From Pseudomonadales bacterium (GTDB lineage Bacteria; Pseudomonadota; Gammaproteobacteria; Pseudomonadales; Azotimanducaceae): DNA of 64,000 bases. Every line of letters starts with the position of its first letter. The first letter of the stretch is position 1. Shown here in pieces: positions 1 through 64,000 of the stretch. A program made the position numbers and the translations under genes. The stretch spans positions 1 to 64,000 of the forward strand of contig JANQKS010000078.1 in NCBI GenBank assembly GCA_028281005.1, read 5' to 3'. The notes below the pieces were generated by a model, which made no database searches, was not told where the DNA came from, and worked only from the letters and a program-made list of their open reading frames with translations.

Positions 1-230
1 GAGACCGTATTGCCGTCGTAGTCAACGAGCCGTGAGTTGGAGATGGCGATTCGATGGGTATACAGAGAGAGGTAGCCGAGTACAGCCTCTGGCCCAGCAC
101 AGGGCCGTTTGGCATAGACCACCCACTCGGTCTGTTTGAGCGGCGTGAGAGACTCGTTGAAGGCGTCTGGATCCGCGAGGTGTTCTAAGGGTACCGCAAA
201 ACTTGAGTGGCTTGTGCTATCAAGGTGGGT
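1..230 (-). mobile_element. IS91-family transposase fragment
   Basis: The reverse strand from about 230 to the window edge reads without stops and contains 'TEWVVYAKRPCAGPEAVLGY' followed by a 'YTHRIAISN' stretch. This is the well-known core of IS91-type (HUH, Y2) transposases. An in-frame stop lies just upstream (231-233) and no start codon is evident, so the 5' part of the gene is missing. The fragment runs off the left edge, so its 3' extent is unknown. It marks the left side of the window as transposon debris. Confidence 0.8.
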
Positions 231-303
231 TTAGATCGGCCTCGCTAACCCGTACCGCGCGAGCGGTTTAGTGCTTCGCCCAAAGCAGACGGTTCGTCGA
301 GCG

Positions 304-1483
304 CTAAACTTCGATGCTGCTCCACTCCTCACGCTGCCAGACGTAGGCGAACATCAACGCAGCAGCCGCTGTTGAAAACAAGAAGATCATCATGGCTTCA
401 CTGAGACCGTACCCCAGAAAAATGGACACAGCGAGCAATGGAAGCAGCAAAAGCCATTGTGGAAGCAGCGTGAGTCGCATAGCAGACGGTGTAGCACCCG
501 CCCCGATTAGGGCGGAACCAAGAACTTTGCCATAGCCATCTAGTGCTCAAACCCAATATTGTTTGAGGAAAGAAAGCGACTGCTAGTCCTGACGCCAGCA
601 AGACCACGAGACCAACGTTTGATACCTGCCACCCCCAAATCTTTGCATCGCGAACATCCCTTCGCCCCAAAGACTCGCCGACCAAGGTTATTGCCGCTCC
701 GCCGATTCCGATGTGCGGCATGTACGCAATCAAACAAATACTGATAACGACATGAAACCCGGCAAGTTCTCTAGTCCCGATTTGACCTATCAATACATAC
801 ATCAATAGGACACCCACGCTGAACAGCGCCTGACGCAGGCTCTCAGGATAGGACATCTTCACCATCGTTTTTACCTGTTCCTGCTCTGGCAAACCTTCCA
901 AGAATCCATTGGCCAGTGCAAATTTGAACGCTAGGCCAATGTTTACTAGAAGCCCGACAAGGACCGCGAGCGTACTTCCCAAGCCAGCACCCGCAACCTC
1001 CAATCGTGGTGCGCCGAAATTGCCGAAGATCAGGATGTAGTTAAATAGGATATTGGCTAGTGACAGGGTGACGATAGAAATCATGGACCATTTGGCCAAG
1101 CTAACGCCGATCCAGTAAGAGCGAAAAGCCACATTGATTGCTATGAAAAGCAGGGACGGTATACGAGTCGATAAGTATTCCCAACCCTCCTCGACCACCA
1201 AGGCATCATCGTTTAGCCGTTCGAAGATCAGGGGCATGAGCAGGTAACTGGTGGCGACCAGTAAGAGACCAACCAGTGCAGCTAGCAGGATTCCCGCATT
1301 GAGCACTTTACCGGTGGCCTCGATACGATCTCCCCCTACACGTCTCGCCACCATCGCTTGCACGCCGGCTGCAAGACCTAGGGCTACTGCTAGGAAGAGG
1401 AAGAAAAGCTGCTCTCCGATCCCGACCCCAGCCAATGCTGGACTACCCAGTTGGCCCACCATCAGGGTATCCACAAAGGTCAT
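304..1483 (-). pseudogene. MATE-family efflux transporter, broken
   Basis: MATE transporters are 12-TM drug/Na+ antiporters. The 361-aa ORF (398-1483) begins 'MTFVDTLMVGQLGSPALAG', which is the middle of the first MATE helix, so roughly 25 N-terminal residues are absent. Near position 545 the frame is lost: the ORF tail (SSWFRPNRGGCYTV...) is not membrane-like. The neighbouring frame instead reads 'DGYGKVLGSALIGAG' and later 'IFLGYGLSEAMMIFLFST', ending at a stop at 304-306, as expected for the last MATE helices. Part of the region before helix 10 also seems deleted. The start overlaps the stop of the upstream sigma gene (TGATG). Probably non-functional; a sequencing error could explain the frameshift but not the missing N-terminus. 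Confidence 0.75.
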
Positions 1484-2052
1484 CAGATTTGTTGCGACGG
1501 CTCCTCTAGTTTGTCCCTTGCTCTACTGATAAGCGATTGAACGGTGCCAAGCGGTAGATTTAGCGCCTCGGCAATATTTTTGTAGCTCTGCCCCCTTAGG
1601 TGAAATAGTCGAATAGGATCGCGATACTTTTCAGGTAGTTCGTTAATCGCGGCCATAACCGCTTCTTCTCGCTCCTTAGCGATGGCTTCACTTTCGGGAT
1701 CGTTGTGTTCATCTTGGAGTCGCTCTAACGTCGCTTCATAGTCAGCCATATCAAGTAACTCGGGGTGTACTCGACGAACTTTGGACACGCAGCACGAGAC
1801 GACTATGCGATCCAGCCAGCCCCCGAAGCTTTCAGGATTTTCTAGCTGGTCTAGTTTCAGCAGCGCGCGGACTAACGCATCCTGTACCGCATCCTCGGCA
1901 TCGGCTGGTTCACTTAATATCGCGTGTGCCCGACGAAAGCATCGGTTGTAGTGACGCTTGATCAGCTCCGCATAGGTTCCTGGTGCTGAGCCATTTCGAG
2001 ACAGTTCAACAAGTTCGAAATCAGTCCTTTCATCGAGTTTTTTTGTATCCAT
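1483..2052 (-). CDS. ECF-type RNA polymerase sigma factor
   Basis: A 189-aa sigma-70 family protein of the extracytoplasmic-function group, which directs RNA polymerase to a small regulon. Region 2 lies at about residues 22-95 ('AELIKRHYNRCFRRAHAIL', 'DAEDAVQDALVRAL'). Region 4 lies at about 125-180 ('LPEKYRDPIRLFHLRGQSY' and the HTH 'LPLGTVQSLISRARDKL'). It seems full length. No anti-sigma gene is adjacent: downstream is the broken MATE gene, overlapping by TGATG, and upstream is an IS fragment that runs into its start. Its own promoter was therefore possibly replaced by the insertion. Target genes are unknown. Confidence 0.85.
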   Translation of the reverse strand: MDTKKLDERTDFELVELSRNGSAPGTYAELIKRHYNRCFRRAHAILSEPADAEDAVQDALVRALLKLDQLENPESFGGWLDRIVVSCCVSKVRRVHPELLDMADYEATLERLQDEHNDPESEAIAKEREEAVMAAINELPEKYRDPIRLFHLRGQSYKNIAEALNLPLGTVQSLISRARDKLEEPSQQI

Positions 2053-2340
2053 AAGCTATAGACGCTTTACGGCAAGACACTTGGCTCAGTCGTTTATCCA
2101 CCAAACCGTCCAGTCCGTCTTCTTCATATCGATCGATGTGACGCCTGAAACTGCGTGCACATAACCCCAGAAGCGATGCCGCTTCTTCTTGTGTCAGGCG
2201 CTTACAGCGCCAGCCTTCGTAGGCTTCTTCCCATCTCATGAGTCGTGTCTCCTGTCACCACTCTGTCCGTCTCACGAGGCCCTCCAACGACCAAATCATG
2301 AAACCGGACAGTTCTATGTGTTACGAACACACGGATACGC
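2030..2340 (-). mobile_element. IS fragment: helix-turn-helix N-terminus of a transposase plus IS end
   Basis: The 69-aa ORF at 2030-2239 starts 'MRWEEAYEGWRCKRLTQEEA' and continues 'LLGLCARSFRRHIDRYEEDG', the N-terminal HTH of ISNCY/IS481-like transposases. These are normally around 400 aa, so only the first 55-60 residues survive; the tail 'SIAYGYKKTR' is unrelated sequence leading into the sigma gene. Upstream, the stretch around 2297-2325 (accggacagttctatgtgtt) resembles the terminal region of this IS group, so the fragment probably extends to about 2330. The element boundary abuts the iron-regulated promoter of the next operon. Confidence 0.65.
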
Positions 2341-2374
2341 TGAGCGGTTAATTTTCTGCGTTCTATTTCCTAAT

Positions 2375-2389
2375 TGATAATAATTATCA
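2375..2389. promoter_or_regulatory. Fur box, perfect 7-1-7 palindrome
   Basis: TGATAATAATTATCA is an exact inverted repeat with the 7-1-7 architecture of Fur operators. It lies about 140 bp upstream of the fumC operon's first gene (2531), so iron-replete repression of that operon is expected. Confidence 0.85.
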
Positions 2390-2410
2390 TTGACAAATTT
2401 ACACTTTATG

Positions 2411-2429
2411 AATAACAATCATTCTCATT
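2411..2429. promoter_or_regulatory. Second, weaker Fur-like site
   Basis: The stretch aataacaatcattctcatt keeps the CATTCTCATT half of a Fur site. It is 22 bp downstream of the perfect box, a spacing compatible with a second Fur dimer. It is imperfect, so the call is tentative. Confidence 0.45.
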
Positions 2430-2530
2430 CGCATCAATACGCCTCTGCTCCCCCCTTGCTCCCCTTTGAGTATGCGTATTGGTGCGAGCACTAAAATTTT
2501 GACTGTGAAAAAACGAACGGGAAACAAGCT

Positions 2531-2800
2531 ATGAATCTGACGGCAGATCCGGATCTGGCGCATACTCAGCAAGCCATGCACATGTTGGAGGGATTGCTTG
2601 AAAGTATGCTTGAACAGTCTGAAGCAGCGGTGCGTGATCGTGTGGATAATGCGTTGCTCAACATTGCCGTCAATCGCATTATCGATGTTGAGGGGGAAGC
2701 CGTAACCGCCACGATTCTTTGGCGCCTGGCGGACGCCATCAACTCCGGGGTCAGCCCCAACCCCGAGCAGGCTATCGAATTAACGCAGCTGCACGGGTAA
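2531..2800 (+). CDS. Small hypothetical protein, first gene of Fur-controlled fumC operon
   Basis: An 89-aa acidic, probably all-helical soluble protein with no signal peptide or membrane segment. I do not recognise its family. It is the first gene after the Fur boxes and is separated by only 3 bp from the next ORF, so it is very likely co-transcribed with the downstream genes through fumC. A role in iron limitation is inferred from position only. The ATG chosen is the first in the frame and follows the promoter region directly. Confidence 0.6.
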   Translation: MNLTADPDLAHTQQAMHMLEGLLESMLEQSEAAVRDRVDNALLNIAVNRIIDVEGEAVTATILWRLADAINSGVSPNPEQAIELTQLHG

Positions 2801-2803
2801 GCG

Positions 2804-3307
2804 ATGTCTGTTCAACCCAATTTAAATATGGCTTGTGGCACCGCAGCGACTGTATCCGAACAGCCTACCTCTAGTTTGTCGTTAGGAGGGCAGCTGTTGG
2901 TCTGGAGCTTACGCCACGGGACGATGACCGCGCGCTACCAGATCGATGGCACCGCGACAGCGGAACATGTCTACAAGTCCCTTGGATGCCCTGATGCAGT
3001 ACCGTTGCTCGATGTGTGGATTGGACTGTTACCTAAGGTGGCTTATCGTCCTGTGCTCATTCGGCGCGTGTGTTTCCCGACCTTGGGCGAAGACGAATAC
3101 GCCATCCTCCAATGCATGCGCGCTCTGCAGCATGCCGACCAACGCCGCGCATTGGGTGCGTTGAGCCAGATACTCGCCGGGCCGTTCAGCACGTCGTTTT
3201 GCGATGCTGCATCTGCGTACGTTAAGGCGGTGACGTCGGCGGGTCTGTCATTCACCGGTGTCGACGCCTTGCGATCAGTGGATCAGCTGCGCCGAACAAC
3301 ACTCTAA
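2804..3307 (+). CDS. Hypothetical protein in fumC operon
   Basis: A 167-aa soluble protein without recognisable motif, signal peptide or transmembrane helix; the middle has a 'DVWIGLLPKVAYRPVLIRRV' segment. It begins 3 bp after the previous stop and ends 4 bp before the likely GTG start of the methyltransferase, so it is embedded in an operon. Function unknown; expected to be induced when iron is scarce because of the upstream Fur boxes. Confidence 0.6.
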   Translation: MSVQPNLNMACGTAATVSEQPTSSLSLGGQLLVWSLRHGTMTARYQIDGTATAEHVYKSLGCPDAVPLLDVWIGLLPKVAYRPVLIRRVCFPTLGEDEYAILQCMRALQHADQRRALGALSQILAGPFSTSFCDAASAYVKAVTSAGLSFTGVDALRSVDQLRRTTL

Positions 3308-3311
3308 CCTA

Positions 3312-3968
3312 GTGCTCAAACCACTTGATATGGCTGCGCAGCTCAAGGCCCCAAGCGGAGCCGACGGCCTCGCCGTGGCGAAACAAATGAACGAAAACAA
3401 TGGTGCCGCCAACCTTGCGGCCATCGAACTGCTCGGCTTGCAGTCTGGCCACCGTGTGTTGGAAATTGGACCTGGTAACGGCGGTTTTGTTGGTGCGATC
3501 GTCAGTCGGGCCGACCACATCAGCTATACAGGCGTTGACTGGTCAGCCGACATGGTGGGTGCGGCAACGGCGTTGAACCGCGTGCTGGTAGACAATGGTC
3601 GCGTTTGCTTCGAGCAGGCGAGCTCGGCAGCTTTGCCCTACGGCAACGCCAGCTTTGACCGCGCCGTTGCGGTACACACGCTGTATTTCTGGGACTCGCC
3701 GACGGCTCATCTAAAGGAAATTAGGCGGGTGTTAAGTCCCGGCGGTAAATTCTGCCTGGCCTTTGGGGATCGTCAGTTTATGGCCAAGCTGCCATTCACC
3801 GAACACGGTTTTAACCTCTACGATGACGTACAAGCCACTGCGCTGCTCACGGATTGTGGGTTTTCCGATTTGAACCACCACGTTCACCGCGAAACAGGCC
3901 GGAGTAACGACGGCAGTATGGTGGAAAAAACCATCAACATCATCTGCGCAGGCATCTCTGCGGCGTGA
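3312..3968 (+). CDS. Class I SAM-dependent methyltransferase
   Basis: About 218 aa with a Rossmann-fold methyltransferase core: motif I 'VLEIGPGNGGFVGAIV', motif II around 'YTGVDWSADMV', and the 'SFDRAVAVHTLYFWDSP' and 'EIRRVLSPGGKF' motifs typical of Methyltransf_11/UbiE-like enzymes. The substrate is not evident. The ORF track starts at 3258, inside the previous gene; the GTG at 3312 (4 bp after that stop) gives 'VLKPLDMAAQLKAPSG', which looks like a natural N-terminus. ATG 3330 is an alternative. It overlaps the next gene by GTGA, suggesting translational coupling in the Fur-controlled fumC operon. Confidence 0.75.
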   Translation: MLKPLDMAAQLKAPSGADGLAVAKQMNENNGAANLAAIELLGLQSGHRVLEIGPGNGGFVGAIVSRADHISYTGVDWSADMVGAATALNRVLVDNGRVCFEQASSAALPYGNASFDRAVAVHTLYFWDSPTAHLKEIRRVLSPGGKFCLAFGDRQFMAKLPFTEHGFNLYDDVQATALLTDCGFSDLNHHVHRETGRSNDGSMVEKTINIICAGISAA

Positions 3969-4384
3969 TTCCGCCACCGCATCCCCAGACCCTTGAAGGT
4001 TGGGTGCGCTGGGCTTCACAACCCGACGATCCCCGCCTGCTGCTAACCTACCTGGATTTGTGTGACGAACAGTCGGATTGGAGCGTCTATCTGCGCGCCT
4101 ACGACGTGTTGGTCGCAGTGATCTGTGACCACAACCTGCCCCGCCACTGGCGCTGCCTATGCCTTGACCACGTTTATCGCGCACTCGCGGGTTTACATCG
4201 ACTGGCTTCAACAGCGCAGCAGCGGCGTACCCTGCGGCAGTGCAACCATGAGATCGGCGTTTTGAGCCACTTGCATCTACATCAGTTAGCACCACCGTCG
4301 TCTTCATCTCCCACACGTCCTGTTACCCAATCATCCGATCGAATATCCTCGCCTAATTCTCAGCCACCTTCCGGGAGACCGTAA
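3965..4384 (+). CDS. FagA-like small protein upstream of fumC
   Basis: A 139-aa protein starting with GTG overlapping the methyltransferase stop (GTGA) and ending one base into the fumC ATG (TAATG). Its core 'DDPRLLLTYLDL' and 'LPRHWRCLCLDHVYRALAGL' resembles FagA (Fur-associated gene A), which precedes fumC in Pseudomonas iron-starvation operons. That resemblance is from memory, not a search. The C-terminal 35 residues are Ser/Pro-rich and probably disordered. No catalytic motif is visible. Position strongly ties it to iron-responsive FumC expression. Confidence 0.6.
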   Translation: MIPPPHPQTLEGWVRWASQPDDPRLLLTYLDLCDEQSDWSVYLRAYDVLVAVICDHNLPRHWRCLCLDHVYRALAGLHRLASTAQQRRTLRQCNHEIGVLSHLHLHQLAPPSSSSPTRPVTQSSDRISSPNSQPPSGRP

Positions 4385-5769
4385 TGCCTAACCACATTCG
4401 CATCGTTCAGGACAGTATGGGCGATGTAGAAATCGATGCTGAAGCGCTTTACGGCGCCCAGACTCAGCGAGCGATCAACAACTTCCCAGTCAGCGGCCAA
4501 ACCATGCCGCGTCGTTTCATTGAGGCACTCCTGCTGATCAAACAGACCGCCGCACTCACAAACGCCGAGCTCGGGTGTATTGAAACCGATATGGCGGAGG
4601 CGATAGCCGAGGTCAGCAGTTCGTTGACTGCTCAAGACGATCTGATGACTCATTTCCCCGTTGACGTTTTTCAGACCGGCTCAGGTACAAGCTCAAATAT
4701 GAACGCTAATGAGGTCATTGCCACTTTGGCCAGCAGACGGCTGGCGCGCACAGTAGACCCAAACGACCATGTAAACTTCGGGCAGAGTAGCAACGACGTT
4801 ATTCCCACTGCCATCCACGTCAGCGCCGCATTGAGCGTTAACGCCGAAATGATCCCCGCCTTCCAGCACTTAATCAGCGTCATCGAAAACAAAGCTGAAA
4901 ACACGCAAGGCCACTTCAAAACCGGACGGACGCATCTGATGGATGCCATGCCAATTGCGCTGAGCCAGAGTTTGCGCAGTTGGTCCGACCAACTGCGCAA
5001 CAACCTAACTCTGTTGGAAGGTGTCGTGCCGGGTGTCACGACACTGGCTTTGGGCGGTACGGCGGTGGGCACCGGTATCAATACGCACCCTGAGTTTGCG
5101 CGGCTGTTTGCGAGCCGTCTGTCAGACGCAACTGGTACCACCTTTCGCGCAGCCAACAATTTTTTTCCACTGATCAGTTCACAGGATGCGGCGGTAGCAC
5201 TGTCCGGTCAGCTCAAAACACTGGCGGTGGCAATGATGAAAATCGCCAACGACCTGCGCTGGATGAATTCCGGTCCACTTGCCGGTCTGGGTGAAATTAG
5301 CTTACAGCCGCTGCAGCCGGGCTCCTCCATCATGCCCGGCAAGGTCAACCCGGTGATACCTGAAGCGGCCGCTATGGTGGCGGCGCAGGTGATCGGCAAC
5401 GATGCCGCCATCACCATTGGCGGTCAATCCGGGAACTTCGAGCTGAACGTGATGCTGCCGATGATCGCCTTCAACCTGCTAACTAGCATTGAAATTCTGA
5501 GCAGTGGTGCGCGACTTTTGGCGGATCACGCAGTCGCCTCATTTGCGGTAAACGAAGATCGGCTCAAGGCGCCGCTGCATCGTAATCCCATACTGGTGAC
5601 GGCGCTGAATCCCGTCATTGGTTATGCTAAAGCAGCCGAAATTGCAAAGTCCGCTTATCGCGAGGGGCGCCCCATCTTGGAGGTCGCACAAGAGCAGACA
5701 GAACTGTCTAAACAGGAGCTTGAGGCGATCCTGGATCCGGTCAAGCTCACCCAAGGTGGGTTGTATTAA
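4384..5769 (+). CDS. fumC: Class II fumarate hydratase
   Basis: A 461-aa full-length class II fumarase converting fumarate to L-malate in the TCA cycle without an iron-sulfur cluster. The superfamily signature 'GSSIMPGKVNP' is present, with 'TGSGTSSNMNANEVIA', 'GQSSNDVIPTAIHVS' and 'GRTHLMDAMPI' earlier in the chain. Its ATG overlaps the preceding stop (TAATG). Sitting behind Fur boxes, it fits the known iron-sparing logic in which FumC replaces Fe-S fumarases during iron shortage. Unlike the Pseudomonas fagA-fumC-sodA arrangement, no sodA follows here. Confidence 0.95.
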   Translation: MPNHIRIVQDSMGDVEIDAEALYGAQTQRAINNFPVSGQTMPRRFIEALLLIKQTAALTNAELGCIETDMAEAIAEVSSSLTAQDDLMTHFPVDVFQTGSGTSSNMNANEVIATLASRRLARTVDPNDHVNFGQSSNDVIPTAIHVSAALSVNAEMIPAFQHLISVIENKAENTQGHFKTGRTHLMDAMPIALSQSLRSWSDQLRNNLTLLEGVVPGVTTLALGGTAVGTGINTHPEFARLFASRLSDATGTTFRAANNFFPLISSQDAAVALSGQLKTLAVAMMKIANDLRWMNSGPLAGLGEISLQPLQPGSSIMPGKVNPVIPEAAAMVAAQVIGNDAAITIGGQSGNFELNVMLPMIAFNLLTSIEILSSGARLLADHAVASFAVNEDRLKAPLHRNPILVTALNPVIGYAKAAEIAKSAYREGRPILEVAQEQTELSKQELEAILDPVKLTQGGLY

Positions 5770-5788
5770 CGCAGTGCCCGCAGCCTTT

Positions 5789-5818
5789 CGCAAATGAGCG
5801 CAGATTTACGCAAATGAG
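5789..5818. repeat. 10-bp direct repeat upstream of the PepSY cluster
   Basis: cgcaaatgag occurs at 5789-5798 and 5809-5818, a 20-bp period (about two helical turns). The second copy continues into 'aaatgagaatcag', a partial Fur-like half-site. It lies in the leader of the DUF3649 gene and may be an operator. Confidence 0.45.
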
Positions 5819-5936
5819 AATCAGTTAGGTTTAAGGCCGGCGGCGTGGTAACATCGCGGGTTGAAACACTCAGTTTCGTTGCCGCATGCGCAAGCGAAAC
5901 TTAGATCAGTCAGCTTTGGGGACCCGGGAAGGAGTA

Positions 5937-6239
5937 ATGGCAGGGCCACAAACCACATTCACCGCTGGTTATCGCTGGAACATTGCCGCGCGCTTCCTGC
6001 TTGCGTTTCTCGGCGGATTTGTGTGCGTGAGCACGTTTGGGGCACTGGCCGCAGCATTGTTCGCCAATGCCCAATGGATGCCGCTGCCCCAAGGCGTACA
6101 TGTCTTTACCTTATTCGGCTTTGTCGCCTGGTGCGGCATCGCCATGTGGGTGTTTTTTCATGAGCATCTGCGCCACGTGGCCTTGGGTGTTGTGGGCAGT
6201 GCAGCGTTGTTTTACGCCCTCTTCCTGTTAGTGAGGTAG
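5937..6239 (+). CDS. DUF3649-like small membrane protein
   Basis: About 100 aa with three predicted transmembrane segments (FLLAFLGGFVCVSTFGALAA; the VFTLFGFVAWCGIAMWVFF region; ALGVVGSAALFYALFLLV). It matches the layout of DUF3649 proteins, annotated as iron-uptake accessory membrane proteins next to PepSY proteins. The ATG at 5937 is chosen because 'aaggagta' precedes it; the upstream extension in the track (5886) lacks such a site. It lies 11 bp before the PepSY gene. The biochemical role is unknown. Confidence 0.65.
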   Translation: MAGPQTTFTAGYRWNIAARFLLAFLGGFVCVSTFGALAAALFANAQWMPLPQGVHVFTLFGFVAWCGIAMWVFFHEHLRHVALGVVGSAALFYALFLLVR

Positions 6240-6250
6240 TTGAGTAAGAG

Positions 6251-7852
6251 ATGTCAGCAAATGGTTTCCACGGCGCGTTCCGACAATCCATGGCCTGGCT
6301 GCACACCTGGGCCGGATTGGTATTGTCCGTGCTGCTTTATTTCATATTTGTGACCGGAACGTTCGGCTACTTCAACGCCGAGATAGACCACTGGATGCAG
6401 CCAGAGGCACCTAGCCCAAAACACAGCGTCTCCACCGCGGCCATGGCGCAAATGGGCTTCGACTACCTGCAGCGCGAACAACCCGACGCACGGCGCCACT
6501 TCGTAGGCTTGCCCACCGAGCGCGGCAATGCCATCCGCGTGTTTGCCAACCTCTCAGAGCCAACCCCTGCTGGGGACACCTTCATTGAAGCCTACATCGA
6601 CCCCAGCAGCGGTCAGCTTGTCGACGTGCGTGCCACTGGAGGGGGCGATGCGCTCTATAGAATGCACTACGCGCTGCACTATATGCCTTACGAAGTGGCC
6701 ATCTATATCGTTGGCGTGGCGACCCTCTTTATGTTACTTGCGATCCTCACCGGCATCGTCGTACACAAGAAGATTTTTACCGACTTTTTTACGTTGCGTT
6801 TGCGCAAAGGTCAGCGGTCCTGGCTCGACGGTCACAACATCTCCAGCGTGTTGGCGTTGCCATTTATGCTGATGATCACCTACTCAGGTCTGGTGTTTTA
6901 CACCTTCGAATATTCGCCGGGCACAATGTTTCTCACCATGGGCGTTGAACAGGAAGCCCGGGACGAGATGTACGGCTATCTTTATCCGGGCTTTGAGCAA
7001 CCGAAGCCTACCGGCGAGCCGGCGGTCATGGTCGACGTGCAAGGCCCGCTCAGCGTAGCTGCATCGCAGTGGCCAAACGCGGAGATTCGCTTTGTAGACA
7101 TATTTTTACCCGGCGACAGTGGTGCAATGATGCGTATCGGCAGCACTGTCGACGGCATAGCGCGCGGCGGCTCCCTGCTGCAGTTTAATGCCGTGTCCGG
7201 TCAAGTAATGGCGCAGACGCCCGACATGCCGGCGGACGCCGTGTTTTCCCAGAGTGTCTTGGCACTCCATGAAGGACGCTTCGCCAACTATGGCCTACGC
7301 TGGCTGTATTTCATCAGCGGCCTGCTCGGGGCTGCAATGGTCGCCACCGGTTTACTGTTGTGGGCGAAGAAGCGCCGCTCTAGCCTGCGTGGTCAAGCGG
7401 TGCCACGCCATCTGGCTTTTATCGAACGCACCAATCTCGGCATCATTGTCGGCTTGCCGCTCGGCGTGATGACTTACTTCTGGGCGAACCGCATCTTACC
7501 GGTGGCGATGGAGGGTCGCGCGGAATGGGAGTTACACTGCCTGTTTCTGGCTTGGGCATTGAGCTTTGCCCACGCAGGTGCCCGGGAACTGAGGCGAGCG
7601 TGGCGCGAGCAGGTGGCTTTGCTGGCCGCCATGTGTTTATTGCTGCCGATACTTAACGCAATCACCACCGACGTCCATTTGGGTAACACCCTTGTGCAGG
7701 GTGACTGGGTGCGCGCCGGCTTTGACTTGACCTCAATGACATTCGGCCTGCTGTGTTGCCTGACCTGGCGCTATCTCACAGTGCCGCAGCCACGCACTAT
7801 CAAAGCACCACTCACCTCCCAAGCAGCCACCGCACCCAAAGCCAGCGCTTGA
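6251..7852 (+). CDS. PepSY-associated transmembrane protein, putative ferric-siderophore reductase
   Basis: 533 aa. The N-terminal helix 'LVLSVLLYFIFVTGTFGYF' follows 'MAWLHTWAG', a hallmark of PepSY_TM proteins. Further helices lie around residues 145-175 and 195-225, with C-terminal helices after residue 355 and large periplasmic PepSY regions between. Conserved-looking histidines (WLHTW; MHYALHYM; DGHN) could bind heme, as in FoxB-type PepSY reductases that reduce Fe(III)-siderophores at the inner membrane. Its stop overlaps the next start (TGATG). The genetic partners DUF3649 and DUF3325 support an iron-uptake role; the substrate is inferred. Confidence 0.75.
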   Translation: MSANGFHGAFRQSMAWLHTWAGLVLSVLLYFIFVTGTFGYFNAEIDHWMQPEAPSPKHSVSTAAMAQMGFDYLQREQPDARRHFVGLPTERGNAIRVFANLSEPTPAGDTFIEAYIDPSSGQLVDVRATGGGDALYRMHYALHYMPYEVAIYIVGVATLFMLLAILTGIVVHKKIFTDFFTLRLRKGQRSWLDGHNISSVLALPFMLMITYSGLVFYTFEYSPGTMFLTMGVEQEARDEMYGYLYPGFEQPKPTGEPAVMVDVQGPLSVAASQWPNAEIRFVDIFLPGDSGAMMRIGSTVDGIARGGSLLQFNAVSGQVMAQTPDMPADAVFSQSVLALHEGRFANYGLRWLYFISGLLGAAMVATGLLLWAKKRRSSLRGQAVPRHLAFIERTNLGIIVGLPLGVMTYFWANRILPVAMEGRAEWELHCLFLAWALSFAHAGARELRRAWREQVALLAAMCLLLPILNAITTDVHLGNTLVQGDWVRAGFDLTSMTFGLLCCLTWRYLTVPQPRTIKAPLTSQAATAPKASA

Positions 7853-8124
7853 TGATGATGGCCGGCTTTGTCGTAGCGTTGGGCGGCATGTTTTGCTTTG
7901 CAGCCAGCCAAAAGAAGCAGGCGCTGCTCATATTCGGTACCTCACCTGTGCATGGCTGGCGACGCCTGGCCATTATCGGCGGTACTGTTCTGCTTGGATT
8001 AAGTGCTTGGCTAGGTGTGAGTGTCTATGGATTCGGCGTCGGCCTGGTGACGTTTTTTGCCTGGGCATGTTTCGCCGCCTGGACTGTGGCGCTCACGGCC
8101 AGTTGGCAGCGCAGCAAGAAGTAG
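7852..8124 (+). CDS. DUF3325-like small membrane protein
   Basis: 90 aa starting 'MMMAGFVVALGGMFCFAASQ', overlapping the stop of the upstream PepSY gene by TGATG. It has three hydrophobic segments (residues about 3-18, 38-55, 58-80). DUF3325 proteins commonly accompany DUF3649 and PepSY_TM genes in iron-uptake clusters. The 123-aa ORF of the track begins within the preceding gene and is rejected. No catalytic motif. Confidence 0.6.
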   Translation: MMMAGFVVALGGMFCFAASQKKQALLIFGTSPVHGWRRLAIIGGTVLLGLSAWLGVSVYGFGVGLVTFFAWACFAAWTVALTASWQRSKK

Positions 8125-8145
8125 ACGATCACTGGATGCGTTTTG

Positions 8146-9276
8146 ATGGCTGCCGAACCTGAAAAAAAATCTCGAGACCTGTTCTGGTTTCGTTTACATG
8201 CGTGGGTTGGACTGAAACTTTCGATATTCATGAGCTTTATTCTCATCACTGGCACCTTTGCCGTGCTGAGCCACGAAATCGATTGGCTTTTTAACCCGGA
8301 AATGCGCGCAGCACCGGTGGATGCCCAGGCAGTGGCATGGGGTGCCGCTTACGATGAACTCAAGCATCGTCATCCGCATGTTGATCTCGTCAGTCTGGAT
8401 CAATATCCGGACCCCTGGTTTAGCATTCAGGCTATGGTGAACACCCACTGGGGATCCATCGAGCGACTCTGGTTTAAACCCGCGGACGGCACCTACAAAG
8501 GGGCGACACGCTGGTACAACGTGCAACGTTTTTTCCGCATGACGCACCGGCACCTCATGTTGCCCACGCCGATTGGGATTCCAATTGTGACGCTGCTGGC
8601 GGTGCCTTTGCTGATTTCCATTGTTTCAGGATTGTTCAGTTACAAAAAATTTTGGCGCGGTTTCTTCCGCAGGCCACGGCTCGGCAAAGGCCAGCGCATC
8701 GCCTTTGGGGACCTGCATCGCCTCGCTGGGTTGTGGTGCATCTGGTTCATTGTTCTCATCGCCGCGACCAGCATCTGGTATTTCATTGAAGTGATGGGTG
8801 GTAATGCCGGGGCTTTCCCGAAGGTCCAAGATCCACAACCCCGCGCTCAGATCATCCCCGCAGAGCTTGACGGCGCCCGCGTGCAAGCCATGGTGGATGA
8901 CGCCTATCAACGCTACCCAGGATTGCTGGTACGCCGCATCGTCTTCCCACAAGCCCACACGGGTGCGGTGGTGGTCCAAGGCGACTGGACCGCGGTGCTG
9001 GTGCGTACCCGCGCAAACTCCCTAGCTTACGACCCACTCTCCGGGCAATTCCTGGGCGGGTATCGAGGTGAGGAGTTGTCGATACATCATCGTATATCCG
9101 AGGCCGCCGACCCTCTGCACTTTGGTACATTCGCCGGACTGTGGAGCAAAGTACCTTGGTTCTTGTTCGGTGTGTTCATGAGCTTTCTCTCCATCAGCGG
9201 TTGTGTGATCTACGGACAGCGAGCCTTCAAGTCGGTCAGTCGTGGCCGACCCCCCTCCCAGAGCCTGTCGGCATGA
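8146..9276 (+). CDS. Second PepSY-associated transmembrane protein
   Basis: About 376 aa. It has the 'RLHAWVGLKLSIFMSFILITGTF' N-terminal helix, a 'FFRMTHRHLMLPTPIGIPI' segment preceding helix 2, helix 3 following 'GDLHRLAGLWCIW', and a C-terminal helix near 'WFLFGVFMSFLSISGCVIYG'. Four helices around one periplasmic domain is the usual compact PepSY_TM reductase form. ATG 8146 is preferred over the TTG at 8143. It overlaps the next gene by ATGA. With the 533-aa paralogous-type gene upstream, this cluster carries two putative membrane ferric reductases. Confidence 0.75.
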   Translation: MAAEPEKKSRDLFWFRLHAWVGLKLSIFMSFILITGTFAVLSHEIDWLFNPEMRAAPVDAQAVAWGAAYDELKHRHPHVDLVSLDQYPDPWFSIQAMVNTHWGSIERLWFKPADGTYKGATRWYNVQRFFRMTHRHLMLPTPIGIPIVTLLAVPLLISIVSGLFSYKKFWRGFFRRPRLGKGQRIAFGDLHRLAGLWCIWFIVLIAATSIWYFIEVMGGNAGAFPKVQDPQPRAQIIPAELDGARVQAMVDDAYQRYPGLLVRRIVFPQAHTGAVVVQGDWTAVLVRTRANSLAYDPLSGQFLGGYRGEELSIHHRISEAADPLHFGTFAGLWSKVPWFLFGVFMSFLSISGCVIYGQRAFKSVSRGRPPSQSLSA

Positions 9277-9668
9277 GCGCCACCAAGTTGTATTGGCGGT
9301 CGATGGGTTTCTGGAAGTGGATATGTTTGTTTCCGGTGGTCATGGCATTGCTGCTGTTCGCGGCGGCCGGACCGATGGTGGCACGCACCGAGAAAAACCA
9401 AGGTGAGCAGCAGCTTGGTGAACAGACCTTCACACTGTACACCACCGGTGCTGTCGAGCCCGGCGCACAGCTACAGCTGCGTTTGGAACCCGTCGTAACG
9501 GACGCGTCGTTTTTCTTAAAAGGTGCGCAAGACGCACCTCAAATGTCCGCTAACGGCATTGCGTTGTTTGAGGTGACCGAATCTTGTGAGGCTCTGGTCG
9601 CAGTGGTCGAATTTCAAGGCGCCAGCGCGGAGTGGCTGCTCGGCCGTAGCATCAGCGCTGACTGTTGA
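9273..9668 (+). CDS. Hypothetical membrane-anchored protein, last gene of PepSY cluster
   Basis: 131 aa from an ATG overlapping the PepSY stop (ATGA). One N-terminal helix (FWKWICLFPVVMALLLFAAA) is followed by a periplasm-facing domain of about 100 residues with two cysteines (ESCEALV and the C-terminal SADC), which could form a disulfide. I do not recognise the family. Operon position suggests an accessory role to the PepSY reductases. Confidence 0.6.
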   Translation: MSATKLYWRSMGFWKWICLFPVVMALLLFAAAGPMVARTEKNQGEQQLGEQTFTLYTTGAVEPGAQLQLRLEPVVTDASFFLKGAQDAPQMSANGIALFEVTESCEALVAVVEFQGASAEWLLGRSISADC

Positions 9669-9786
9669 CCAGAAATCGCGTGCAGCGTCGTGCAATTGGC
9701 TGAAGTCGCGTTCAACCTCTTGTGCATAAAGATGGTTATTCCCAAATGCCCGATCACGCCCGAAGAGCACATCTCAGCCCGGCTGC

Positions 9787-10506
9787 TCAACTGTCCTCCC
9801 GAGACCGCTGGTTGCTGTATAGATTTACGTTCCAAGTGATCAGTGTCGCCGCCAGAAACAATAGTGTGAACAGTGTTGTACCCCACGCCGGGCGTATAAA
9901 TCCTCCAAACGGCGCAGGTAACATTTCAATCAACGGTTGGGTCAGCGGTACGATCAAAGGCGTCAGGACAACCATCCAGCGGGGGAATAGCGTGCGCCCA
10001 GACATAATGGCAACCAGCAGCCACACACTGCCAACGACGCTCAACACGCCAATCACCATGATGAGAGAGTCGTGATAAGCGTGCATGCGCTCAGCCAATG
10101 TCGTGACCGTTTCGGACAACGCTGCAGGCGCGTCACGTTGGGCATGAAAGCCAGCGGCATACAACGCATAAGACCCGTGATAGCCGGGGAAGAGGCTGAA
10201 GAGCCAGCCGAGAAAGAACACCGGAGGTATAGAAAGCCAGCGACCGGCTGGGGCGAGCGCCACGTATAGTGGCAGGAAGCCCAGCAACCAGAACGGCAGC
10301 GCCACGTTGCCCATGATGCTGCCGAGCGCGATGAGATCATATGGGACAAACGCCAAGTGCTCGTATGTGTTGACGGCACTTCGGGCGATCACTCCACCTT
10401 GCAGGTAGTAGTCGCTGACCGCATTGACCAAACCTCCAGCGACCGCCAAAACACCCGCCGCCTGCACCACCGGGGGACTGACCCGAAAACCACCACATTC
10501 ATTCAT
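9787..10506 (-). CDS. DUF6796-like polytopic membrane protein
   Basis: 239 aa from the ATG at 10506, preceded by a purine-rich 'GAGGGTAGAAG'; the track's longer start (10638) adds a basic, non-natural leader. Seven or so hydrophobic helices are visible, starting 'VVQAAGVLAVAGGLVNAVSDYYLQG'. The organisation resembles uncharacterised DUF6796-type membrane proteins (recalled, uncertain). A second protein of similar design is encoded at 25624-26298. Convergent with the PepSY operon; function unknown. Confidence 0.65.
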   Translation of the reverse strand: MNECGGFRVSPPVVQAAGVLAVAGGLVNAVSDYYLQGGVIARSAVNTYEHLAFVPYDLIALGSIMGNVALPFWLLGFLPLYVALAPAGRWLSIPPVFFLGWLFSLFPGYHGSYALYAAGFHAQRDAPAALSETVTTLAERMHAYHDSLIMVIGVLSVVGSVWLLVAIMSGRTLFPRWMVVLTPLIVPLTQPLIEMLPAPFGGFIRPAWGTTLFTLLFLAATLITWNVNLYSNQRSREDS

Positions 10507-10715
10507 TCTTCTACCCTCTAAAAAGCAGCCGGCAGGCGGTCGACTGGCTGCTGCTTGATTGGTGGTTGCTGCGCCGGTTGCAACCGCGCTGGTTAATCCC
10601 AAAGGATACAAACCCTTCCGCCTGGCGGGCCGCCTCACAATAAAAGCGTGATTTTCGCGGTTTTGTCATCGGCAGCCTGTTGGCTATAGAATGGGCAGGT
10701 CTGGTTGCACTCATT

Positions 10716-11785
10716 CTATTCTGAATAGCGCCAACAAATGACAAAGGGCGCCGCAGCGCCCGCGGCAATCTGACCGTGTGCGCGTGCATCGTCGAGGATC
10801 TCCTTGACCTTTTCGTATTGCATTTTGTTCTGTAGCGGACCCAGTGCGGTACCTTGTTGCAGACCATCGCCAACGACCGTGTTGTTGGCAATCTCGGACA
10901 GCTCATCGACTACCTCGTCGTAGATCGACTCGTGCACATACAAGCGCTTGAGAGCAGCACACATCTGACCGGAATTCCAGAAGGCGCCCTGAAACAGCTG
11001 CGGCGCAACCTCCTTGGGGTCAACGTCAGCCATTACAATGCCGGCATCGTTACCACCAAGCTCCAGGGTGATACGCTTCAGCAGGCTAGCCGCACTTTCC
11101 ATTACTTTCTTGCCGGTGGCGGTGGAGCCAGTGAACGACACCTTGCGTACATCCGGATGTTGCGTCAGCGCGCCGCCCAGGTCATTGGCGTCCGCGACAA
11201 TGTTGACCACCCCTGCAGGCACAATGTCCTTGATGATCTCACCCAGCCTCAGCGTCGACAGTGGTGTGGTCGGCGCAGGTTTGACGACAATGGTATTGCC
11301 CGCAATCGGCGCGGCGGGCAACTTAAACCCCAGCAAAAGCAGCGGAAAGTTCCAAGGTAGAATCGCACCCCACAACACCCAATGGTGTTCGATGCGCCTC
11401 CACGCGACGCGCTTCGCTGTCGTCACGCACTTCTACGTCGAGGTTTAGAGAAGTGAAATAGCGAAAGAAGGCAGCGGTGCCATGCACTTCCATGGTGGCA
11501 TCCGCGAGGGGTTTACCCTGTTCCTGAACCAGAATCTGAGCAAGCTTTTCAGCCTGTCCCTCAATGGCATCCGCCATGGCCGGCCAACACCACCTGCTTG
11601 CGTTGGTCGATGGACTGCGCACTCCAGTTGGGGAAGGCCGCTTTGGCTGCGGCGACAGCCTCGTTGAGTTGTTTCTCCGAGCCCCGCGAGCAGGTCGCAT
11701 ATACCTCTTCGGTAGCGGGGTTGAGTACATCAAGCGTGGCGTCGCCTTCGACCAATTGTCCGTTGATGAGTAGGGGGGAAGTCAT
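10716..11785 (-). pseudogene. Aldehyde dehydrogenase, frameshifted and 3'-truncated
   Basis: NAD(P)-dependent aldehyde dehydrogenases are about 470-500 aa. Here homology is spread over three frames: N-terminus 11785 to about 11575 (LLINGQLVEGDATLDVLNPA), middle about 11570-11380 (EKLAQILVQEQGKPLADAT), and the catalytic part from about 11380 (GAILPWNFPLLLLGFKLPAA). The general-base motif 'LELGGNDAG' and nucleophile 'NSGQMCAALKR' survive, but the last 140 or so residues are missing. The final frame instead runs through a hairpin terminator. Two frame losses plus truncation make a pseudogene likely. It follows the heme operon in the same direction, downstream of a tandem repeat. Confidence 0.85.
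10741..10761 (-). terminator. Probable rho-independent terminator
   Basis: On the minus strand GGGCGC-TGCG-GCGCCC forms a 6-bp GC-only stem with a 4-nt loop followed by TTTGT. It lies inside the 3' remnant of the aldehyde dehydrogenase ORF, indicating that the gene's real 3' end has been lost. Confidence 0.6.
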
Positions 11786-11813
11786 GGTAAATCTCTCGTT
11801 GGTGGCGTTCTAT

Positions 11814-11845
11814 GAACGCACATTGTATAGAACGCATATTGTATA
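11814..11845. repeat. 16-bp tandem direct repeat
   Basis: gaacgcacattgtata at 11814-11829 is followed immediately by gaacgcatattgtata at 11830-11845 (one mismatch). It lies in the leader of the aldehyde dehydrogenase remnant; the next bases (aatgagtctcatt) form a small palindrome. It could be a regulator operator left with the decayed gene. Confidence 0.6.
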
Positions 11846-11865
11846 CGAATGAGTCTCATTTAGGT

Positions 11866-12462
11866 TTATGGTTTAATCAACTCGACGGTGATGAACAGCG
11901 TCACTTCATCGCCTACCACCGGCGCGTATTTGCCAAGCCCCCAGGCCGAACGTGAAAGCGTACCACTGGCCGACAGACCAATGGTTGGGATGTTTCGCAT
12001 GGGGTGATTGCCTACCTTGTTGATTGTGGCGTTCAGCGTGACCGGCTTAGTCACACCTTTGATCGTGAGGTTTCCGGTCACATCAAAGGTGTTGTCACCT
12101 GTCGCCACCATCTCAGTTGAGGCAAATGTGATTTCCGGATGATTTGCCGTATCAAAATACTCTGTACCGTTGAGATGCTTGTCAAATTCATCAACTCGAC
12201 TGTCGATGCTGGACGCATCAATGGTCACGTTCACCGAACTCTCGGCGGGATTGTCGATATTCGCGGTGAGTTCGACGTCAAAGCTATTGAAGCCTACGTG
12301 TGGCGTCGAAAATCCGAGGTGATCGTATGAAAACGTGATGTAGCCGTGCGTGTTTTCCAATTCATAGGTACCACTAGGCACATCAAATCCAACGGCGGAA
12401 TTTGCCGCACCCATGAGGCAGAGCCCCAGCATTGCTGCGCTAAGAAATTGACGTATTTGCAT
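11866..12462 (-). CDS. YceI-family periplasmic protein
   Basis: 198 aa with a cleavable signal peptide (MQIRQFLSAAMLGLCLMGAANS) and a full YceI lipocalin-like beta-barrel ('GTYELENTHGYITFSYDHLG' through 'GDEVTLFITVEL'). These bind polyisoprenoid-type lipids in the periplasm. The start follows a clear AAGGAG site. It is 57 bp downstream of a cytochrome b561-YceI fusion, so the operon encodes two YceI domains. This matches the common yceJ-yceI pairing in Enterobacteria. Last intact gene of the heme operon. Confidence 0.9.
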   Translation of the reverse strand: MQIRQFLSAAMLGLCLMGAANSAVGFDVPSGTYELENTHGYITFSYDHLGFSTPHVGFNSFDVELTANIDNPAESSVNVTIDASSIDSRVDEFDKHLNGTEYFDTANHPEITFASTEMVATGDNTFDVTGNLTIKGVTKPVTLNATINKVGNHPMRNIPTIGLSASGTLSRSAWGLGKYAPVVGDEVTLFITVELIKP

Positions 12463-12519
12463 ATTGTCTCCTTGGTTTAGTCCGAACAGTTAATTTGCTG
12501 GTGTGTCACCCTGTGACTT

Positions 12520-13764
12520 TTAGGGCTGTGCGCTAACCCGCACCTGCACCTCCACAAACTGACCAACCCAGGTGGTATCTCGCCAATCACCTGTACCTAC
12601 GTTGAATGCCAGTCGATCGATGGTGGCGACGCCGGTTAATACTTTAACGGATTCAGTCTGAGTGACAGAAAAGCTGAATTCTACCGGCAGCCGCAGGGTT
12701 TTTATCTGTAGCTGACCGGTAGTGGTGAATCCTTCCGCTTGGGTTTTGAAGTCGGTGCTGACAAAGGTTGCCGTGTCGAATTGCTCGACGTCAAAAAACT
12801 CTACCCCACGCAGCGTATTGTCCCGTTCATCGTCATTTGAACTAACCGCACGGGTTACGATGGTCACGTCCGCACTGCTGTTTGCCAACTGTTTATCATC
12901 AAACCGTATATCGGCCTGCCAATCCAGCCAACGGCCGCTAAACGGCGCGCCCGCCTGTTGGCAGGTAAACTGAATGTAACTGTCGGCATAGTCAATTTGC
13001 CAAGATGGAATGTCCGTAGGTTGTGGACTCACTCGATCAGGCGACGTCTGCACAACAGCAGAGTCCGCCTGAGCTCGGCTGCCAGCGCCAGGAGACGTCG
13101 CAGTTGGTATCAGCAGGTATGTACCAAACACCACAACGCTCAAACTCGCGGCCACCGCGGGCCATGACAGCATACGCCGGAGGATGTCATCCCGGTCCCA
13201 CAATGCATGCTTTAGCGCTGCGCCCACGTGCAATACAGCCAGCGCTATCAGGCCTTTCGCCAAGCTCTCGTGAATGAATTGCAACTGTTCCTTGAGCGTT
13301 TCATCCGGACCGACCAGATCCGGCAGTTCGAGTTGGTTAAACCAGCTTACTGAGTATGCAGAGGCTGAAGACATCAGCCAGCCGCTGAGCGGCAGCAGAA
13401 ACATACAAAAATAAAACCCCCAATGAGTGGCGCGGGCTGCAATAAGTTGCCATGCGGTAGTGTCTTCCGCCGCAGCCGGGGGCGGGTGCCGAAAGCGCCA
13501 AACCAGACGCAATCCCGCCAACAGCAGTAGCGTCATGCCTACTGATTTGTGGTTTGCCAACAGCGCAAGCTGAGGCAATAGCCGCCCCGCTTCTGCTGCG
13601 CGAGAAGCAAACTCTGCCAGCACAAATTGCACCACAATCCCAGCCGCAATCAGCCAATGCAGCCACCGCGCGGTTTGGGTGTAAGCCACGCTCAATTCAA
13701 CAAGGAGCCAGACGGACAGGTGTGAGCAGCAATTAGGCGGTGCCTTCCGCGGCAAGCGCTTCAC
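12520..13764 (-). CDS. Cytochrome b561 / YceI fusion protein
   Basis: Up to 414 aa. Residues about 28-205 form a four-helix cytochrome b561 domain with likely heme histidines ('RWLHWLIAAGIVVQFVL', 'NHKSVGM', 'THWGFYF', 'AVLHVGAALKHALW'). A fifth helix and a linker lead to a C-terminal YceI barrel (residues about 250-414, 'WQIDYADSYIQFTC' onward). The electron-carrying membrane part and the periplasmic lipid-binding part are thus one chain. The annotated GTG start overlaps the DUF2470 gene by 32 bp; an internal GTG at 13689 is an alternative, and neither has a strong ribosome-binding site. Part of the heme operon. Confidence 0.85.
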   Translation of the reverse strand: MKRLPRKAPPNCCSHLSVWLLVELSVAYTQTARWLHWLIAAGIVVQFVLAEFASRAAEAGRLLPQLALLANHKSVGMTLLLLAGLRLVWRFRHPPPAAAEDTTAWQLIAARATHWGFYFCMFLLPLSGWLMSSASAYSVSWFNQLELPDLVGPDETLKEQLQFIHESLAKGLIALAVLHVGAALKHALWDRDDILRRMLSWPAVAASLSVVVFGTYLLIPTATSPGAGSRAQADSAVVQTSPDRVSPQPTDIPSWQIDYADSYIQFTCQQAGAPFSGRWLDWQADIRFDDKQLANSSADVTIVTRAVSSNDDERDNTLRGVEFFDVEQFDTATFVSTDFKTQAEGFTTTGQLQIKTLRLPVEFSFSVTQTESVKVLTGVATIDRLAFNVGTGDWRDTTWVGQFVEVQVRVSAQP

Positions 13765-14038
13765 GTGCCGCTATGGCCATCGACACCAACGTGTGGTGGG
13801 CATCTTCCGCGCTGGCTAGCGGCGCCGGAAAGGCGATCTTGATGTCCTGCTCCCCGGGTAACTCTTCTGCTTCAAATCGTAGCACCATATGTTCAGGGAA
13901 TACGTCCACCAAACGCGCCGCACACGCGCGCGGCTGTTTTCCGAAATGCCGTACGTAGGCGAGGCATGCGTCCGCGTGGTCTTCGTTCATGTGATTGATG
14001 ATGCGCGCTTTCGCGGCACCCGGAATAGCGGCAGACAT
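13733..14038 (-). CDS. DUF2470 protein (HugZ C-terminal domain type)
   Basis: 101 aa covering a stand-alone DUF2470 domain, with the 'ARIINHMNEDHADACLAYVR' motif that forms the heme-contacting C-terminal part of HugZ/HutZ heme oxygenases. The split-barrel FMN-like half of HugZ is absent here, so it may act with the adjacent monooxygenase or simply handle heme. It sits 15 bp after the ABM gene in the hmu operon. Confidence 0.8.
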   Translation of the reverse strand: MSAAIPGAAKARIINHMNEDHADACLAYVRHFGKQPRACAARLVDVFPEHMVLRFEAEELPGEQDIKIAFPAPLASAEDAHHTLVSMAIAAREALAAEGTA

Positions 14039-14053
14039 ATAAATCCAGCCTAA

Positions 14054-14356
14054 TCAGAGGACCGATTCGAACGTTTCGAGATCCGGATGTCCAAGATAGG
14101 TCCCTTTTGGCGCACTGGTCTGAGCATGTGCCTTGCTGAATGCCTCTGACTCGGTCCACGCAATGAAGGCTTCTCGGGAATCCCACACAGAATGTGACGC
14201 GTACAGCACGTGATCGTCGTGCTCAGGCCCCTTAAGCAGGTTAAAGGTCTTAAAACCCGGCACTGTATTCAGATAGGAATCCCGTTCGCGCCAGATCTTC
14301 TCAAAACCCTCTTCAAATCCCGGCGCAATTTTGAAACGGTTCATTGCGATAAACAT
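14054..14356 (-). CDS. Antibiotic-biosynthesis-monooxygenase-fold protein, putative heme-degrading enzyme
   Basis: 100 aa with a dimeric ferredoxin-like ABM domain: 'MFIAMNRFKIAPGFEEGFEKI', 'FLLKGPEHDD'-type loop and 'YASHSVWDSREAFIAWTESEAF'. This is the pattern of HmoA/IsdG-like heme monooxygenases, which open the porphyrin ring to release iron. It follows hmuV by 9 bp, the expected place for a cytoplasmic heme-degrading step. Enzyme activity is inferred from family and context. Confidence 0.8.
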   Translation of the reverse strand: MFIAMNRFKIAPGFEEGFEKIWRERDSYLNTVPGFKTFNLLKGPEHDDHVLYASHSVWDSREAFIAWTESEAFSKAHAQTSAPKGTYLGHPDLETFESVL

Positions 14357-14365
14357 AGTGTCTCC

Positions 14366-15133
14366 TTATGAATAGACCACGAGTCGATTAAGTTGTTGGT
14401 GACGCTCCACTCGCATGGGAGTGGCGTACGTCGCGGTTAATAGTTCGTCACGCAGCACCTCTTGCGGTGAACCCGCTCCGACCACTGTACCCGCTTTCAA
14501 CATCACCAGGCGATCAGCAAACCGGCTGGCCAGATTCAAGTCGTGCATAACAACAACCACGCCAATGTTACGCGCCGCGGCTTGGCGGGCAAGGTCCAAC
14601 ACCAAGAGTTCGTGCGCCACATCCAAACTTGACGTGGGTTCGTCCAGCAGCATATAGCGCGCCTGCTCAACTGGCGATAGCGGATCAATTTGCAACAGAG
14701 CTCGCGCAAACTGTACCCGCTGTTGTTCACCCCCAGATAGCGTATTAAAGCGACGGCCAAGCAAAGCTTCCAAGTCACAGACCTGCACTACCCAGGCAAA
14801 GCGCTCCTGCAATTCCACCCAACGGCCGATCCAGCCCATGGCGAGAATCTCATCCACGGTGAAATCAAATACAACCTGACTGTTTTGCGTCATCACGCAG
14901 CGCTGTCTGGCACGCTCGGCGAGACTCAGCTTAGCCAAGGCTTGCCCGTTAATCACCACGCTGCCGCTGACGGGATTCAACTCACCGCTTAGCAGCCGCA
15001 ACAACGTGGTTTTACCTGCGCCATTGGGGCCCACAATAGCCGTCAATTGGCCCGCATGGAACGTTGCGTCCACACCAGACACCACCTGCTTGCCGCGGTG
15101 CGCAAACTGCAGGGCTGTTGCCACCAAACTCAT
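14366..15133 (-). CDS. hmuV: Heme ABC transporter ATP-binding protein
   Basis: 255 aa from ATG 15133, which overlaps the hmuU stop (ATGA); the track's extra N-terminus is rejected. Walker A 'GPNGAGKTT', signature 'LSGGEQQRVQFARAL', Walker B 'MLLDEPTSSLD' and H-loop 'VVMHDLN' are intact. It energises inner-membrane heme import with HmuU and HmuT. Confidence 0.9.
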   Translation of the reverse strand: MSLVATALQFAHRGKQVVSGVDATFHAGQLTAIVGPNGAGKTTLLRLLSGELNPVSGSVVINGQALAKLSLAERARQRCVMTQNSQVVFDFTVDEILAMGWIGRWVELQERFAWVVQVCDLEALLGRRFNTLSGGEQQRVQFARALLQIDPLSPVEQARYMLLDEPTSSLDVAHELLVLDLARQAAARNIGVVVVMHDLNLASRFADRLVMLKAGTVVGAGSPQEVLRDELLTATYATPMRVERHQQLNRLVVYS

Positions 15134-16164
15134 ACCGGCCGCACGCGTGCAATCAGCCACAAAAAGAAAGGCGCGCCCAGCGCGCTGGTCACCAAGCTGA
15201 CAGGAATTTCAGCGGGAGAGACCACTGTGCGGGACACCAAGTCCGCCGCAACCATCAAGGCGGCGCCCAACAGGACCGCATTAGGTAGCAGGTACTTGTG
15301 CACGGGACCCAGCAACAAGCGCACCAGATGCGGCACCACCAGGCCAACAAAGCCGATAATACCCGACAAGGCAACCCCTGCCCCAACACCCGCGGCCGTA
15401 CACAGAATTACAACCCGTTTTAGACGCGCAACGTCTACTCCTAGAAAAGCAGCATCAGCCTCGCCAAGTTGCAACAAGTCCAAACCCCGCGCTTGACGCA
15501 ACAGAAACACCCCCGCGACCGTGATGATGGCAAAGGCTGGTAATACCGTTTGCCAACCCGCGCGGCCAAAACTCCCCATCATCCAGAACACCAACGTTCG
15601 CAATTGCGCATCGTCGCTTAAATACTGAAACGCTCCGATACCAACCGTGGCCAAGGCGTTAATCGCAATACCCACCAACAACAGCGTGACAATGCTGAAA
15701 TGCCCAAACCAAGCCGCGAAGGCGTAGAGAAATACCGTCACCAACAACGCGCCCGCCACTGCCGCTAACGGCAATGCATAGGGACGCACCGATTCCGGCA
15801 AAGACAGCGCATCGCCAATCACAATCATCGAAATTGCGCCTAAGGCGGCTCCGGCAGACACACCGATGAGACCAGGATCGGCGAGGGGATTGCGAAACAA
15901 ACCCTGCAGCGCCGCGCCCGCAACACCCAAAATGCCGCCGACAAAGGCGGCTAACAGCACTCGCGGTGCGCGTATTTCAGTGAATACGGTGCGTTCCAAA
16001 GTGCTGGCCTCACCAGACAACAGCGCCGGCAAAGGCACATGTATTGCCCCAAGGGAGAAGCCGACTAACAAAGTGCCGACAAACACCAGTGCCAGAATCC
16101 ACGTGCGGTTTGTCCGCACGCCCAACTCTACTCCCGCACCGGCCTGCAGAGTTTCGGTGTTCAT
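15130..16164 (-). CDS. hmuU: Heme ABC transporter permease (FecCD family)
   Basis: 344 aa, highly hydrophobic, with about ten helices and the FecCD-typical 'GVAGAALQGLFRNPLADPGLIGVSAGAALGA' region (quoted in part) and the 'GFVGLVVPHLVRLLLGP' loop that docks the ATPase. It overlaps hmuT at its start and hmuV at its stop by four bases each, indicating tight translational coupling. Works in heme or heme-siderophore uptake across the inner membrane. Confidence 0.9.
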   Translation of the reverse strand: MNTETLQAGAGVELGVRTNRTWILALVFVGTLLVGFSLGAIHVPLPALLSGEASTLERTVFTEIRAPRVLLAAFVGGILGVAGAALQGLFRNPLADPGLIGVSAGAALGAISMIVIGDALSLPESVRPYALPLAAVAGALLVTVFLYAFAAWFGHFSIVTLLLVGIAINALATVGIGAFQYLSDDAQLRTLVFWMMGSFGRAGWQTVLPAFAIITVAGVFLLRQARGLDLLQLGEADAAFLGVDVARLKRVVILCTAAGVGAGVALSGIIGFVGLVVPHLVRLLLGPVHKYLLPNAVLLGAALMVAADLVSRTVVSPAEIPVSLVTSALGAPFFLWLIARVRPV

Positions 16165-17030
16165 CCTTCCGCGGAGGGGAGTGTCCCGAGCTGCATGGCC
16201 AGATCCACGGCAGTCGCCAGCGTGCGGGGACCAAAACCGAGGAGCGACATACCGTCAAATACGATTAGAGCTTGTGAGCGACCGGCGTCCGTCAGGCGGA
16301 TACCCGGATGGCTAAGAACCTTATCTATACCGCCTGCTCCGTCTACCGCTCTTTGGGTCAGCACAAGGTACTCGGGATTTGATCGCGCCATGGCTTCCAG
16401 CGAAATTGGCTTCCAGCCCTCAAATCCGCCAAAAACGTTCTGCGCCCCAACCATGTCCAACATGTTCTGCGCCGACGTGTCGGCGCCGCCCCCAACCGGA
16501 CCCGCTTCACCCAGCGTGAGCAACACAGCCACCCGCGGGGCACGGTCTGTTTGCACCTGATTAAGTGCGTCCGCCTGCCCGGCCAAACGTGCCGCCAGCG
16601 CATCGGCAGCCGCTGTGGGCGCACCCATGACAGTTGCAACACAGTCAACTTTCGCGCGGATGTCTGCCGCAGTAAGGGATTGAGCCACGCGCACAACCTG
16701 TAGGCCGGCATTAGCAACCTGTGTCACCACTTCATCTGGACCCATGTCGTGCTCACCCATTAGCAGTGTGGGATCCAGTGACAGCAGCCCTTCTGCCGAC
16801 AGCGTGCGCACGTAGCCGATGGACGGCAGTTCGGTTGCAGCCGGTGGGTAGTTGGAGGTTCTATCAACCCCGACGACGCGATGTTCAATGCCGAGCTCGT
16901 ACGCAATTTCAGTCAACGACCCACCGGCAATGACAACGCGACTGGCGTCTTCAGCTGCATCGTCACACGCCCACGCCGGCAGGCCCAAGCCGAGCAACAC
17001 CAGCACGCTAAAACGCAATTTATGCATCAA
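16161..17030 (-). CDS. hmuT: Periplasmic heme-binding protein
   Basis: 289 aa with a signal peptide (MMHKLRFSVLVLLGLGLPAWA) and a class III periplasmic binding fold. 'VVIAGGSLTEIAYELG' and 'LPSIGYVRTLSAEGLLSL' are typical of HmuT/ShuT; the tyrosine in the GYVR motif is a plausible heme ligand. It overlaps both the receptor gene upstream and hmuU downstream, so the receptor and transporter are made as one translational unit. Confidence 0.9.
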   Translation of the reverse strand: MMHKLRFSVLVLLGLGLPAWACDDAAEDASRVVIAGGSLTEIAYELGIEHRVVGVDRTSNYPPAATELPSIGYVRTLSAEGLLSLDPTLLMGEHDMGPDEVVTQVANAGLQVVRVAQSLTAADIRAKVDCVATVMGAPTAAADALAARLAGQADALNQVQTDRAPRVAVLLTLGEAGPVGGGADTSAQNMLDMVGAQNVFGGFEGWKPISLEAMARSNPEYLVLTQRAVDGAGGIDKVLSHPGIRLTDAGRSQALIVFDGMSLLGFGPRTLATAVDLAMQLGTLPSAEG

Positions 17031-19291
17031 AATACCACGCGGATGCTGGCGCCCGCGTTAAAACCCGGTTGCGTGAAGCGTTCCGGCGCGTCACCTTGAA
17101 TCGCCACTGTGTCTGCCCAACGGGTGTACTCTTTGTCAGTCAAGTTAAACAAGCCAACGTTAACAGTTACGGTTTCTGAAAAATCGAAGTAGGCCAACAG
17201 ATCGATGATGCCGTAGCCGGAAGTTTGGGAGCGGGAACTCCCAACCGGAATATCTGAGTCATCCTTGCCTTCTACCAGTGTAAAAATCAGTTGCCCGCCC
17301 CAGTTGCGATTCGGCGCGTCGTACTGCAAACCAACAACACCGGTCAGCGGGTTGATGGATTCCAGCGGCTCATCCAGATCGGTGTCTTCACCGTCTGCAT
17401 ACGCAATGGCGTAACGAACACCAAAGTCCTGCAGAGCGTCGCCGAAGGCCGCCAATGGCATATATCCACCCAGTTCTACCCCTTCGATCTCCACTTCAGC
17501 ACGGTTTACAGACTGAAACACCGGCAAAAAATCTGCCGGGTCAATACCCACCAATGAGCGAGGATCGATAAAATCTTCGTACTCGTTACGGAACACCGTG
17601 AGGTTGTGGCTACCAAAGCGGCTATTCAAGCGGATACCAAACTCCACCCCCTGACTGGTTTCCGACTTGAGGTTTGGATTAGAAATGGCTTTGTAGCGCC
17701 CCGGATTAGTAAAGCCAATATTGACATCGTCATACGGTGGCGCGCGGAAACCTTCCGCATAACGCGCAAAACCGCTGACGTTATCCGTAAATTGGTATAC
17801 GGCTGAAAAGGCAAATGTGAGCTCGGCATCGTCATAGTCTTCTGGAAGCACGGTGCCTGGATTGCCCGCCAGATAAATGGCGTCAGCCTCGGTGTCCGCA
17901 TCGTAGTCGTCATAGCGCAGACCCGGAGTCAAGCGTAGACGCTCATCCATGAGCACTATTTCATCCTGAACAAAGTACGCCAAGTGATCAATTTCCGTCA
18001 TCGGAAAATCTCTGGTGGGTAACCCCTCCGGAATTGGCGTTCCGTCTAGCCTGAAACTACCCCCATCACGCAACGACACACTGTCGGTGGTGTAGTATTC
18101 GACCCCGTAGGTCAGACTGTGCGAGACACCCCCTGTCTTGAAGTCTGACCCCAACTGTAAATAAAAGCCGTCGATTTCCTGTTCAAACTCTGAATAACGA
18201 AAACGCGTGCGAGGGCCATCAAAGTAGGTTCTCAGATCCTCCGTGAGCTGGGCATTATCCGACTCTTGGTGGTAGACCCGGACGACGCCACGATCCAGCC
18301 AGTTGTCCCCGACCGAAGAGTACCGATACTCCAGCGCCCACTTTTGCCGTTCTCTTTCGTCTCGCGCATCAGAGGTATTGACGATAACAGGCGGACCGAA
18401 GGGGCTGACAATCACCGCCCCATAGTCTGAAAGGACTTGCGTGTCGATGTCGGTCTCAAAGCGATCGTAGGAGACGATGAATTTATGCGCTTCACCCGGC
18501 ATAAACACCAGTTTGGCCGAAACGTTATCCACCTCTATGTCTTGCGGATCAGCTTCTTGGCGGGCTGCGGCCACACCACCCGACGAACCGGAACTTTCCG
18601 TTTCTTCGCCATCTCGGTGGGTAAAGGTGAGCATTCCGGCAACCACATCATTGCCTGCCGCAACCGTGGCCGTGCCGACCATGGACGCATCATCACTGGA
18701 ATATCCGCCCTTGATGCTGGCATAGAACGGATCGTCGCTGGACACATAGCGCTCAGGTCCCTTGGTAGTGAACGACACCACGCCACCTAAGGCATCGCTG
18801 CCATATAGCGAAGACACCGGGCCGCGGGCAATTTCAACCATCTCCAAGCTATCGACGTCTACAAAGTCGCGGCGTGCGTTTAGGAAGGGGCCAAAGCTGA
18901 ACTCATCGGAGATGCGCACTCCATCGACAATCGTGAGTACGCGATCACCTTCAATACCGCGGATGTTGAACCCGCTCAAGCCAAAGCGGCTACCGGTACC
19001 ACTCACGCTGACCCCCGGCTCAAAGCGCACCAAGTCAGCAATATCACGGGTGATCTGGCGCTCCATCTCTTCTTCGTCAATGACAGAAATGGTCGCGCCC
19101 ACTTGATTAAGAGTACGTTCGGTTTTTGTGCCGATCACGGTAATAGTTTCTTCAATTTCTGCGTCGCTGCCCGCATCGGCAGCGGCATGCGCATGGATGG
19201 CAGAGGTCGCCCCGAGCAGGGCGATTGGTATCAAGCTTAGCTGTCGAAATATGACCACAACGCGACTCCTTTTCAAAAATGTCATGTTCAA
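17027..19291 (-). CDS. TonB-dependent receptor of the heme operon
   Basis: 754 aa outer-membrane beta-barrel with signal peptide, a TonB-box-like 'EETITVIG', a plug (residues about 55-175, 'FNIRGIEGDRVLTIVDGVRI') and a 22-strand barrel ending in a terminal aromatic (VVF). The FRAP and NPNL motifs of heme/hemoglobin receptors are present ('EGFRAPPYDD', 'SNPNLKSETSQG'), but the loop between them has tyrosine and no histidine. I see no histidine in the plug either. Its stop overlaps hmuT. A strong Fur palindrome sits about 55 bp upstream. Substrate likely heme, though siderophore use is possible. Confidence 0.85.
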   Translation of the reverse strand: MNMTFLKRSRVVVIFRQLSLIPIALLGATSAIHAHAAADAGSDAEIEETITVIGTKTERTLNQVGATISVIDEEEMERQITRDIADLVRFEPGVSVSGTGSRFGLSGFNIRGIEGDRVLTIVDGVRISDEFSFGPFLNARRDFVDVDSLEMVEIARGPVSSLYGSDALGGVVSFTTKGPERYVSSDDPFYASIKGGYSSDDASMVGTATVAAGNDVVAGMLTFTHRDGEETESSGSSGGVAAARQEADPQDIEVDNVSAKLVFMPGEAHKFIVSYDRFETDIDTQVLSDYGAVIVSPFGPPVIVNTSDARDERERQKWALEYRYSSVGDNWLDRGVVRVYHQESDNAQLTEDLRTYFDGPRTRFRYSEFEQEIDGFYLQLGSDFKTGGVSHSLTYGVEYYTTDSVSLRDGGSFRLDGTPIPEGLPTRDFPMTEIDHLAYFVQDEIVLMDERLRLTPGLRYDDYDADTEADAIYLAGNPGTVLPEDYDDAELTFAFSAVYQFTDNVSGFARYAEGFRAPPYDDVNIGFTNPGRYKAISNPNLKSETSQGVEFGIRLNSRFGSHNLTVFRNEYEDFIDPRSLVGIDPADFLPVFQSVNRAEVEIEGVELGGYMPLAAFGDALQDFGVRYAIAYADGEDTDLDEPLESINPLTGVVGLQYDAPNRNWGGQLIFTLVEGKDDSDIPVGSSRSQTSGYGIIDLLAYFDFSETVTVNVGLFNLTDKEYTRWADTVAIQGDAPERFTQPGFNAGASIRVVF

Positions 19292-19346
19292 GCTTGCACG
19301 CTTGTTTCAGCGTGGAACGCTTCGCAATAATGATTGCTAACATTAA

Positions 19347-19367
19347 TGATAATTGTTCTTATTATCA
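19347..19367. promoter_or_regulatory. Fur box upstream of the heme operon
   Basis: TGATAAT-TGTTCTT-ATTATCA is an exact inverted repeat with 7-bp arms, embedded in AT-rich sequence with further 'aatgat' half-sites (19326-19336). It is positioned 56 bp before the receptor start, over the expected promoter. The rest of 19292-19589 contains no gene I can support. Confidence 0.85.
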
Positions 19368-19589
19368 ATACGTACTGAAAACAATATACTGAGAACAAAT
19401 CGGAGATGTGCTTCTTTGGCAGGGTCGTAGGAAGTGCAGACAGGGAAATAAAAGCGGACGGCACACAATGCGCAGGCGCTAACGATACACCGCGTTGTTC
19501 ACGCCCACATGAATTTACGCGGAGTGCCCAGGCGTTAGCGCGCGACCGCCGGGAGGCGTGTTACGTTAGGCCGTAATCCGTGTAGATGA

Positions 19590-20483
19590 TCAGCGACTAA
19601 GGTTAAATGCAGCAACCTGAACCGCAGCGGCTGCGCCAAACAACTGCGCGGCATCACTCTCCACCGTGTCTGTTGGATTCAAGCTGGGCCACATCGGGTC
19701 TAATCCAGTGATAATGTCCTGTAATTGTCCGGCCACCGCCGCGGCACGCTCATCCTGTAGAAAAGCCTCAGATCGTGCCCAAACACCGGCAATCTGCGTA
19801 AAGCCCCAAGCGTCCTGATACTCGTGGAGGTTATTCACCGCGCCATCAACAATACCAATCTGGTATTCCACGCCGCCGGTGCGTAGCAAATTTTCTACAA
19901 CCTTGGCGATGACTTGCGGATCCTTTGTAGCAGCCCCACCTTCACACGCTGTGATCGCCGCCGTCAGTTCGGCATACACCGCCTCCACATCAGACTGGCT
20001 CTGACGTTCCACCACAGCTGCGGTCAGGGCACTGAGATTGTCGCCAAAGCCGCCACAGCCACGGGCTTCAAAGGCGGGCACCACCGACGAGTAGATTTCT
20101 TCCCGTGGATGCTTCATGTGAGTCTCTGCGAGCTCCGGAAGGTCTTGACGGTACAGTTCATATCCCACCGCGAGGTGACCACGTATAAGGCCAAGTTGTG
20201 TTAGGTAGGCGGCATCGTCGGTAGTCAAATCGGCGCCCGCAGTAGCGGCACCTTCGCCCTCGCCTTCTCCTCCACCACCTTCTCCTTCGCCACCTTCTCC
20301 TTCGCCGCCACTCATTGTGGGCACGGCCACCTCTTCCATTTCTGCCTCGGTTTGCGTTGCAGGCTCTGAGGTCTCCGCGCACCCAGAGAGTTGCGTGCTG
20401 ACCAACCAGGTAGCGGCTCCAATGGCGGTGACGGTGCGCCATTGAAAGCGCTTGTTGTCAGAGGAATGTATACTGTCGCTCAT
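19590..20483 (-). CDS. Putative lipoprotein with Gly-Glu repeats, divergent from PiuC
   Basis: 297 aa from ATG 20483, preceded by AGGA at suitable spacing; the track's longer start is rejected. An N-terminal helix ends in a lipobox-like 'STQLSGC', so it is probably a lipoprotein. A low-complexity GEGEGG linker (about residues 59-78) follows, then an alpha-helical domain of some 215 residues ('THMKHPREEIYSSVVPAFEA', 'EYQDAWGFTQIAGVWARSEA'). I do not firmly recognise the domain; the helical design vaguely recalls imelysin/EfeO-like proteins. Neighbours (heme receptor, PiuC, Fe(III) ABC) suggest an iron role. Its start codon overlaps that of piuC on the opposite strand. Confidence 0.75.
   Translation of the reverse strand: MSDSIHSSDNKRFQWRTVTAIGAATWLVSTQLSGCAETSEPATQTEAEMEEVAVPTMSGGEGEGGEGEGGGGEGEGEGAATAGADLTTDDAAYLTQLGLIRGHLAVGYELYRQDLPELAETHMKHPREEIYSSVVPAFEARGCGGFGDNLSALTAAVVERQSQSDVEAVYAELTAAITACEGGAATKDPQVIAKVVENLLRTGGVEYQIGIVDGAVNNLHEYQDAWGFTQIAGVWARSEAFLQDERAAAVAGQLQDIITGLDPMWPSLNPTDTVESDAAQLFGAAAAVQVAAFNLSR
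20251..20309 (-). repeat. In-frame Gly/Glu-coding microsatellite
   Basis: On the coding (minus) strand the unit GGCGAAGGAGAAGGT and variants repeat in tandem, encoding a GEGEGG linker in the lipoprotein. Such repeats can vary in length by slippage while staying in frame. Confidence 0.8.
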
Positions 20484-21147
20484 GATTGTTTTCCTAGAGA
20501 ACGTGTTAAGCCCAGACCATGTGGGCGCGTTTGTTAATATACTCGACGATGCCGAGCTGTTCGAGTCCGGCGCAATAACTGCCGGACGTACCGCCAAAGC
20601 GCATAAACAAAACCTGCAGGCATTGCATGCCAAACCCGAAGTTGAGCGCATTCTTAAGCAGGTGCGGGAAGACCTCACAAAACATAGCGTGTTTAGACAC
20701 TTTGCGATCCCCGCCAAGTTTGGCCGGGTCATGATCAGCCGCTACGAACCGGGCATGAAATACGGCAGCCATTTCGACGAGGCGTTTATTGACGGCGTGC
20801 GCACGGATCTTTCGTTTACTCTGTTTCTCTCCGACCCGGACACATACGTTGGCGGGGAATTGGAATTGACGACACCCTCCGGCAGTCAAGCCATCAAGCT
20901 GCCGCCGGGATGCGCCATCGTCTATCCCAGCGATCACTTGCACGCGGTCTTGCCAGTTACTGATGGCGTGCGTTTAGCCGTGGTCGGTTGGGTCCAGAGC
21001 CGCGTTCGCGCCAGCGCCCAACGCCAACTGCTGTATGAATTATATGAAGGCATCCGAGACGCCGAAGCAGCCCCTGGCAACGCAAAAGACGCCATTACAC
21101 GCCTGAAGCTGGTGCGCAACAACCTCATCAGAATGTGGGCCGATTGA
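20482..21147 (+). CDS. Fe(II)/2-oxoglutarate dioxygenase, PKHD type (PiuC/YbiX-like)
   Basis: 221 aa. 'MIVFLENVLSPDHVGAF' matches the usual PiuC N-terminus, which fixes the ATG at 20482. The iron-binding facial triad is visible as 'HFDEAF' (HxD) and the later His in 'YPSDHLHAVLPVT'; 'GVRLAVVGWVQS' carries the 2-oxoglutarate Arg. PiuC genes are Fur-regulated partners of TonB receptors for catecholate siderophores. The nearest purine-rich site (agagga) is 16 bp from the ATG, rather far; an in-frame CTG at 20470 would be better spaced. It shares the CATG start with the divergent lipoprotein gene. Confidence 0.85.
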   Translation: MIVFLENVLSPDHVGAFVNILDDAELFESGAITAGRTAKAHKQNLQALHAKPEVERILKQVREDLTKHSVFRHFAIPAKFGRVMISRYEPGMKYGSHFDEAFIDGVRTDLSFTLFLSDPDTYVGGELELTTPSGSQAIKLPPGCAIVYPSDHLHAVLPVTDGVRLAVVGWVQSRVRASAQRQLLYELYEGIRDAEAAPGNAKDAITRLKLVRNNLIRMWAD

Positions 21148-21204
21148 GTCAGCAAAGCAGTAAGACCCCCGCCGCTGGACACTCTAGATGAATACTTTGC
21201 GCCA

Positions 21205-22281
21205 TCAGCGCCACCCGGCCTTGTCGTAGAGTCGTACCGCCTGGGCTTGATTGGTACCGAGCAAGGCCGCGTTGATCGAATCTTCCGTAAAGGTGCCCAA
21301 TTGTGTGATTGGACCAGTGGCCTCGCCAACCACGGGGTATTCGTTGTTGCCTTCGGCAAACAACTTTTGAGCAAACTCGCCGCTGAGATACTCAATGAAC
21401 TTGATGGCGTTGTCCCGGTTTGGTGCGTGCTTCGTCACTCCGGCACCACTGATGTTGATGTGGGTACCACGCCCGGATTGGTTGGGGAATATAATTTGAA
21501 GTGCATCTACGATGTCCTGCGCACCCGCATCGTCGCTGTTTAACCAACGCCCAATATAGTAAGTGTTAGCGATCGTGATGCCGCATTCGCCGGACGCCAC
21601 GGCGGCCAGGTTGCTGGTGTCATTTCCTTGTGCTGAACGCGCAAAATTTGCGACTACGCCGCTGGCCCAATCTTGCGCCGCCTGCTCGCCGTTGGCATCG
21701 ATGAGCGCCGCGAGCAGGGACAGGTTATAGATGTTGGACGAACTCCGCATACAGACCATGCCGCGCAATGCAGGATCGGACAATTGTTCGTAATCGGTTA
21801 GCTCAATGGGTAGTTCTTTGTCACGCTGGTGCACAATTACGCGCGCACGTTTTGACAAGCCGAACCAATGACCTTCCGGTTCGCGTAGGTGCTCAGGTAC
21901 ACGTTCGTTTAAAAGTTGCGACTCCACCGGCTGAAAAATCCCCTTGGACTGAGCCCGCCACAGCCGCCCGGCATCCACCGTGATCAATACATCAGCGGGC
22001 GTGTATTGACCTTCGTTAACGATGCGTTCAATCAAGGCGTCGCTGCCGCCTTCAATGAGGTTGACTTGAATGCCGGTCTGTTCGGTAAATTCATCGTACA
22101 GAGCAATATCAGTGTCGTAGTGACGCGCGGAGTAGACATTGACCTGCTGCGCGGACACAGCGGTGCTCACGAACGTTGTAAGCACCAACACGGCTACCCC
22201 CATCGTTCGGCCAAGATTTGCGCTGGTCATTTTTGCGCCGGTCATTATTGGGAGTCTGTTTTGCTTCAGATACTGCTTCAT
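21205..22281 (-). CDS. fbpA: Fe(III) ABC transporter periplasmic binding protein
   Basis: Up to 358 aa; the signal peptide may begin at Met13 or Met18 (helix TMGVAVLVLTTFVSTAVSA). The mature start 'QQVNVYSARHYDTDIALYDE' and the adjacent tyrosines in 'ANTYYIGRWL', which bind ferric iron in FbpA/FutA proteins, support the call. It has its own upstream Fur palindrome (22339-22353), separating it from fbpC, although both genes run in the same direction. Confidence 0.9.
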   Translation of the reverse strand: MKQYLKQNRLPIMTGAKMTSANLGRTMGVAVLVLTTFVSTAVSAQQVNVYSARHYDTDIALYDEFTEQTGIQVNLIEGGSDALIERIVNEGQYTPADVLITVDAGRLWRAQSKGIFQPVESQLLNERVPEHLREPEGHWFGLSKRARVIVHQRDKELPIELTDYEQLSDPALRGMVCMRSSSNIYNLSLLAALIDANGEQAAQDWASGVVANFARSAQGNDTSNLAAVASGECGITIANTYYIGRWLNSDDAGAQDIVDALQIIFPNQSGRGTHINISGAGVTKHAPNRDNAIKFIEYLSGEFAQKLFAEGNNEYPVVGEATGPITQLGTFTEDSINAALLGTNQAQAVRLYDKAGWR

Positions 22282-22338
22282 TGTGTTTGCTCTGTGTTTG
22301 CTCTCAACTTTGCTACTGCGTGTGGCTCACTCATCAAC

Positions 22339-22353
22339 TGAGAATCATTCTCA
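22339..22353. promoter_or_regulatory. Fur box, perfect 7-1-7 palindrome, upstream of fbpA
   Basis: TGAGAATCATTCTCA is an exact inverted repeat directly abutting the fbpC stop codon and 57 bp before the fbpA ORF. It suggests an independent iron-repressed promoter for the binding protein. Confidence 0.85.
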
Positions 22354-23400
22354 TCAACCCGATGGGCGAACGTACACCAGTAGGCCGGCTGAGTCAAAAC
22401 TTGCCTGCACATGTGTGCCTATCGCCAGATTTGGGGCATCCGCTAAGTCGACGCGCAAGCGCTCACCTTGGGCCTGCAGCACCACCAGGTAGCGGCCACC
22501 AAGGAAGCGGATATCTTCTACCAGAATTCCAGCGTCCGGCCGCTCGGTGAGGGTCACAGAATGACGGCGCACAATAACGTCATAAACGGTCTCGTCGAGC
22601 GGTACGGGCACGGTGGGACTGATAGGGCCAAAGGCCGTGACGATCTCACCCGCCTGTGCTCGACCGACTATCGCATCGGTTCCCCCGAACAATTCGGCGA
22701 CAAACCGATTCACCGGGTGTCGCCAGACTTCCCCAGGCGTACCGAGCTGTACAATTTTGCCGGCATCGATCACCGCGATGCGATCAGCGAGTTCCATCGC
22801 CTCTTCTGCATCGTGCGTTACGACAATGGCCGGGATACCCGCAGTACGCAAGGCGCGCCGGGTTTCTTCGCGCAGTTGCCGTCGCAGCGTGCTATCGACA
22901 CTGGCAAACGGTTCGTCGAGTAACATCAGACGTGGCTGCGGCGCCAACGCGCGCGCCAACGCTACACGCTGCTGCTGACCGCCAGACAGCGTGTGCGGAT
23001 AGCGTTTGGCAAAACTCGCCAAGCCGACCGCCTGCAGTTGTTGCTGCACACGAACATCACGCTCTGTGCTAGGTAATTCGTTTAAGCCGAAGCCAATATT
23101 GTCGGCCACCGACAGGTGCGGGAATAAAACATGGTCTTGAAACACTAAGCCAAAGCACCGCTGTTCCGCTGGAGGCTCGTCTCCCGGCGTAGCCAAAGCA
23201 TCCCCGGCAAACAACACTCTGCCCTGTTGCAAAGGTTCTAATCCCGCCACGACCCGCAACAATGTGCTTTTGCCGCTGCCGGAAGCACCCAACAGGCAAA
23301 GGATCTCACCGTCGTCAACAGACAGATCGACACCATCAAGCACCACGGTACCGTCAAATTGGTGATGGACTGCTTCGAGCTCTAGCATGGTAACTGACAA
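22354..23400 (-). CDS. fbpC: Fe(III) ABC transporter ATP-binding protein
   Basis: 348 aa; the likely start is Met5 (MLELEAVHHQF). Walker A 'GASGSGKSTL', signature 'LSGGQQQRVALARAL', Walker B 'MLLDEPFASVD', then a C-terminal TOBE-type regulatory domain (residues about 240-345). It is divergent from the permease gene with a 51-bp gap, and upstream of fbpA in the same direction. It powers ferric iron import. Confidence 0.9.
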   Translation of the reverse strand: MSVTMLELEAVHHQFDGTVVLDGVDLSVDDGEILCLLGASGSGKSTLLRVVAGLEPLQQGRVLFAGDALATPGDEPPAEQRCFGLVFQDHVLFPHLSVADNIGFGLNELPSTERDVRVQQQLQAVGLASFAKRYPHTLSGGQQQRVALARALAPQPRLMLLDEPFASVDSTLRRQLREETRRALRTAGIPAIVVTHDAEEAMELADRIAVIDAGKIVQLGTPGEVWRHPVNRFVAELFGGTDAIVGRAQAGEIVTAFGPISPTVPVPLDETVYDVIVRRHSVTLTERPDAGILVEDIRFLGGRYLVVLQAQGERLRVDLADAPNLAIGTHVQASFDSAGLLVYVRPSG

Positions 23401-23451
23401 ATGCTCCTGGAGCGCTCAGAGAGGGAATGTTTTAGCGTAGAATGATCGCGC

Positions 23452-25131
23452 ATGACAACCGGCGCAACGTTTAGTACGCAAAACAAATCCAGGCACAGCA
23501 GATGGCCATCCATCTGGACTTGGGGCGCTACGGCTATCGCGCTACCCGTGGCTGTCCCCATCATCACCATACTGCTGACTTTTTTCAGCCCAACCAGCGA
23601 GGTTTGGCAACACCTGCGCGATTCGGTGTTGTTGGAATACATCGGCAACACGGTGTTGCTGCTGCTGTCCGTAGCAGTGCTGGTTGCCTTAATTGGTATC
23701 AGCAGCGCTTGGTTGGTGGCCACCAAGGATTTCCCCGGGCGGACACTGTTCAGCTGGGCATTGATCGCCCCTATTGCAACCCCCGCGTACGTGGTGGCTT
23801 ACGCCTATGCCGACCTGCTGTCCTTTACCGGTCCGTTGCAAAGCCTATTACGCGAGTGGGGCCTGTTAGAGAGCGCTCTACCTTCCATTCGCTCCTTACC
23901 GGGCGCAGCCTTTGTCCTAGGGCTCACGCTTTACCCGTACGTTTACTTGTTTGCATTTAATGCGTTCAGCGAACAGGCCCGCCCCCTGACAGAAGCCGCT
24001 CGCAGCCTGGGCGCCGGACCACACCGCGCCTTTTTTCAAATTGCGCTACCCCATGCACGGCCTGCTATCGCCGGCGGTATCGCGCTTGCGCTGATGGAAA
24101 CCGCCGCCGATTTCGGTGTGGTGGATTTTTTTGGCGTACCCACGCTAACGAACGGCATCTTCCGCACTTGGTACGCCCAAGGTGAACACCAAGCAGCCAT
24201 GCAACTGGCGGCATGGTTGTTTGTGGTGGTCGCCGCACTGGTGGTGTTCGAACAACTGGCGCGCCGAGGTTCCCACGCTAACCCCGTGTCCCGCAACGCC
24301 GCAGCCACCCGCGTTCGCCAACGCGGCGCGTCCGGATTGGTATCTTCACTGGTCTGTCTCATTCCCATCACTTTCGGGTTTTTAGTACCCGGCGCGGTTT
24401 TGTTGGATCACACCCTCAATGTGGGGGATCCCATGCTGGGACGGCAATTCACAGACTATTTAGGAAACAGTTTGACGGTTGCCGGTTGTGCCGCGCTAAT
24501 AGCGGCTGGTTGTGGGGTTTGGCTCACCTATGCGGTGCGCTTACATGGCGCATCGGCAAGCCGGGGGCTGCTCACCGTCAGCGTACGCGTAGCAACCCTG
24601 GGTTACGCCATCCCCGGCATGGTGCTGGCTGTGGGTTTAATCGGACCGCTCACCAGCTTAGATAAGTGGTTGGCGGAAACCATTAATCCAGCCTTGGGAT
24701 TGCCCCGCGGGCTGTTGATTACCGGGTCGATCGCAGCCCTCATATTTGTATATTTGGCTCGTTTTCTCACAGTGGCGTACAACAGCTGTGAAGGCGGCAT
24801 GGCACGCATACACCGCCACTACGACGATGCCGCGCGAAGTCTAGGCGCCGGTCCGTTTAGTCTATTGTCCAAAATTCACTTACCTATCATGACACCTGCT
24901 GTGCTGACCGCGGCATTATTGGTATTTGTGGATGTGGTCAAGGAACTGCCGGCCACACTCATCCTGCGGCCTTTTAACTTTGAGACGCTGGCGACACGCA
25001 CCTATCGGCTGGCTTCTGACGAACGCATCGCCGAAGCTTCAACGGCTGCGTTGATGATCGTTGCTGTCGGATTGTTACCTGCTGCTCTCATCGCCTGGCA
25101 AAACTTCAGCCACACGGCAGCTCGGCGCTAG
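23452..25131 (+). CDS. fbpB: Fe(III) ABC transporter permease, fused two-domain type
   Basis: 559 aa with about 12 helices arranged as two BPD_transp_1 domains. Each has an EAA loop: 'EAARSLGAGPHRAFFQIALP' and 'DAARSLGAGPFSLLSKIHLP'. This is the usual FbpB/SfuB architecture. It is transcribed divergently from fbpC, whereas most fbp loci are co-directional A-B-C. Confidence 0.9.
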   Translation: MTTGATFSTQNKSRHSRWPSIWTWGATAIALPVAVPIITILLTFFSPTSEVWQHLRDSVLLEYIGNTVLLLLSVAVLVALIGISSAWLVATKDFPGRTLFSWALIAPIATPAYVVAYAYADLLSFTGPLQSLLREWGLLESALPSIRSLPGAAFVLGLTLYPYVYLFAFNAFSEQARPLTEAARSLGAGPHRAFFQIALPHARPAIAGGIALALMETAADFGVVDFFGVPTLTNGIFRTWYAQGEHQAAMQLAAWLFVVVAALVVFEQLARRGSHANPVSRNAAATRVRQRGASGLVSSLVCLIPITFGFLVPGAVLLDHTLNVGDPMLGRQFTDYLGNSLTVAGCAALIAAGCGVWLTYAVRLHGASASRGLLTVSVRVATLGYAIPGMVLAVGLIGPLTSLDKWLAETINPALGLPRGLLITGSIAALIFVYLARFLTVAYNSCEGGMARIHRHYDDAARSLGAGPFSLLSKIHLPIMTPAVLTAALLVFVDVVKELPATLILRPFNFETLATRTYRLASDERIAEASTAALMIVAVGLLPAALIAWQNFSHTAARR

Positions 25132-25172
25132 CCGACTCGTACTGTAACGTTCGCGAAAGTTCGTACACTAGT

Positions 25173-25188
25173 GATAACCATTCTTATC
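25173..25188. promoter_or_regulatory. Fur-like site in a convergent intergenic gap
   Basis: GATAA-CCATTC-TTATC is an inverted repeat resembling a Fur half-site pair. It lies between the ends of fbpB (+) and the DUF4124 gene (-), where no protein-gene promoter is needed. Confidence 0.4.
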
Positions 25189-25218
25189 CGCTACCCCTAT
25201 CCTCCTATCCTTGTGTTG

Positions 25219-25533
25219 CTAGTTACCCCGCTCCACCTCGTCAATACTGATGACCGGATCTTGGTCTTCCACCTCCACGTCGGGCCCATCAAACGGGTGT
25301 GGTTCCTTAGGTAGGAAAAAAGGCCGCCAATGGGTGATGGGCACCTGTTTCCCGCGCCCTTCGACCATGCGCACAAACTCGCCGTCGTCGGTCAACACCG
25401 CATAGCTAATCTCGGGATCTTCGGGTCGCGTTTGTGACACAACGTAATCACCATCCTGGTTGGTGTAGCTGTAGATTTCCGCATGCCCGGTTAAAGCAAT
25501 CAAAGTCAAACAGATCGCGAGGAGGCTGCGCAT
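25219..25533 (-). CDS. DUF4124-type small exported protein
   Basis: 104 aa from ATG 25533 with an AGGA site; the 248-aa track start is not credible. Signal peptide 'MRSLLAICLTLIALTGHA' is followed by 'EIYSYTNQDGDYVVSQTRPE', the DUF4124 signature (a short beta domain in many gammaproteobacterial exported proteins). Its acidic tail is probably flexible. Function unknown; convergent with fbpB. Confidence 0.8.
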   Translation of the reverse strand: MRSLLAICLTLIALTGHAEIYSYTNQDGDYVVSQTRPEDPEISYAVLTDDGEFVRMVEGRGKQVPITHWRPFFLPKEPHPFDGPDVEVEDQDPVISIDEVERGN

Positions 25534-25623
25534 GATGGCGTCCTTTCTGGTAACTCCGCACCAGTCTAGGATGAAGTGGCAGCCGGCACCAGTCTCTCCA
25601 CCGCGTGACATCAATCCCATTGA

Positions 25624-26298
25624 TTGCACTGGCGCCCAGGAACGACTAACGTTCTCGCCCCAAACCTGAGAGCCATATTGACCTTGTTCAGCTTGACCTT
25701 TGCCGCGCTCTCCGCCGCTTGTTTGGCCAACGCCATCGGCGACGTTTTTATGCTCTACGGTGTTCGCTACACAAATTGGGAACCCGGTGTGGAAGCCATG
25801 CAACAGACCCCCGAACGCTACATAAAGTGGGGCGCACTCAGTGGTCTGGTCACCGTTTCCGCCTGGTTTCTGCTGGTACCTGCCGCAGCACAGGTAGGCG
25901 GCGGCATCGGTTGGGCGCTGGCTCTGGCGTTCTGTTTCTACGTCGGTGTGACGTTGTCCTTTCACGTGTCGTACTTGTTTGTTGGCCTCGGTGTGAAAGC
26001 TGACAACACCTTAGCGGAGCCTTTTGCAGGTCTGCTTGGCTTGATCTCCGCGGCAAGCTTCCTCGGTGCTGTGAGTGTGAGCGTGCTGTGGGCCGTCGAC
26101 TTGTTCATGCGGAGCGCCAGCCTGTTTTACTTAGCTTGCACTCCCGCGTTCACCATTTTGTTTTTTCAAATGTTTATGGGGCGTTTCCTCGGCCGGGCGC
26201 CTTACTACAAAGTAGTAGCAGGTCCTATCGCAATGGTGGCGTTTTTTGCCGGTTTCCTACACTACACGGAGGCGGTGATTGGTTGGCACGTACCCTAG
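25624..26298 (+). CDS. Polytopic membrane protein, DUF6796-like
   Basis: About 205-224 aa with seven predicted helices (e.g. 'WGALSGLVTVSAWFLLVPAA', 'VAFFAGFLHYTEAVIGW'). No ATG lies at the N-terminus: TTG codons at 25624 and 25678 are candidates, the latter giving 'LTLFSLTFAALSAACLANA'. The layout and the 'LANAIGDVF' stretch resemble the protein at 9787-10506, so they may be distant relatives. Divergent from the DUF4124 gene. Function unknown. Confidence 0.6.
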   Translation: MHWRPGTTNVLAPNLRAILTLFSLTFAALSAACLANAIGDVFMLYGVRYTNWEPGVEAMQQTPERYIKWGALSGLVTVSAWFLLVPAAAQVGGGIGWALALAFCFYVGVTLSFHVSYLFVGLGVKADNTLAEPFAGLLGLISAASFLGAVSVSVLWAVDLFMRSASLFYLACTPAFTILFFQMFMGRFLGRAPYYKVVAGPIAMVAFFAGFLHYTEAVIGWHVP

Positions 26299-26392
26299 GG
26301 AGCCTCTGCATAATTTAACCGCCTACTGCGGTCGCCGAGAGCGGCAACACGGCAGCCACGGGATTGTCTTGCTGCCGCCAAACGGCATCAAC

Positions 26393-28276
26393 TCACAAAA
26401 AAACCAAGATATTCCAGTAATAACAAAGCCACACATACATCAAGCTGGTGATACAGAAAACTCCCGCGCCGAGGCGTCCGCTTAGCGTACCGACACCCCT
26501 AGCTAAGAGGAGGCCGCCGGCGAAAGCACAGGCCAACATTCCCGCGCACACAACACTCGATAAAACCAAGGCTGCAACAATGCGCGGTGGAATGCCAAAA
26601 TACATGTCGTCGGTGTTCTGCAAACCCTGGATCAGCATAAAGAGATTGACGAGAACGCCAAGTGCCAGCAGAAAGAGAAGCCCATTAAACCACGCCGGTA
26701 GTGGCGGTATATCACCCGCTCCTCCCTTCCCTAGCCTGCGACGCAAAACTGCCAACGGTATGCTCACGATGGTGATCAATGCAACGAGACCCACCACGGC
26801 AAAGAGATACTGGTGTAGTGTCGGGTTGGCGAACCAGGCCAACTTGTCCATCGTACTGGCGGCAAACCCCGAACGGTGCAGATGGCTCACATCGCCGTTC
26901 TCATCGCGCACAAATTGAATCACTTCATGGTCGTAACGGGCCACGAAACGATCATCGCCAACTGATGAAAATTGCTTGGTACCATTCCCCGACGACAGCG
27001 TTAAGTAGCCATCATCATTGGTGTCAACCTGCACATGACCAATCAGTAACGCCAGCTTGGAGAAATCGCTAAAGTTACGGCGCAGACCGGCATATGCGCC
27101 GTGCAATGCTTCCTGCATTTGTAGCGCATCGGCAGACGGCCGCGGCACAGAGGGCGGTGCTTGGGGAAAATGATAGTCGAGCAGCGCATCGATCAGATGC
27201 ATGCCAAAATTTGCTGATGGGTCGGTATTAACGGCGACAAACACACCTAGATTGAGCTCAGGGAACAAGGCGAGTTCCGAGTGATAGCCGTTCAAATCGC
27301 CACCATGCCCATAAGAAACGACACCGTTGGCATTACGCTCTACATAGCCATGTAGCCAGGCGTTGGCCGCATCGAAGGGGCGATACACCGGCTGCAGCAT
27401 GAGCTGGTGGGTGGCTTCGCTTAACAGTGGCGGCCCACCCGCCAATTGGCTCAACATGAACCGCGCCATATCAGCGCCGGTAGTACTCATCATTCCTGCG
27501 GGATAGATGAACCAATGCAGAAATTCTTGGGGACGCCATTCGCCGCCGCGCAAGCTATATGAGGTCGCAAGGCTTGTTCGTAACTTCTCCGCCATCGGGT
27601 GGCGCGCCGAGGTCCGCTCCATCTGTAATGGCACCAATACGTTTTGCTCAATGTAGGTGGACCAATCTAGCCCGCTGATGGCTTCCACCACATGCGCGGC
27701 TATTGCCGTGCTGTGGTTGGAGTAAGAGGAAAACACGCCGGGCGGGCGCATGCGTCGCGGTAGATGATCCGCCAAGTACTCACCGAGCGGCTGTAATTCG
27801 GCCGCGCTGCGCCGGCCCAAATCAATCACTACATCTTCGAATCCCGCGTTGTGGCTCATAAGGTGGCGCATGGTGATGGGTTCGGGAAACGTCGCGGGAA
27901 TCTGGAAAGCGCTCAAGTAAGCGTTTACATCTTCGTCCAGATCTAGGCGTCCTTGCTCCACTAACTGCATGGCAGCAATCCACGTAAAGGGTTTGGAAAT
28001 AGACGCAATCCGAAACAAAGACTGCTCGGCATCCACACGGGTCTGGGTGTCCCAATCCGCCCAGCCGTACCCTTTGTTCAGCCAGATCTCCCCGTCTTTA
28101 ACGACGGTCACCACAGCACCCATGGAAGGATGACTTTGTTTCTGCGAGTACCAGACACCGTCGATGAAGTGTTCCAGCGCAACGGGATCTTGCGGGGCCG
28201 CGTTTGCGGCAGCGGCTAGACCGATACCCGCCACTAGATGTGCAAGATATTTAACCAAGCGGAAAAGCGAAATCAT
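26393..28276 (-). CDS. Serine hydrolase (class C beta-lactamase fold) with C-terminal membrane domain
   Basis: 627 aa from ATG 28276 (signal-like 'MISLFRLVKYLAHLVAGIGL'). The beta-lactamase/D-Ala-D-Ala carboxypeptidase domain (residues about 30-400) has the 'SISKPFT' SxxK motif and a 'YSNHS' YxN motif. After a linker domain, four C-terminal helices (about residues 500-625, starting 'YLFAVVGLVALITIVSIPL') anchor it. Such proteins often sit near peptide or siderophore pathways. It starts 54 bp after the MFS gene, which is behind a Fur box, so the two are probably one iron-regulated operon. Confidence 0.8.
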   Translation of the reverse strand: MISLFRLVKYLAHLVAGIGLAAAANAAPQDPVALEHFIDGVWYSQKQSHPSMGAVVTVVKDGEIWLNKGYGWADWDTQTRVDAEQSLFRIASISKPFTWIAAMQLVEQGRLDLDEDVNAYLSAFQIPATFPEPITMRHLMSHNAGFEDVVIDLGRRSAAELQPLGEYLADHLPRRMRPPGVFSSYSNHSTAIAAHVVEAISGLDWSTYIEQNVLVPLQMERTSARHPMAEKLRTSLATSYSLRGGEWRPQEFLHWFIYPAGMMSTTGADMARFMLSQLAGGPPLLSEATHQLMLQPVYRPFDAANAWLHGYVERNANGVVSYGHGGDLNGYHSELALFPELNLGVFVAVNTDPSANFGMHLIDALLDYHFPQAPPSVPRPSADALQMQEALHGAYAGLRRNFSDFSKLALLIGHVQVDTNDDGYLTLSSGNGTKQFSSVGDDRFVARYDHEVIQFVRDENGDVSHLHRSGFAASTMDKLAWFANPTLHQYLFAVVGLVALITIVSIPLAVLRRRLGKGGAGDIPPLPAWFNGLLFLLALGVLVNLFMLIQGLQNTDDMYFGIPPRIVAALVLSSVVCAGMLACAFAGGLLLARGVGTLSGRLGAGVFCITSLMYVWLCYYWNILVFL

Positions 28277-28329
28277 GACTTTTTGTGGTTCAAACAGATA
28301 GATAGGGTCGCACTCAACCTGCCTGGCTG

Positions 28330-29565
28330 TCATGCGAACGATTCGCGCAGCAAGCGTCGATTCTGCAATAGCCAAATGCCAATCAGCGCAGCAGCCGTAC
28401 ATGCCGCCGCCGTTGCAAGAATGGCGGCATAGCTGCGGTCAAACTCGTAGATGGTCGTTGCGCTCACCGGCCCGATGACAAACCCGGCCGACATCGTGGC
28501 TTGCATAATGCCTGCCACCCGGCCTTGTTCCTCGCTACCGGCCAGCAACGAAGCCGCTGACATCAAACCCGGAGTGGCAAGTCCAAAACCTATACCCATC
28601 ACCGCCGCGGCAAATAACAATCCGGCAAATCCGCTGGCAGTGCTGTAGATCACAAACCCAGCCACTACCAGCGGCAAACCAATTTGCAGCAGTGTGATTG
28701 GCGAGGGCTTAAACACCTGAATCACACCACCTTGCATTGCCAGCGTGGCGATGGCAATGGTCATGAAGCAAAAGCCCGTCAAACGTGCAGATTCGGCTAC
28801 ATCAGTCTGCAGTAAATCCTGCAAGTTAAACGCCAATGTTTGTTGAACTGCGGACATCGCGGTGTAGATCATCAATGTCCCAAGCAACAACAGCAACAGC
28901 GTTGCAATCGGTAAAGGTGGTTTAGCGGCTGCCGCGTCATTTACGGCACGCCTAGTTTGTTTAGGTAGGTAGATTGCCGCGAGCAGAGCGCCCAATAAAC
29001 CCAACCCAGCTATCGCATACAGCGGCGTCAACACGCCAAATCCAACCAACAAGGCGGCAGAAGCAGGCCCCAACACCATGCCGATGCCAAACGCCGCACC
29101 TACCACGGCTACCGCCGAAGAACGTTCAGCCTCGCTGGATACATCGGCCATCAAAGCCACAGAGGCCGGCTGAATTCCAGCCCCCAATGCAGCGTACAAG
29201 AGGCGCAGCACTAACAAAGTGAGAAACACAGCGCCTACCGCTAATTGCTGGGTTAACCCTAGCTGCATCACCCAAGCAAATAGCAAGCTGATCACACCAT
29301 AAGTAGTTAAGCCAAATACAATCGTCTGTTTCCTACCCCAGCGGTCTGAAACGCGCCCCCAGATGCCGGAGGAGAAGACAAAAATCACGGCAGCAGCGGA
29401 AATGATGATGCCAAGTTGGGATTCGCTCATCCCAATATCCCGGAAGACGGGACCGGCAATGGCAAACAACACCGTTTGCCCCATCGAATAGGCAATGAGT
29501 CCCGGCACCAGGACGGCCACCAGAGTTTTACGGCTGACGCCGCTGTGCAATATTTGTTCAGTCAT
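28330..29565 (-). CDS. MFS transporter, Fur-controlled
   Basis: 411 aa with 12 hydrophobic helices and the MFS loop motif 'GVWGRVSDRWGRK'-like sequence (here 'GIWGRVSDRWGRKQTIVFG'). The start follows a GGGAGG site. A perfect Fur palindrome lies 43 bp upstream, so expression is expected under iron starvation. Siderophore or xenosiderophore export/import is a reasonable inference, but the substrate cannot be read from the sequence. Confidence 0.85.
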   Translation of the reverse strand: MTEQILHSGVSRKTLVAVLVPGLIAYSMGQTVLFAIAGPVFRDIGMSESQLGIIISAAAVIFVFSSGIWGRVSDRWGRKQTIVFGLTTYGVISLLFAWVMQLGLTQQLAVGAVFLTLLVLRLLYAALGAGIQPASVALMADVSSEAERSSAVAVVGAAFGIGMVLGPASAALLVGFGVLTPLYAIAGLGLLGALLAAIYLPKQTRRAVNDAAAAKPPLPIATLLLLLLGTLMIYTAMSAVQQTLAFNLQDLLQTDVAESARLTGFCFMTIAIATLAMQGGVIQVFKPSPITLLQIGLPLVVAGFVIYSTASGFAGLLFAAAVMGIGFGLATPGLMSAASLLAGSEEQGRVAGIMQATMSAGFVIGPVSATTIYEFDRSYAAILATAAACTAAALIGIWLLQNRRLLRESFA

Positions 29566-29607
29566 CGTTAGACCTCCCTTCGGACGGTCTAGCCAGATTA
29601 CTTTAAA

Positions 29608-29622
29608 TGAGAATCATTCTCA
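29608..29622. promoter_or_regulatory. Fur box, perfect 7-1-7 palindrome, upstream of MFS gene
   Basis: TGAGAATCATTCTCA, identical to the fbpA operator, placed 43 bp before the MFS start codon. Confidence 0.9.
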
Positions 29623-29705
29623 ATTAGTTTTTTTAGTCCGTCAGATCAACCAAAACTGGCGCTTACAGATGCCCTATTCAGAAGGTTCAAAGCGGCTAGG
29701 GCTTC

Positions 29706-30875
29706 CTAGGCGGTAAACAGACCAGGTAACAGCGGCAATCGACGATCGCTAAACACCAACGCATCCACCGCATTCTCATCCTGGCCGAGATGTAGTAAAA
29801 GCACGGATTTGAAGATGGAGCGAACGTCTGTTGTTGGCTGTAGATCACGCCCCTCATACAACTTATCCCGCGCCAAACCCGGCCAATCCGCCAACACTTG
29901 ACCACCACGCACACCGCCGCCGGCCACAAAGGCTACACCGCCCACACCATGATCCGACCCACGGGTGCCATTCATAGCTACGGTACGGCCAAACTCCGTG
30001 GCAAGCACAATCACCGTATCATCCCACACACTGTCCAAGCTTTCCCGCAAAGTGCCAATCACCCGGCTCAGGCGCTGCAAGCGCGCGTTCAGCTGACCCG
30101 GCTGGTTGGCATGTGTGTCCCACCCTCCGCTTTCCATGACTGCAATTCTGGGTCCATCTACGTGGGTCAAGAACTGTGCCGCAGCCGCCGCACTTTGCTG
30201 TAGGCCATCCCTTGAGCGCCTGCGGGCTAATCCTGCAACCATGTCTTCAGTGTCAAAGGCTGCGTTTAGGCGTGGACCCAGAACAGCGTCGTCCTGATAC
30301 AAACGCGCGACCCGGGCCAACGTGTCGGCGTCTGCATCGGGTAAACGATCCGGTGCCCAAGCACCGACGCTGCGTGTGCCACGTAAGACAAGGGGGATCG
30401 CACCGCCTAATGCCATAGCGCGAGACTCCAAAGCGCCGCCGCCCGGCTCACCTTGCAATGCACGGTACAGCCATCCTGTGGCTGACGCGCTTGGATCGAG
30501 TAGGCCACTTTCCAACACGTCCTGGGCATCAAAGTGTGAACGTGCACGGTACGGTGGTGCTACCGCGTGCACCACCGCCAAGTCCCCAGCCTGATACAAG
30601 CTGTGAAATTCCTCTAAACCACCGTGCAGGCCAAACAAATCATCAAGTTCAAACATATCGATGTTGTTGCCCAACGATGCTAATCCGCCGCGAGCCCGGT
30701 GATAAGCGCTGTCTCCAGGTGCGGGCACCGCGGCCAAGCCATCCAGTCCACCGCGCAAAATGACAAAGATCAAACGCGGATCGCGGCCCTGAGCATCGCT
30801 GGCAAGTAACGGTTGCCCACCCACCACAAAGGTGGTTGTTATTGCACCCTTAAGCAGAAATCTACGGGTTAACAT
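29706..30875 (-). CDS. DUF1501 protein, Tat-exported
   Basis: 389 aa. 'TRRFLLKGA' is a twin-arginine signal, followed by a DUF1501 (sulfatase/alkaline-phosphatase-like fold) domain: 'LIFVILRGGLDGLAAV', 'GWDTHANQPGQL', 'ATEFGRTVAMNGTRGSDHG'. These proteins are almost always encoded with DUF1800 proteins, as here (37-bp gap). The biochemical role is unproven. The start has a GAGGAG site. Confidence 0.9.
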   Translation of the reverse strand: MLTRRFLLKGAITTTFVVGGQPLLASDAQGRDPRLIFVILRGGLDGLAAVPAPGDSAYHRARGGLASLGNNIDMFELDDLFGLHGGLEEFHSLYQAGDLAVVHAVAPPYRARSHFDAQDVLESGLLDPSASATGWLYRALQGEPGGGALESRAMALGGAIPLVLRGTRSVGAWAPDRLPDADADTLARVARLYQDDAVLGPRLNAAFDTEDMVAGLARRRSRDGLQQSAAAAAQFLTHVDGPRIAVMESGGWDTHANQPGQLNARLQRLSRVIGTLRESLDSVWDDTVIVLATEFGRTVAMNGTRGSDHGVGGVAFVAGGGVRGGQVLADWPGLARDKLYEGRDLQPTTDVRSIFKSVLLLHLGQDENAVDALVFSDRRLPLLPGLFTA

Positions 30876-30911
30876 GGGGTTTGCTCCTCGTCGTATGGTG
30901 CACGCGGCACA

Positions 30912-32294
30912 CTAGCGCCATTGGAACGTCGGCGATGCCAACATCATGCCCAACGCTTGACCGGGGCTTTCGGCACCGCGTAATGCCGAGCGCAGACCGG
31001 TGGCCTCCGTGGGCACCAAACCTTCAGCCAGGCGGCGTACCGGCAGTCGCGCAGCGATGGCGTTACCAAACGCCACCGCCCATTCCACCCGCTGTTTCAG
31101 CGCAGCAGGCGAACCCCAATGCGCCACGCTATCCGGCCATCCTTGAGGAGAAGGTGCGTTAAACGGCAGGTGATTCATTGTCGTCAGCGTCTGCACCAAG
31201 CGTGGCGCCCGGCGTTCGGTAACACCGAGCGATCGGTACACGGACACCAGATATTCATAGGGTGACTTAAACTTGACGTTGTCGGGCTGCCACGCGGCGC
31301 GCTCTTTGACCAGGGCTACGTGTACGCTGGGCAGATGCCCATCCGTCTTCCTAAATACCTTGGCAATACGCTTAACCGCGCTCGCGGGCGGCACATCGGC
31401 AATAAAGTGCCGAGCGAGTTTGCTGGCAAGGAAGTCTGCCGTGGCCGGATGCACCGCCAAATCGGTTAACGCACGCTGCGCCTGCTGCGCACCATCGGCA
31501 GCATAAGTTTTACCCAAGAGGCGAAAGCGGCCGGGTTGATGCATGGGTTCCACAAAAACAAACTTGCCCGGCTCGGCACCAAAACGCTGTAAGCGGCTGT
31601 TGCCCACTGTCCAACCGGTCAACATATTGGCCAGCGCGGTCACATCATCCTGACTGTAACCGCCATGCACACCCACGGTGTGGAGTTCGAGAATTTCACG
31701 GGCGAGGTTTTCATTGAGCCCACGTTTACGCCGGCGGCCGATGCGCGAATCAGGCCCAATCGACTGCACGTTGTCGAGGTAGTGCAGCATCACCGGATGG
31801 GCCACGACACGCACTAACACTTCCCCGAAGTGACCATCCATGCCGGTGCGGATGGCTTCGTTTTCATAAGCCAAACAGGAACCAACGATTTGCGGTTTAC
31901 CACGGCGAGAGACCGCAAAGTGATTCGACCAGAAATGGACCAAACGCTCACGGAACGGTGTTGGCGTGTCTACCGCGTATTCAAAACGCCCCAGAGTTTG
32001 CGCCATCGTGGTTCCTCTCACCTGGCGACGAAAGCGGCGATTTGCAGTTTCCAAATGCGCAATCTTGTCCGTATCGCCACCGGCGTCACGCTGTGCTGCC
32101 CGGCGCTGCGCTACTGCCGAGGTATACTCCGCGATAGATTGGTGACTCGCGGGCACATTAAAGCCGGGGTCAGTTTTCTGTGGAGCCACTTGATCTAGGA
32201 GCCAGCCACCCGGATCACCGCCCATGTGCTGGGCATCTTGCGCGGCGGCGCCTAAACCGAAACGGTTGGCAGCCCGATACTGCTGCGCGCGCAT
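30912..32294 (-). CDS. DUF1800 protein
   Basis: 460 aa with the DUF1800 pattern: 'RAANRFGLGAA' at the N-terminus, 'LVHFWSNHFAVS', 'EILELHTVGVHGGYSQDDV', and a C-terminal 'QGWPDSVAHWGSPAALKQRV'. No clear signal peptide is seen. It precedes the DUF1501 gene in the same operon; the pair is common in proteobacteria, function unknown. Confidence 0.9.
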   Translation of the reverse strand: MRAQQYRAANRFGLGAAAQDAQHMGGDPGGWLLDQVAPQKTDPGFNVPASHQSIAEYTSAVAQRRAAQRDAGGDTDKIAHLETANRRFRRQVRGTTMAQTLGRFEYAVDTPTPFRERLVHFWSNHFAVSRRGKPQIVGSCLAYENEAIRTGMDGHFGEVLVRVVAHPVMLHYLDNVQSIGPDSRIGRRRKRGLNENLAREILELHTVGVHGGYSQDDVTALANMLTGWTVGNSRLQRFGAEPGKFVFVEPMHQPGRFRLLGKTYAADGAQQAQRALTDLAVHPATADFLASKLARHFIADVPPASAVKRIAKVFRKTDGHLPSVHVALVKERAAWQPDNVKFKSPYEYLVSVYRSLGVTERRAPRLVQTLTTMNHLPFNAPSPQGWPDSVAHWGSPAALKQRVEWAVAFGNAIAARLPVRRLAEGLVPTEATGLRSALRGAESPGQALGMMLASPTFQWR

Positions 32295-32387
32295 ACCCGT
32301 TCTCCTATCTAAGTTGTTTCCTGCTTGATATACGAGTCAGTCGGCCGTTCCCGTCGCCTTCCCCAACGTAAGTTGCAAGCAAGAGAA

Positions 32388-34217
32388 CTAAAACGACACT
32401 CTCATGCGCTGACTAATGGCTTCCGCCTCATTCAGCCAGGTGGTGATGCTGGCATCGATACCCTTACGCCAAAAATCTGCATCGCGCGGATCCAAGCCAA
32501 ACGGCGCCATCAATTCCACCGCGTTTTTACTGCCGCCTGCGCGTAACAGATCCAAGTACATGGCTTCAAAGTCTTCGCCAAAATCGTCTTTGCAGGCGTA
32601 CAAAGACTGCGTGAAGAGCTCACCAAAGGCGTAGGCATAGACGTAAAACGGCCGCAGGAAATGGGTCACGTAGGCCCACAGATTATCAACGTTGGCGTAG
32701 GTGAACAGGTCTCCCTCTTCTCCGTAAAACGCGGTGGTTACATCCAACCAAGCCTGATTGAAGTCTTCCACCATCAACTTGCCGTCCTTGCGGGCGGTGT
32801 GGATGTGGCGCTCAAAATTGGAAAAAGAGATCTGCCGCACCACGGTGTTCACGTGGTCCGCGGACTTCTCCATGAGCAGCGCTAGTTTGTCCTCGTCACT
32901 GGTGGTGCGCTCCAACACATACTGGAAGGTGGTCATCTCCCCAAAGATGGAAGCGGTCTCAGCATAAGCCATGGGCGCACGAAACATGAGCGCGCCCTGA
33001 CTCTCCGCTGCCAACATACCGTGCACACCGTGACCGGCTTCGTGGGCCATGGTCATGATGTCGCGGTTAGAGCCCATGTAGTTCAAGAAGTTGTAGGCAC
33101 GCGGCTCTCCGTTCGGCAGCAACACCGCATAGTTGAACGCGCCGCCACCCTTGCCTTCGTAAGGCGGTGCATCCACCCATTTACGCTCCAGCATACGCGC
33201 TACCAGATCGCGCAACGTCGGGCTGAAAGATTCATAGGCGGACAACACGGTATCCACACAGGTGTCCCAAGAAACGCTGGTTTGATCCGCAAACGGCATT
33301 GGCGCGTTGCGGTCCGACCACTTCAGCGGACGCCAACCTAGGTGGGCAGACAATAGGCGGTAATAACGCTGGCTTTGCACCGCCCCCACTTCAGCCACGG
33401 CCTGGTGCAACGCTTCCACCGTCTCATCATCAACTTGATTGCCGATGTTGCGCGCGGACATCGGGTTGGCGTAGCCGCGCTCCCGGTCTTCCACCCCTTT
33501 GGCACCCAACACCACGTTTAAGGTGCGCGCCATCAGTTTGTCAAAACCCTGTTCGGTCAAACCCTCACTGAACACCTTAAGCGCCTCTGCGCGGCGCTCG
33601 GCATCTGCATCGTTACTTAACACATGCAGCGTCTCCGGCAGCGTGAGGGATTTACTATCCAGCTCAAAACGCAATTCGGCCTCGCGTTCATCAATCAGAT
33701 CCGACCATTCTGAGGCGCCAAACGGCGCACGCAGCTGCAGCGCGCGCTCGACATTTTGTTCCAACAGATAACGCCGGTTTTCGCGGATATGGTCGAGCAT
33801 GGGTTTGTGCCGCGCGACACGCTCATCAGAGCCCAGCAGCGCCGCATAAACTTCGTCAGCAAGCGCGGACAGCTCGTGCTCAAAAAAGGTCAGGTAATTG
33901 GCACTGGCTTCACTGAACGCTTCCTGGACCTGGCCCAGACGTTGCTGAATTTGTTGATTGGTGGCGTCGGTACTGCGGCGCAAAAATAGATAGACCATCA
34001 GCTGATCCGCGCGGCAGGAAATGTCTGCCTGGGCGTCCAACGCATCGCCTAACGTAGTCGCAAGCTTGCCGGCGTGGTTTGCATGAAAACTCTGCATGGC
34101 ACCTAACAATGCCTGTAAGTCATCCTCCAGGCTCGGGTCGTCCAGATCTTTATAAAGATCCGTGAGGTCCCAGCGTACGTCGGCGGCAGAGCTGTCGATC
34201 ACTTCCTGTTGCGCCAT
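32388..34217 (-). CDS. M3-family oligoendopeptidase
   Basis: 609 aa. The zinc-binding HExxH motif is visible in 'MAHEAGHGVHGML' with a downstream glutamate in 'ETASIFGEMTTFQ', as in PepF/thermolysin-like M3 peptidases that cleave short peptides in the cytoplasm. Its ATG follows the LLM stop with no gap, with GAGGAG inside the upstream gene, so the two are translationally linked. Probably full length. Confidence 0.9.
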   Translation of the reverse strand: MAQQEVIDSSAADVRWDLTDLYKDLDDPSLEDDLQALLGAMQSFHANHAGKLATTLGDALDAQADISCRADQLMVYLFLRRSTDATNQQIQQRLGQVQEAFSEASANYLTFFEHELSALADEVYAALLGSDERVARHKPMLDHIRENRRYLLEQNVERALQLRAPFGASEWSDLIDEREAELRFELDSKSLTLPETLHVLSNDADAERRAEALKVFSEGLTEQGFDKLMARTLNVVLGAKGVEDRERGYANPMSARNIGNQVDDETVEALHQAVAEVGAVQSQRYYRLLSAHLGWRPLKWSDRNAPMPFADQTSVSWDTCVDTVLSAYESFSPTLRDLVARMLERKWVDAPPYEGKGGGAFNYAVLLPNGEPRAYNFLNYMGSNRDIMTMAHEAGHGVHGMLAAESQGALMFRAPMAYAETASIFGEMTTFQYVLERTTSDEDKLALLMEKSADHVNTVVRQISFSNFERHIHTARKDGKLMVEDFNQAWLDVTTAFYGEEGDLFTYANVDNLWAYVTHFLRPFYVYAYAFGELFTQSLYACKDDFGEDFEAMYLDLLRAGGSKNAVELMAPFGLDPRDADFWRKGIDASITTWLNEAEAISQRMRVSF

Positions 34218-35222
34218 CTACAGCAGCTCCTCAGCAAAAAAGCGTAACGTGTCGGCATCTGCAGCGCCAACGTTCAGCTGGGTCACGGGGCTGTCTTTCC
34301 AGCCTTGCAGACGTTCGCGTATACGCTCTTTAGGGCCACACAACGCAATCTCATCAACCAGCTCATCCGGCACCGCGGCAAACGCCTGTTCGCGTTGGCC
34401 GGACATGAAGAGATCCTGGATTTCCTGGGCCGCGTCGGCATACCCCATGCGGCCAACGTGGTCTTTGTGTACGTTAAAGGTCTTGGCCCCCATGCCGCCG
34501 ACATAAAAGCCAACGTTTTGCTTAATTTGGGCGCGGGCTTTGTCGACGTCATCATCAATCACCACGGGCACGGCCGCGGCGATTTCGAAGTCCGCGGATT
34601 TGATGCGCATGGCGTCGGCATACTGGTCAAACATGCGATACGGCGACAAAAACATGGGGATCCAGCCGTCACAAATTTCTGCGCTCAAGGCAACGTTTTT
34701 GGGTCCCTCGGCGCCTAAGTACAGGGGAATATGATCGCGAACGGGATGTTGCATGAGTTTTAGGGGTTTACCCAAACCAGTACCACCCTGCAGCGGCAGC
34801 TGGTAGTGCTCGCCGTCAAACGCCACCGGCGCTTCGCGCGCAACAATTTGGCGAAATATCTGCACCCATTCGCGCGTGCGCGCCAACGGTTTTGGGTATG
34901 GTTGCCCATACCAACCTTCTACGACCTGCGGCCCGGACACACCGATGCCGAGCATGAGACGGCCGTTGGAGAGGTAGTCCATGGCCACCGCGTGCATGGC
35001 AGCGCTGGCCGGCGTGCGCGCAGAGATCTGCATAATGGAAGTGCCGAGATTGATCTTCGAGGTGTGGGCACCGATCCACGCCAGCGGCGAAAAACAATCC
35101 ATGCCGTAGATTTCCGGACACCAGATGGTGTCGTAACCGAGGTTTTCGGCCGCCTGGGCCAGTTTGATGATGCGTTCTCCGCCGGGAGGCCCCATGGGAC
35201 CAATACCAACTCCGAGTTTCAT
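34218..35222 (-). CDS. LLM-class (luciferase-like) flavin oxidoreductase
   Basis: 334 aa TIM-barrel: 'GPMGPPGGERIIKLAQAAEN', 'WCPEIYGMDCFSPLAWIG', 'RLMLGIGVSGPQVVEGWYGQ'. The family uses reduced F420 or FMN; the sequence alone does not settle which. It starts after AAGGAG and ends where the M3 peptidase begins. The leader carries three 11-bp repeats and follows the terminator of the amidase gene. Confidence 0.85.
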   Translation of the reverse strand: MKLGVGIGPMGPPGGERIIKLAQAAENLGYDTIWCPEIYGMDCFSPLAWIGAHTSKINLGTSIMQISARTPASAAMHAVAMDYLSNGRLMLGIGVSGPQVVEGWYGQPYPKPLARTREWVQIFRQIVAREAPVAFDGEHYQLPLQGGTGLGKPLKLMQHPVRDHIPLYLGAEGPKNVALSAEICDGWIPMFLSPYRMFDQYADAMRIKSADFEIAAAVPVVIDDDVDKARAQIKQNVGFYVGGMGAKTFNVHKDHVGRMGYADAAQEIQDLFMSGQREQAFAAVPDELVDEIALCGPKERIRERLQGWKDSPVTQLNVGAADADTLRFFAEELL

Positions 35223-35233
35223 GCATACTCCTT

Positions 35234-35266
35234 AGGTTGCTTGAAGGTTGCTTGAAGGTTGCTTGA
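35234..35266. repeat. Perfect 11-bp tandem repeat, three copies
   Basis: aggttgcttga is repeated exactly three times head to tail. It lies between the amidase terminator and the LLM ribosome-binding site, so changes in copy number would alter that leader's length. Confidence 0.9.
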
Positions 35267-35269
35267 AGA

Positions 35270-35303
35270 AAAATGGTCCGCCCGGTAATTAAAATCCGGG
35301 CGG
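35270..35303 (-). terminator. Intrinsic terminator overlapping the amidase stop codon
   Basis: On the minus strand CCGCCCGG-ATTTTAATTA-CCGGGCGG gives an 8-bp GC-rich stem, followed by ACCATTTTTCTT. The left arm encodes the last residues of the amidase (PPPG) and the loop contains its TAA stop. Confidence 0.85.
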
Positions 35304-36746
35304 TGGTGTAAAGCCGCCGATCTCCTGGCTGAGCAAACGCGCCACCTCAATACTCTGATGGTCTCGATAGGGACCGCTCACCGCTTGCAGACCAATGGGT
35401 AAGCCACTGCTCGACACCCCGGTAGGAAACACCGTGCTGGGTAAATACGAAGCAATGATGAGCCCCGCCCAGAATATCGGTTCAAAGTAAGGCCGCACGT
35501 CACCATCGACCTCAATACTGCGTTCACTCATGGGCCGATGGTCATGTTGGATGGCGGGTACAGTGAACTGCGGACAGATCAGCACATCCCACTCTTTAAA
35601 AAATTCATCCCACGCGCGGCGCACGCGTTCACGGCGAAAGTTGTGCCGGATCCAGTCGCGGTGCAACATCACCGCGGCGCGGGCGTTGACCGCTTCCGAC
35701 GAGCTGTCATCGTCGGCAAAAGCTGCGGCAAAACCCTGCATTTCCGGCACCCGTTCCGCCGGTTGCGCGCTGGACATCACCGCTGTTAACAAACTCTGGT
35801 AGGTCATATGGGCGCTGCGCACGTCAAAGTCCGGCCGTGCGGTATCGGACACCGTGGCGCCTAGCGCGGCTAAACGATCCGCCACGTTGGAGACGCGCCC
35901 CGCGGTTTCCGCGCTGACCGGCGCCATCTCGTCGCTACTCCATACTGCAACTCGCAGATCACTAAGATTAGAGAAGCCGGGGTTGGGTAGATCCAACTGC
36001 CAACCAATGGCTTCGCGCTCGGTGGGACCCGCCATGACATCCAGCGCCGTTGCCAGGTCTGCCGCATCACGCGCCATCGGCCCACACACCGACAGATCCG
36101 AATCCGGCACACCGGGAAACAGCTCATGGCCTTGCTGCGGCACAATTCCCCAGGTGGGCTTGTGCCCAAACACGCCGCAAAAGTGAGCCGGGGTACGAAT
36201 CGAGCCGCCTATGTCCGAACCGGCTTCCAGCGCCGCAAAACCAGCCGCCAGCGATGCCGCGCTACCACCGGAGGAACCACCGGGCACATGCTCTAGGTTC
36301 CAAGGGTTATTGGTGGTGCCGTAGATGTCGTTGTAACTTTGAAAATCTGCCAGATCAATCGGTACATTGGTTTTACCCAAAAACACCGCCCCTGCCTGCC
36401 GAAAGCGCTGCACCGCCAGGCCATCTGTGGCGGACACATTGTCTTTGTAGGCGGGAATACCCCAGGTCGAGGGGGTATCTTGCATCACATAAGACTCTTT
36501 GATGGTCATGGGTACACCGTGTAACGGACCCAGGGCCTCCCCCTTGGCCACTGCCGCATCTGACGCTGCTGCATCATCTAACGCGCGATCAAAGGTGCGC
36601 ACCACCACCGCATTCACAGCATCGTCCAGGCGCTCGATTCGTTCGATAAAGTGCTGCGTCAGTTCCACTGAACTGATTTGTTTATCAGATATCTTTTTCG
36701 CCAGCTCCGTCGCGGAACTGAAGGCTAACTCATCACTCATTGGCAT
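35289..36746 (-). CDS. Amidase (amidase-signature family)
   Basis: 485 aa. The Ser-cisSer-Lys triad is readable: Lys83 in 'MTIKES', cis-Ser158 in 'GGSSGGSAAS' and nucleophile Ser182 in 'GSDIGGSIRTPA'. Hydrolyses an unknown amide. It ends in a terminator that shares its stop codon. No operon partner is evident, so it is probably transcribed alone. Confidence 0.9.
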   Translation of the reverse strand: MPMSDELAFSSATELAKKISDKQISSVELTQHFIERIERLDDAVNAVVVRTFDRALDDAAASDAAVAKGEALGPLHGVPMTIKESYVMQDTPSTWGIPAYKDNVSATDGLAVQRFRQAGAVFLGKTNVPIDLADFQSYNDIYGTTNNPWNLEHVPGGSSGGSAASLAAGFAALEAGSDIGGSIRTPAHFCGVFGHKPTWGIVPQQGHELFPGVPDSDLSVCGPMARDAADLATALDVMAGPTEREAIGWQLDLPNPGFSNLSDLRVAVWSSDEMAPVSAETAGRVSNVADRLAALGATVSDTARPDFDVRSAHMTYQSLLTAVMSSAQPAERVPEMQGFAAAFADDDSSSEAVNARAAVMLHRDWIRHNFRRERVRRAWDEFFKEWDVLICPQFTVPAIQHDHRPMSERSIEVDGDVRPYFEPIFWAGLIIASYLPSTVFPTGVSSSGLPIGLQAVSGPYRDHQSIEVARLLSQEIGGFTPPPGF

Positions 36747-36782
36747 CCCCCGATGTTGACCATCGAGTGTAGCCGATATGTG

Positions 36783-37688
36783 TTAAGCCGGCACCGTCAC
36801 ATCGCGTAGCATCTGTGCGTAGCTGCCCGGGAAATTCACGCCATCGTAAACCCCTTTGGCGCGCAACATGCGGTGCATCTTAGGCAGGTTGTAGATCGGC
36901 ACCGAGGCCATCATGTGGTGTTCAAGATGATAGTTCACACCCAGCGGGCAGAAGATCAGCCGGTCGTACCACGGGGCTTCGATGGTGCGCGTATTCAGCC
37001 GTGGATCGAGGTCGAAGAGATCCGGCACGTGGGCGTGTTCGGCCACCTGGCGTAAACGGGTCACCACGCGAAAGCTGGTAAGAAACGCCACCCACCAGAC
37101 AAGGTACAACCACGCCGCATCAAAAAATACAAAGGTGCCAAACATCAAGCCATGCACCACCAGCCCACGGGCCAAGGCGTAGCGTCGCTGCTGGGGTTGC
37201 TGATTAAACGTGCGCAGGGCCTTAAACAAGGCACGGGTTTGTTTGATGCCGGTTTGACCGGATATATCACGCCACAGTTTACGGCGCAGGCGCTCGCGAC
37301 TAATGGGGTAATCTTGATAATTCGGCAGGTCCGGATCTTCATGCGTGCCGGCCAACCGATGGTGGGCCAAGTGTCCGCGCGCATAACGTCGCATATCTTC
37401 AAAATTTACCGCAGCGCCAAGCCAATCACCCAGCACTTCATTCAACTTTTTGCTGTCGAAGAACGTGCCGTGGCCACACTCGTGGACCAGCACGGCAAAC
37501 CCGAGCTGTCGGCCACCCAGCAATACAATCCCTAATAAAATAGTCAGCGGGTTTGGCCAAATAGCCATCATTGCAAAAATGGCGGCAAAGATGGCGAAGT
37601 TGCTGATCACTACCCAGGCGGCGCGCAGGTTGTCACGCCGGCCTATTTCATCAAGTTCTTCGCGGGTAAGGACATCTTGTATATTCAT
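36783..37688 (-). CDS. Membrane fatty acid desaturase
   Basis: 301 aa with the three histidine boxes of membrane di-iron desaturases: 'HECGHGTF', '[13 protein letters not shown]' and '[11 protein letters not shown]'. Helices lie at about residues 25-70 and 165-200. It introduces double bonds into acyl chains, useful for cold or membrane adaptation; substrate and regiospecificity are not determinable. Divergent from creA with a 29-bp gap, so promoters overlap. Confidence 0.9.
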
Positions 37689-37717
37689 GGCTCTTACAAC
37701 ACTTCTCAGGAAACGTA

Positions 37718-38239
37718 ATGCCCCAATTTTACCTGTTCTTTGCGCTAAAAACCTGTCTGTTCATCACCCTGGCCGGCGCGTTGGCATTACCCTCGCACAC
37801 CCGTGCAGAGGAAATTGGCAGCGTCGATACCGCGTTTAAACTGCTGGGACCCGATCACAAAATCAAAGTAGAGGCGTTTGATGATGAGAAAGTTGCCGGT
37901 GTAGCGTGCCACGTGAGCCGCGCTGTGACCGGTGGCATCAAGGGCGCGGTGGGGTTGGCGGAAGATACCTCCGATGCCTCCATTGCCTGTCGCCAAGTGG
38001 GTCCGGTACGCTTCACCGCAGCACTTGACGCCGGTGAACAGGTGTTCAGCGAGCGGCGCTCCATCTTATTTAAAAAACTACAGGTGGTGCGCTTCTGCGA
38101 CGAGACTCGCAATACCTTGGTGTATTTAGTATATAGCGACAAATTGGTGGACGGCTCGCCAAAGAACGCCATCTCTACCGTGCCGCTGCGCCCCTGGTCG
38201 CCCCAGCAACCGGCGCCGCGGTGTAACGACGAACGTTAG
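37718..38239 (+). CDS. creA: CreA-family exported protein
   Basis: 173 aa with signal peptide ('[20 protein letters not shown]') and CreA landmarks '[20 protein letters not shown]', 'VACHVSRA' and '[12 protein letters not shown]'. CreA proteins are conserved periplasmic proteins of unknown function. AGGAAAC precedes the ATG. Confidence 0.9.
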
Positions 38240-38247
38240 CCGCGGGC

Positions 38248-38478
38248 TTAAGAATGGCCTCCGCCGCGCGCAATTTCATAGACACCACCACTGCCGAGGC
38301 TGTCCATTTCGTATTGCAGAATCCCGCGCACGTAATCGGGACCTTTTGCCTCTTTCAGTGCCTGCACCAACATGACAATGGTCGCTTCATGCACATCCGC
38401 GCTGTCTAAACTGTGTTCTGCTGCCAAGGGAGAAACTTGCGCGATAAGGTCATTGGCTATGCCGTATTTTGAGGCCAT
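38248..38478 (-). CDS. Small hypothetical protein
   Basis: 76 aa, soluble, with one long amphipathic stretch ('DVHEATIVMLVQALKEAKGP') and a Gly-rich C-terminus. An AGGA site upstream supports translation. I do not recognise it. It is convergent with creA and divergent from the ABC permease genes. Confidence 0.55.
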   Translation of the reverse strand: MASKYGIANDLIAQVSPLAAEHSLDSADVHEATIVMLVQALKEAKGPDYVRGILQYEMDSLGSGGVYEIARGGGHS

Positions 38479-38607
38479 CTGGTTTCCTGAAGTCTTGTAT
38501 ACGCTAAATTGCCTGAATTAGCCTCTACATACACTACGTACAACTACGCATCCGGATGGCTTGGATAGGGCTAGACAAGCCAGCCTTAGCGATCTAGCGT
38601 TAAGTTC

Positions 38608-39897
38608 ATGGCCGAAACCACTGTCACTACCGCGCCACCGCGGGCACCTTCAGCGGGCCACGAGTGGGTTTTGCCTGTGCGCCTCGCTGCCATCGCTTGG
38701 CGCAATTTGTGGCGTAATCGCCGGCGCACGTGGCTCACCGTAGCTGGCATCGCATTTGCCGTGTGGCTGCTGGTGGTTGCCCGATCCATGCAGGACGGCA
38801 CCTTTGGCACCATGGTAGACAACGGCGCCCGCCTGTTGCCCGGCCATATCCAAGTACAACATTTAGATTACGCCGACGCGCCGCACATGGAGTACACCCT
38901 GTCTGGCGGCGGCATTTTGCAGGCGCTCCAAGCAACCGGTGACTTTGAGTATCTGAGCCAGCGCGTCCAAGGTTTTGCGCTGGTTTCAGCGGGCGAAAAA
39001 AGTTTCGGCGCCCAGGTGATCGGCGTGGAAGCCGCTAGCGAAGCGCAGTGGTCGACGCTGGCCACCAGTCACATGCAGGGGCGTTATTTAGAAAATCCAG
39101 GCGAAGCGTTTATCGGCGAGATCCTGGCACGCAACATCGGTGTTGGCGTGGGTGATGAGTTGGTAGTGCTTGGCACCGCGAAGGAAGGTGGCGTCGCCGC
39201 GCTGGCGCTGGACGTCGTCGGTGTGGTCACCAGCAGTATTACCGAACTGGATCGCAGCATCTTGCTGGTAGACATCAACGACTTCCGCGACGCTTGGCAT
39301 CTTAAGGCGCACGAGGCCCACGCCGTGGTAGGTATCGGCAAAACGCTGAATCGCAGCGAAAGCGGCTTGGCGGAGGTGGCTGCAAAAGATCCGGCGCACA
39401 ACTATCGCAACTGGCGGGATCTCATGCCGGAAGCGGAGCAAATGTGGAACATGAAGGTGGTCACTACCGAGGGAATGTTCTACATCATCGCCATCATTGT
39501 TGGCTTCTCTGTCATCAACACCTTCATGATGCTGGTGTTTGAGCGCACGCCTGAGATGGGCATGCTGATGGCAGTGGGCATGAAACCCGGATACCTGATT
39601 GTGCAGCTCCAGGTAGAGGCGTTGTTGGTGGCCCTGCTCGGCATTGTAACCGGTGGCCTGATTGCTGCTGCCATCGTTCTGCCGTTGGGCTCGGTAGGCA
39701 TCCCCTACCCGCTTGAAGGGCTAGAAGGGTTAATGCAAACCATGACCATCCCCGAGCGTTTGTACCCACAGTTTGAACTGCAGCCGCTGTGGATCGCCGG
39801 GTTGATTATGATCCTCGGCACCCAGGTTGCTGCCCTCATTCCCGGTACGCGTATCCTCCGCCTAAAACCCGTCGAGGCGCTGCGCCAAGAAGCGTAA
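38608..39897 (+). CDS. ABC transporter permease, FtsX/MacB-LolC type
   Basis: 429 aa: one N-terminal helix after 'RNLWRNRRRTWLTVAGIAFA', a large periplasmic domain, then three C-terminal FtsX helices ('FYIIAIIVGFSVINTFMMLV', 'VALLGIVTGGLIAAAIVL', 'IAGLIMILGTQVAALIPGTR'). Such permeases move lipoproteins or small hydrophobic compounds between inner membrane and periplasm. The next gene encodes a second permease 7 bp away, but no ATPase gene is adjacent. Confidence 0.85.
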   Translation: MAETTVTTAPPRAPSAGHEWVLPVRLAAIAWRNLWRNRRRTWLTVAGIAFAVWLLVVARSMQDGTFGTMVDNGARLLPGHIQVQHLDYADAPHMEYTLSGGGILQALQATGDFEYLSQRVQGFALVSAGEKSFGAQVIGVEAASEAQWSTLATSHMQGRYLENPGEAFIGEILARNIGVGVGDELVVLGTAKEGGVAALALDVVGVVTSSITELDRSILLVDINDFRDAWHLKAHEAHAVVGIGKTLNRSESGLAEVAAKDPAHNYRNWRDLMPEAEQMWNMKVVTTEGMFYIIAIIVGFSVINTFMMLVFERTPEMGMLMAVGMKPGYLIVQLQVEALLVALLGIVTGGLIAAAIVLPLGSVGIPYPLEGLEGLMQTMTIPERLYPQFELQPLWIAGLIMILGTQVAALIPGTRILRLKPVEALRQEA

Positions 39898-39904
39898 GCG
39901 AGGC

Positions 39905-41113
39905 TTGCCAGTGAAGGTCATCTTACAATTGAGCCTACGCAACATTCTGCGCTACAAACGGCGCAACCTCATGCTGTTTGCCGCGATTGCCGTCGCGGTG
40001 GCCTTTGTTTCAGCGTCCAACACCCTCATCCGCGGCTTTCAAGTCAACATGCAAGACGCCGCCATCTCCAACCTCACCGGACACATGAAGGTCCACCAGC
40101 CCGGTTATCGGGAAGACCCCACCATCGCCAACGCCTTTGAATTGGCCGAAGACTTTGAACCCGACGTACCCGCGGAAGATCTACTGGGCTGGGCGCCGCG
40201 CATCCTGGTACCGGCGGTGATCATGAGCGAGCGCGAAACTCGCGGCATACAACTGGTGGGGGTGGATCCCGCAGCGGAGCATATTTCATTTCTCGGTGAC
40301 GCCGCCATCGATGGCAAACGCCTGGCCGGGGTAAACGACGGCGGTGTATTAATTGGTGCCGAACTGGCCCATCAATTAGAAACCAAGGTAGGTCGGCGGT
40401 TGGTCATCAACACCCAAGGAGCCGACGGTCTGGCCCGGGAGCGCGGGTTTCGCATCATCGGGACTTACGACGTCGACGGCACCGGTTTGGAAAAGATATA
40501 CGTTTTCGCCGGATTGGCCACCATCCAGCAGTTGTTGGACAGCACCGGCGTAACCGAAGTTTCGGTGCGCCTGCGCGAGGAGCCGAGTTCATGGGGTATC
40601 AAAGACCAGCTCATCGACTTTTTCATCGGCCTGGAAGTGCTGAACTGGCGTGAGTTGAATCCGCAAGCGGCAGTAATGGATGTGGCCGCGAACAGCGCTG
40701 TTTTTATTTGGTTTGCGCTGATGATGAGCGCGCTGATTTTTGGCCTCATGAACACCCTGATTGCATCGGTGATGGAGCGGGTCAAAGAGTTTGGGCTGTT
40801 GCGCGCCGTCGGCATGGATAACAAGTTGGTGGTCTGCCAAGTGGTGGTGGAGTCCACCATCCTCATGATCATCGGTGTGAGCGTCGGGCTGAGCGCCGGT
40901 TATCTCATCTACCTTGCGCTTGAAGATGGCCTGGATTTGAGTGCGTTTGCTGAGGGAATGGAGGGTTTTGGTGGCTCAGTGCTGGTGCCGGTGCTAATCC
41001 CTTGGGATGTTGTCTTGGTGGCGCTGCTCAGCCTCAGCCTGGGGATTGTGGCGAGCCTTTATCCTGCCTGGCGCGCCGTCAAGATCGCCCCCCTCAACGC
41101 GATGAGGCGTTGA
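39905..41113 (+). CDS. Second ABC transporter permease, FtsX/MacB-LolC type
   Basis: 402 aa with the same layout as its neighbour: 'SLRNILRYKRRNLMLFAAIA' helix, periplasmic core, three C-terminal FtsX helices ending 'LSLGIVASLYPAWRAVKIAP'. The start is TTG 39905 or, more natural, GTG 39911 (VKVILQLSLRN). It probably forms a heterodimer with the upstream permease; the ATP-binding subunit must be encoded elsewhere. Confidence 0.85.
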   Translation: MPVKVILQLSLRNILRYKRRNLMLFAAIAVAVAFVSASNTLIRGFQVNMQDAAISNLTGHMKVHQPGYREDPTIANAFELAEDFEPDVPAEDLLGWAPRILVPAVIMSERETRGIQLVGVDPAAEHISFLGDAAIDGKRLAGVNDGGVLIGAELAHQLETKVGRRLVINTQGADGLARERGFRIIGTYDVDGTGLEKIYVFAGLATIQQLLDSTGVTEVSVRLREEPSSWGIKDQLIDFFIGLEVLNWRELNPQAAVMDVAANSAVFIWFALMMSALIFGLMNTLIASVMERVKEFGLLRAVGMDNKLVVCQVVVESTILMIIGVSVGLSAGYLIYLALEDGLDLSAFAEGMEGFGGSVLVPVLIPWDVVLVALLSLSLGIVASLYPAWRAVKIAPLNAMRR

Positions 41114-41141
41114 GGACTTAACCGCCTTGCGGCGTTGAGGC

Positions 41142-41909
41142 TCAGCCATGATTCCACCAAGGCGTGTCTGAGAAAGCACGCATATCCAGCTCAAAAGTCC
41201 ACGCTGACCGGTGTTGCTGGGCGACGTGAAAATAAGTGTCGGCAATCTCTTCTGGCAGCAACAGACCATCATGCTGCATGCCTCGTGCTTCCCGCAGTTT
41301 CTGAAAGCCTTCTTCTCCCAACATCTTGCCTAAGGTGTCTGGTGCATCCACCGCGCCGTCGATGATGATGTGGGCAATATGAACATTTTTGCTCGAAAAC
41401 TCGGCGTTTAGGGTCTGACAGAGTAGCCGTCGTCCTGCCATGGCCGCCGCATGGGAGTGTTGCCCGGCATTACCTCTAACCGCAGCAGTGGCCGAGGTCA
41501 CCAATAGGGTGCCTTTGCCACGCTCCACCATGCCCGGTGTCACCGCCTGGGCAAGACGAAACAGGCCAAACGTACCCAAACGCCAGCCCATCTCAAACTG
41601 TTTGTAACTGGTGTCGGCCAAGGCGTGATTGCCGATCTGAGCGCCGAGGTTGTAAACCGCCACCTCGATGGCACCGATGTCCGCTTGCACTGCCGCCACG
41701 CGCTCCTCAATCGCGCCCTCCTCAATGGCGTTGAGAATAAATCCCGAAGCACTTCCCCCAGCAGCTTCGATGTCGCCCACCATACGCTCCAAGCCTTCGG
41801 CATCACTGCGCCGACACAACACCGCGTGATAACCCTCAAGGGCAAATTTTTTGGCGACGTTGCCGCCGATGCCGGCACCCGCGCCGATGACCAAACAGAC
41901 CGGTTTCAT
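41142..41909 (-). CDS. SDR-family oxidoreductase with atypical active site
   Basis: 255 aa Rossmann protein with the cofactor loop 'VIGAGAGIGGNVAKKFALEG' (TGxxxGxG-like) and 'VYNLGAQIG' in place of NNAG. The catalytic region reads 'GNAGQHSHAAAMAGRRLLCQ': where classical SDRs have YxxxK I see neither Tyr nor Lys. The Ser region 'LLVTSATAAVRG' is kept. It may be a member of the atypical SDR group lacking Tyr, or non-catalytic. Convergent with the ABC permeases. Confidence 0.8.
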   Translation of the reverse strand: MKPVCLVIGAGAGIGGNVAKKFALEGYHAVLCRRSDAEGLERMVGDIEAAGGSASGFILNAIEEGAIEERVAAVQADIGAIEVAVYNLGAQIGNHALADTSYKQFEMGWRLGTFGLFRLAQAVTPGMVERGKGTLLVTSATAAVRGNAGQHSHAAAMAGRRLLCQTLNAEFSSKNVHIAHIIIDGAVDAPDTLGKMLGEEGFQKLREARGMQHDGLLLPEEIADTYFHVAQQHRSAWTFELDMRAFSDTPWWNHG

Positions 41910-42022
41910 ATGTCCTACTTCCTCGAGTTTTGCGATAGCGTATATCAGGCGCGAACTAAATCAGCCCCGAACGTGCACTTCGGTGTGCAGAAAAGACCGC
42001 GCCCATGGTCGAGGCCTTCGCG

Positions 42023-42706
42023 CTAATCTTCGCCCGCGGATGGATTGTTTAAAGGGTGCTCACGGTCGAGCAAGCGCGCGCCGCGTATGATGTTTCCCAG
42101 CGCGTAATTACCTTCATGACACGCGTATTTATAGACCTTCTCGTCCGTCTGCGGCCACGAATATTCACCACCCCAGGGTCCTGCCCACACGGTCTCGTTG
42201 TAAACCATAAAGTTGCACATCAGGGTATCTGCATCCACGCGTCGAAACGTCTCCACCACATGTAGATTGCGGTCAGCTGAGGTCAAGGCGGGTTGGTCGG
42301 TGAAGTTGGTGGTATCCACCATCAGGGTGTCACCTTCCCAATGTCCCACAGAGTCGCCCATCCAGGTGCGGATAGGGTTCGGCCGATGTTCCGCGTTCAT
42401 GCAAATGATGCGCGCGTCGTGCACCATTTCCGCAAAAATCATGACGTAATCTTTCGTATGAACAATGCGTTTGTGGTTGTTGTACACCGAAGGCAACGCC
42501 GGCGGCCCAGCGACCGGCCCAAAACCCGGCAGACAACGTTCGCGCAGCGGGCGCTGCTCCATATTGTCGAATGGCGTGATGGTCGCGACATCAAACACGC
42601 CTGACAGACTTGATTTGCCGTTGGTAAGCCGGGGTATATCTCCGGCAGCATGCGGCGTTGTCAACATGAAGGCGGCAGCGATAAGCACTGGTATAAAGAG
42701 GTGCAT
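42023..42706 (-). CDS. Conserved exported protein of unnamed family
   Basis: 227 aa with signal peptide (MHLFIPVLIAAAFMLTTPHA). Motifs 'RCLPGFGP', 'NHKRIVHTKDYVMIFAEMVH', 'WMGDSVGHWEGDTLMVDTTN' and 'YACHEGNYALGNI' belong to a widespread hypothetical family seen in Acidobacteria and Proteobacteria that has no assigned function, as far as I recall. The start has a GGAGAG site. Divergent from the GST-type gene by about 100 bp. Confidence 0.8.
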   Translation of the reverse strand: MHLFIPVLIAAAFMLTTPHAAGDIPRLTNGKSSLSGVFDVATITPFDNMEQRPLRERCLPGFGPVAGPPALPSVYNNHKRIVHTKDYVMIFAEMVHDARIICMNAEHRPNPIRTWMGDSVGHWEGDTLMVDTTNFTDQPALTSADRNLHVVETFRRVDADTLMCNFMVYNETVWAGPWGGEYSWPQTDEKVYKYACHEGNYALGNIIRGARLLDREHPLNNPSAGED

Positions 42707-42805
42707 AGGTTCTCTCCCCGATCACCTCAAAAGTCTATACGTCGCTCAAATTTAGCTTGCCAGCGTGTACACAAGGCTGCAGGGTGGTGCGCAAAGGAGG
42801 CAATT

Positions 42806-43723
42806 ATGGGTCAGTTAGTAGACGGCGTCTGGCACAGCAAGGACCTGCCGCGCAACGATGCCAACGGCGAATTTGTCAGGAAGGCATCGACGTTTCGCGC
42901 ATTTGTCGGCGACGATGCGTTTCCCGCTGAAGCTGGTCGTTATCATTTGTTTGTTAACGCCGGGTGTCCGTGGGCCTATCGCACCGTGCTTTACCGCGCC
43001 ATCAAGGGTTTGACGCAACTGATCAGTATCTCCTATACGCAACCCGCGGCAGGCCCGCAGGGGTGGACGTTTGGCGAACCGGAAACGTTGCTAGGTGCGC
43101 TACACATGCACGACGTTTATACCGCCGCTGATCCGAGGTTTACCGGCCGCTGCACGGTGCCTGTGCTATGGGACAAACACAGCCACACCATCGTCAACAA
43201 CGAATCCGCTGACATCATTCGCATGTTAAACAGCGCATTTGACGCCTTCCCGGGGGTTAGCCAAGTGGACTACTACCCGGCAGCGCTGCGCGATCAGATC
43301 GATCATTTCAACGAGCACATCTACACCACGGTCAACAACGGCGTTTACCGGGTCGGTTTTGCCCAATCTCAGGAAGCCTACGAGGATGCGTTTGACACCT
43401 TGTTTGAGACACTGGACGGGCTAGACACGCACCTCGGCGAACAACGTTACCTATGTGGCGAGCAGATCACCGAGGCGGATTGGCGCTTGTTCGCAACGCT
43501 TGCGCGTTTTGATTTGGCGTACCACGGCCAATTCAAATGTAACCGGCAAATGCTGAAGGATTACGCAAACCTTTGGCCCTATTGCCGCGATCTATACCAA
43601 CAGCCCGGGGTGGCGGACACTGTGGATGTCCAAGCCATACGAGGGATTTACTATGGTAGCCGCCCTCCCCGGGTGTTACCCAAGGGACCGGAAGTCGACT
43701 TTGCAGAGCCGCACGGGCGTTAA
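42806..43723 (+). CDS. Glutathionyl-hydroquinone reductase-like (Xi-class GST)
   Basis: 305 aa from ATG 42806 behind a perfect AGGAGG; the track's longer N-terminus is rejected. 'FVNAGCPWAYRTVLYRAIKG' holds the catalytic cysteine of Xi-class GSTs (usually CPWA), and a helical C-terminal GST domain follows ('GEQITEADWRLFATLARFDL'). These enzymes use glutathione to reduce glutathionyl-(hydro)quinones. Likely monocistronic. Confidence 0.9.
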   Translation: MGQLVDGVWHSKDLPRNDANGEFVRKASTFRAFVGDDAFPAEAGRYHLFVNAGCPWAYRTVLYRAIKGLTQLISISYTQPAAGPQGWTFGEPETLLGALHMHDVYTAADPRFTGRCTVPVLWDKHSHTIVNNESADIIRMLNSAFDAFPGVSQVDYYPAALRDQIDHFNEHIYTTVNNGVYRVGFAQSQEAYEDAFDTLFETLDGLDTHLGEQRYLCGEQITEADWRLFATLARFDLAYHGQFKCNRQMLKDYANLWPYCRDLYQQPGVADTVDVQAIRGIYYGSRPPRVLPKGPEVDFAEPHGR

Positions 43724-43824
43724 CAGTTAATCAACTTCGGTCAATGGGTCGCGGCCAGGGTATCAACCCCGGCAACGCGCCTTCAGTTAGAGTCTGCATC
43801 ACTTGATTCGCTTGCGGGTGAACG

Positions 43825-43959
43825 CTAGGGCTCTTCTTCCCTTGCAAGTCTCAACCTCAAACTGTCCTCCACGATAGCACGCAAAGGTTGACCGGTTTGC
43901 TTGGCAAGCTGCTTTGCTCTCAGTAAGAGATCGTCTTTGATATCGAGTGTTGTCTTCAT
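43825..43959 (-). CDS. Orphan VapB-like antitoxin, short
   Basis: 44 aa, 'MKTTLDIKDDLLLRAKQLAK' followed by 'QTGQPLRAIVEDSLRLRLAR': the ribbon-helix-helix N-terminus of VapB antitoxins. VapB proteins are usually 65-85 aa, and a vapC toxin gene should follow; neither a C-terminal toxin-binding tail nor any PIN-domain ORF is present in the next 100 bp. It is therefore a solitary or truncated antitoxin. The longer 118-aa ORF in the track is upstream non-homologous sequence. Confidence 0.65.
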   Translation of the reverse strand: MKTTLDIKDDLLLRAKQLAKQTGQPLRAIVEDSLRLRLAREEEP

Positions 43960-44226
43960 ACTCTGAGGTGGTGTAAATACGTGCCATGTTTTATACATAC
44001 AAATATGGGTCGCCCGTATCAGGACGGACACAGTGGGTGGTTTGGCAAGACAAGCAATTCCCAGCTGCCCGCCGACGTAACCCGCAGCAGCACACCTAGG
44101 GTCAGTTGGGTAGTTTTGCGAATAATCCTGCGCATGGCCTGGTCCCCGATCATCATGGATTACTCCATGAGTCACGCCCAAGCCCGCGCAGGATCAATTC
44201 ATCTCAAATTGACCGAAGTCTGAGGT
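43960..44226. other. Intergenic stretch without a supported gene
   Basis: Between the VapB-like ORF and acnB. Open frames here (e.g. 43981-44223) show no recognisable protein. An AT-rich 'tgtataaaac' on the minus strand could be a -10 region for the antitoxin gene. Confidence 0.5.
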
Positions 44227-46824
44227 TTATGCCTCAACCACAATTTCTTTGGCCAGTGATTTACCTTGCTCAGCCGCTTGGAGGAATTCCGGTACCTGAT
44301 CGAAATTCAGATAGTTATAAATCTCCGGCGCCATGGAATCGATCTGATTGGTATATTCCAGGTACTCCTGCGGCGTTGGCAACTTGCCCATTACCGCGGC
44401 GATGGCGGCCAGCTCCGCTGAGGCTAAGAACACATCTGCGCCTTGCCCCAAGCGGTTGGGGAAGTTTCGCGTCGAAGTTGACACACAGGTTGAGCCGGGG
44501 GCAATCCGCGCCTGGTTACCCATACAGAGACTACAGCCCGGCATCTCAGTGCGGGCGCCGGCCTGGGCGTAGATGTTGTAGTAACCCTCTTCCATCAGCT
44601 GGTTTTCGTCCATCTTGGTCGGCGGCGCAATCCACAGCCGCGTGGGGATCACCTCACCCGCGGCCTGCAGCAGCTTACCGGCGGCACGGAAGTGGCCGAT
44701 GTTGGTCATGCAGGAGCCAATAAAAATCTCCTGGATGGGCGTTCCCGCAACTTCCGACAACGGTTTGACGTCGTCGGGATCGTTCGGGCACGCCAATAGC
44801 GGTTCTTTAATCTCCGACATGTTGATTTCAATGACTTCCGCATACTCTGCGTTGTCGTCCGCACGCAACAAGCTCGGATTGGCGAGCCATTCTTCCATGG
44901 CGCGGGCGCGGCGTTCCAGGGTACGCGCGTCATCGTAGCCATTGGCGATCATCCAGCGCAGCATGACCACATTGGAGCGCAGATATTCCGCCACCGAATC
45001 TTCCGATAGGTTAATGGTGCAACCCCCCGCGGAGCGTTCAGCGGAAGCATCCGACAGCTCAAAAGCTTGCTCCACGGTAAGATCTTCGAGGCCTTGGATC
45101 TCCAGGATGCGGCCGTTATAAACATTCTTTTTACCTGCCTTTTCCACCGTCAGCAGGCCACGTTGAAGGGCCGCGTAGGGAATGGCGTTCACCAGGTCGC
45201 GCAGGGTGATACCCGGCTGCATCTCGCCGGTGAATTTCACCAACACAGATTCCGGCATATCCAACGGAATCACGCCGAGTGCAGCGCCAAACGCCACCAA
45301 ACCGGAACCCGCCGGGAACGAAATACCCAGCGGGAAACGCGTATGTGAGTCCCCACCGGTACCCACCTGGTCCGGCAGCAGCATGCGGTTGAGCCAACTG
45401 TGAATGATACCGTCACCCGGTCGCAGCGATACGCCACCACGATTGGTGATGAAGTCCGGCAAAGTGTGTTGGGTATCGATGTCCACGGGTTTCGGGTACG
45501 CCGCGGTGTGGCAGAAGCTCTGCATCACCAGATCCGCGGAGAAACCGAGACAAGCCAGCTCTTTCAGTTCATCGCGGGTCATCGGACCGGTGGTGTCTTG
45601 TGAACCCACCGTACCCATACGTGGTTCGCAATAAGTGCCTGGGCGCATGCCCTGGCCTTCCGGCAAACCGCAGGCGCGGCCGACCATTTTTTGCGCCAGG
45701 GTAAACCCTTTGTCGCTGACAGAGGGGTCTTCAGGGCGGCGGAATACATCCGTTGGGCCCAAACCAAGCGCCTCACGAGCGCGCTCAGTCAGGCTGCGAC
45801 CGATGATCAACGGGATACGGCCACCGGCTTTAACCTCGTCTAAAATCACTTCGGTTTTTAGCTCAAATTCGCTGAGCAGTTCGCCGTCTTCAGTCTCGAT
45901 GCGGCCTTCGTAGGGTTTCACCACCACCACATCACCCATGGCGAGTTTTTCCACCGGCGCTTCTATCGGCAGCGCGCCGGAATCTTCCACCGTGTTGAAG
46001 AAGATCGGCGCAATTTTGCCGCCAATCACCACGCCGCCCTGACGCTTGTTGGGCACAAATGGAATGTCATCCCCCATGGTCCACAACACTGAATTGGTGG
46101 CGCTTTTGCGCGACGAACCGGTGCCTACCACGTCGCCCACATAAGCCACCCCATGGCCTTTATTCTTGAGCGCTTCAATCTGGCCTATGGCGTCGGTAAT
46201 ACCTTCGCGGGGGTTTTTCAGCATGGCCAACGAATGTAGCGGTATGTCCGGGCGCGACCAAGCATCCTGCGCCGGGGACAAGTCGTCAGTGTTGGTTTCG
46301 CCGGTGACTTTAAACACCGACAGCGTGATGGTTTCGGGCAGATCTTCTTTCTCGGTGAACCACTCCGCATCCGCCCAAGCCTGCATGACGGCCTGGGCAT
46401 GGGGGTTGCCGTTCTTGGCTTTTTCAGCCACATCATGGAACGCATCAAACATAAGCAGCGTGCCTTTCAACTCCTCAGCCGCCGCGGCCGCTAGTTCCGC
46501 ATCGTCTAACAGTTCCACCAAGGGCATGATGTTGTATCCACCTAACATAGTGCCGAGCAATTCAATGGCCTTCGTTTTGCTGATCAGACCGCAGGCGGTC
46601 TCACCCTTGGCGATGTCGGCCAAGAAGGCCGCCTTGACATACGCGGCGTCGTCAACACCCGGCGGCACACGATTGGTGAGCAGGTCCCTGAGGAAGCTGT
46701 CTTCCCCGGCAGGTGGATTTTTCAGCAGTTCAATCAGTTCGCTAACTTGTTCAGCAGACAGCGGCAGCGGGGGGATACCCTGTTCTGCACGTTCCGCCGC
46801 ATGGGCACGATAAGCATCTAGCAT
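44227..46824 (-). CDS. acnB: Aconitate hydratase B / 2-methylisocitrate dehydratase
   Basis: 865 aa from ATG 46824, matching the E. coli AcnB length; GAGGTG precedes it, and the 13 extra residues in the track are rejected. HEAT-like N-terminal domain (1-160), '[15 protein letters not shown]', '[16 protein letters not shown]', and the 4Fe-4S ligands in '[10 protein letters not shown]' and '[10 protein letters not shown]' are all present. It interconverts citrate and isocitrate. Its Fe-S need contrasts with the iron-free FumC upstream in the window. Divergent from a LysR regulator. Confidence 0.97.
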
Positions 46825-46984
46825 GTTCACCTCGTTCGGTTGCTGGCTGAGTGGCGTTTTCAAAGGGCGGATAATCTAGCAAAGGCATTTGCATGCGTAA
46901 AATCGATAGTTTTAATGTTTAACATAGATTATCTTTATGCATAATCTACGGAAGTTAGCGCTAATAGCGTCCCGAGGCACACAT

Positions 46985-47887
46985 ATGGATCTCAGTTTAA
47001 TGCGCTCATTGGTGGCGGTGGCTGATGCCGGCGCCATCACTGAAGCCGCGACCCGCTTAAACCTCACCCAACCCGCACTCACCCGGCGCATTCAATTGCT
47101 GGAGGAGGAGTTTGCCGCGGAACTACTCAGCCGTAGCCGCAAAGGTGCTGAACTCACCGAGCTCGGCAGGCTGGTGGAACGCGAAGCGCGCGTGTTAATC
47201 GACCGCTACGAAAACTTAAAGCGCGAAATTGCCAGCCAGCAAAGCGTCACCGGGGGCACAATCCGCATCGGCGGTGGCGCAACCGCCGTTTCATTTGTGT
47301 TGCCCGACGCCATCGCCGAGTTTCAACGTGACTTTCCCAAAGTCCACTTTCACGTCAAAGAAGCCAGCTCCAGCGAAATCGCCAGCGATGTCGCAGACGG
47401 GCGCCTGGAATTGGGTCTGGTCACCCAGCCGGTACGCACCGCGGGTTTAGAAATACAGCCCCTGGTTGATGACCACATCGTGCTGATCGCCGCGGCGGAC
47501 AACCCGCTGGCCCGCGCCAACCGTATCCAGGTGGCGGATCTCGACGGGCAGAACTTTGTTGGCTTCGAAGGCGGCAGCGCCATTCGCCAGATTGTGGATG
47601 CCAGTCTGCGGGAGGCTGGCATTGAAATAAATGTGGTGATGGAATTGCGTTCGATCCCGGCCATTGTGCGCATGGTGGCCACCACGGGCAGTTTGGCCTT
47701 TGTGTCTCAGCTGGGTGTGCACGGCCAGGAGCTGGTGCGCGAAATCAAGGTTGCAGGCCTGACCATCACCCGCCGTCTAGGATTGGCGCGCCGCAAAGGG
47801 CATGTGTTATCCCCCGCTGCGACGCGTTTTCACGATATGCTAGGCGGACACTTCGTGCCCGAAGGCGCACCCGAGCGAGCGGCATAG
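46985..47887 (+). CDS. LysR-family transcriptional regulator
   Basis: 300 aa from ATG 46985 (MDLSLMRSLVAVADAGAITE). The winged HTH covers residues 1-60 ('AATRLNLTQPALTRRIQLLE'), with a periplasmic-binding-like effector domain from residue 90. LysR proteins usually control the divergent neighbour, so acnB (160 bp away) is the obvious candidate target. The effector is unknown. Confidence 0.9.
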   Translation: MDLSLMRSLVAVADAGAITEAATRLNLTQPALTRRIQLLEEEFAAELLSRSRKGAELTELGRLVEREARVLIDRYENLKREIASQQSVTGGTIRIGGGATAVSFVLPDAIAEFQRDFPKVHFHVKEASSSEIASDVADGRLELGLVTQPVRTAGLEIQPLVDDHIVLIAAADNPLARANRIQVADLDGQNFVGFEGGSAIRQIVDASLREAGIEINVVMELRSIPAIVRMVATTGSLAFVSQLGVHGQELVREIKVAGLTITRRLGLARRKGHVLSPAATRFHDMLGGHFVPEGAPERAA

Positions 47888-47961
47888 GTGATGATCGATC
47901 TGATCAGATCCGCCTGAGTCAAACTCAGCAAGCTCGAATCGCACCTTCCGGCCAGAAAAGC

Positions 47962-48630
47962 TCAGCGCACCCTTCGTACGACTACACGGGCTACAGGATT
48001 GCGCCAGTCGTAGGTTTCCGCGGGCAGGTCACCAATACCGTGCATGCCGTTGGCGACATGGACAAAACCTTCACCATCCTCTTCCGGTGACGCACCCTGC
48101 CCACCACAGCGCGGTCCGGGAATGTTTGCACACCACTCATCATTGGGTTCACTGCCGGCGTCATAGCCAAGCGCGGTATATACCCTGCTGCCGTACCGTG
48201 GCAGCCGCACGCTGTTCAGCGCCACAAAGCTATCGTTAGTCGGCAGTATCATGGCGGCAAAGCTCAGGCGGGCCCTGCGTCCATCGGTTTCCAGCCGCAG
48301 GGTGACAGACTGGCCCGCAAACAGAAGCGGCGGAGATCCCAGTACATCTGCGCTGTTGGCTGCATCAAGAACTTTCCCGGTGGCGGTCAATTCTTCTGCC
48401 AACAGAGACACGTCCCCATCCTCTGCCATCAAGGCCAGCCCTGCACTTGCCGGCTCTCCGAGTTGAAAATAAGAGATGGAAGCGCGATGTGTGGCGGCCA
48501 GAATCGGTGTGAATTGAGATGCCTTGGTTAAGTTGGTAATCGTGACTTCGTATACCTGGGATTTGTAGTAATCCGCAGCCGCGCCCGCGGCAGAGAACAT
48601 CAACACAAACCCTATTGCTAGCTTCTTCAT
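47962..48630 (-). CDS. Spondin-domain exported protein
   Basis: 222 aa with a signal peptide (MKKLAIGFVLMFSAAGAAA) and a spondin_N-like beta-sandwich: 'YEVTITNLTKASQFTPILAA' to 'FAAMILPTNDSFVALNSVRL', then a 'YDAGSEPNDEWCANIPGPRC' segment with a likely disulfide. Bacterial spondin proteins are extracellular or periplasmic, function unknown. AGGAGT precedes the ATG. Directly upstream (16 bp) begins a three-copy 21-bp repeat array, so expression is probably tightly controlled, perhaps by the two-component system encoded on the other side. Confidence 0.85.
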   Translation of the reverse strand: MKKLAIGFVLMFSAAGAAADYYKSQVYEVTITNLTKASQFTPILAATHRASISYFQLGEPASAGLALMAEDGDVSLLAEELTATGKVLDAANSADVLGSPPLLFAGQSVTLRLETDGRRARLSFAAMILPTNDSFVALNSVRLPRYGSRVYTALGYDAGSEPNDEWCANIPGPRCGGQGASPEEDGEGFVHVANGMHGIGDLPAETYDWRNPVARVVVRRVR

Positions 48631-48645
48631 AGTTACTCCTGAATT

Positions 48646-48708
48646 GGTTTGGCGTTAACACGCACAGGTTTAGCGTCATGACGCATAGATTTAGCGTTTA
48701 CACGCATG
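48646..48708. repeat. Three tandem 21-bp repeats with GCGT-N4-ACGC palindromes
   Basis: Three head-to-tail 21-bp units start at 48646, 48667 and 48688, consensus GrTTTrGCGTnnnnACGCAy. Each contains a 12-bp palindrome GCGTnnnnACGC (48652-48663, 48673-48684, 48694-48705). The 21-bp period equals two DNA turns, placing all palindromes on one helix face. It lies 16-78 bp before the spondin ATG, over its promoter or leader. Confidence 0.9.
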
Positions 48709-48740
48709 AAAGATGCTAAGCCGCAGCCTCGATTCGGGTC

Positions 48741-48791
48741 CTCACGAAACTCTCACAATCGGGGGGCGTCCACGGTGATATTTCTGTGAGA
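48741..48791. promoter_or_regulatory. Possible response-regulator operator upstream of the two-component genes
   Basis: CTCAC occurs at 48741 and 48752, an 11-bp direct spacing typical of OmpR/PhoB-type boxes. TCTCACA (48751-48757) is mirrored by TGTGAGA (48785-48791). Both lie 45-95 bp before the response regulator start. Confidence 0.45.
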
Positions 48792-48834
48792 ATTTCAGTT
48801 CAACATCCTCCAGGCAGCAGGAACTATCGAGCAC

Positions 48835-49629
48835 ATGCAACGTCAAACCAGCGCAGGGAAAGTAGGGGAGCATCGCACAGTGGAAGGCAAACGCGTACTG
48901 GTGGTCGAGGACGAGCCCGACATCGGCCAACTTCTGATCATGCACCTGACTGACATGGGCGTTGATGCACGGCTGTGCAGCGACGGCGAACTGGCGCTGC
49001 GTCTTCTGTTAAGCGAGTACTGGGATCTTGTGCTGCTCGATCTGCGCTTGCCCGGTATAGATGGTGTTGAAGTATGTCGCCGTCTGCGCGCCGAAGGTAT
49101 AGCAGTTCCGATTCTCATGCTGACCGCCAAAACCTCCGAGTTGGACAGGGTCATGGGTCTGGAAATCGGTGCGGACGACTACATTACGAAGCCCTTCAGT
49201 GTTATGGAAGTAATGGCACGCGTGCGCGCGACCGTGCGCCGGGTGGATCTGGAGCGCCGACAGGTCAGCGAGACTTCGGTGGTCACCACGGGCAATATCC
49301 GCATCGATGAAGCCCGCAGAGAAGTCACCGTGGCAGCACAGCCGGTCAGTCTGACCGCCAAGGAGTTTGACCTGCTTCTTTTTTTCGCCCAATCCCCCGG
49401 CCAGGTGTTCCGCCGTGTGCACCTCCTGGATCAGGTTTGGGGCTTTGGCTATGCCGGCTATGAACACACCGTCAATTCCCACATCAACCGTTTACGCAGC
49501 AAGTTGCAGAAAGCTGATCCGGCGAACGACTATATCGTTACCGTCTGGGGCGTGGGGTACAAATTTAATGATGCCCCCGCGGCTACAGACCAAAATTCGC
49601 TGAGCGCAGAGGAAGACCATGTCGCTTAA
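48835..49629 (+). CDS. OmpR/PhoB-family response regulator
   Basis: 264 aa. Receiver domain with 'VLVVEDEPDIGQLLIMHL', phospho-acceptor Asp69 in 'LVLLDLRLPG' and 'KPFSVMEVMARVRA'; C-terminal winged helix from about residue 150 ('LTAKEFDLLLFFAQSPGQVF', 'VNSHINRLRSKLQ'). A GTG at 48880 with GGGGAG is an alternative start. It overlaps the kinase gene by 11 bp. Likely targets are itself and the divergent spondin gene, whose control region holds repeats. Confidence 0.92.
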   Translation: MQRQTSAGKVGEHRTVEGKRVLVVEDEPDIGQLLIMHLTDMGVDARLCSDGELALRLLLSEYWDLVLLDLRLPGIDGVEVCRRLRAEGIAVPILMLTAKTSELDRVMGLEIGADDYITKPFSVMEVMARVRATVRRVDLERRQVSETSVVTTGNIRIDEARREVTVAAQPVSLTAKEFDLLLFFAQSPGQVFRRVHLLDQVWGFGYAGYEHTVNSHINRLRSKLQKADPANDYIVTVWGVGYKFNDAPAATDQNSLSAEEDHVA

Positions 49630-51073
49630 ATGGCGCCTGGGATGGACCCTAATGCTCACGTTGATCGGCGTGGGGATCGCCATCGCGTGGGCGGGGCGTT
49701 ATGCCTCCAACCTGTATTTCCAGGAGGTCAATCAAACTTTGAATGCCAGTCTGTCCATGTATGTGGTCGAGCGCCTGACGTTGATCGAAGACGGCACCAT
49801 CAACGAAGCCGCGTTTACCCGACTTGCGGACCAGGCCATGACGGTTAATCCAAGCGTCGAGGTTTACGTTCTGGACCCGACGGGTCTGATCGTTGCGCAC
49901 ACCATGCCGGAGGACTCTATCCTCCACCGCCGCATCCCAACAGCGCCGGTGGTCGAGTTCCTCGGCGGTGGTTTCGCGCGGCCGCTGCTCGGTCAGGATC
50001 CCCGCTCCGATTCCCCAAAGGCCTTCAGCGCGTCCGCGATCATGCACGGCGATCAATTGCAAGGATACCTGTATGTGGTGCTGGGCGGACGCTTGTTCGA
50101 TGAGGTGCAGGCTTCCTTCCTGGGCACGTTTATCGGACGGATCGGTGCCGCCACCTTGCTCGCGGTGTTGCTGCTGGGTGGGGTAGCGGGCTTGTTTGCT
50201 CTGCGCCGAACGACTCGACCCCTGGAGAACCTGCAGGCCGCTCTGTCGCGCTATACCCGCAGCGGGTTCACCGAGGACGCAGATATCCATGCCGTAGCTG
50301 AGAATACCGCGGAGGTAAAGGCGCTGAAGACGGAACTCACCCATATGACCACCACGCTGCAGGACCAGTTGCGTCAGATTGAAACCCATGACCGGCTGCG
50401 CCGGGAGCTGCTGGCCAACGTATCCCATGACCTGAGAACACCACTGGCATCGATGCAGGGCTACCTTGAGACCATGCTGATTAAAGACGCTGAACTAACC
50501 GTCGATGAGCGCAAAAAATACACGGAAATCGCTCATCAGCATGCACAACGCCTGAACCGGCTGGTGAGTCACTTGTTTGAGCTGGCCAAACTCGACAGCG
50601 GCGCGTTGAAAATCGATTGCGAGCCTTTTTCTGTGGCGGAACTGCTGAGCGATGTGATTCAGGAGTTCGCATTGCAAGCCATAGAAAAGCACATCACACT
50701 GAATCTGATAGGCGCAGAAAAACATGCCGAGGTGTTGGCTGTAGCGGACATCGGCATGATGCAACGTGTGTTCGAGAACCTGTTGAGCAATGCGCTGCGG
50801 CATACACCAGAGGGCGGCAGCATCGACATTGAAATCAATCCGCACGCCAGCCGGATTCTAGTGGAGGTCAGCGACACAGGGTGTGGCATCGACCCGGGTC
50901 TGTTACCTGATATCTTCGAGCGTTACGCCAGTGGAGACGGTGGCAGCGAAAGTACGGGGTTAGGGCTCGCCATCGTCAAACGCATACTTGAGTTGCACGA
51001 CAGCGATATCACCGTAACCTCCCGACCAAACCAAGGCACCGCCTTCTGTTTCCAACTCGACCGCGCCGCCTAA
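49619..51073 (+). CDS. Sensor histidine kinase
   Basis: 484 aa. TM1 (about 8-26), a periplasmic sensor domain to about 170, TM2 (about 175-195), HAMP, HisKA with His270 in 'LLANVSHDLRTPLASMQGY', and an HATPase domain with 'FENLLSNALRHTPEGG', 'DTGCGIDPGLLPDIFER' and 'GLGLAIVKRIL'. GAGGAAG precedes its ATG inside the response-regulator gene. The signal is unknown. Confidence 0.93.
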   Translation: MSLKWRLGWTLMLTLIGVGIAIAWAGRYASNLYFQEVNQTLNASLSMYVVERLTLIEDGTINEAAFTRLADQAMTVNPSVEVYVLDPTGLIVAHTMPEDSILHRRIPTAPVVEFLGGGFARPLLGQDPRSDSPKAFSASAIMHGDQLQGYLYVVLGGRLFDEVQASFLGTFIGRIGAATLLAVLLLGGVAGLFALRRTTRPLENLQAALSRYTRSGFTEDADIHAVAENTAEVKALKTELTHMTTTLQDQLRQIETHDRLRRELLANVSHDLRTPLASMQGYLETMLIKDAELTVDERKKYTEIAHQHAQRLNRLVSHLFELAKLDSGALKIDCEPFSVAELLSDVIQEFALQAIEKHITLNLIGAEKHAEVLAVADIGMMQRVFENLLSNALRHTPEGGSIDIEINPHASRILVEVSDTGCGIDPGLLPDIFERYASGDGGSESTGLGLAIVKRILELHDSDITVTSRPNQGTAFCFQLDRAA

Positions 51074-51180
51074 TCCACGGCCGAACAGCTCGGCGTCTCC
51101 CCCGCCATGAACGGCGCAATCTCTCTGTTTGATCCGGACATCATCGATAAAATCTTAGAACACATCCGCACAATCCGTGG

Positions 51181-51420
51181 GGTGTCGTCTTTAACGTTGA
51201 TGATCTCAAAAGTTTGGGCCTAACGGTGCAGCGTGGTTAGCGCGCGGGCGGTACACAAAACATCTTCACTTTGGGCCTCGTCCTGTACGATCCCGAATAC
51301 ACAACCAACTACGAATTGGCCTACCGGTCAGAAAGTACCGACGACAGCCGCGGCTTCAATGCAAACGCGTTCTATACACAATGGATCGATCATCCGGTGG
51401 ACCGCTTTCTCTTGCGCTAG
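51181..51420 (+). pseudogene. TonB-dependent receptor fragment with internal stop
   Basis: The plus strand reads 'LKSLGLTVQRG*RAGGTQNIF' and then 'YDPEYTTNYELAYRSEST' and 'FNANAFYTQWID', ending in TAG. This parallels the middle barrel of the intact receptor next door ('IQRGYRSGGAGI...', 'VNANVFYLDWTDQQVG'). A TAG at 51238 stands where Tyr is expected. Both ends of the gene are gone, so it is a relic of a related receptor in opposite orientation. Its terminal TAG overlaps the stop of the intact gene (CTAG). The rest of 51074-51180 shows nothing I can assign. Confidence 0.75.
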
Positions 51421-53888
51421 AGTTCCAGCGTCAATTCCACACCAAAGACCTGTGGATTGCCGATTACGGCAGAGCCGAGCCCGCCGCTGCGAAAGTCATC
51501 TTGGTTGATCAACAGTGCATACTCCTCATCGAAGGCATTGCGCGCAAAACCATACATGGCCCACCTTTCGCTGCGGAAACCGGCTTTGGCATTGAAGAGC
51601 ATGTAGGCGTCAAGCGTGTTGTCGCTTGGGTTGGAATCACTTGGGGAGTTGTCCGCACCCGAGAATGCTTCTGCAACCCAGGAGGCGTCGACGCTCAAGA
51701 AAAGACCGTGGGAGTTTTCGTAGATAACGCCAAGGCTGGCCTGCATGTCTGGGGATCGACCAAACTCGTTGCCATTCAAATCCTCATCCACAGCGTCGAA
51801 GTCGACAAACTCTGTGTCGTTGTATCCTACGGTGAGAAACGTTTTCAGGTTGGGCGTGAACTGCACCGTCACTTCACCCTCAAGACCCCACAGGCGCGAC
51901 TCCGCGGCGTTCTCAGTTGCAACGTCTAGACCAGTTCCGATACCGACTTGTTGGTCTGTCCAGTCGAGGTAGAAGACGTTGGCGTTCACCGACATGCGGC
52001 CATCCCACCAGGTAGAGCGGTAAAACACTTCGTAGCTCCAGAGATACTCTGAATCGAATTCGAAAGGTCTGCCGGCGGGGTTGATACCGGCGCCGCCGGA
52101 TCGATAACCGCGCTGAATGATCAGCCCAATGGTCTGGGTTGGGTCGATCTCGTAGCGTAAGCCAAGTTTGGGCAGGAACGCATCGAAGGTGGTGTCCACG
52201 TCCTGTTCCACCCCGATTGAGGTCACCAACCCGAAAGTGGGAAACTCTGGATCTAGAAACGTTGAGGCCTGGGACTGACTGGCATAACGCTCTCGGTCGT
52301 AGCGCAGCCCAAACAACACCGCAAGACGCTCTTGCAACGCAAACTCCCCGTCGATGTAGAGCGCGTAGTTTTCAATGTCTGAGCCACCCTGGGAAATCTG
52401 AGCGAAGTTTGTGTCGATCAATCCCCCGGCTAATATCAGTCGTCCGGAAAGATCGCGGTCGCTGGCTCGATCCCGCTCGAAGTAATATAGGCCCAACAGC
52501 ATGTCGAGATTAGCAAGGTCGATCAGCAGCCGCAGGTCGGTGGTGATTATTTCTTCGTTGTCACTGCCCAAATCAAGAAATCCGCCGTCGTTTGGATCGA
52601 TGCGAAAGCGTGGTTCCGAGACTTCCTTGGCATCGGAGTAGGTTGTTATCCAGTCGAACTTCATCTCGGGGCTGATTGTGTAGGTCGCCTTCGCAGACAG
52701 ATTATGGGAGTCGATGCTCTGCAGAACCGGATTGGCAACGCTGACTTCGCGAGCGAAGTAGTCCGGACCTTGCACGACCCCGGAGCTTAGTCCAGTGCTC
52801 GCATCGCCTTCGGAATAGACATACGTCAGCAGCGTGGAGAGCTTGTCGGTCGGCTCGAACAACACTTTCGTGCGGAGCGTCAGAGATTCATCTTCGTCCT
52901 GATTGTCCCGATCGGTGACGGGATTGCTGACGTAACCATCGGTGGTGCGAAAATCAGCGGCAATTCGAAATGCCAGCTGTTGGTCCACGATTGGGCCGCC
53001 AAAAGCGAGTCCGTAGCGCTGGGTATTATATTCGGCGACCTCGAGGCGGGCTTTGCCACTCCAAACGTACTCCGGATTGCGGGTATGCAGAACCACTGCG
53101 CCCATCAACGTGTTCCGACCCTGAATGGTTGACTGCGGCCCTCTGTAGATTTCAGCTTGATCCAAATCGAACACACCAGATGGTCCTGCTTCGATGCCGA
53201 GGTTGGATTGAAATATCTCGTCGATATAAAGCGACGAGGTGTTAGCAACGCCAGCGAACCCCAGCCCACCGATAGCCGGTACCCCACGGATCGAGAACGT
53301 GCCTTCGCTACTGTCGAGCTGATTGACATTGGGCGTGAATCGATAGAGATCGGTTAATTCGGTGAACGTGAGGTCTTCTAGCAGCGCAGCGTCGATTAAC
53401 GCGACGCTGGATGAGGTGTCGTAAATGGACCGCGCACGTTTCTGACCCAGGACGACGATGTTCTCAATCTCGATTGGTGAAGATATGTTGCTGCTCTGTG
53501 GCGACCGTGGCGATTTGCCCGAATTCGGAGGGGTATTTGAGGCGGGCGTATCCGCAGCTACCGTCACAACCACGATCCCTGAAGCGGCCACACTGGCAGT
53601 GAGACCGGTTCCCTGGAGCAATGCATCGAGTGAGCGCCCCAGGGTGTAGCTGCCGCGAAGTGCTGCGGCGCGCCGATCACCTACGACATTTGCCGGCGCA
53701 ATAATTTGAGTCTGATGTTGCCGGGCCAGAGCAACGAGAGAATCACCCAAATGCTGCGCCGGAATGTCAATCTCTACTTCAACCGCCTCGATTGCCGCGG
53801 CCAGCGTGGAAGGGCACGCAAGCAGCAGGGTCATGGCCAGGCAGCTACTGCCGAAGGCGGATTTGAACAAACGACTGACTTCCTTCAT
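51417..53888 (-). CDS. TonB-dependent receptor with N-terminal STN domain (FecA-type transducer)
   Basis: 823 aa: signal peptide (ends 'ACPSTLAAA'), an STN signalling domain at about residues 35-110 ('IPAQHLGDSLVALARQHQTQ', 'SYTLGRSLDALLQGTGL'), plug at about 145-265 and a beta-barrel ending in an aliphatic/aromatic strand (FGVELTLEL). The STN domain touches FecR to switch on the FecI sigma factor, and those genes lie just upstream. The imported ligand is not readable. A stable hairpin sits in its leader. Confidence 0.92.
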   Translation of the reverse strand: MKEVSRLFKSAFGSSCLAMTLLLACPSTLAAAIEAVEVEIDIPAQHLGDSLVALARQHQTQIIAPANVVGDRRAAALRGSYTLGRSLDALLQGTGLTASVAASGIVVVTVAADTPASNTPPNSGKSPRSPQSSNISSPIEIENIVVLGQKRARSIYDTSSSVALIDAALLEDLTFTELTDLYRFTPNVNQLDSSEGTFSIRGVPAIGGLGFAGVANTSSLYIDEIFQSNLGIEAGPSGVFDLDQAEIYRGPQSTIQGRNTLMGAVVLHTRNPEYVWSGKARLEVAEYNTQRYGLAFGGPIVDQQLAFRIAADFRTTDGYVSNPVTDRDNQDEDESLTLRTKVLFEPTDKLSTLLTYVYSEGDASTGLSSGVVQGPDYFAREVSVANPVLQSIDSHNLSAKATYTISPEMKFDWITTYSDAKEVSEPRFRIDPNDGGFLDLGSDNEEIITTDLRLLIDLANLDMLLGLYYFERDRASDRDLSGRLILAGGLIDTNFAQISQGGSDIENYALYIDGEFALQERLAVLFGLRYDRERYASQSQASTFLDPEFPTFGLVTSIGVEQDVDTTFDAFLPKLGLRYEIDPTQTIGLIIQRGYRSGGAGINPAGRPFEFDSEYLWSYEVFYRSTWWDGRMSVNANVFYLDWTDQQVGIGTGLDVATENAAESRLWGLEGEVTVQFTPNLKTFLTVGYNDTEFVDFDAVDEDLNGNEFGRSPDMQASLGVIYENSHGLFLSVDASWVAEAFSGADNSPSDSNPSDNTLDAYMLFNAKAGFRSERWAMYGFARNAFDEEYALLINQDDFRSGGLGSAVIGNPQVFGVELTLEL

Positions 53889-53908
53889 TGAGCTCTCCTT
53901 TTAGATGA

Positions 53909-53931
53909 TGCGACTGAAAATCAGTCGCATT
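53909..53931. promoter_or_regulatory. Hairpin between fecR and receptor gene
   Basis: ATGCGACTG-AAAAT-CAGTCGCAT is a perfect 9-bp stem with 5-nt loop, 21 bp upstream of the receptor ATG. It lacks a clear T-run, so it may act as an attenuator or mRNA stabiliser rather than a terminator. Confidence 0.55.
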
Positions 53932-53995
53932 TCTAAATAAGACTCTCGTGGTGTTGAAAGCGTCGGTCTCGTGCCGAAATTTAACGTTTCGGGAT

Positions 53996-54988
53996 TCAGC
54001 GCATACGAATATCGATACGGTTGGCCCGCAGTTGCCTGACGCGGATTGGCAGCGCCTCCTCGAGCGTGTGTAATACGCCGGTGATATCGTCAGTGTTGAA
54101 CACAGCGTTGAGCGTCAGGTCAGCCGCTGCAGGGTCGGATATGGTGAGTTGTCCGTCGAAGTACCGGTTGACGTCTGCGATGATCTCGGCCAATGGCGCA
54201 TTGCGGTAGACCAACTCACCCCAACGCCAGGCTGCGATCTGCCGCGCATCTAGCGCTGATACTTCGGAGTGTCCAGATTTCAGGTTGGTCTCGACCTGTT
54301 CACCAGCGGATAGGTGCATGATCTTGTCAGTCTGCCCGTCTGCGGACACGGCAACCTCGCCCTCGGCAATGCCGACGCGCACTGAGCGATTGCTGCGGCG
54401 AACCGCGAAAGCGGTGCCGACAACCTCGATGGTCACCTGGCCGACCGTCACTAAGAACGGTGTGGTCGGATCTCGGGCTACATCAAAAAAAGCTTCGCCA
54501 TGTTGCAGCACCACGAGTCGTTCAGAAGATGATAAACTGGCCGTCAATCGAGTCTCTGCACCGAGGCTGACCTGAGTTCCGTCAGCCAGTGTCACATCTT
54601 CCGTCTGGGCAACCTGCGTGCGATACAGTGTCGGTTTTTGTGATGGGCTGATCAATATGATCGCCACCGCGAGCATTATGGCTGCTGCGATACTGATCGT
54701 CGCGCGGTGCCCTAAACGCCAGCCAAGCATCCATATCGTCGAAGGTTCGACTGCCTCAGCCAAGTCAGGCGGGGTCTTCCGATTGGTTGCCCAAGCCGAC
54801 GACCGCAAGCCTTCGAGCTTGAACCAAAGCAGCTCTGCGCGCTCAAAAGCTTGTCGATTGTGTTCGCTAGCCTTGAGCCACTGTTCGAAATCAGCACGAT
54901 CCTCAGGGCTGATATCTCCACCACCAATGCGCGCTTGCCAGCGACAGGCAGTCGTCAAGGCGGCTTCTTGTTCGGCGGATTTGGTCAT
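53996..54988 (-). CDS. fecR: FecR-family anti-sigma/signal-transducing membrane protein
   Basis: 330 aa. A cytoplasmic N-terminal domain with the FecR motif 'EDRADFEQWLKASEHNRQAF', a single TM helix at about 92-112 ('ISIAAAIMLAVAIILI'), then the periplasmic FecR domain ('QTEDVTLADGTQVSLGAETR') and a C-terminal STN-like segment. Its ATG overlaps the fecI stop (ATGA). It relays receptor occupancy to FecI. Confidence 0.93.
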   Translation of the reverse strand: MTKSAEQEAALTTACRWQARIGGGDISPEDRADFEQWLKASEHNRQAFERAELLWFKLEGLRSSAWATNRKTPPDLAEAVEPSTIWMLGWRLGHRATISIAAAIMLAVAIILISPSQKPTLYRTQVAQTEDVTLADGTQVSLGAETRLTASLSSSERLVVLQHGEAFFDVARDPTTPFLVTVGQVTIEVVGTAFAVRRSNRSVRVGIAEGEVAVSADGQTDKIMHLSAGEQVETNLKSGHSEVSALDARQIAAWRWGELVYRNAPLAEIIADVNRYFDGQLTISDPAAADLTLNAVFNTDDITGVLHTLEEALPIRVRQLRANRIDIRMR

Positions 54989-55560
54989 AACCAGTCAGGC
55001 TCCTCATCGGGGTGCAGCGCGTGTTCGAGGTCTAGCAACGCGTTTGAAAGGTGCTCGGAAACAGTTGATCGCGCAAGCCCAAGTCGGCGCGCAATTTCCG
55101 CATTAGAGTAACCGTCGATACGACTCATCAGCAGAATGTCGCGGCGTTTGGGTTGCATGGCGTGCAATGCAGCGGTCACGGTTTCCAATTCGCTCCTTGC
55201 CAATAAGACGCGCTGCGGGTCGCTAGCGTCGGTAACGTCTTCAACAAACAGCGCTTCCAAAGTAGGCGCATTCGCCTTTCGAATCGCCGCGGCGCGCCGT
55301 TCAGAGCTTACGATGTTTTGCGCGGTTCGCCAGAGAAACGCCGGGAGGTGGTCGATGTCGTCAAGGTTCTCTCGGGCGGACAACCGAGCGAACGCGGTTT
55401 GCGCAACGTCGTCTGGGTCCGGTGGTCCAGAGCCGACTAGTTTCTGCAGATACCTGCGCAGGTTGTGGTATTGGCGCTCGTAAAGCTTCTGCAGGCGGCG
55501 ATCTCGATGTGTCCCGTGTCGAGCCGTCGATTGCTGGTGGCGCTCACGACTTGGCTTCAT
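54985..55560 (-). CDS. fecI: FecI-type ECF sigma factor
   Basis: 191 aa. Region 2 at about 25-95 ('YHNLRRYLQKLVGSGPPDPD', 'DDVAQTAFARLSA'), region 4 at about 125-180 ('LHAMQPKRRDILLMSRIDGY', 'IARRLGLARSTVSEHLSNAL'). First gene of the fecI-fecR-receptor set. I saw no Fur palindrome just upstream, unlike many fecIR loci. Confidence 0.93.
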   Translation of the reverse strand: MKPSRERHQQSTARHGTHRDRRLQKLYERQYHNLRRYLQKLVGSGPPDPDDVAQTAFARLSARENLDDIDHLPAFLWRTAQNIVSSERRAAAIRKANAPTLEALFVEDVTDASDPQRVLLARSELETVTAALHAMQPKRRDILLMSRIDGYSNAEIARRLGLARSTVSEHLSNALLDLEHALHPDEEPDWL

Positions 55561-55815
55561 CGCCCGTCGATGCTCTGCAATTATGGTGGGGGCGTGAGTC
55601 TACCGGTGGGGTGTTAGACTCGCAAATAGTGCTTTTGCTCGCGAAGTTTCATCGTTTGCATTTGTGTTGCGACCCTGCATTTCGGGATTTTCCCGTGGAG
55701 ATGCAAGAATTGCCCTCGCTCTGGCCGAAACTGTCAAGCAAGGCGAATCGCTCGCAGGTACAAACTCTCCACGAACACGACCCGGCTTAGTCCGGTCTAG
55801 TGCGGCGTCAAGGCC
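55561..55815. other. Upstream region of fecI, no gene seen
   Basis: No convincing ORF, RNA or Fur palindrome. It should contain the fecI promoter on the minus strand. Confidence 0.5.
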
Positions 55816-56118
55816 CTAGAAATTTCTCGTCACGCTGAAATAGACAGTTCTCGGCAAGCCGACTTCAGAGGAGGCATTCATAAAACCATTGGCGCTCTCA
55901 ATGTCTTGCTCGGCGTTCCCCACACGTCACCTGCGGTTTCGGTGATCCTCAAGGGCATCGACACTGACGGACCAGTTTCCGACGAAGTACTGAGTTGCAC
56001 CAATAGCCGCAGTAATCGGTGACGCGCCTCCGGACTCCTGGCCGGTAAAGTCGTTCGTGCCTGAGGCCGTTTCTACGACGTAATCTGTGAACTCAGTATC
56101 CACATAGGCCGGTGATGC
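55816..56118 (-). pseudogene. C-terminal remnant of a TonB-dependent receptor
   Basis: The minus strand reads 'AYVDTEFTDYVVETASG' and 'AIGATQYFVGNWSVSVDA', then, after a frame change, 'DIESANGFMNASSEVGLPRT' and 'VYFSVTRNF' with a stop at 55816-55818. A final aromatic strand after 'VGLPRT' is typical of receptor C-termini. The 5' side stops exactly where the IS3-type end begins (56119), so an IS insertion probably disrupted the gene before decay. Confidence 0.8.
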
Positions 56119-56255
56119 TGTAATCCCCCCCGTAAATTAAGGGAGGTTAGAAGTAGAATTTTCAATAGGATGAGATTCTACGGATGAAGAAAGGCAGACA
56201 TACACAAGCACAGATCTTTGCGATCTTGAAAGAGGCGGAATCGGGCGTGCCGGTT
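56119..56255 (+). mobile_element. IS3-family left end with start of orfA
   Basis: Begins TGTAATCCCCCCC..., like an IS terminal repeat, followed at 56184 by an ORF 'MKKGRHTQAQIFAILKEAES' continuing 'GVPV'. This is the N-terminal HTH of IS3-type orfA transposases. Homology stops after 24 codons, so only the left end survives. The sequence from 56256 to 56440 is unassigned; one frame reads 'YNDFGHTVADGPEQTAPQLL' but I cannot place it. Confidence 0.7.
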
Positions 56256-56455
56256 ACAAGGGCTTTGGTTTCTGGGGATATAACGATTTTGGGCACACGG
56301 TGGCTGACGGGCCTGAGCAAACCGCTCCGCAGTTGCTTGAGCCAGTAGCGAGATGTCTTGCGTCAGCGCTTGAACAGATCGAGATGGTGTAGCCATTTAC
56401 CGCACTGGACGCTTCTTGCCGCAGCGTCCAGCATCGGGATAATTTGGTGTCTCGC

Positions 56456-57598
56456 ATGATGAATAAATCAGCTGCTCAGGGCGTGGCTTCGGCCTTTTTG
56501 TTGTGTTGTGGAATCATGGGCTGCCATCTCGCCGTGGCCGCTACTGTGCCCGACGCCAAACTGGTGAAGTTCGGTGAAGCGTTATTTTTTGACGTCAACT
56601 TTTCCCTGCAACGCACCCAATCCTGCGCCACTTGCCACCTGCCGGGACAGGGTTTTGTCGACAAGCGGCCCAATCGCGCGGCAAATGCCGTTTCCCTCGG
56701 AGACGACAATGTCTCGCTGGGTACACGCAACGCGCCCACGCTTTCTTACGCGGCCAGTACACCTTCATTTCACGTGGACCGCAACGGCGAGTACCGGGGT
56801 GGGTTTTTTCTCGATGGCCGAGCCCACGACCTCGCCACCCAGGCTAAGGAGCCGTTTCTAAATCCCATCGAGATGGCGTTGCCGGATGCCCACCTGCTGG
56901 CGCAGCGCCTGCGCGAAAACCCCAACTACACGGCAGCCGTGACGATGCTATTTGGGGCAGAGGTGGTGCAAGATGACAACGCCGTGCACAGTGCGGTTGG
57001 GCAGGCCTTGGCCGCCTTCCAGAAAAGTCCACAATTTAGTCCGTTTGATTCTAAATACGACCGCTTCCTGCGCGGGGAGTACCGCATGACCGAAATGGAA
57101 GAACGCGGTCGCATTCTGTTTTTCTCCAGCCTGATCAATTGCAACTTGTGTCATCTGTTAGATAGTCCGGAACAGGAGACCTTCACCGACTACCGTTATC
57201 ACAACATCGGCACGCCACCTAACCCGCTGGTGCAGCAACACGGGACAGGTAAGCTGCCGGATCTGGGTTTACTCGCCAACCCGCTGGTTGAAGACACCCT
57301 GCAAGCAGGCAAGTTTAAAGTGCCGACTTTGCGCAACATCGCCGTCACCGGCCCGTATATGCACAACGGCGTGTTTGCTGAGCTACGCACCGTGCTTGAG
57401 TTTTACAACCAGTACATCATCGCTGACACCAAAAACCCGGAAACCGGCAAACCCTGGCGAGCACCGGAAGTGGCGGACAACATCAGCCAGGACCTATTGC
57501 AGCAGGGTCAACCCATGGACCGGTATCGGATCGAAACGCTGATCGCCTTTTTCAAAACCCTCACCGACCGCCAGTTTGAACACCTGTTAGAGGATTAA
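56456..57598 (+). CDS. Di-heme cytochrome c peroxidase / MauG family protein
   Basis: About 380 aa exported protein (signal 'SAFLLCCGIMGCHLAVAA'). Two CxxCH heme-attachment motifs, 'CATCH' near residue 60 and 'CNLCH' near 230, with 'RNAPTLSYAAS' and 'FKVPTLRNIAVTGPYMHNGV' as in CcpA/MauG proteins. It acts in the periplasm on peroxide or an oxidised partner. ATG 56456 or 56459 is more likely than the TTG at 56444. It lies just after the IS remnant. Confidence 0.9.
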   Translation: MMNKSAAQGVASAFLLCCGIMGCHLAVAATVPDAKLVKFGEALFFDVNFSLQRTQSCATCHLPGQGFVDKRPNRAANAVSLGDDNVSLGTRNAPTLSYAASTPSFHVDRNGEYRGGFFLDGRAHDLATQAKEPFLNPIEMALPDAHLLAQRLRENPNYTAAVTMLFGAEVVQDDNAVHSAVGQALAAFQKSPQFSPFDSKYDRFLRGEYRMTEMEERGRILFFSSLINCNLCHLLDSPEQETFTDYRYHNIGTPPNPLVQQHGTGKLPDLGLLANPLVEDTLQAGKFKVPTLRNIAVTGPYMHNGVFAELRTVLEFYNQYIIADTKNPETGKPWRAPEVADNISQDLLQQGQPMDRYRIETLIAFFKTLTDRQFEHLLED

Positions 57599-57623
57599 GC
57601 AGCTGAATCCTGGCCTTTTTTGG

Positions 57624-58562
57624 CTACAGCGGTTCACCATTCTCATAATCTCGACCGTTGATGTGTGCACGGCGCCGCTCACCGGTGACCTCCTCTAAAC
57701 CGGGCAGCTTAGGCTGCGTCATGAAGCGCGCAAACCAGTCAGCCAACAGGGCATCGTCCTGCAGCGCGGCCATCAGTTGTGTGCGCACTTGTTGGATGAA
57801 CGCCGCATCAATGTGGTTGCCGGCCATGGAGGGATCCAACGGCGGGTCAGCGTAGTAGGCGGCTTGCCCGGTGGCAGCCGTTTGTTCCGCAACACCCACC
57901 GCTAGTTCTGCCAACATATCTGCCACGCTCGGTGCGCGAAAGCCTACGGAAAAAGTCATACACTCGCTGCTCGCCACACCCCAATGGGCCATACGCGGTG
58001 GTAGGTACAACATGTCGCCAGGTTTCAGCAGCCACTCATCAGACGGCTTAAAGTCCGCGAGGATATCGAGATCTGTCCCTGCTACCGTGGCTTGTGCGCC
58101 ATCACATCGCTCGCCAATCTGCCAGCGCCGCTCTCCGGATACCTGCAGCAGAAAAACATCGTAGTGATCGTAGTGTGGGCCCACGCTACCCCCCGCCACG
58201 GCGTAGCTGGCCATGATGTCATCCACGCGCCAGCGCGGCAGAAAATCAAAATGATCTAATAGTTCCGCAACTTCTGGCACCCAAAGGTCCAGCGCCTGTA
58301 CCAACAAAGTCCAGCCGCTGGCGGGTAAGTGCTGAAAATCCTGCTCTACAAAGGGCCCGTGGCGTAGCTCCCAGGGGCCATGCTCCCCCTGCTCCAACAC
58401 CAGGCGAGATTCCACCTCGGGCTGCAGCGCCAACCCCGCTAATTCATTCGCGGACAGCGGCGGCACATAATCCGGCAAGGCATCACGAAACAAATGCGCT
58501 TTCTGCTGCCAATAGGTCCCTAAGAACTCGTCTGCCGCCAGCTCTCCCAGGATACCGGCCAT
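57624..58562 (-). CDS. JmjC/cupin ribosomal oxygenase (RoxA/YcfD-like)
   Basis: 312 aa from ATG 58562; the upstream extension overlapping azoR is rejected. 'LALQPEVESRLVLEQGEHGP', 'DDIMASYAVAGGSVGPHYDH' (HxD iron ligands) and 'DMLYLPPRMAHWGVA' (third His) follow the YcfD pattern, an enzyme that hydroxylates an arginine of ribosomal protein L16. Needs Fe(II) and 2-oxoglutarate. It ends 25 bp from the convergent peroxidase gene and is 19 bp after azoR. Confidence 0.88.
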   Translation of the reverse strand: MAGILGELAADEFLGTYWQQKAHLFRDALPDYVPPLSANELAGLALQPEVESRLVLEQGEHGPWELRHGPFVEQDFQHLPASGWTLLVQALDLWVPEVAELLDHFDFLPRWRVDDIMASYAVAGGSVGPHYDHYDVFLLQVSGERRWQIGERCDGAQATVAGTDLDILADFKPSDEWLLKPGDMLYLPPRMAHWGVASSECMTFSVGFRAPSVADMLAELAVGVAEQTAATGQAAYYADPPLDPSMAGNHIDAAFIQQVRTQLMAALQDDALLADWFARFMTQPKLPGLEEVTGERRRAHINGRDYENGEPL

Positions 58563-58581
58563 GGGCTTACTGCCTGGTATG

Positions 58582-59208
58582 TTAAGCCGAAGCCAAGGCT
58601 TGGGCCGCAGCCGCCAGTTCAGCTTCGGCACCTTGCACCGCTTTTGACAATCCATCCGGACCCGCCAAAGTAGCCTGCACCAACACTTCGGTGACCGGTC
58701 CTAAACCGACCAGGCCCAACCAGGCGTTGAGGTACGGAGATTGAAAGTCAAACGGGTCTGGTTTGCCGTCTTTCGGGCTGTAATCGCCTCCGCGGGAATA
58801 GATCACCGTGGCGGGCCCCGCCGAAAGGCCACGAATGCCTTGAGCGTCACTGACAAAGGTCAAACCCGGGTGGGTAATCAGGTCTATGTACTGTTTCAGC
58901 TTGTAAGGTACGCTGAAGTTCCACATGGGCACGCCAAACAAGTAGCTGTCCGCGTTAACAAACTGTTCCACCAAACGAGTGACGTGTTGCCACTGTTCTT
59001 GTTGCGCATCACTCAACTCCGCGCCCATCATGGTGGCCTGCTTGGCACTGGCCAACACCGCTGTGTATTCCGGCAAATCCGCATCAAACAGATTTACTTG
59101 TTGTACCTGGACGCTGGCAGGCAGCGCCTGCAAAAAGGTGGTGGCTGCCTGGGTGGAGGCAGCGGCTTCCCCACGCGGGGACGCATTGATGTACAACAGT
59201 GTGCTCAT
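58582..59208 (-). CDS. azoR: FMN-dependent NADH-azoreductase (AzoR)
   Basis: 208 aa flavodoxin-fold quinone/azo reductase: 'LLYINASPRGEAAASTQAAT', 'FGVPMWNFSVPYKLKQYIDL' and 'VIYSRGGDYSP' match the AzoR family. It reduces quinones or azo compounds with NADH. It is 53 bp downstream of the monooxygenase gene and part of the leftward operon. Confidence 0.9.
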   Translation of the reverse strand: MSTLLYINASPRGEAAASTQAATTFLQALPASVQVQQVNLFDADLPEYTAVLASAKQATMMGAELSDAQQEQWQHVTRLVEQFVNADSYLFGVPMWNFSVPYKLKQYIDLITHPGLTFVSDAQGIRGLSAGPATVIYSRGGDYSPKDGKPDPFDFQSPYLNAWLGLVGLGPVTEVLVQATLAGPDGLSKAVQGAEAELAAAAQALASA

Positions 59209-59261
59209 GAAGTGTTCTCTTGTTAGTTAAAAGCTAGTTGTCAAAAACTATTTGTTCAAAG

Positions 59262-61118
59262 CTATTTGTTAAAAACGTAAGGTTCCAAGGTGCCCTGGGC
59301 CTTGGTGCGGATCTTGTGCCAGATGCCGCCGCCGTAATACGCCAAACTACCAGGGTCCGCATCGCCGTGACCGTTGTAATACGACAAACAATCGCGCAAA
59401 GGCGCGGTGGTCTCATCAGCAATACGGCAGTGTTCCGCGTACTTTTCTTCGGGCTCTGAGTGGATGTCCACCGTCGTATCACCGCGCTCCCGCAAGGTTT
59501 GCAGCATCCACACCACATAGTCGGCGTGTTGGTCGATGGCATCGGTGAAGTTAAAGCTGCCGCCGCCACCTTGTGGCCCCGAAATAATGAACAGGTTAGG
59601 AAAGCCTTGGGAGTGAATCCCCAAAAAGGTCTTGGTGCCCTCTTGCTGCCATTTTTCGGTCAACGTCTGCCCGCCGCGGCCGGTGATCATGTTAAACGTT
59701 GAGGTGGCCATCCATTGAAACCCGGTGGCGTAAATCAACACATCCAACGGATATTCAGTACCGTCATGCACGACACCCCGTTCATTGATTTCCTGTACAC
59801 CTATGGGCGCGGTGTCCACCAAGTGAACGTGAGGTAAGTTGAACGTCGGCAGGTATTCGTCGTGGAACGTTGGCCGTTTACAGCCGTAGGGGTAAAAAGG
59901 TTTAAGCGCCGCAGCAGTCTGGGGGTCTTCCACAATGGCATCCACCCGGGCGCGTATCTGCTCCATAATGCGGAAATTGGATTCCAGCTGTTTCTCAATC
60001 ATCTCCTCGGCTGAGAGTTTGCGCTCGTGCTGTTTACGTTCTTTGAAATCCGGCACCTTACCGGCCAGATAATCGTCGTTGGCTTTGATGGCGGTACGCC
60101 CGGCGGAGATCTTGGCAAAACGCGCGCGTCGCGCCCGCGCCCAACCTGGTTCCTGGGCCCAGGTGTCACGCTCTTCTTCGGTGGTTTCACGCTGGTCTCG
60201 CACGTCTACGGAAGACGGTGTGCGTTGAAACACGTAGAGCTCACCCACTACTTTGGCAATCTCCGGGATCACCTGCACGGCGGTGGCGCCGGTGCCGATG
60301 ATGCCGACCCGTTTACCTTCTAATTCGATGTTGTAGTCCCAACGCGACGTGTGGAACGACTCCCCCTGAAACTTTTCCATCCCCGCGATGCGCGCAAGCT
60401 TCGGCGTGGTGAGAATACCGTTGGCCAAAATAACGTAGCGGGCACGCATGGCATCACCGCGATCGGTATGCACCACCCAGCGTTGGTCGGTTTCATCCCA
60501 GTCGGTGCGATCCACTGTAGTGTGGAACAGGCAGTGATCGTAGAAGCCAAATTTCTCCGCCATCTGCTGGCAGTACTCCATGATTTCGAACCCGGAAGCA
60601 AACTTCATGCTGGGCACATAACCCATCTCTTCCAGCAACGGTAAGTAGCTGTACGCCTCAACATCACAGGCGATCCCCGGGTAGCGATTCCAATACCAGG
60701 TGCCGCCGACATCGCCGCCCTTTTCACAAAAGCGCACGTCGTTGAAGCCCGCCTGGCTGAGCTTGTACCACAGCAACAAACCCGCAAAACCCGCACCCAC
60801 CACGAGGATCTCACACTCATCATCTAACGCTTCACGCGGGACCGGTGCGGCCGAGTAAACGTCTTTGAGATAACGCGCAAACTCCCCTTCCATGGCCATG
60901 TAGTCAGCAGCACCCCGCCGCGCTTCTTTGTAGGCGCGATATTTGGCCTGTTCTGCGGCGTCAAACACCGCGCCTGCGGGGGGCTCAGGCAGCGTTTTGA
61001 GCGACTCATCGGTCACCACGTCGTAACCCTTGCCGCGGATTTTTTCCGTGGCCATGGCCGCACGGGTGGCAAATATTTTTAGTCCGGTTTTTGGATCAAC
61101 AGACACAGACATCGTCAT
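59262..61118 (-). CDS. Baeyer-Villiger-type flavin monooxygenase
   Basis: 618 aa with two Rossmann motifs, FAD 'VVGAGFAGLL' (about 107-116) and NADPH 'IGTGATAVQ' (about 274-282). Between them is the BVMO fingerprint 'FQGESFHTSRWD' (250-261) and an upstream 'GGTWYWNRYPG'. These enzymes insert oxygen next to ketones, giving esters or lactones. The N-terminal extension of about 100 residues before the FAD motif is longer than in classical cyclohexanone monooxygenases, resembling the long-N-terminus BVMO subgroup. The substrate is unknown. Confidence 0.9.
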   Translation of the reverse strand: MTMSVSVDPKTGLKIFATRAAMATEKIRGKGYDVVTDESLKTLPEPPAGAVFDAAEQAKYRAYKEARRGAADYMAMEGEFARYLKDVYSAAPVPREALDDECEILVVGAGFAGLLLWYKLSQAGFNDVRFCEKGGDVGGTWYWNRYPGIACDVEAYSYLPLLEEMGYVPSMKFASGFEIMEYCQQMAEKFGFYDHCLFHTTVDRTDWDETDQRWVVHTDRGDAMRARYVILANGILTTPKLARIAGMEKFQGESFHTSRWDYNIELEGKRVGIIGTGATAVQVIPEIAKVVGELYVFQRTPSSVDVRDQRETTEEERDTWAQEPGWARARRARFAKISAGRTAIKANDDYLAGKVPDFKERKQHERKLSAEEMIEKQLESNFRIMEQIRARVDAIVEDPQTAAALKPFYPYGCKRPTFHDEYLPTFNLPHVHLVDTAPIGVQEINERGVVHDGTEYPLDVLIYATGFQWMATSTFNMITGRGGQTLTEKWQQEGTKTFLGIHSQGFPNLFIISGPQGGGGSFNFTDAIDQHADYVVWMLQTLRERGDTTVDIHSEPEEKYAEHCRIADETTAPLRDCLSYYNGHGDADPGSLAYYGGGIWHKIRTKAQGTLEPYVFNK

Positions 61119-61146
61119 CCCCTTCAGGTGTACGTGCTTATCAGGT

Positions 61147-62454
61147 TTAAGAATTTACCACATCCAATTGGCCAAGCCGCGCGCGGGCTTTACCTTCGTC
61201 AAACAACAGCAGCAGGCTACCGGCAATCACCGCCAACACCGCCATAATGTAAAACGTCTGTGGGTGGGTGAGTTCCGCCGCCACCAAGGCAAACAAAGCG
61301 GCACCGATGGAGCGGCTCAAGTTTGCCAACGACATGTAGACGGCAAATTGGGTGGCGGCCACTTGTTTCCAACAGATATTCATAAACGCAGCAATCATGG
61401 CCACAAACATGAGGTGACCCAAAAGTTCATACGCTGCCATCATCGACAGCACCATGGGCGTGTGCGACCAAAACGCCTGCAGACTGGCAAAGCTGGCGGT
61501 GAGGCAGGCTTGACCAAAAAAGCCAATCAACAGCAGGCGTTTGGCGCCAAAGCGGTCAATCAACGGCCCGAACAAAATCCCCACCACCGCGCTCACCCCA
61601 CCCAACAAACCGACCCAGTAACTGTATTGATCCGCTCCAAACCCCAGCTCCTGGGTCGCCACTACCGGGAAGATGGTGATGGCGATGCCCGCATTGGCGC
61701 GCCAGAAAAATTCGACCAGCACCAGCATCAGCGCCATGGGTAAAAACAGCACCTTGATCAGGTCCTTAAAAATACCCACAAACGACTCCGGCTGTTGTCG
61801 CCGCTGGGGATAAGCTTGGCCGTCGCTCCAGGGTAATAGACGCTCGCCGGCGCGTTCGCGGATGATGGTGACAAAGATAAACACCAGCAATACGGTCAGC
61901 GCAGACACCAAGGCGGTCAGCGGCAGGCCGTACTGAACAAGCAGAAAGCCGTTTAGAGCCCCAAAGCCAGAGAATCCAGCCACCTGCCCACAAGCCATAA
62001 AGGCGTTTGCACGGCCACGTTCGTCTTCAGGCAAGACGTCGATCGCCATACCGTCCACGGCGACGTCCTGCAGCGCGCCAAAGGCGTTAATCACAAAGCC
62101 AATGACAATGACCGTCCACAGCTCGGTCACGGGATCACTCACCGTGCTCATCGATAACATGGCCAAAGTCAGGCCACCTTGCGCGGCCATCACCCAGGGA
62201 CGCCGCCAGCCCATGGCTGGAAAACTGAAGCGATCCATAAATGGCCCGGCAATCAGTTTCACCCCCCATGGGATACCGGTGATGGCCATCATCGAAGCAA
62301 TTTGCGCGGCCTCCACCCCTTGGGAGGCAAGCCACGCGGGCATGGCAATGGTCAACAAGCCAATGGGCACACCCTGGGCAAAATAGAAGGTAAAAAAACC
62401 GGCAAAACGCAGCGGCCGGGAGGCCGCCAAGTTGAGTTCTACGGACCCGTGCAA
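61147..62454 (-). CDS. MFS transporter, AmpG/PAT-like
   Basis: 435 aa with about 12 helices. 'FAQGVPIGLLTIAMPAWLAS' and 'GIPWGVKLIAGPFMDRF' resemble AmpG-type permeases for muropeptides or related solutes. The start appears to be TTG (62454). It lies 18 bp after the hydrolase gene and 29 bp before the monooxygenase gene, so it may carry the pathway substrate. Confidence 0.82.
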   Translation of the reverse strand: MHGSVELNLAASRPLRFAGFFTFYFAQGVPIGLLTIAMPAWLASQGVEAAQIASMMAITGIPWGVKLIAGPFMDRFSFPAMGWRRPWVMAAQGGLTLAMLSMSTVSDPVTELWTVIVIGFVINAFGALQDVAVDGMAIDVLPEDERGRANAFMACGQVAGFSGFGALNGFLLVQYGLPLTALVSALTVLLVFIFVTIIRERAGERLLPWSDGQAYPQRRQQPESFVGIFKDLIKVLFLPMALMLVLVEFFWRANAGIAITIFPVVATQELGFGADQYSYWVGLLGGVSAVVGILFGPLIDRFGAKRLLLIGFFGQACLTASFASLQAFWSHTPMVLSMMAAYELLGHLMFVAMIAAFMNICWKQVAATQFAVYMSLANLSRSIGAALFALVAAELTHPQTFYIMAVLAVIAGSLLLLFDEGKARARLGQLDVVNS

Positions 62455-62471
62455 TTCCCTAGAGTTGTCGA

Positions 62472-63986
62472 TTATTGGCCTTCCACCTCAGCTAAAAACG
62501 CCAACATCGCCTGATTGGTTTCCGACGCTGCTTCTTGTTGCACCCAGTGGCCGATGTTCGGCAACAACACCACATCGCGCAGATCACTGACCACCGGAGC
62601 CATACCGGCACGCAGTTGCTGTGCGTCCGCGCCACCAATGACGCCGTCTTTCTCCCCGGCAATAAACAACACCGGTGCTTTGATCACCGGGTCTGCAATG
62701 TTGGCCGAGGCTTCCCAATTCATTTCAAAGGTGCGGTAGTAGTTCACACCGCCGCGAAAGCCCGCACGCTCAAACTGGGCCACGTAATAATCCAACTCAG
62801 CCTGACTGAGCCAATCAGGTAAACCTTCAGGCTCGCCCATGCGCGGCACCCACCCGCCGGCGCTGCGTTTTGGATCCGTCACTTCAGGCGGCTGCCGGAT
62901 GGCATCCGGGGACTGATATATACGGCGCAGGAACGTGCGGGTGTTGGCATCGTATTCCGCTTCCGCCACACCGCCCGGCTCGTTGTGATAAACCATGTAA
63001 AAGAAGTTATCCCCGGTGCGCTCACGCATGGCGGCTAAGGGCGACACCGGTGAGCGCGGACCGTAGGGTACACTCATCAAGGTCAGGCTTTTGAAACGCT
63101 CGGGATAACGCACCACGGTGTGGCTCGCCACCGGCGATCCCCAATCGTGGCCGACCATATGAGCCTGCTCCACACCCAGCGCATCCAACACACCCACCAT
63201 ATCTGCCGACAGGGTATCCAACACGTAATCCGACGGATCAGCTGGCGCCGAGGACAAGCCATAGCCGCGCATATCCGGCGCCACGGCCCGGTAGCCGGCT
63301 GCGGCTAACGCCTGTAACTGGTGCCGCCAGGAGAACCAGGATTCCGGAAACCCATGGGCAAACAACACCACAGGGCCTTCACCCGCTTCGGCGATCCGCA
63401 AGGTGATGCCGTTACTGTCGATGAAGCTGAGCTTGATGCCGTCGATGGGTGGGTTATCGTCCGCGGCAGCCTGTGCGGCGGCGCTGCCTTCCTCCAGCAC
63501 CGTTGACGTATGACGCCATATGGCCCACTGGCCATCCGCCTTCTTACGCAATACATCAAAGTAGCGCGAGCGAGTGCGCTGGGCGGTTAACGCACCTTCT
63601 TGAGTAATACCGCTATCGGCGTCCTTCAGACGGATGTGTATCACGTAGTCATATTCAGCGATGGCTACGTCCCCCACCACCACTATATTTGGCGGGCTAA
63701 TCACTTCGACACCATAAGTGGCCGCGGCAAATACCTGCTCGAGGAAGTCGGCGTAACTTTGCGCGCCATCAATGGCGTCCGCCCCCGGCGGCAACAAACG
63801 CACCTGTGGATGGAGTACAGCCAGATAGCCGGCTACGCTGCCGCTTTCCACCGCCACCTGATAGTCGGCGTACAGCTGCTCAATTTTTGCGACCTCCGCC
63901 GCGTCATCCGCGGTAGTGACCGGTGGCTGCGCTCCGCTACAAGCACTCAAGGTCACCGCCAGCACGCTCAGCAAAAGAACACGCAT
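62472..63986 (-). CDS. Lipoprotein fusion: SnoaL-like domain plus epoxide-hydrolase-type alpha/beta hydrolase
   Basis: 504 aa. 'LLLSVLAVTLSAC' is a lipobox (Cys16). Residues about 28-165 form a DUF4440/SnoaL-like cone ('IEQLYADYQVAVESGS', 'KADGQWAIWRHTSTVLEEG'). Residues about 185-504 are an epoxide-hydrolase-like alpha/beta hydrolase: oxyanion 'HGFPESW' (211), nucleophile Asp281 in 'GHDWGS', Asp447 and His480 ('NIGHW') complete the triad. Fusion of the two and lipid anchoring are unusual. First gene of the leftward operon. Confidence 0.85.
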   Translation of the reverse strand: MRVLLLSVLAVTLSACSGAQPPVTTADDAAEVAKIEQLYADYQVAVESGSVAGYLAVLHPQVRLLPPGADAIDGAQSYADFLEQVFAAATYGVEVISPPNIVVVGDVAIAEYDYVIHIRLKDADSGITQEGALTAQRTRSRYFDVLRKKADGQWAIWRHTSTVLEEGSAAAQAAADDNPPIDGIKLSFIDSNGITLRIAEAGEGPVVLFAHGFPESWFSWRHQLQALAAAGYRAVAPDMRGYGLSSAPADPSDYVLDTLSADMVGVLDALGVEQAHMVGHDWGSPVASHTVVRYPERFKSLTLMSVPYGPRSPVSPLAAMRERTGDNFFYMVYHNEPGGVAEAEYDANTRTFLRRIYQSPDAIRQPPEVTDPKRSAGGWVPRMGEPEGLPDWLSQAELDYYVAQFERAGFRGGVNYYRTFEMNWEASANIADPVIKAPVLFIAGEKDGVIGGADAQQLRAGMAPVVSDLRDVVLLPNIGHWVQQEAASETNQAMLAFLAEVEGQ

Positions 63987-64000
63987 GTTCCCCCCTTTAA

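Follow-up and report, generated by a model that had tools for sequence, protein, structure and literature searches.

A gene of the Pseudomonadales bacterium studied here (Azotimanducaceae; GCA_028281005.1) lies between a TonB-dependent receptor of a haem-type operon and the piuC and fbp genes, and encodes a lipoprotein with a Gly/Glu-rich linker. What is this protein, and what might it do among so many iron genes? To answer this, we analyzed the 64,000 nucleotides at positions 1 to 64,000 of contig JANQKS010000078.1 (hereafter the window) together with homologues from other genomes.

An uncatalogued family of lipid-anchored helical proteins

The gene starts with an ATG at 20481-20483 and is present as a single copy in its own genome. 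A sequence-only reading had described a lipobox, an acidic Gly/Glu linker of variable-looking length and a helical domain, and all three were recovered (Table 1). The lipobox LSGC places Cys35 directly after the signal peptide, as in bacterial lipoproteins; the signal peptide contains a leader motif, F-Q-W, and a lipobox-like site was found in 37 of 66 relatives. Another acidic stretch lies between the lipobox and the domain. The linker itself is encoded in the window by a tandem DNA repeat with 15/27-bp units, and the Gly/Glu tract differs widely among relatives, from none at all to many tandem copies. The domain was modelled confidently by AlphaFold2 (pLDDT 94.6, pTM 0.92) and is predicted to be all-helical except for one small hairpin.

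Table 1. Positions of the lipoprotein gene, its parts and the neighbouring features in the window
Feature	Position	Strand	Basis
Lipoprotein gene, 297 aa, undescribed family	19590..20483	-	ORF and homologues; no Pfam/NCBIfam match
Signal peptide aa 1-34, lipobox LSGC (aa 32-35), Cys35	20379..20483	-	sequence
Gly/Glu repeat linker aa 59-78, GGEGEGGEGEGGGGEGEGEG	20250..20309	-	sequence
Helical domain aa 84-297 (214 aa)	19593..20234	-	AlphaFold2 model m007349e53160
Motif 1 GHLxVG...THxKHPxxExY (H103, H122, H125, E129), proposed metal ligands	20091..20177	-	conservation, 61 sequences
Motif 2 EYxIGIVDGxxxNxHEYQDAxGF (E206, E221, D224), proposed metal ligands	19800..19868	-	conservation, 61 sequences
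C-terminal half, homologous to cytochrome c-FTR1 permease N-terminal periplasmic domain	19593..19934	-	hhalign
piuC, Fe(II)/2-oxoglutarate PKHD-type hydroxylase	20482..21147	+	PF13640, PF18331; alignment of PiuC starts
fbpA-like periplasmic iron-binding protein	21205..22281	-	PF13343
fbpC-like ABC ATPase	22354..23400	-	PF00005
fbpB-like fused permease	23452..25131	+	PF00528, two stretches
TonB-dependent receptor of haem-type operon	17027..19291	-	PF00593, PF07715
HutBCD-like haem ABC transporter genes	14366..17030	-	PF01497, PF01032, PF00005
Fur-box-like palindrome TGAGAATCATTCTCA upstream of fbpA	22339..22353	+	0 mismatches
Fur-box-like site GATAATTGTTCTTATTATC upstream of TonB receptor	19348..19366	+	both six-base arms perfect

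Pfam and NCBIfam scans of the window protein, its relatives and the whole alignments returned nothing above chance, in agreement with the earlier description of a protein of unknown type, and searches of PDB sequences with the family gave chance matches only. Judged by sequence, the window lipoprotein is a member of an undescribed family of Pseudomonadota that is found in Deinococcus too. With the window's own genome counted each time, homologues occur in 47 of the 201 genomes from the same taxonomic family, and in samples from the order and the phylum they occur in 17 of 295 and 6 of 349 genomes, respectively; some members are carried on plasmids, in Roseovarius, Indioceanicola and Deinococcus. 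H103, H125, P126 and E129 are invariant in all 61 aligned sequences, H122 is kept in 58, E206 in 59, E221 in 58 and D224 in 60, and L117-L119, which have lost ligands, rank with the most divergent sequences. Given the 47 of 201 genomes and the seven near-invariant polar residues, the observation is more than chance: the family of iron-locus lipoproteins is real, widespread and uncatalogued.

Relationship to the FTR1 periplasmic domain and to M75 proteins

In hhalign, the C-terminal half of the lipoprotein aligned with the N-terminal periplasmic domain of cytochrome c-FTR1 permeases at a probability of 90.7 and an E of 1.3e-6 in local mode and at an E of 3.5e-6 over 83 columns in global mode, the runs together spanning probabilities of 83-91% and E of 1e-6 to 1e-5. 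The score was 38, whereas none of 41 unrelated control families exceeded 18.3 and none of 60 column shuffles exceeded 17.5, and a second comparison method produced the same alignment (E 7e-5 for A1, 2.7e-6 for A2). These profile comparisons firmly link the C-terminal half, as a homologue, to the permease domain. Motif 2 falls in the homologous portion. Because a helix-[E/D]Y-V.DG hairpin-EY-helix module of about 83 columns is common to both, FTR1 has acidic residues at the positions of E206, E221 and D224 as well. In the permeases, however, cytochrome c and FTR1 are joined to the module, which comes without the His motif, whereas in the lipoprotein it makes up the C-terminal half of a free-standing protein. 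Pfam and NCBIfam name solely the cytochrome and FTR1 parts of these permeases, and the N-terminal domain (L169, L170, L172) matched no model of either collection in the one protein scanned. The lipoprotein is thus a relative of this unnamed domain that exists on its own and offers specific residues as candidate ligands. In the Deinococcus member (L152:7923-8924, + strand), a C-terminal extension looks, by eye, like the AYLEGFE-type stretch ahead of the membrane part of FTR1 in fused permeases.

EfeO, EfeM and Algp7 (Peptidase_M75, PF09375) are likewise all-helical, periplasmic and encoded in iron loci, and the imelysin/EfeO/M75 families had been suggested for comparison from the sequence alone. 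That comparison did not yield a match: run locally, globally and by halves, hhalign gave probabilities of at most 1.5% against the EfeO, ICMP and IrpA sets. PF09375 matched neither the window protein nor a single family member in sets of 41 and 39. GxHxxE, the defining motif of M75 (PMC3143127), is absent from the family alignment, where the invariant histidines lie instead within GHL and HxKHPxxE; the GEEDRY loop of EfeO, EfeM and Algp7 is missing as well.

A second confident AlphaFold model was obtained from a member 27% identical to the window protein, and among 350,542 PDB chains Foldseek ranked Algp7 first and second, EfeM fourth and EfeO fifth and tenth for this model, so that these proteins account for five of the top ten matches; for the first model, EfeO and Algp7 appeared within the top 20 (ranks 4, 14 and 20). 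With an E of 0.27-1.2, none below 0.1, and a TM of about 0.3, this likeness of fold is suggestive only, and it hints at a common topology rather than membership. The number and order of helices, as read from the model, also resemble the eight-helix M75 domain, and the Deinococcus member has an FTR1 neighbour. It is therefore possible, though somewhat doubtful, that the lipoprotein is a highly diverged M75 protein of the EfeO/EfeM kind that does the job of EfeO for FbpABC; the profile probabilities, the missing GxHxxE and PF09375 matches and the insignificant Foldseek values all speak against it. We rejected filing the family under M75, since GxHxxE is absent and neither the Foldseek nor the profile matches are significant. 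The ferritin-like top match of the first Foldseek run (TM 0.2) was not considered credible.

Iron genes around the family and the proposed role

Pfam matches in the window bore out the placement read from the sequence, with the TonB receptor and HutBCD-like genes on one side of the lipoprotein gene and PiuC and the fbp genes on the other. The palindrome upstream of fbpA would be matched by chance 0.06 times at up to two mismatches, and directly upstream of the lipoprotein gene no Fur box above chance was found. The genome of the window encodes no M75 protein and no FTR1. The genes piuC (+) and the lipoprotein gene (-) begin head to head, with their ATGs overlapping in a CATG at 20481-20484, and a near-zero gap between the two recurs in close relatives. 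Both fbpC and fbpA lie upstream on the strand of the lipoprotein gene, and the latter may be transcribed through the antisense piuC, as in a non-contiguous operon. Fur-box-like palindromes were also seen farther away, one (TGAGAATCATTCTCA, 29608-29622) upstream of a gene for an MFS transporter (28330-29565, - strand) with a beta-lactamase-fold gene after it, and one (TGATAATAATTATCA, 2375-2389) upstream of a gene for a sigma-70-family factor (1483-2052, - strand).

Among relatives, an iron-system gene lies within about 10 kb at 53 of 66 family loci, a count that takes in near-identical loci such as L105-L107. The most frequent neighbour is fbpA, present at 33 of the 66 loci; its usual distance to the domain match is 84-336 bp, and it is on the same strand wherever both genes were called and directly upstream in many relatives. 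At 20 of the 66 loci piuC is found 21-726 bp away, with Fur-type boxes between it and the family gene in several relatives; PiuC is under Fur control in Caulobacter (PMC3751524). A TonB receptor/Hut haem operon adjoins the family gene at a few loci. On the more distant branches, the gene precedes a PiuC-type 'Fe2+-dependent dioxygenase' in a PiuC operon (Roseovarius), a MauG-type di-haem peroxidase (Indioceanicola) or, directly and in one genome, an FTR1 permease (Deinococcus). Of the 13 loci with no listed iron gene, four can be accounted for: a piuC remnant is found at L036, which sits on the edge of its contig, a TonB receptor lies upstream of the gene at L110, and the genomes of L118 and L119 carry piuC elsewhere. 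Nine loci (L066-L071, L076, L062, L079), mostly of small-genome relatives, have no iron gene nearby. These neighbours connect an uncatalogued protein family with FbpABC, haem and FTR1 iron systems; the persistence of the link across genera and several kinds of iron system supports the earlier suggestion of a periplasmic protein related to iron or siderophores.

Is the association with iron genes accidental? The nine loci would fit a structural or regulatory lipoprotein that sits in iron loci by chance. Yet divergent members lie beside several unrelated iron systems and have homology to the FTR1 domain, which makes coincidence very improbable. Instead, we consider it probable that this exported, lipid-anchored periplasmic protein handles iron, first binding it at its His/carboxylate cluster and then delivering it to the local import system. 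In the helical domain, H103, H122, H125, E129, E206, E221 and D224 would bind iron, the His-rich half (H103, H122, H125, E129) and the acidic half (E206, E221, D224) forming one site. The iron would then be handed to the periplasmic acceptor of the importer encoded nearby, which would be FbpA of FbpABC in the window, the FTR1 permease in Deinococcus and a haem/iron ABC system in other members. The flexible Gly/Glu linker would let the domain reach out from the membrane and may itself act as an acidic iron trap. What the analysis shows directly is the export signal, the conserved ligand-like residues, the setting among iron genes and the homology to the FTR1 domain; metal binding, the identity of the metal, the single site and the direction of transfer we infer. 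The proposed role is close to that proposed for EfeO/EfeM with EfeU (PMC9174327).

The ligand might also be haem. The TonB receptor-HutBCD operon adjoins the gene in the window, some relatives carry it as the last gene of a TBDR-HutBCD-ABM operon, and the conserved histidines could serve as axial ligands, as would suit a haem-binding lipoprotein serving that operon. However, most relatives have FbpABC or PiuC and no haem genes, and the carboxylate-rich conserved set suits iron ions better, which renders haem binding improbable.

The iron-handling protein proposed here also differs from known periplasmic partners. FbpA/FutA-type proteins, the partners of FbpBC, are encoded immediately upstream in many relatives, match solute-binding-protein models and have an unrelated fold; the lipoprotein is an addition to them, not a replacement. 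The FtrABCD/P19 systems, too, pair a periplasmic iron protein with an FTR1-type permease, an arrangement comparable to the Deinococcus case; the family matches no P19-type Pfam model.

The Gly-Glu repeat and PiuC

Tandem GE/GGE repeats were found in 24 of 25 members with PiuC and in 1 of 39 without, PiuC having been scored genome-wide for 61 members and by adjacency for three more (Fisher p 2.4e-15, descent ignored). On the domain tree there are six or more gains or losses of PiuC and eight or more of the repeat. In independent pairs, the repeat and PiuC shift together and never in opposite directions; on well-supported branches there are three such pairs only (p 0.25), and we therefore do not treat the linkage as proven. 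Members of a PiuC-less genus (g33) mostly retain vestiges of the repeat (VEGEG, VEGKG), and their close sisters with PiuC have long repeats. The association also holds in two genomes (G549, G682) where piuC sits elsewhere in the genome, and a genome-wide search of G549 for Gly-Glu repeats turned up a second family member there, a decayed paralogue that has kept the repeat and lost the ligands. A literature search gave no account of such a Gly-Glu repeat in bacteria.

We know of no substrate for PiuC, CciO or YbiX. The PiuC homologue CciO is described as having no known substrate, and a cell-tethered iron chelator has been proposed for it (PMC12004947). Together with the tie between PiuC and the repeat, this led us to hypothesize that the lipoprotein is a substrate of PiuC: residues of the Gly-Glu repeat would be hydroxylated in the cytoplasm before export, giving a cell-tethered peptide iron chelator that would load the helical domain and FbpA. 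This reading supplements the iron-handling explanation and does not exclude it. The near-complete co-occurrence, the same-direction changes in independent pairs, the vestiges in g33 beside sisters with long repeats, the persistence of the association with distant piuC, the decayed paralogue that keeps its repeat and the CciO proposal all point toward it. On the other hand, PiuC, YbiX and CciO are common beside TonB receptors where the lipoprotein family is not known, the independent pairs on well-supported branches are few, and co-inheritance of a cassette could yield part of the pattern. Moreover, we know of no precedent for hydroxylation of Glu or Gly by this enzyme family. Weighing these points, we regard PiuC modification of the repeat as tentative and on balance unlikely. 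Similarly unlikely is its fuller form, in which translation and PiuC hydroxylation would yield a membrane-tethered ribosomal peptide that serves as a cell-bound 'siderophore' and supplies iron first to the His/carboxylate domain and then to FbpABC.

The tie between repeat and PiuC was unexpected and is testable, and it provides a concrete candidate substrate for PiuC/CciO/YbiX; a PiuC-modified iron-binding tether is offered as a testable idea. Like the cciT-cciO pair, in which the hydroxylase accompanies a TonB receptor (PMC12004947), PiuC of the window lies in an iron locus, but it is paired with a Gly/Glu-repeat lipoprotein and FbpABC. The piuC gene is described as mutated in some cefiderocol-resistant isolates (PMC11878004).

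Several minor features of the leaders and linkers were also recorded. A K/R/F-x-W motif (KLW, KRW, FRW) is present in the n-region of the leader in 21 of 25 members with PiuC and in 10 of 42 other members, and is possibly a recognition element. The decayed paralogue of G549 (L241:1351-2148, + strand) carries GGEGGEAGE and GGEMGEGEGGEG linkers, in a genome with two PiuC genes. At L110 (genome G357), which is without PiuC, the Gly/Glu linker is replaced by a His-rich one, DHSADHSVGHGAEHASAGAASHDMATHE.
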